From positions 1 to 12,753 of the forward strand of contig JAQTOL010000042.1 in NCBI GenBank assembly GCA_028748945.1: a DNA stretch of 12,753 nt. Direction: 5' to 3'. The DNA is from Paludibacter sp. Lineage in GTDB: Bacteria > Bacteroidota > Bacteroidia > Bacteroidales > Paludibacteraceae. Below, one piece after another: positions 1 to 12,753 of the stretch. Positions within the stretch are counted from its first letter, which is position 1. Each line of letters begins with the position of its first letter. Position numbers and translations under genes: made by a program. Below the pieces are notes generated by a model that saw nothing but the letters and a program-made list of their open reading frames with translations, was not told where the DNA came from and made no database searches.

Positions 1-60
1 TATCATCTCAAGTTCACGTATGTCTTTGTGAAGTAATTTAACGATTAATTCTCTGTTCAT
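1..60 (-). CDS. Partial minus-strand gene, N-terminal 20 codons only, function unknown
   Basis: Reading the minus strand from base 60, an ATG opens a frame of 20 codons with no stop before the window edge. The peptide starts MNRELIVKLL and continues with KDIRELEM, a charged, helix-forming pattern. The bases just before the ATG are A-rich (AAAAAAAGAT) with no clear Shine-Dalgarno, as is common in Bacteroidota. The gene is divergent from tdk, so bases 61-336 form the shared upstream region. I do not recognise the family from this short stretch, and the call rests only on an open frame reaching the edge with plausible residues. Confidence 0.5.
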   Translation of the reverse strand, partial: MNRELIVKLLHKDIRELEMI

Positions 61-336
61 ATCTTTTTTTATAAAAACGGTTTCAATCTTGTTATTTTAT
101 TTAACTTTGCCCTGTGCAAAGAAGTTTTATTACATCCGGTGATCTTAATTGATCAATAAAAATTGACTTTATTATGAAATAATTCAACGTTTCAAACAAC
201 TAAATTATTTTCCAAGGTGTTTATTAAAAGTTGTGCATTTTTATGTATGCAGAATGAATTGTATTAACTTGGGTGTAAAGGTACAATAATAGACAGAAAA
301 AAGAAAACACAACTACTAATTTTCAATAAAAAAATC
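61..336. other. Divergent intergenic region between the partial gene and tdk
   Basis: This AT-rich stretch of 276 bases contains no convincing open frame. It holds a short perfect inverted repeat at 105-121 (CTTTGC, 5-base loop, GCAAAG), a TAACTTTG match to the -7 consensus at 102-109 on the plus strand without a good -33 partner, and a weaker -33/-7 pair nearer tdk (242-272). I see no RNA gene in it. Confidence 0.6.
242..272 (+). promoter_or_regulatory. Weak candidate promoter for tdk
   Basis: TATG (242-245), 19 bases, then TAACTTGG (265-272) fits the Bacteroidota pattern TTTG-N19-21-TAnnTTTG with one mismatch in each box. Transcription would begin near base 280, giving a leader of about 57 bases before the tdk ATG. 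It is the best-placed match upstream of tdk, but the two mismatches make it tentative. Confidence 0.25.
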
Positions 337-912
337 ATGATTTATTCAGAGCGGAACCATCCTAACCAGCAGAAACGCGGTAGTATCGAAGTTATTTGTG
401 GCTCAATGTTTTCGGGGAAAACAGAGGAACTGATTCGCCGGTTGAAGCGGGCTAAATTTGCGAAACAACAGGTTGAGATATTTAAACCTAAGATTGACAC
501 CCGTTATTCGGAAGATGAGGTAGTTTCGCACGACCGAACAGCTATACGGTCAACACCGGTTGATTCTTCCGGAAGCATTTTGCTAATGTCGGGTGATGTT
601 GATGTTGTCGGCATCGATGAAGCCCAATTTTTCGATGAAGGTTTGGTTGATGTGTGCACCCAACTTGCCAATCAGGGAATCCGGGTCATTATTGCCGGGC
701 TTGATATGGACTTTAAAGGAGTTCCTTTTGGCCCTATGCCAGCCCTTTGTGCTGTAGCGGAAGATGTTTATAAAGTGCATGCTATTTGTGTTCGCTGTGG
801 AGCGCTGGCTTATGTTTCACACAGACTTGTCGAAAGCGATAAGCGCGTATTACTTGGAGAAATGACCGAATATGAACCTATCTGCCGGGAATGTTATTCT
901 AAAGTGAAATAA
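337..912 (+). CDS. tdk: Thymidine kinase, type II (Tdk)
   Basis: Phosphorylates thymidine with ATP to give dTMP in the cytosolic pyrimidine salvage pathway. The 191-residue length is normal for the bacterial type II enzyme. Visible motifs in order: the Walker A loop GSMFSGKT (residues 22-29), the Walker B/catalytic stretch GIDEAQFF (92-99, with E95 the likely catalytic base), the conserved GLDMDFKG followed by FGPMP (121-135), and a zinc-binding lasso with two Cys pairs, C151/C154 (CVRC) and C183/C186 (CREC), the second preceded by [10 protein letters not shown]. The ATG at 337 leaves about 15 residues before the first beta strand, which is usual for Bacteroidales Tdk. No Shine-Dalgarno is seen; the upstream bases are A-rich. 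The next gene starts 57 bases on with no terminator or promoter visible between, so the two may be co-transcribed. Nothing appears broken; all key residues are present. Confidence 0.97.
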
Positions 913-969
913 TGACTTTTTCGAAGTTTCTGATTTTTGACGAATTATTTTTTAATTATTTGTTGCCTT

Positions 970-2109
970 ATGAACACAAAACCGTATACTCTCGATCGGG
1001 TAGTCCGTTTACTTATCGGGTTGACAATTGTAATTTTGCTCTTTCTTTTGGTCAGGAAGCTGAGTAATGTCCTGTTACCTTTTATATTGGCATGGCTTTT
1101 AGCCTATTTAATGCAACCAATAGTGCATTTCTTTCAGTATAAATTGAAATTTAAAAACCGTATTTTGTCTATTTCCTGCACACTGTTGTTGTTTTTTGTT
1201 TCACTATTTGCCGTTATTTACTTTCTTGCCCCAATGGTAGTTAACGAAATTACCAAACTCTCTCACTTAATCGTCCTGTATTCGCGTGGCATCTCTGTTG
1301 ATACTTTTATTCCCCCGGCATGGCAAAACGAGATGATTGATTATTTTTCACATTTAAATATCCAATCTGTTTTACAGGACGAAAATATCATGTCGGGTCT
1401 CAAAAAACTGGCTCCACAACTCTGGAACATTATCAACGGCTCATTGGATTTTGTATTAGGGCTTACCGTTGTGTTTATAATATTTATATATCTTATTTTC
1501 ATCCTACTCGATTATGAAAAAATTAATGCAAGCTGGTTTAAGATTATTCCACCAGCATACAGAACATTAATTGCCGGTATTATGTCCGATTTGGAGTCAG
1601 GAATGAATCGGTATTTCAGAGGACAGGCTTTAGTCGCATTGATAGTAGGAGTCCTTTTTATTATTGGATTTAGTATAATCGGATTACCTCTGGCTATAAT
1701 TCTGGGACTTTTAATCGGATTGCTTACGCTGGTTCCTTATTTGAAAGTTGTTTTAATTGTACCTTGCCTGGGTTTAGGACTTCTTCAATCAGCTGAGACC
1801 GGACAATCCTATGGTTCAATTTTACTGGGAATTGCAATTGTATTTATTATTATTCAAATTTTGGAAGAATTAATTCTTGTTCCCAGGATTATGGGAAAAG
1901 TTACCGGATTAAATCCTGCCGTAATATTACTCTCTTTATCCATTTGGGGCGCCTTAATGGGAATGGTTGGAATGATAATTGCACTACCAATGACAACCTT
2001 AATTATTTCGTATTACAAGCGCTATGTTTTAAAAGAAGTCTTACATACCACTGTTGAAAAAGATGACAATACTAATATTGTGCAGAATAATTCCGAAATT
2101 GAAGTTTGA
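970..2109 (+). CDS. AI-2E family transporter (PerM-like) membrane protein
   Basis: An integral inner-membrane protein of the AI-2E/PerM family (Pfam AI-2E_transport). Family members are linked to autoinducer-2 export or to Na+/H+ antiport in different bacteria; the substrate here is unknown. Starting from the ATG at 970 it has 379 residues with about eight hydrophobic segments, roughly at 11-29, 33-50, 65-90, 161-182, 217-233, 234-273 (re-entrant or paired), 283-305 and 316-347, and a large soluble part at about 95-160. Family hallmarks are GMNRYFRGQAL (211-221), LVPYLK (254-259), LVPRIMGK (303-310) and TGLNPAVILLSL (312-323). The tail is polar. The frame can be opened 11 codons earlier at a TTG (937), but ATG 970 (MNTKPYTLDRVVRLLIG) is the better start because it gives the usual short N-terminus ahead of helix 1. 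It follows tdk by 57 bases with no evident promoter, so it is probably read from the tdk transcript. Confidence 0.9.
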   Translation: MNTKPYTLDRVVRLLIGLTIVILLFLLVRKLSNVLLPFILAWLLAYLMQPIVHFFQYKLKFKNRILSISCTLLLFFVSLFAVIYFLAPMVVNEITKLSHLIVLYSRGISVDTFIPPAWQNEMIDYFSHLNIQSVLQDENIMSGLKKLAPQLWNIINGSLDFVLGLTVVFIIFIYLIFILLDYEKINASWFKIIPPAYRTLIAGIMSDLESGMNRYFRGQALVALIVGVLFIIGFSIIGLPLAIILGLLIGLLTLVPYLKVVLIVPCLGLGLLQSAETGQSYGSILLGIAIVFIIIQILEELILVPRIMGKVTGLNPAVILLSLSIWGALMGMVGMIIALPMTTLIISYYKRYVLKEVLHTTVEKDDNTNIVQNNSEIEV

Positions 2110-2383
2110 GTGAAGGTTCTTTATATACTATCCGTCTAACTTTAAAATCCTTCGTTGAATTTATGATTATTTTAATATATACTTGGAAACTTCCTGTTAA
2201 ATCCAATAAAATCGCTTAAATAATAATGATATGTACCATCCTATTGAGGAATAAATTTTAAAATTCAGCAAACATGTCAATTAAAATGCCAAAAAAACAG
2301 GCAAATATATTTCGTTTTATTTGGTAATTTAAGAGTTTAATGAATCAATTATAAAAAAAAACGAAATAACACCGAACAATTTG

Positions 2384-2438
2384 CTTCGAATTACGTTTAA
2401 GTTGTAAAAATACGGTTAAATAAAGTTACGATTCGAAG
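2384..2438. repeat. Inverted repeat CTTCGAAT/ATTCGAAG with spaced TACG repeats; possible operator
   Basis: CTTCGAAT at 2384-2391 and ATTCGAAG at 2431-2438 are perfect inverted copies, each containing the palindrome TTCGAA, with centres 47 bases apart. Between them lie three TACG units in the same orientation (2392-2395, 2411-2414, 2427-2430), the first two followed by a TTTAA/GTTAAA stretch. The right arm overlaps the proposed -33 box of the rprX promoter. OmpR-type regulators bind direct repeats near promoters, so autoregulation by the downstream regulator is a reasonable inference, but chance repetition in AT-rich DNA is possible. Confidence 0.4.
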
Positions 2439-2464
2439 AAACATTTAATTTTAATGTAATTTTG
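2432..2464 (+). promoter_or_regulatory. Bacteroidota-type promoter of rprX-rprY
   Basis: TTCG (2432-2435; one mismatch to TTTG), 21 bases, then TAATTTTG (2457-2464), which matches TAnnTTTG at every fixed position. The -7 box ends only seven bases before the rprX ATG at 2472, so transcription would start at or within a few bases of the start codon. The start codon cannot easily be moved downstream because the first membrane helix begins at residue 5. Confidence 0.55.
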
Positions 2465-2471
2465 TAGCGTA

Positions 2472-4001
2472 ATGAAGAGAACAACTATTTGGATATTAAT
2501 AATCACGATGCTTCTGACATTTGTCGGACTGATTGCATTACAGGCGCGTTTTGTACGTATAAATGCCGAAATGATTGAAAATCAGTTTAATGAAAATGTA
2601 CAACGCAGTTTATTTCAGACTGTCAGTTTGGTAGAAGAAAACGAAGCCCTCGAATACCTTTCCCAAACACTGGAAGGAAACGATTATTCAGGAAAGAAAA
2701 ATAAGGTTTTGAGTTTGGATGCTCAAAATATCAGATTGAAAAACGACATAGATAGTATGGCCGATAATCCGAAATTAACATCGGATCAATTAAATCGTCC
2801 GACTATTCGTTTATCGACGCGGCACGGAAAGGCAACCATTGAAGAAACATCCCGATATTTACAGGAAAAATTTCAACAAAATTTTTCACGTTCCAAAACG
2901 ATCTTGGATCAGGCTGTTTTTCGGTGGCTGAGAGAATCTGATAAAAAGGAAATTAGCGAGCGAGTCAATTTTCAGGAACTGAATGGCATTTTGGAAAGAG
3001 TTTTGGTGAATAACGGCGTGACCCTTCCTTTTTATTATTCAATTGTGGATAATCAAGGGAAATTGATTTACAGATGCCAGAAAGAATTTCACGAAGAGCT
3101 TGTAAATACAAATAATAATCTTTACTCGCAAAAACTGTTTCCATCAGAAGATTCTAACAAATCGGCCTACTTGCAGGTTATTTTTCCAACAAAGCAAAAT
3201 TATATACTGAATTCCATGAATTTAATTTTGCCTTCTGTAGCCCTGATTGCGCTCATATTGTGTATATTTATAGTTGCTATTATTATCATTTTCAGACAAA
3301 AGCAACTGAACAATATGAAAAACGATTTTGTTAATAATATGACACACGAGTTTAAAACGCCGATATCTACGATTTCGTTGGCTTCACAAATGTTACAAGA
3401 CCCAAGCGTGGGTAAAACGCCTGAAGCGCTTAAAAATATTTCAAAAGTTATCCGCGATGAAACCAAGCGTTTAAGTCTTCAGGTTGAGAAAGTCATGCAA
3501 ATGGCCATTTTCGAAAGAGACAAATCAACTTTAAAACTAAATGAAATTCAAATTAATTCCCTCATTACAGATATAATCGGGAATTTTTCTCTCAAAGTAA
3601 CCAGCAAAGGAGGTAAAATATCTTCGAATCTTAAAGCTAAAAACGATATCGCTTTAATAGACGAAGTCCATTTTACAAATGTAATTTTCAATTTAATGGA
3701 CAATGCACTTAAATATTCAGACAAACCATTGTTGCTGACAATTGAAACCTGGAATGAAAAAGATTATTTGTTGATAAGCATTGAGGATAACGGTATAGGA
3801 ATTCACAAAGAAGACTTAAAAAGGATTTTCGAGAAATTTTATCGTGTATCAACAGGTAATCTTCATAATGTAAAAGGCTTTGGCTTAGGTTTAGCTTATG
3901 TAAAGAAAATCGTGACAGAGCATAAAGGATCCATCAAGGTGGAGAGCGAAATAAATATCGGAACTAAATTCACTATTACAATACCAACTCTTAAAAATTA
4001 A
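2472..4001 (+). CDS. rprX: Two-component sensor histidine kinase, RprX-like
   Basis: Membrane-bound sensor kinase of 509 residues. Helix 1 (about 5-24), a periplasmic sensor region of about 225 residues (25-250) with no domain I recognise, and helix 2 (about 251-274) lead directly to the cytoplasmic core without a clear HAMP domain. The dimerisation/phosphoacceptor box is THEFKTPIS with H292 the phosphorylated histidine. The ATPase domain has the N box (NLMDNALKYS, 407-416), G1 box (DNGIGI, 439-444), F box (EKFYR, 454-458) and G2 box (GFGLGLA, 469-475). It lies five bases before its response regulator. The name follows the partner, whose sequence closely recalls RprY of Bacteroides fragilis, and the MKRTTIW start followed by a helix and then NEN/QRSLF matches my memory of RprX. 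The periplasmic signal is unknown. Confidence 0.88.
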   Translation: MKRTTIWILIITMLLTFVGLIALQARFVRINAEMIENQFNENVQRSLFQTVSLVEENEALEYLSQTLEGNDYSGKKNKVLSLDAQNIRLKNDIDSMADNPKLTSDQLNRPTIRLSTRHGKATIEETSRYLQEKFQQNFSRSKTILDQAVFRWLRESDKKEISERVNFQELNGILERVLVNNGVTLPFYYSIVDNQGKLIYRCQKEFHEELVNTNNNLYSQKLFPSEDSNKSAYLQVIFPTKQNYILNSMNLILPSVALIALILCIFIVAIIIIFRQKQLNNMKNDFVNNMTHEFKTPISTISLASQMLQDPSVGKTPEALKNISKVIRDETKRLSLQVEKVMQMAIFERDKSTLKLNEIQINSLITDIIGNFSLKVTSKGGKISSNLKAKNDIALIDEVHFTNVIFNLMDNALKYSDKPLLLTIETWNEKDYLLISIEDNGIGIHKEDLKRIFEKFYRVSTGNLHNVKGFGLGLAYVKKIVTEHKGSIKVESEINIGTKFTITIPTLKN

Positions 4002-4006
4002 GAATT

Positions 4007-4714
4007 ATGACTGACGAAAAAGTAAAAATTTTGTTGTGCGAAGATGATGAAAATCTTGGCATGCTTCTCAGAGAGTATTTAATTACTAAAGGTTATGATG
4101 CAGATTTGCAACCAGACGGCGAAGCCGGTTACAAGGCATTCTCGCGGAATAAATACGATTTATGTGTACTTGATGTAATGATGCCTAAAAAAGACGGATT
4201 TGCACTTGCAGCAGATATTCGTTCCATGAACACCGAAGTACCTATTGTTTTCCTTACAGCTAAATCAATGAAAGAAGACATTCTTCAGGGATTCAAATTA
4301 GGTGCAGACGATTATTTGTCTAAACCTTTTAGCATGGAAGAATTATTGTATCGTATTGAATCAATCATGCGACGCGTAAAAGGTAAAAAAGCAAAAGATG
4401 TTTATAATTACAACTTAGGCGGTTTTTCATTTGATGCTCAAAAACAATTGCTTTCATTTGCAGGTGAATCAAAAAAACTCACTACAAAAGAATCTGAATT
4501 ATTAAACCTGTTGGCTGCAAATGCAAATAACATTTTGGAGCGTAACTTTGCGTTGAAAACGATTTGGGTTGACGATAATTACTTCAATGCCCGTAGCATG
4601 GACGTATATATCACCAAACTGCGTAAATTGTTGAAAGCTGACGAAAATGTGGCTATCATCAACATTCATGGTAAAGGATATAAATTGATTTGTCCTATAG
4701 TAAAAGAAGACTAA
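4007..4714 (+). CDS. rprY: OmpR-family response regulator, RprY-like
   Basis: Cytoplasmic DNA-binding response regulator of 235 residues. The receiver domain (about 6-120) has the acidic pair in LLCEDDENLG (D13/D14), phospho-acceptor D56 in LDVMMP, T84 in FLTAK and K106 in SKPF, so it should be phosphorylated by the kinase encoded just upstream. The C-terminal winged helix (about 138-230) shows KLTTKESELL, the recognition region RSMDVYITKLRK and the final HGKGYKL hairpin typical of Trans_reg_C. Residues such as CEDDENLGMLLREYL and WVDDNYFNARSMDVYITKLRK are what I recall from RprY, a Bacteroidales regulator. The spacing of five bases to the kinase gene indicates an operon. A symmetric terminator follows 18 bases after the stop. 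Confidence 0.92.
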   Translation: MTDEKVKILLCEDDENLGMLLREYLITKGYDADLQPDGEAGYKAFSRNKYDLCVLDVMMPKKDGFALAADIRSMNTEVPIVFLTAKSMKEDILQGFKLGADDYLSKPFSMEELLYRIESIMRRVKGKKAKDVYNYNLGGFSFDAQKQLLSFAGESKKLTTKESELLNLLAANANNILERNFALKTIWVDDNYFNARSMDVYITKLRKLLKADENVAIINIHGKGYKLICPIVKED

Positions 4715-4732
4715 AATCAATTGACTGTTGAC

Positions 4733-4765
4733 AAAAAAAACCGCTTGATCAAGCGGTTTTTTTTT
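4733..4765. terminator. Bidirectional rho-independent terminator between convergent genes
   Basis: CCGCTTGATCAAGCGG (4741-4756) is a perfect 16-base palindrome, flanked by eight A (4733-4740) on the left and nine T (4757-4765) on the right. It therefore forms a GC-rich stem with a U-tract whichever strand is transcribed. It lies 18 bases after the rprY stop and about 40 bases after the phosphatase stop on the other strand, so it can end both transcripts. Confidence 0.92.
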
Positions 4766-4770
4766 GTAAT

Positions 4771-4797
4771 TTTTCCAAAGTCTGGAACCTTGGAAAA
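4771..4797. repeat. Second hairpin in the convergent junction
   Basis: TTTTCCAA (4771-4778) pairs perfectly with TTGGAAAA (4790-4797) around a short loop. It sits directly after the phosphatase stop on the minus strand and before the main terminator. It lacks a U-tract of its own, so it may stabilise the 3' end of the minus-strand transcript, or may have no role. Confidence 0.5.
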
Positions 4798-4805
4798 GTT
4801 GTGTG

Positions 4806-5459
4806 TTAAAGAACTAATAACGACAGAATTTCCTCAGGTCTATCCACGATATATTTCGGTGAAAACTCTTCCAACTCTGCGCGTGGACGAAATCCCCAGG
4901 TAACACCACATGCATCAATAGAGGCGTTGTGTGCAGTTTGCATATCTACTCCCGAGTCACCGACATAAAGCACCCTGGATTTTTCAATTTTTGCATGAGC
5001 TAAAATGTCATGAACAATTGTTGGGTCCGGCTTTACCGGAATATTCTCACGCTGACCGAAAACAGCGGTAAACTTAATTTCAGGAAAGAAATGTTCTACC
5101 AGTTGCATCGTTCCACTTTGATATTTATTTGAAGCAACGGCAAGTTTATAGCCTTCCGAATGCAATTTTTGTAATAGATCAGAAATTCCGGGATAGGGAA
5201 CCGTCAGTTCAGCATTATGCTCCCCGTAGTATTCCAGAAAATATTGTCTCATTTTCAATATGTTTCCCTGAGACTTTTCTCCTTCAGGTAAAACCCGTTC
5301 AAAAAGTTTATTAATTCCATTTCCAATAAAAAACCGATAGGCAGCTGCTTCGTGTGTTGGGAATCCACATTGACTTAATGCATGATTTGTGCTTGCGGCT
5401 AAATCGGCTACCGTGTCCAGTAATGTTCCATCAAGGTCGAAAATAATTAATTCTTTCAT
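4806..5459 (-). CDS. HAD-superfamily (subfamily IA) phosphatase, Gph-like
   Basis: Soluble phosphohydrolase of 217 residues with the complete HAD motif set: motif I FDLDGTLLDT (nucleophile D8, acid/base D10), motif II in AVASNK (S110), motif III lysine K143 in VKPDP, and motif IV VGDSGVDMQTA (D168, D172). The helical cap between motifs I and II (about 16-85) is of the type seen in phosphoglycolate phosphatase and beta-phosphoglucomutase; the FIGNGINKLFERVLP segment is closest to Gph-type proteins. Substrate cannot be fixed from sequence. It follows mutL on the same strand after 97 untranslated bases and has a good -7 box of its own, so it may be transcribed separately. Transcription would end at the shared terminator beyond its stop. 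Confidence 0.88.
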   Translation of the reverse strand: MKELIIFDLDGTLLDTVADLAASTNHALSQCGFPTHEAAAYRFFIGNGINKLFERVLPEGEKSQGNILKMRQYFLEYYGEHNAELTVPYPGISDLLQKLHSEGYKLAVASNKYQSGTMQLVEHFFPEIKFTAVFGQRENIPVKPDPTIVHDILAHAKIEKSRVLYVGDSGVDMQTAHNASIDACGVTWGFRPRAELEEFSPKYIVDRPEEILSLLVL

Positions 5460-5480
5460 TTAAATATCATTTGATTTTGG

Positions 5481-5510
5481 CAAATCTACCATTTCTTAAT
5501 TAATTATCTT
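5481..5510 (-). promoter_or_regulatory. Candidate promoter of the HAD phosphatase
   Basis: On the minus strand TAGATTTG (bases 5488 to 5481) matches TAnnTTTG at every fixed position. About 22 bases upstream is TCTG, one mismatch from TTTG. Transcription would start near 5475, about 15 bases before the ATG at 5459. The -33 box and its spacing are imperfect. Confidence 0.45.
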
Positions 5511-5558
5511 CAGAAGACTGACGAAAGTAAAAGAAACAAATTATTTATTACCGGAAAT

Positions 5559-7403
5559 TCAAAATCTCTTTTCAATTTCTTCATGAGTTAAAATTGTCAT
5601 AATTTTCTTTCCATTCGGTGTGAAATTATGATTCGGACAAGCAAAGAGCCGGTCGATGAGGTCACTCATTTCTTCATTCGTTAGCTTTTGACCGATTTTA
5701 ATTGCTGAGACTTCAGCCAGGGATAGTGAAATGGATTCGTGCATACCGTCGGTAAGTTCTCCGCCTGTTGTTTTTGCATTGTCAAGCATAGAGAGCAATA
5801 AGTCGATAACACTTCCGGTACCGAGTAAATCGGGAACACCTTTTACATGGTAATTAAAGTTATCCGAAGTTTCAAAATCGAAACCATGCAGTTTCAGATC
5901 GGGTAGGAGTTGTTCAAAGATCAGGGCATCATTGGCATTTAATTCCAGAACCTCCGGAAAAAGTACTTGTTGCGACAGGGCTTTATGGTTTTCGATCTGA
6001 CTCATAAGCAAATCAAATAAAATCCGTATATGCGCTCTGTGTTGGTCTATCATTAACATCCCGGATTTGAGACCGGTAATAATATAGCGTTTTTTATACT
6101 GAAAATTTTCAGTATGTGTTTCAACGGATTCTGAATTCTGTTGTTGTTCATCTGTTCCAAAACCTATGTTGACCGGAACATCCATTTCCGGTTCCCAGTC
6201 GGGGGCTGATTCGATGGCTTCTTCTTTCTTTTCAAATCCTCCATACAAGTTTTCCCAATCCAGAACAGGACGTTTATATGTATTTGTGCCGAAAGGGTTG
6301 TAATTGGGATTAAAATTCGTTTGCGGCGGGCGTATATTCTCCGGTTGCATGCCGGTAGGCATTTCCAACGAACCTTCCTGGTCGAAATCGATGGATGGAA
6401 CAATATTGAATTTTCCCAACGACTCTTTTACTGATGCCGAAAGGATGGACCAGATAGCCTGTTCGTTTTCGAATTTAATTTCTGTTTTTGTCGGATGAAT
6501 GTTGACATCAATTGTTTGTGGATCGACATCGAAATAAATAAAATAATTCGGACTTTCGGAGGCCTGAATCATTTGGTTGTAGGCCAGTAAAACGGCTTTG
6601 TGAAAATAGGGATGACGCATGTAACGTCCATTGACAAAAAAGTACTGAATGGCTGATTTTTGTGCATATTCCGGTTTTCCTACGTAGCCATAGATGCGTG
6701 CTAAATTGGTTGTCGTTTCGATGGTCAAAAGTTGTTGTTGCCAACGTTTTTTCGCATTTTTCCCAAAGATATTTTCAATTCTTAGCTTGTGATTGGACGC
6801 AGGAAGCTGGAATATCTCATCATCTCCATCGAAAAATGAAAAAGCAACATTTGAATTCACTAACGCGATGCGATAGAACTCGTTCAGGATATGACTTTTC
6901 TCCACATTGTCACTTTTGAGAAAACGCCGGCGTGCCGGTACATTGAAGAATAAGTTTTTCACCTGAAATGTTGTACCCGAATCGCATTGAATCATTTCCT
7001 GTTTGAAAATCCGTGTTCCTGCAATTTCGACCATTACGCCCAGTTCATCGTCGGTCCGCCTTGAGCGTAATTCCACCTGCGCAACGGCAGCTATTGAAGC
7101 CAGTGCCTCCCCGCGAAAGCCCATGGTGGTAAGTGAAAACAAATCATCGGCAGATTTAATTTTCGAAGTAGCATGGCGTTCGAATGCCATACGGGCATCC
7201 GTTTCACTCATCCCTTTTCCGTTATCAACTACCTGAATCAACGTGCGGCCGGCATCTTTAATTAAAATTTGAATGTGACTTGCACCGGCATCGATTGAAT
7301 TTTCGACTAATTCTTTCAATACGGAAGCCGGACGTTGAATCACTTCTCCTGCGGCAATTTGATTGGCAACCGAATCGGGTAATAAATGAATAATATCACT
7401 CAT
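5559..7403 (-). CDS. mutL: DNA mismatch repair protein MutL
   Basis: Couples mismatch recognition by MutS to strand removal. The 614 residues divide into an N-terminal GHKL ATPase (about 1-330), a variable linker rich in N, Q, P and E (about 335-430), and a C-terminal dimerisation domain (about 435-614). ATPase motifs: QIAAGEVI and ELVENSIDAGA (E31-A41), DNGKGM (60-65), TMGFRGEALASI (93-104) and the FNVPARRRFLKS stretch (153-164); NIHPTKTEIKF (301-311) closes the transducer domain. The C-terminal domain has IDQHRAHIRILFD (452-464) where endonuclease-type MutL has DQHA(X)2E(X)4E: the first Glu is replaced by I459 and the second by D464. The final segment ACPNHNFTPNGK lacks the CPHGRP motif. 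The start lies ten bases downstream of the stop of the 88-residue gene, indicating one operon with manC. No MutS or MutH gene is in the window. Confidence 0.96.
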   Translation of the reverse strand: MSDIIHLLPDSVANQIAAGEVIQRPASVLKELVENSIDAGASHIQILIKDAGRTLIQVVDNGKGMSETDARMAFERHATSKIKSADDLFSLTTMGFRGEALASIAAVAQVELRSRRTDDELGVMVEIAGTRIFKQEMIQCDSGTTFQVKNLFFNVPARRRFLKSDNVEKSHILNEFYRIALVNSNVAFSFFDGDDEIFQLPASNHKLRIENIFGKNAKKRWQQQLLTIETTTNLARIYGYVGKPEYAQKSAIQYFFVNGRYMRHPYFHKAVLLAYNQMIQASESPNYFIYFDVDPQTIDVNIHPTKTEIKFENEQAIWSILSASVKESLGKFNIVPSIDFDQEGSLEMPTGMQPENIRPPQTNFNPNYNPFGTNTYKRPVLDWENLYGGFEKKEEAIESAPDWEPEMDVPVNIGFGTDEQQQNSESVETHTENFQYKKRYIITGLKSGMLMIDQHRAHIRILFDLLMSQIENHKALSQQVLFPEVLELNANDALIFEQLLPDLKLHGFDFETSDNFNYHVKGVPDLLGTGSVIDLLLSMLDNAKTTGGELTDGMHESISLSLAEVSAIKIGQKLTNEEMSDLIDRLFACPNHNFTPNGKKIMTILTHEEIEKRF

Positions 7404-7413
7404 GTAATTTTCT

Positions 7414-7680
7414 TTATTTCAACAGATAGTATGCCAACAGGAGCAATACAAAAAGTATTATTATCAGCCGGATATTTGATTTCCCGGACTGACTGCTCCG
7501 GGAGCTTTTGTTTTTTGCCGCTTCATCACGAAATGAACCTCTGTGTATACTCGTCTTGAATTCCCCATCGTTTCCTTCGGCCAATCGTTTTTCTCTTTCC
7601 TTCCGGGCTTCTTTTTTCGGGTCGTAATAGATAAAGCGATATCCGTATTTCTTCGGTTTATATATATTGAAAAATCCCAT
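7414..7680 (-). CDS. Small membrane protein of unknown function between manC and mutL
   Basis: An 88-residue protein. Its N-terminus (MGFFNIYKPKKYGYRFIYYD) is aromatic and basic, residues 20-36 are a highly charged, probably helical stretch (DPKKEARKEREKRLAEG), residues 37-69 are polar and Ser/Lys rich, and residues 72-87 form one strongly hydrophobic helix ending at the C-terminus. The order suggests a tail-anchored membrane protein with its soluble part in the cytoplasm. It begins two bases after the manC stop and ends ten bases before the mutL ATG, so translation of the three genes is tightly coupled. I recall similar short proteins beside mutL in other Bacteroidota but know of no assigned function. 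Confidence 0.8.
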   Translation of the reverse strand: MGFFNIYKPKKYGYRFIYYDPKKEARKEREKRLAEGNDGEFKTSIHRGSFRDEAAKNKSSRSSQSGKSNIRLIIILFVLLLLAYYLLK

Positions 7681-7682
7681 GA

Positions 7683-8756
7683 TTAACTATATTTTCCATC
7701 AAACTTAATATTGATATCATTCACAAACTGGCGGATACGTTGTTCATTTTCCAGTTTGCAAATGAGTAATACATTATCCGACTCGGCTACAATATAGCCT
7801 TCTAAATCTTGTATTACCGCTAATTTTTCCGGGGGTAAAGCGACAATATTATTATTACTTTCATAATATACTGTTTTACACTTCAGCGTTACATTTTCCT
7901 GCTCATCTTTGGGAGACATTTCATACAGTGATCCCCAGGTTCCCAGGTCGGTCCAACCAAAATCGGAGCACAGCACGTATACATCCGTTGCCTTTTCCAT
8001 GATTCCGTAATCGATGGAAATGTTAGGACAGGATGGATACATTTCATCAATAAAAGCCTGTTCTTTTTCTGTATTGTATAAATCTTTACCAACTTTAAAT
8101 TTAGTGGCAACTTCCGGTAGCAAATCATTGAAAGCCGCATCAATGGTTTGTAAATTCCAAAGGAAAATCCCTGAATTCCAGTAAAATTCACCCGTTTCGA
8201 AAAAGACTTGTGCCAATTCGGCATTTGGCTTTTCGGTAAAGGTTTTTACTTTACGCAGATTGGTTTCGCCTTCGTCTATCTGTATATAGCCATAACCGGT
8301 TTCCGGACGACTGGGTTTAATTCCCAAAGTTAAAAGTGAATTATTCTTTTCAACAAAATCGAGTCCAACCTGTATTGTCTCTAAAAAATCGGTTTCCTTC
8401 AAAATCAGATGATCCGAAGGTGCAACAATAATATTGGCTTTGTCGGTCATCGATTTTATTCGGTTTACTGCATAAGCTATACAGGGTGCCGTGTTCCGTC
8501 TATTTGGTTCCAACAAAACCTGATCGGCTTTAATCTCGGGTAATTGTTCCAAAATCAAATCTTTATAGATAACATTCGAGACAATCAGGATATTCTCAGC
8601 AGGAACTAAATGCCGAAACCGGTCAAACGTAAGTTGTAGCAACGAACGTCCGGTTCCAAAAAAGTCAAGAAATTGTTTGGGACGCTCATTTTTGCTGAAT
8701 GGCCAGAAACGACTTCCGACACCGCCTGCCATGATGATACAATAATTCTGTTGCAT
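7683..8756 (-). CDS. manC: Mannose-1-phosphate guanylyltransferase
   Basis: Makes GDP-mannose from mannose-1-phosphate and GTP, supplying mannose, fucose and related sugars for capsule, O-antigen or glycoprotein glycans. The 357 residues correspond to the single-domain form; the fused phosphomannose isomerase domain of two-domain enzymes is absent. Motifs: the nucleotide-binding signature MAGGVGSRFWPFSKNERPKQF (9-29, with the RPKQF lysine), APSDH (112-116), RPETGYGYIQI (150-160), FTEKPN (173-178), WNSGIFLW (193-200), and near the end FGWTDLGTWGSLYE. It is the first gene of the unit manC-88aa-mutL, with a promoter about 50-80 bases upstream. Start ATG at 8756 places the signature at residue 9, as expected for the family. 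Confidence 0.93.
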   Translation of the reverse strand: MQQNYCIIMAGGVGSRFWPFSKNERPKQFLDFFGTGRSLLQLTFDRFRHLVPAENILIVSNVIYKDLILEQLPEIKADQVLLEPNRRNTAPCIAYAVNRIKSMTDKANIIVAPSDHLILKETDFLETIQVGLDFVEKNNSLLTLGIKPSRPETGYGYIQIDEGETNLRKVKTFTEKPNAELAQVFFETGEFYWNSGIFLWNLQTIDAAFNDLLPEVATKFKVGKDLYNTEKEQAFIDEMYPSCPNISIDYGIMEKATDVYVLCSDFGWTDLGTWGSLYEMSPKDEQENVTLKCKTVYYESNNNIVALPPEKLAVIQDLEGYIVAESDNVLLICKLENEQRIRQFVNDINIKFDGKYS

Positions 8757-8804
8757 TGTTTTTTAGGTATTTAGTTGAAGAACTCAGGTTTACGAAATAA
8801 TGTA

Positions 8805-8836
8805 CTAAGATACTATGTTTTTATGAGTCAGCCAAA
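8805..8836 (-). promoter_or_regulatory. Promoter of the manC-88aa-mutL operon
   Basis: On the minus strand TTTG (8836 to 8833), exactly 20 bases, then TATCTTAG (8812 to 8805). This fits TTTG-N19-21-TAnnTTTG with a single mismatch in the -7 box. Transcription would begin near 8798, leaving a leader of about 40 bases before the manC ATG. It lies immediately beyond the terminator of the preceding minus-strand unit. Confidence 0.6.
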
Positions 8837-8848
8837 ACTTGGAGCTAC

Positions 8849-8889
8849 AAAAAAAACAAGCCTGACTTTTATGGAAGTCAAGCTCGTTT
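8849..8889 (-). terminator. Rho-independent terminator after the toxin/immunity unit
   Basis: Bases 8854-8868 and 8875-8889 pair over 15 positions (two of them G-U in the minus-strand RNA) around a 6-base loop. On the minus strand the stem is followed by an uninterrupted run of T (complement of the A run at 8849-8856). It would end transcripts arriving from the RHS and immunity genes, and so separates them from the manC operon, whose promoter starts 13 bases further on. Confidence 0.85.
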
Positions 8890-9061
8890 CACAAGATTGA
8901 TAAAAAGAATATCACCCATCCGTACGCACCTTTTTCATTTAATCCGGTCTGTATATATCCGACTGGTAGGAACAGACATTTTTGTTTTCTCGCTTTCGGC
9001 GAGAGAAATCCAGAATAAATCCGGAAAATAAAATCAAACCTCTATAAAATCTTGACAAGCT
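8890..9061. other. Untranslated stretch after the immunity candidate, with two inverted repeats
   Basis: These 172 bases lie between the stop of the small membrane protein and the terminator, and have no gene I can support. They contain a hairpin of TCTCGC (8988-8993) and GCGAGA (8999-9004) with a 5-base loop, and a looser inverted repeat GTCTGT (8947-8952) and ACAGAC (8972-8977). Neither is followed by a U-tract on either strand. It is probably the 3' untranslated part of the toxin transcript, or a remnant of an earlier gene. Confidence 0.45.
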
Positions 9062-9400
9062 TTAATACCAAGGATTAAAAAAACACACAAGGTTCAAAAT
9101 AACAAATAAGATATCAGTAATGATTAATATTATAGGCAATAATTTAGATTTATAGTGTTTTGTTTGATATAAATAAACAGAGTATGCATAAAAAATTGCA
9201 AAGACAATCGATGACAATGTAAACAATCTGAAAACTTGTATGTTCGGATAAATAGAGAATAGATATTCCCCAACATAAACATTCTCATATGTATCAGTAA
9301 AAACAATTGAATTATACAACTCATACCCTTTAATACAGATGTAAAATAATACAATTATTATTCGTAAAAAATTATATAACTGAATAACTATATTTTTCAT
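9062..9400 (-). CDS. Small three-helix membrane protein, candidate immunity protein for the RHS toxin
   Basis: A 112-residue hydrophobic protein with three predicted membrane helices, about 6-23, 56-77 and 87-108. The loop between helices 2 and 3 is basic (KHYKSK), which by the positive-inside rule points to the cytoplasm; the 30-residue loop between helices 1 and 2 is acidic (E27, D36, E39, E45) and should face the periplasm. It starts 12 bases after the RHS stop on the same strand, the usual place of an immunity gene for a polymorphic toxin, and is as AT-rich as the toxin tip. A toxin cutting or modifying peptidoglycan would need immunity in the periplasm, which fits this topology. I recognise no named family; the immunity role is inferred from position and topology. 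An unrelated orphan membrane protein remains possible. Confidence 0.7.
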   Translation of the reverse strand: MKNIVIQLYNFLRIIIVLFYICIKGYELYNSIVFTDTYENVYVGEYLFSIYPNIQVFRLFTLSSIVFAIFYAYSVYLYQTKHYKSKLLPIILIITDILFVILNLVCFFNPWY

Positions 9401-9412
9401 TTCTCTTGAACT

Positions 9413-10018
9413 TTAGTAAATAACATCTAAATAAATTGCTCTTTTCATTGCTGATTGAGACAATTTTTTGAAAAACTTAGGAGCATTTTTGTATAAATCA
9501 ATACAACCTCTACTGCCTGGTTGAATTCCACCATGTACTGACATGTTAGTTCTAATAACTTTTTTACCAGTTTTAGGATCAATAACACTAACTGACTGGG
9601 GATATATCCATACACGCTCTTCCCCCCAAGAATCAGTTCCACCTGGAAATGCACTTCCACCAATATTAGAAATATATTTATCAAAAGTGCTCATTTCATT
9701 ATACTTCTGGATGCCTTGAGAATATATCGCATAAGTTCCTTCTGGAATAGGTCCTCCTTTTGTTGCTTGAGCTTCTTTTGAATAAGAGAATGTCCCATCT
9801 TCACTTGGTTTCCCGGAAACAGCATCAAATGAGCTCATTTTAAGAACAAGTTCTCCATCTTTATTCTTTTCTTGCTGAAAATATGATAGTTGTTTACCAT
9901 TAAACAGTATGTACTCTTCACCAATATTTGTCCACTTATTATTATTATCATCGGTATATTCATATTCTTGACTCTTCCTCCACATTTTATTTCCTTTTTC
10001 ATCTGCATACCAGTCTTT
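9413..10018 (-). other. C-terminal toxin domain of the RHS protein, DUF2778/Tlde1-like (L,D-transpeptidase fold)
   Basis: The 201 residues after the core motif DTDG. The order of motifs is that of DUF2778: an LFNGKQLSYF strand pair (near 949), a FDAVSGKP motif (near 975), GGPIPEGTYAI (about 999-1009), an SWGEERVWIYP strand (about 1041-1051), then MSVHGGIQPGSRGCIDL (about 1070-1086). In that last motif His1073 and Cys1083 correspond to the catalytic His and Cys of L,D-transpeptidase-type enzymes. DUF2778 includes Tlde1, a T6SS effector of Salmonella with L,D-carboxypeptidase and L,D-transpeptidase exchange activity on peptidoglycan stem peptides. Activity here is inferred from the motifs; the key residues are all present. 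Confidence 0.82.
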
Positions 10019-12753
10019 GCCATCTGTATCTATATTATTCACAGGATTATTCCCACACCAAGCATAAGGCGAAATATCATAATAATTCTCACTATGAGGG
10101 TCTTGTGTTGGCGTACGTACAATAGCCGGATAATAAGAACGTGCAAAAGAATCATACTCATCCCACCCATGCATTTCTATCCACTCTTTTCCATTATACT
10201 TGTAGGGTTGTGCGCTGTTGCCTGAGCTTTCGGCCCAGGGTAACCCGCTGGGGTAATACTGGGTTTTCTGTACGGTGGTATTGGTGGTGGCACACCATAC
10301 CTCGCGGTTATTGCCCAGATGGTCTTTACGGTAATAATAATACTGAGGATTACTTGGTGTGGTAAGATATCCCTCGGTAGTATACATCCTGACAAACGAA
10401 TAAAATTCAGGATAGATTCCGTTTACAGGTGTGTTTACTTTGTTTATGGCGTATTCCTTATTATCCACATATACCGTACCGGTATAGGTATAGTTTGTGG
10501 GCGTATATACGATATTATTTATATCACCTGCCGATATCGATAACGGAATAGTTGTTTTCAATGAATAGGTATAATAGTCGCTCCGTAACTTCTGCCCGCC
10601 GGCATTGTAGGTATTCACTATTTTATCGCCCGTACGGAATTGAATCACATCCGGCAAATTTAGTATATTATATTGAATTGTCACTATATCACGGTCAATA
10701 TCTTTGGTCAGATTGCCATTTGCGTCGTAAGCCATTTCATTGGTAGCACCATATACGTGATTTTTATCTTGATATTCTTTAGTTGCATTCGAATTTTGAG
10801 ATCCTGCATAATCAAATATTGAGGTTATTTGATTACCGTTGTAGGAAAATGAAAGATAATCCACTGTGGTGCTACTGTTGCCTCGCATAAGGTAAGTTAT
10901 GTTACCCAGGTTATCGTAATTATACTCCTCCCTGTGCCCTGCCGACACGCCCTGCGATGAATTGAATTTATAACAATACGCGGTGTTTAGCCGGTTCAAC
11001 TCATTGTAACTGTACGTGTATGCATAATTAAAAAAAGGTTTGAGAGCTGCTACATTTACACCGGATATCTGGTAAGATATATTGCCGTTGTAGCAGGGCG
11101 TGCCCGTGGCTCCAGCCGGTAAGGAGTTGTAATAGATTTGCTCCAGATAAGTTCCACTGTTAATTTGAGTTGTCCAATTACGGATATTGTAGGCATAGGA
11201 TTCCAAATCAGTTCCTCCTGTATGACGTTTTCTACTTACCAAACGTCCCAATTCATCATAACCATTTGTATTATCTGAAAGGGTAACCGGAGTAACAGCT
11301 CCGTTCAGATAATAATTAGTAACTAATGGTCTCAACGCTTTGTCGTAAGTAAAAGTATACAGTTCGCTTAGAGGGTTTTGTCCGCTGATGGTATGAGTTT
11401 TTAATGTTTTAGTCTGTTTGCCACTAAAATTATAAGCATTATTTACTATATCAGCACCCCCCAGATAATTAGTTGCACGGTTTTGAACTACCAATCCACG
11501 GTAATCGTAATACATAGCAGAAACGGTACTACTCCCGGAACCGTCCAGCAAATAAGTACGTGTTCCGGTAAGGAGTCCTTTGGCATTTAATTCTGAGGCT
11601 GATGTTGCTGTAGTTGGATATGCCTTATCATAACTGTTATCAACGACATAATTCAAACTACTTGATAATCCGGTTAGAAAACTGTAATTATCGTAATAAT
11701 TGATGGTAAGTGGCAAACAAGTACCAAAATTGTTGGCAGTATAATTATTAACCACTAGTTGATCTTTAAATAAATCGCGAATTGTTTGATAATTGGCAGT
11801 TGTATCACTTTCGGACCTATACATTGTACCTGTAAATATTACTCTTCCAAACATATCGTACTTGGTGGCTGTCCATTGCATAGCATTTTCCTGCAATTTT
11901 TTTTGTTGATTACCATCCTGACTAAGCACCAATCTATCTGCCTGATCATATACCATGAAAATTGGTGTGCAACCGGGTAAACGCTTGTATATGCAGTTAC
12001 CACGCTTATCGTATTGATAGAGGTAACAGAGTTTTTTCAAAATTGGTGTAGTAAGATCGGTTATTTCGCCATCGATTGTCAGTGCTGTGGCAGCAATAGG
12101 CGGAATAACAAAACTGAGTTGTCCAAGGTCGTTGTACACATAGTACGTATCCACATCGTTGCTACTCCTTTTCATTATTACCTGCCCCAGTTTATCTTTG
12201 TATTCGGTGGTGGTTTTACGGTCTTCGTCAGCCAATACGGTTTTATAAAGAGTATTGGCATCATAATAACTATTCCTAACCAATTTGTTGCTGCTGTTAA
12301 CATAGAAGTAGGCTACTTCATTTGCAATGTTTGTTTGATATAAAATGCTATCATTCCATTTACCTGCATACCAAGCTGCACCTGCCCCATATTGACCGGT
12401 AACACGGTTTAACGGCGAAGCCTCATACCGTGTTTGATTATAAGCTTTGCTATCTGAATAAAAACCAGACGAGGTATTTGTCAAATTACCGATTTCTACA
12501 GATGCACCCTGATTATCTGCAACAGGGATTGATAACCACTGTTTATCTGTACGACCTAGCCCATCATATTGTGTAAAGGAAATAAGATCACTCTTATTCT
12601 GTGTGATATTCCGTTGTACAAACTCTGTTGAACGCCCGAGCCCATCGAAATACTGGATGGTTTGTAGGCTTTGGTCGGTAGTGAGTGTACTTGCATCAGT
12701 TGATGCAATGGTGGGTGTAACAGTGAGTATGTAATTTTCTCCGGTACTTGGAT
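9413..12753 (-). CDS. RHS-repeat polymorphic toxin with DUF2778/Tlde1-like C-terminal domain; 5' end outside window
   Basis: A large RHS/YD-repeat protein, of which 1112 residues are visible; the frame is open to base 12753, so the start lies outside. Residue numbers here count from the edge. The first ~90 residues look like DUF6443 (ENYILTVTP at 5-13, YFDGLGR at 34-40, YDGLGR at 62-67). The body has many YD-type units, such as YVYNDLGQL, YQYDKRGNC, YDQADRLVL, YDMFGRVIF, YDELGRLVS and YNYDNLGNI, expected to form the RHS shell. The core ends with YRKDHLGNNREVW, YPSGLPWAES, YNGKEW and ISPYAWCGNNPVNNIDTDG. The final 201 residues (from 912) are a distinct toxin domain. No T9SS-type C-terminal sorting domain follows; export could be through T6SS or another route, with no secretion gene in view. 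A TTG at 12484 could be misread as a start, but the same frame continues upstream into recognisable domain sequence. No frameshift is seen. Confidence 0.93.
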   Translation of the reverse strand, partial: PSTGENYILTVTPTIASTDASTLTTDQSLQTIQYFDGLGRSTEFVQRNITQNKSDLISFTQYDGLGRTDKQWLSIPVADNQGASVEIGNLTNTSSGFYSDSKAYNQTRYEASPLNRVTGQYGAGAAWYAGKWNDSILYQTNIANEVAYFYVNSSNKLVRNSYYDANTLYKTVLADEDRKTTTEYKDKLGQVIMKRSSNDVDTYYVYNDLGQLSFVIPPIAATALTIDGEITDLTTPILKKLCYLYQYDKRGNCIYKRLPGCTPIFMVYDQADRLVLSQDGNQQKKLQENAMQWTATKYDMFGRVIFTGTMYRSESDTTANYQTIRDLFKDQLVVNNYTANNFGTCLPLTINYYDNYSFLTGLSSSLNYVVDNSYDKAYPTTATSASELNAKGLLTGTRTYLLDGSGSSTVSAMYYDYRGLVVQNRATNYLGGADIVNNAYNFSGKQTKTLKTHTISGQNPLSELYTFTYDKALRPLVTNYYLNGAVTPVTLSDNTNGYDELGRLVSRKRHTGGTDLESYAYNIRNWTTQINSGTYLEQIYYNSLPAGATGTPCYNGNISYQISGVNVAALKPFFNYAYTYSYNELNRLNTAYCYKFNSSQGVSAGHREEYNYDNLGNITYLMRGNSSTTVDYLSFSYNGNQITSIFDYAGSQNSNATKEYQDKNHVYGATNEMAYDANGNLTKDIDRDIVTIQYNILNLPDVIQFRTGDKIVNTYNAGGQKLRSDYYTYSLKTTIPLSISAGDINNIVYTPTNYTYTGTVYVDNKEYAINKVNTPVNGIYPEFYSFVRMYTTEGYLTTPSNPQYYYYRKDHLGNNREVWCATTNTTVQKTQYYPSGLPWAESSGNSAQPYKYNGKEWIEMHGWDEYDSFARSYYPAIVRTPTQDPHSENYYDISPYAWCGNNPVNNIDTDGKDWYADEKGNKMWRKSQEYEYTDDNNNKWTNIGEEYILFNGKQLSYFQQEKNKDGELVLKMSSFDAVSGKPSEDGTFSYSKEAQATKGGPIPEGTYAIYSQGIQKYNEMSTFDKYISNIGGSAFPGGTDSWGEERVWIYPQSVSVIDPKTGKKVIRTNMSVHGGIQPGSRGCIDLYKNAPKFFKKLSQSAMKRAIYLDVIY

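Follow-up and report, generated by a model that had tools for sequence, protein, structure and literature searches.

What does the variable end of an RHS gene from a Bacteroidota genome encode, how would its product reach a neighbouring cell, and what would protect the producer? The window (the whole stretch of DNA analysed, 12,753 nucleotides) is the entire contig C42, one of 540 in a draft genome of 3.46 Mb that is 85% complete, and its features are listed in Table 1. Its RHS gene probably codes for a polymorphic toxin with a Tlde1-type tip of predicted activity, a further case of an established class of weapon, the principle of which is not new.

Table 1 Features of the window.
Feature	Position	Strand	Details
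RHS protein	9413..12751	-	1112 codons and stop, open; 5′ end lost at contig edge
DUF6443, N-terminal domain of RHS shell	12359..12721	-	residues 11-131; Pfam PF20041, E 1.5e-29, 103.4 bits
RHS core, end of conserved shell	10019..10258	-	residues 832-911; TIGR03696 (Rhs_assc_core), 39 bits, cut-off 32.5
Variable tip, Tlde1/DUF2778 fold	9413..10018	-	201 codons and stop; 3′ end of RHS frame
Pfam Tlde1_dom match	9449..9781	-	tip residues 80-190; nearly the same stretch, 9449-9784, in own-genome search
His1073 (tip H162), predicted catalytic	9533..9535	-	same alignment column as the Tlde1a His
Cys1083 (tip C172), predicted nucleophile	9503..9505	-	aligns with the Cys of Tlde1a
Membrane protein of 112 aa, probable immunity protein	9062..9400	-	start codon 12 bp past RHS stop

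A common RHS shell with a Tlde1-type tip

The initial annotation had described an RHS protein of a Bacteroidota host. The host is supported, and the Rhs_assc_core score (39 bits, cut-off 32.5) bears out the RHS label. Judging from this match and from comparison with seven shell relatives, the core precedes the variable tip. RHS cores cleave themselves at a DPxG motif, which is frequent in other members, while the window core terminates in IDTDG (DTDG); as Thr replaces the usual Pro, self-cleavage is uncertain here. Two relatives carry DVKG and DIMG there.

The first 500 residues of the window protein found matches in 12 of 60 genomes, its own included. Eight regions were fetched and seven counted, leaving out L049 (genome G078), whose RHS occupies two separate frames and includes masked stretches. 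Shell and core are 46–54% identical to the seven RHS proteins, whose six source genomes belong to the same genus or order (query cut at residue 911, giving identity only). The end of homology was taken from the whole window protein as query: it stops at residues 911, 911, 911, 912 and 917 in five relatives and reaches 965 and 974 in two proteins of genome G032. The tip alone had no match at E ≤ 1e-3 in any of the seven. DUF6443-shell RHS proteins from this genus and order therefore have shell and core in common with the window protein (7/7), whereas its tip is absent from every one examined, in line with the earlier view of the tip as interchangeable. The other RHS genes of the same genome (contigs C18 and C36) have different ends, and one of the two shell relatives scanned with Pfam has an Ntox10-like end, under its cut-off.

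The tip had been placed initially at 9413..10018, which is correct (minus strand, 201 codons and stop). Both motifs reported for it, GPIPEGTY and VHGGIQPGSRGCIDL, are present, but the spacing from HGG to GSRGC is three residues, not four. The proposed DUF2778 assignment is matched by the Tlde1_dom profile (PF10908) at E 1.5e-5, although the score, 25.8 bits, lies below the curated gathering cut-off of 30.1. Searched within its own genome, the domain occurred once, at E 1.9e-5, compared with 3 of 14 control genomes at E ≤ 1 and none of the 14 at E ≤ 0.001. A sequence profile of the tip matched Tlde1a at E 3.9e-9, the sole PDB profile match below E 0.1. By these comparisons, the match of the tip to the Tlde1 family exceeds chance. 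A match of the lone tip to PDB 2wua (E 0.13) was dismissed as chance.

Structure prediction likewise points to an L,D-transpeptidase-like fold, as had been suggested, with Tlde1a of Salmonella Typhimurium (PDB 7UMA, 7UO3 and 7UO8) as its closest relative. One of five tip models was good (73.6), the other four reaching at most 52.9 and single-sequence folding 37.6; in Foldseek, Tlde1a was the best fold match of the tip model (rmsd 6.6 Å, TM 0.45–0.51). Both proteins hold a His and a Cys ten residues apart, within HGG-x3-GSRGC in the tip and HDS-x4-SHGC in Tlde1a. They differ in context: Tlde1a is a stand-alone T6SS effector, and the window tip forms the C-terminus of an RHS protein that is at least 1112 residues long.

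The His/Cys pair noted initially is intact, both residues falling in the columns of the Tlde1a His and Cys. In two tip alignments the His is invariant (8/8 and 4/4) and the Cys is kept in 4/4 and 7/8 sequences, the exception being locus L016. This missing Cys, together with related tips that are broken in L053 and in G274/L066, would favour reading the window tip as a decayed or inactive remnant. We regard this as highly improbable, since the frame has no interruption in 1112 codons, the His/Cys pair and the conserved motifs are there, and the neighbouring gene is open as well.

Probable export of the RHS protein

All six complete relatives, from five genomes, begin with a signal-like stretch (basic, then hydrophobic, ending near AQ, as judged by eye), a composition typical of Sec signal peptides. 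In the G061 protein and both G032 proteins, the first residues of the window protein align directly behind this stretch, and the contig edge may therefore have cost little more than a signal peptide. In G018 and G004, some 270–290 additional residues lie between the signal-like start and the part that matches the window.

Searches for a contractile system found neither VipB (PF05943) nor TssC (PF17541) in the genome of the window, which is weak evidence because this genome is 85% complete. Among 119 relatives, the Bacteroidota TssC profile PF17541 had hits in five, all from outside the genus of the window. VipB PF05943 had hits in 0 of the 119; given the five TssC hits, this profile probably does not recognize the Bacteroidota form. 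Two shell relatives with signal-like starts, scanned with Pfam, contained no PAAR and no eCIS_core. The signal-like starts of the relatives, combined with the lack of TssC in the own genome, make Sec export the likelier first step; on this sequence evidence, the T6SS analogy would more likely not be transferable to delivery.

In other phyla, T6SSs often carry RHS proteins, and this background, along with the T6SS role of Tlde1a and a Tlde1 domain that stands behind eCIS_core in Ciceribacter, would suit a toxin that is loaded on a contractile system (an eCIS or a Bacteroidota T6SS) and does not use Sec. Such loading is unlikely in view of the VipB and TssC searches (two profiles, a genome 85% complete), of TssC-bearing relatives that all lie outside the genus, and of shell relatives that have signal-like starts (six) and lack PAAR and eCIS_core (the two scanned).

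In the own genome, L008:6658-7839 gives a weak match to a T9SS sorting domain (Por_Secre_tail, 18.6 bits against a cut-off of 27). Full-length RHS relatives are preceded by another large gene, coding for about 1050 residues (L044:6845-10000 and L046:231-3362), with an RHS_repeat match in L046 and none in L044. It is perhaps a shell partner, and the window contig stops short of that place.

A membrane protein next to the toxin

The initial annotation had overlooked the gene directly downstream of the tip, whose 112-aa product has three hydrophobic segments (identified here and throughout by a simple hydropathy window and not by specialized prediction software). We looked for the same arrangement in 42 Tlde1 loci, taken from a profile A2 scan of GTDB contigs in which 96 stretches matched a pattern containing GCID. 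A neighbour was scored when an ORF of 60–185 aa with at least two hydrophobic segments started between −60 and +100 bases of the Tlde1 stop; other ORFs of at least 150 aa in the same loci, those near an end removed, served as controls. A small membrane-protein ORF follows Tlde1 in 36 of the 42 loci, compared with 9 of 315 control ORFs, the loci not being independent, as some are close kin (L066 is G274 and L070 is G291). The six loci without such a neighbour are L067, L073, L074, L077, L085 and L091. Outside the 42, G176 also has one, and the eCIS-type loci L011 and L014 have none, a large frame coming next.

Lying directly downstream, in a position conserved across most Tlde1 loci, the gene is a candidate for the cognate immunity gene. 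The arrangement resembles that of a toxin paired with a membrane immunity protein, and would fit action in the periplasm; the 112-aa protein is probably the immunity partner of the tip.

Among the candidates themselves, kinship is supported for two pairs, window–L053 and G176–G274. In L053, a Bacteroidales MAG with the closest tip (51%), the next gene codes for a 114-aa protein that has DTY-x2-VYVG in common with the 112-aa protein. Class-preserving shuffles reached the score of the 112-aa protein in 0 of 500 cases for L053, 3 for L055, 18 for L087 and 21 for L054, and in 39–135 of 500 for the other six of the 10 proteins compared; the test is not very specific, since L055, an unrelated-looking partner, reaches 3/500. 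The candidates of G176 and G274 are 46% identical over 76 residues. When the window/L053 immunity pair was compared by profile with 20 groups, the best matches (L065, L054 and L056/57) had E 0.004–0.007 and probabilities of 6–9%, with E 0.024 as the best of 20 reversed controls, a hint only of similarity.

For the 112-aa protein, a match to MARVEL that stayed under the cut-off (E 0.056) was dismissed as chance. In the Proteobacteria candidates L076, L080, L082, L084 and L087, two hydrophobic segments flank a loop, [YF]GxGPPx[YF]GxTxNMDKW, that hardly varies among them.

The linked gene also bears on whether the tip is a weapon at all. L,D-transpeptidase folds mostly belong to housekeeping enzymes, and the domain might accordingly be a self-directed cell-wall enzyme for remodelling or maturation. 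This is very unlikely for a domain that forms the exchangeable end of an RHS protein whose shell relatives bear other ends, that is linked to a small membrane-protein gene as in 36/42 Tlde1 loci, and that was found in none of the other 99 genomes in a draw of 100 relatives.

We therefore consider it likely that the window encodes a Sec-exported RHS toxin with a Tlde1-type, peptidoglycan-damaging tip, and that the 112-aa membrane protein shields the producer from it. The Pfam score below the cut-off, the single good model out of five, the Foldseek values and the rarity of the domain among relatives weigh against this reading. The polymorphic toxin, whose N-terminus is missing from the window, would leave the cell through Sec; the shell would enclose the tip and later free it. 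As a Cys enzyme of the L,D-transpeptidase fold using His1073 and Cys1083, the tip would then damage peptide stems of peptidoglycan in the periplasm of a neighbouring cell. Tlde1 has peptidoglycan L,D-carboxypeptidase or exchange activity, and the chemistry of the tip would most likely be the same. The attack on tetrapeptide stems put forward initially is likewise a prediction, as are toxicity and target. In the producer, one or more periplasmic loops of the 112-aa protein would block the enzyme.

Other carriers of Tlde1 domains

The tips of three other genomes of the phylum are 40, 34 and 38% identical to that of the window. A Pfam search for Tlde1 in 395 genomes of the phylum gave two genomes, a lower bound because it missed the own-genome copy; one of the two, L010, has four internal stops and was dropped. 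A tblastn search returned seven plasmid and two phage-collection records, six of which went into profile A1, the other three being further Ensifer records. Over the phylum draw, profile A1 found 4 of 395 genomes, two of which (the own genome and G176) were in its alignment by construction. Over the class it found 3 of 395: the own genome and weak part-matches in L024 (24.0 bits) and L025 (20.3 bits), one of them lying in an open frame of 2458 aa. In the G176 and G291 families, the search yielded 2 of 92 and 1 of 14 genomes, all already found. A pattern scan of genome contigs with the window tip alone gave 21 pattern matches and no relative, and scans of viral sequences gave no relative of the tip.

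The combination of RHS and Tlde1 is not unique to the window, as it is present in eight other loci, intact or as broken remains. The RHS core exceeds its cut-off in five of six further frames (G176, G291, Belliella L054, Thermoanaerobaculia L064 and Ignavibacteria L090) and scores 28.4, under cut-off, in Calditrichales L058. Tlde1_dom matches four of the six at 21.3, 22.9, 24.7 and 29.5 bits, all under 30.1; L058 and L090 had no match at E ≤ 0.01 and were assigned by tblastn to the window. As in the window, an RHS core, a Tlde1-type tip and a small membrane-protein gene follow one another in G176, G291, L053, L054, L064 and L090. Only L090 (1859 aa) has a long frame like that of the window. 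The other further frames span 297–570 aa (326–570 aa in G176, G291, L054 and L064), and the short ones may be displaced RHS ends. Broken remnants adjoin other RHS ends in G274, of the same phylum as the window (as is G291), where the frame starts inside the domain, and in L053, whose tip is like that of the window but is broken by a frame change. A second stretch of L090 (L090:8165-9679) aligns with the window RHS through the tip, and this Ignavibacteria locus may thus carry two RHS-Tlde1 genes in tandem.

Tlde1 also follows other carrier domains. It stands behind Phage_Mu_F in L055:117-1247 and L062:6227-7450, both over the Phage_Mu_F cut-off, and in L059, under it. The hosts are an uncultured proteobacterium and Alphaproteobacteria, each with a small membrane-protein gene next, and the proteins are possibly phage-carried toxins. 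On a Ciceribacter megaplasmid (L011:2625-4586), Pfam finds eCIS_core, then Tlde1 (27.8 bits, under cut-off), then a further region; an Ensifer protein (L014:2844-4586) looks similar. The Phage_Mu_F proteins of L055 and L062 and the eCIS_core protein of L011 resemble the window protein in having Tlde1 after the carrier domain. Their carriers differ from the RHS shell, delivery is probably different, and L011 has more residues past the Tlde1 domain.

Tentatively, and at somewhat less than an even chance, Tlde1 could be a general cell-wall warhead, no speciality of T6SS, that moves among stand-alone genes, RHS shells, eCIS cargo and head proteins of the phage Mu-F type. Its usual companion would be a small immunity protein that spans the membrane several times and plugs the active site with a periplasmic loop, and in Bacteroidota it would use a Sec-exported RHS shell and no contractile system. 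A cell-wall toxin family known from T6SS is now tied to Bacteroidota RHS shells, and a candidate immunity partner for RHS-Tlde1 is available for testing. If the membrane-protein rule is true, most Tlde1 genes adjoin a predictable antidote. For the study of RHS action in bacteria without T6SS, the locus adds a candidate that would act in the periplasm and be easy to assay.

Finally, arrays of RHS ends with different tips, often with a small gene next, were observed in L022 (genome G291) and L023 (genome G274), and are perhaps stores of displaced tips.
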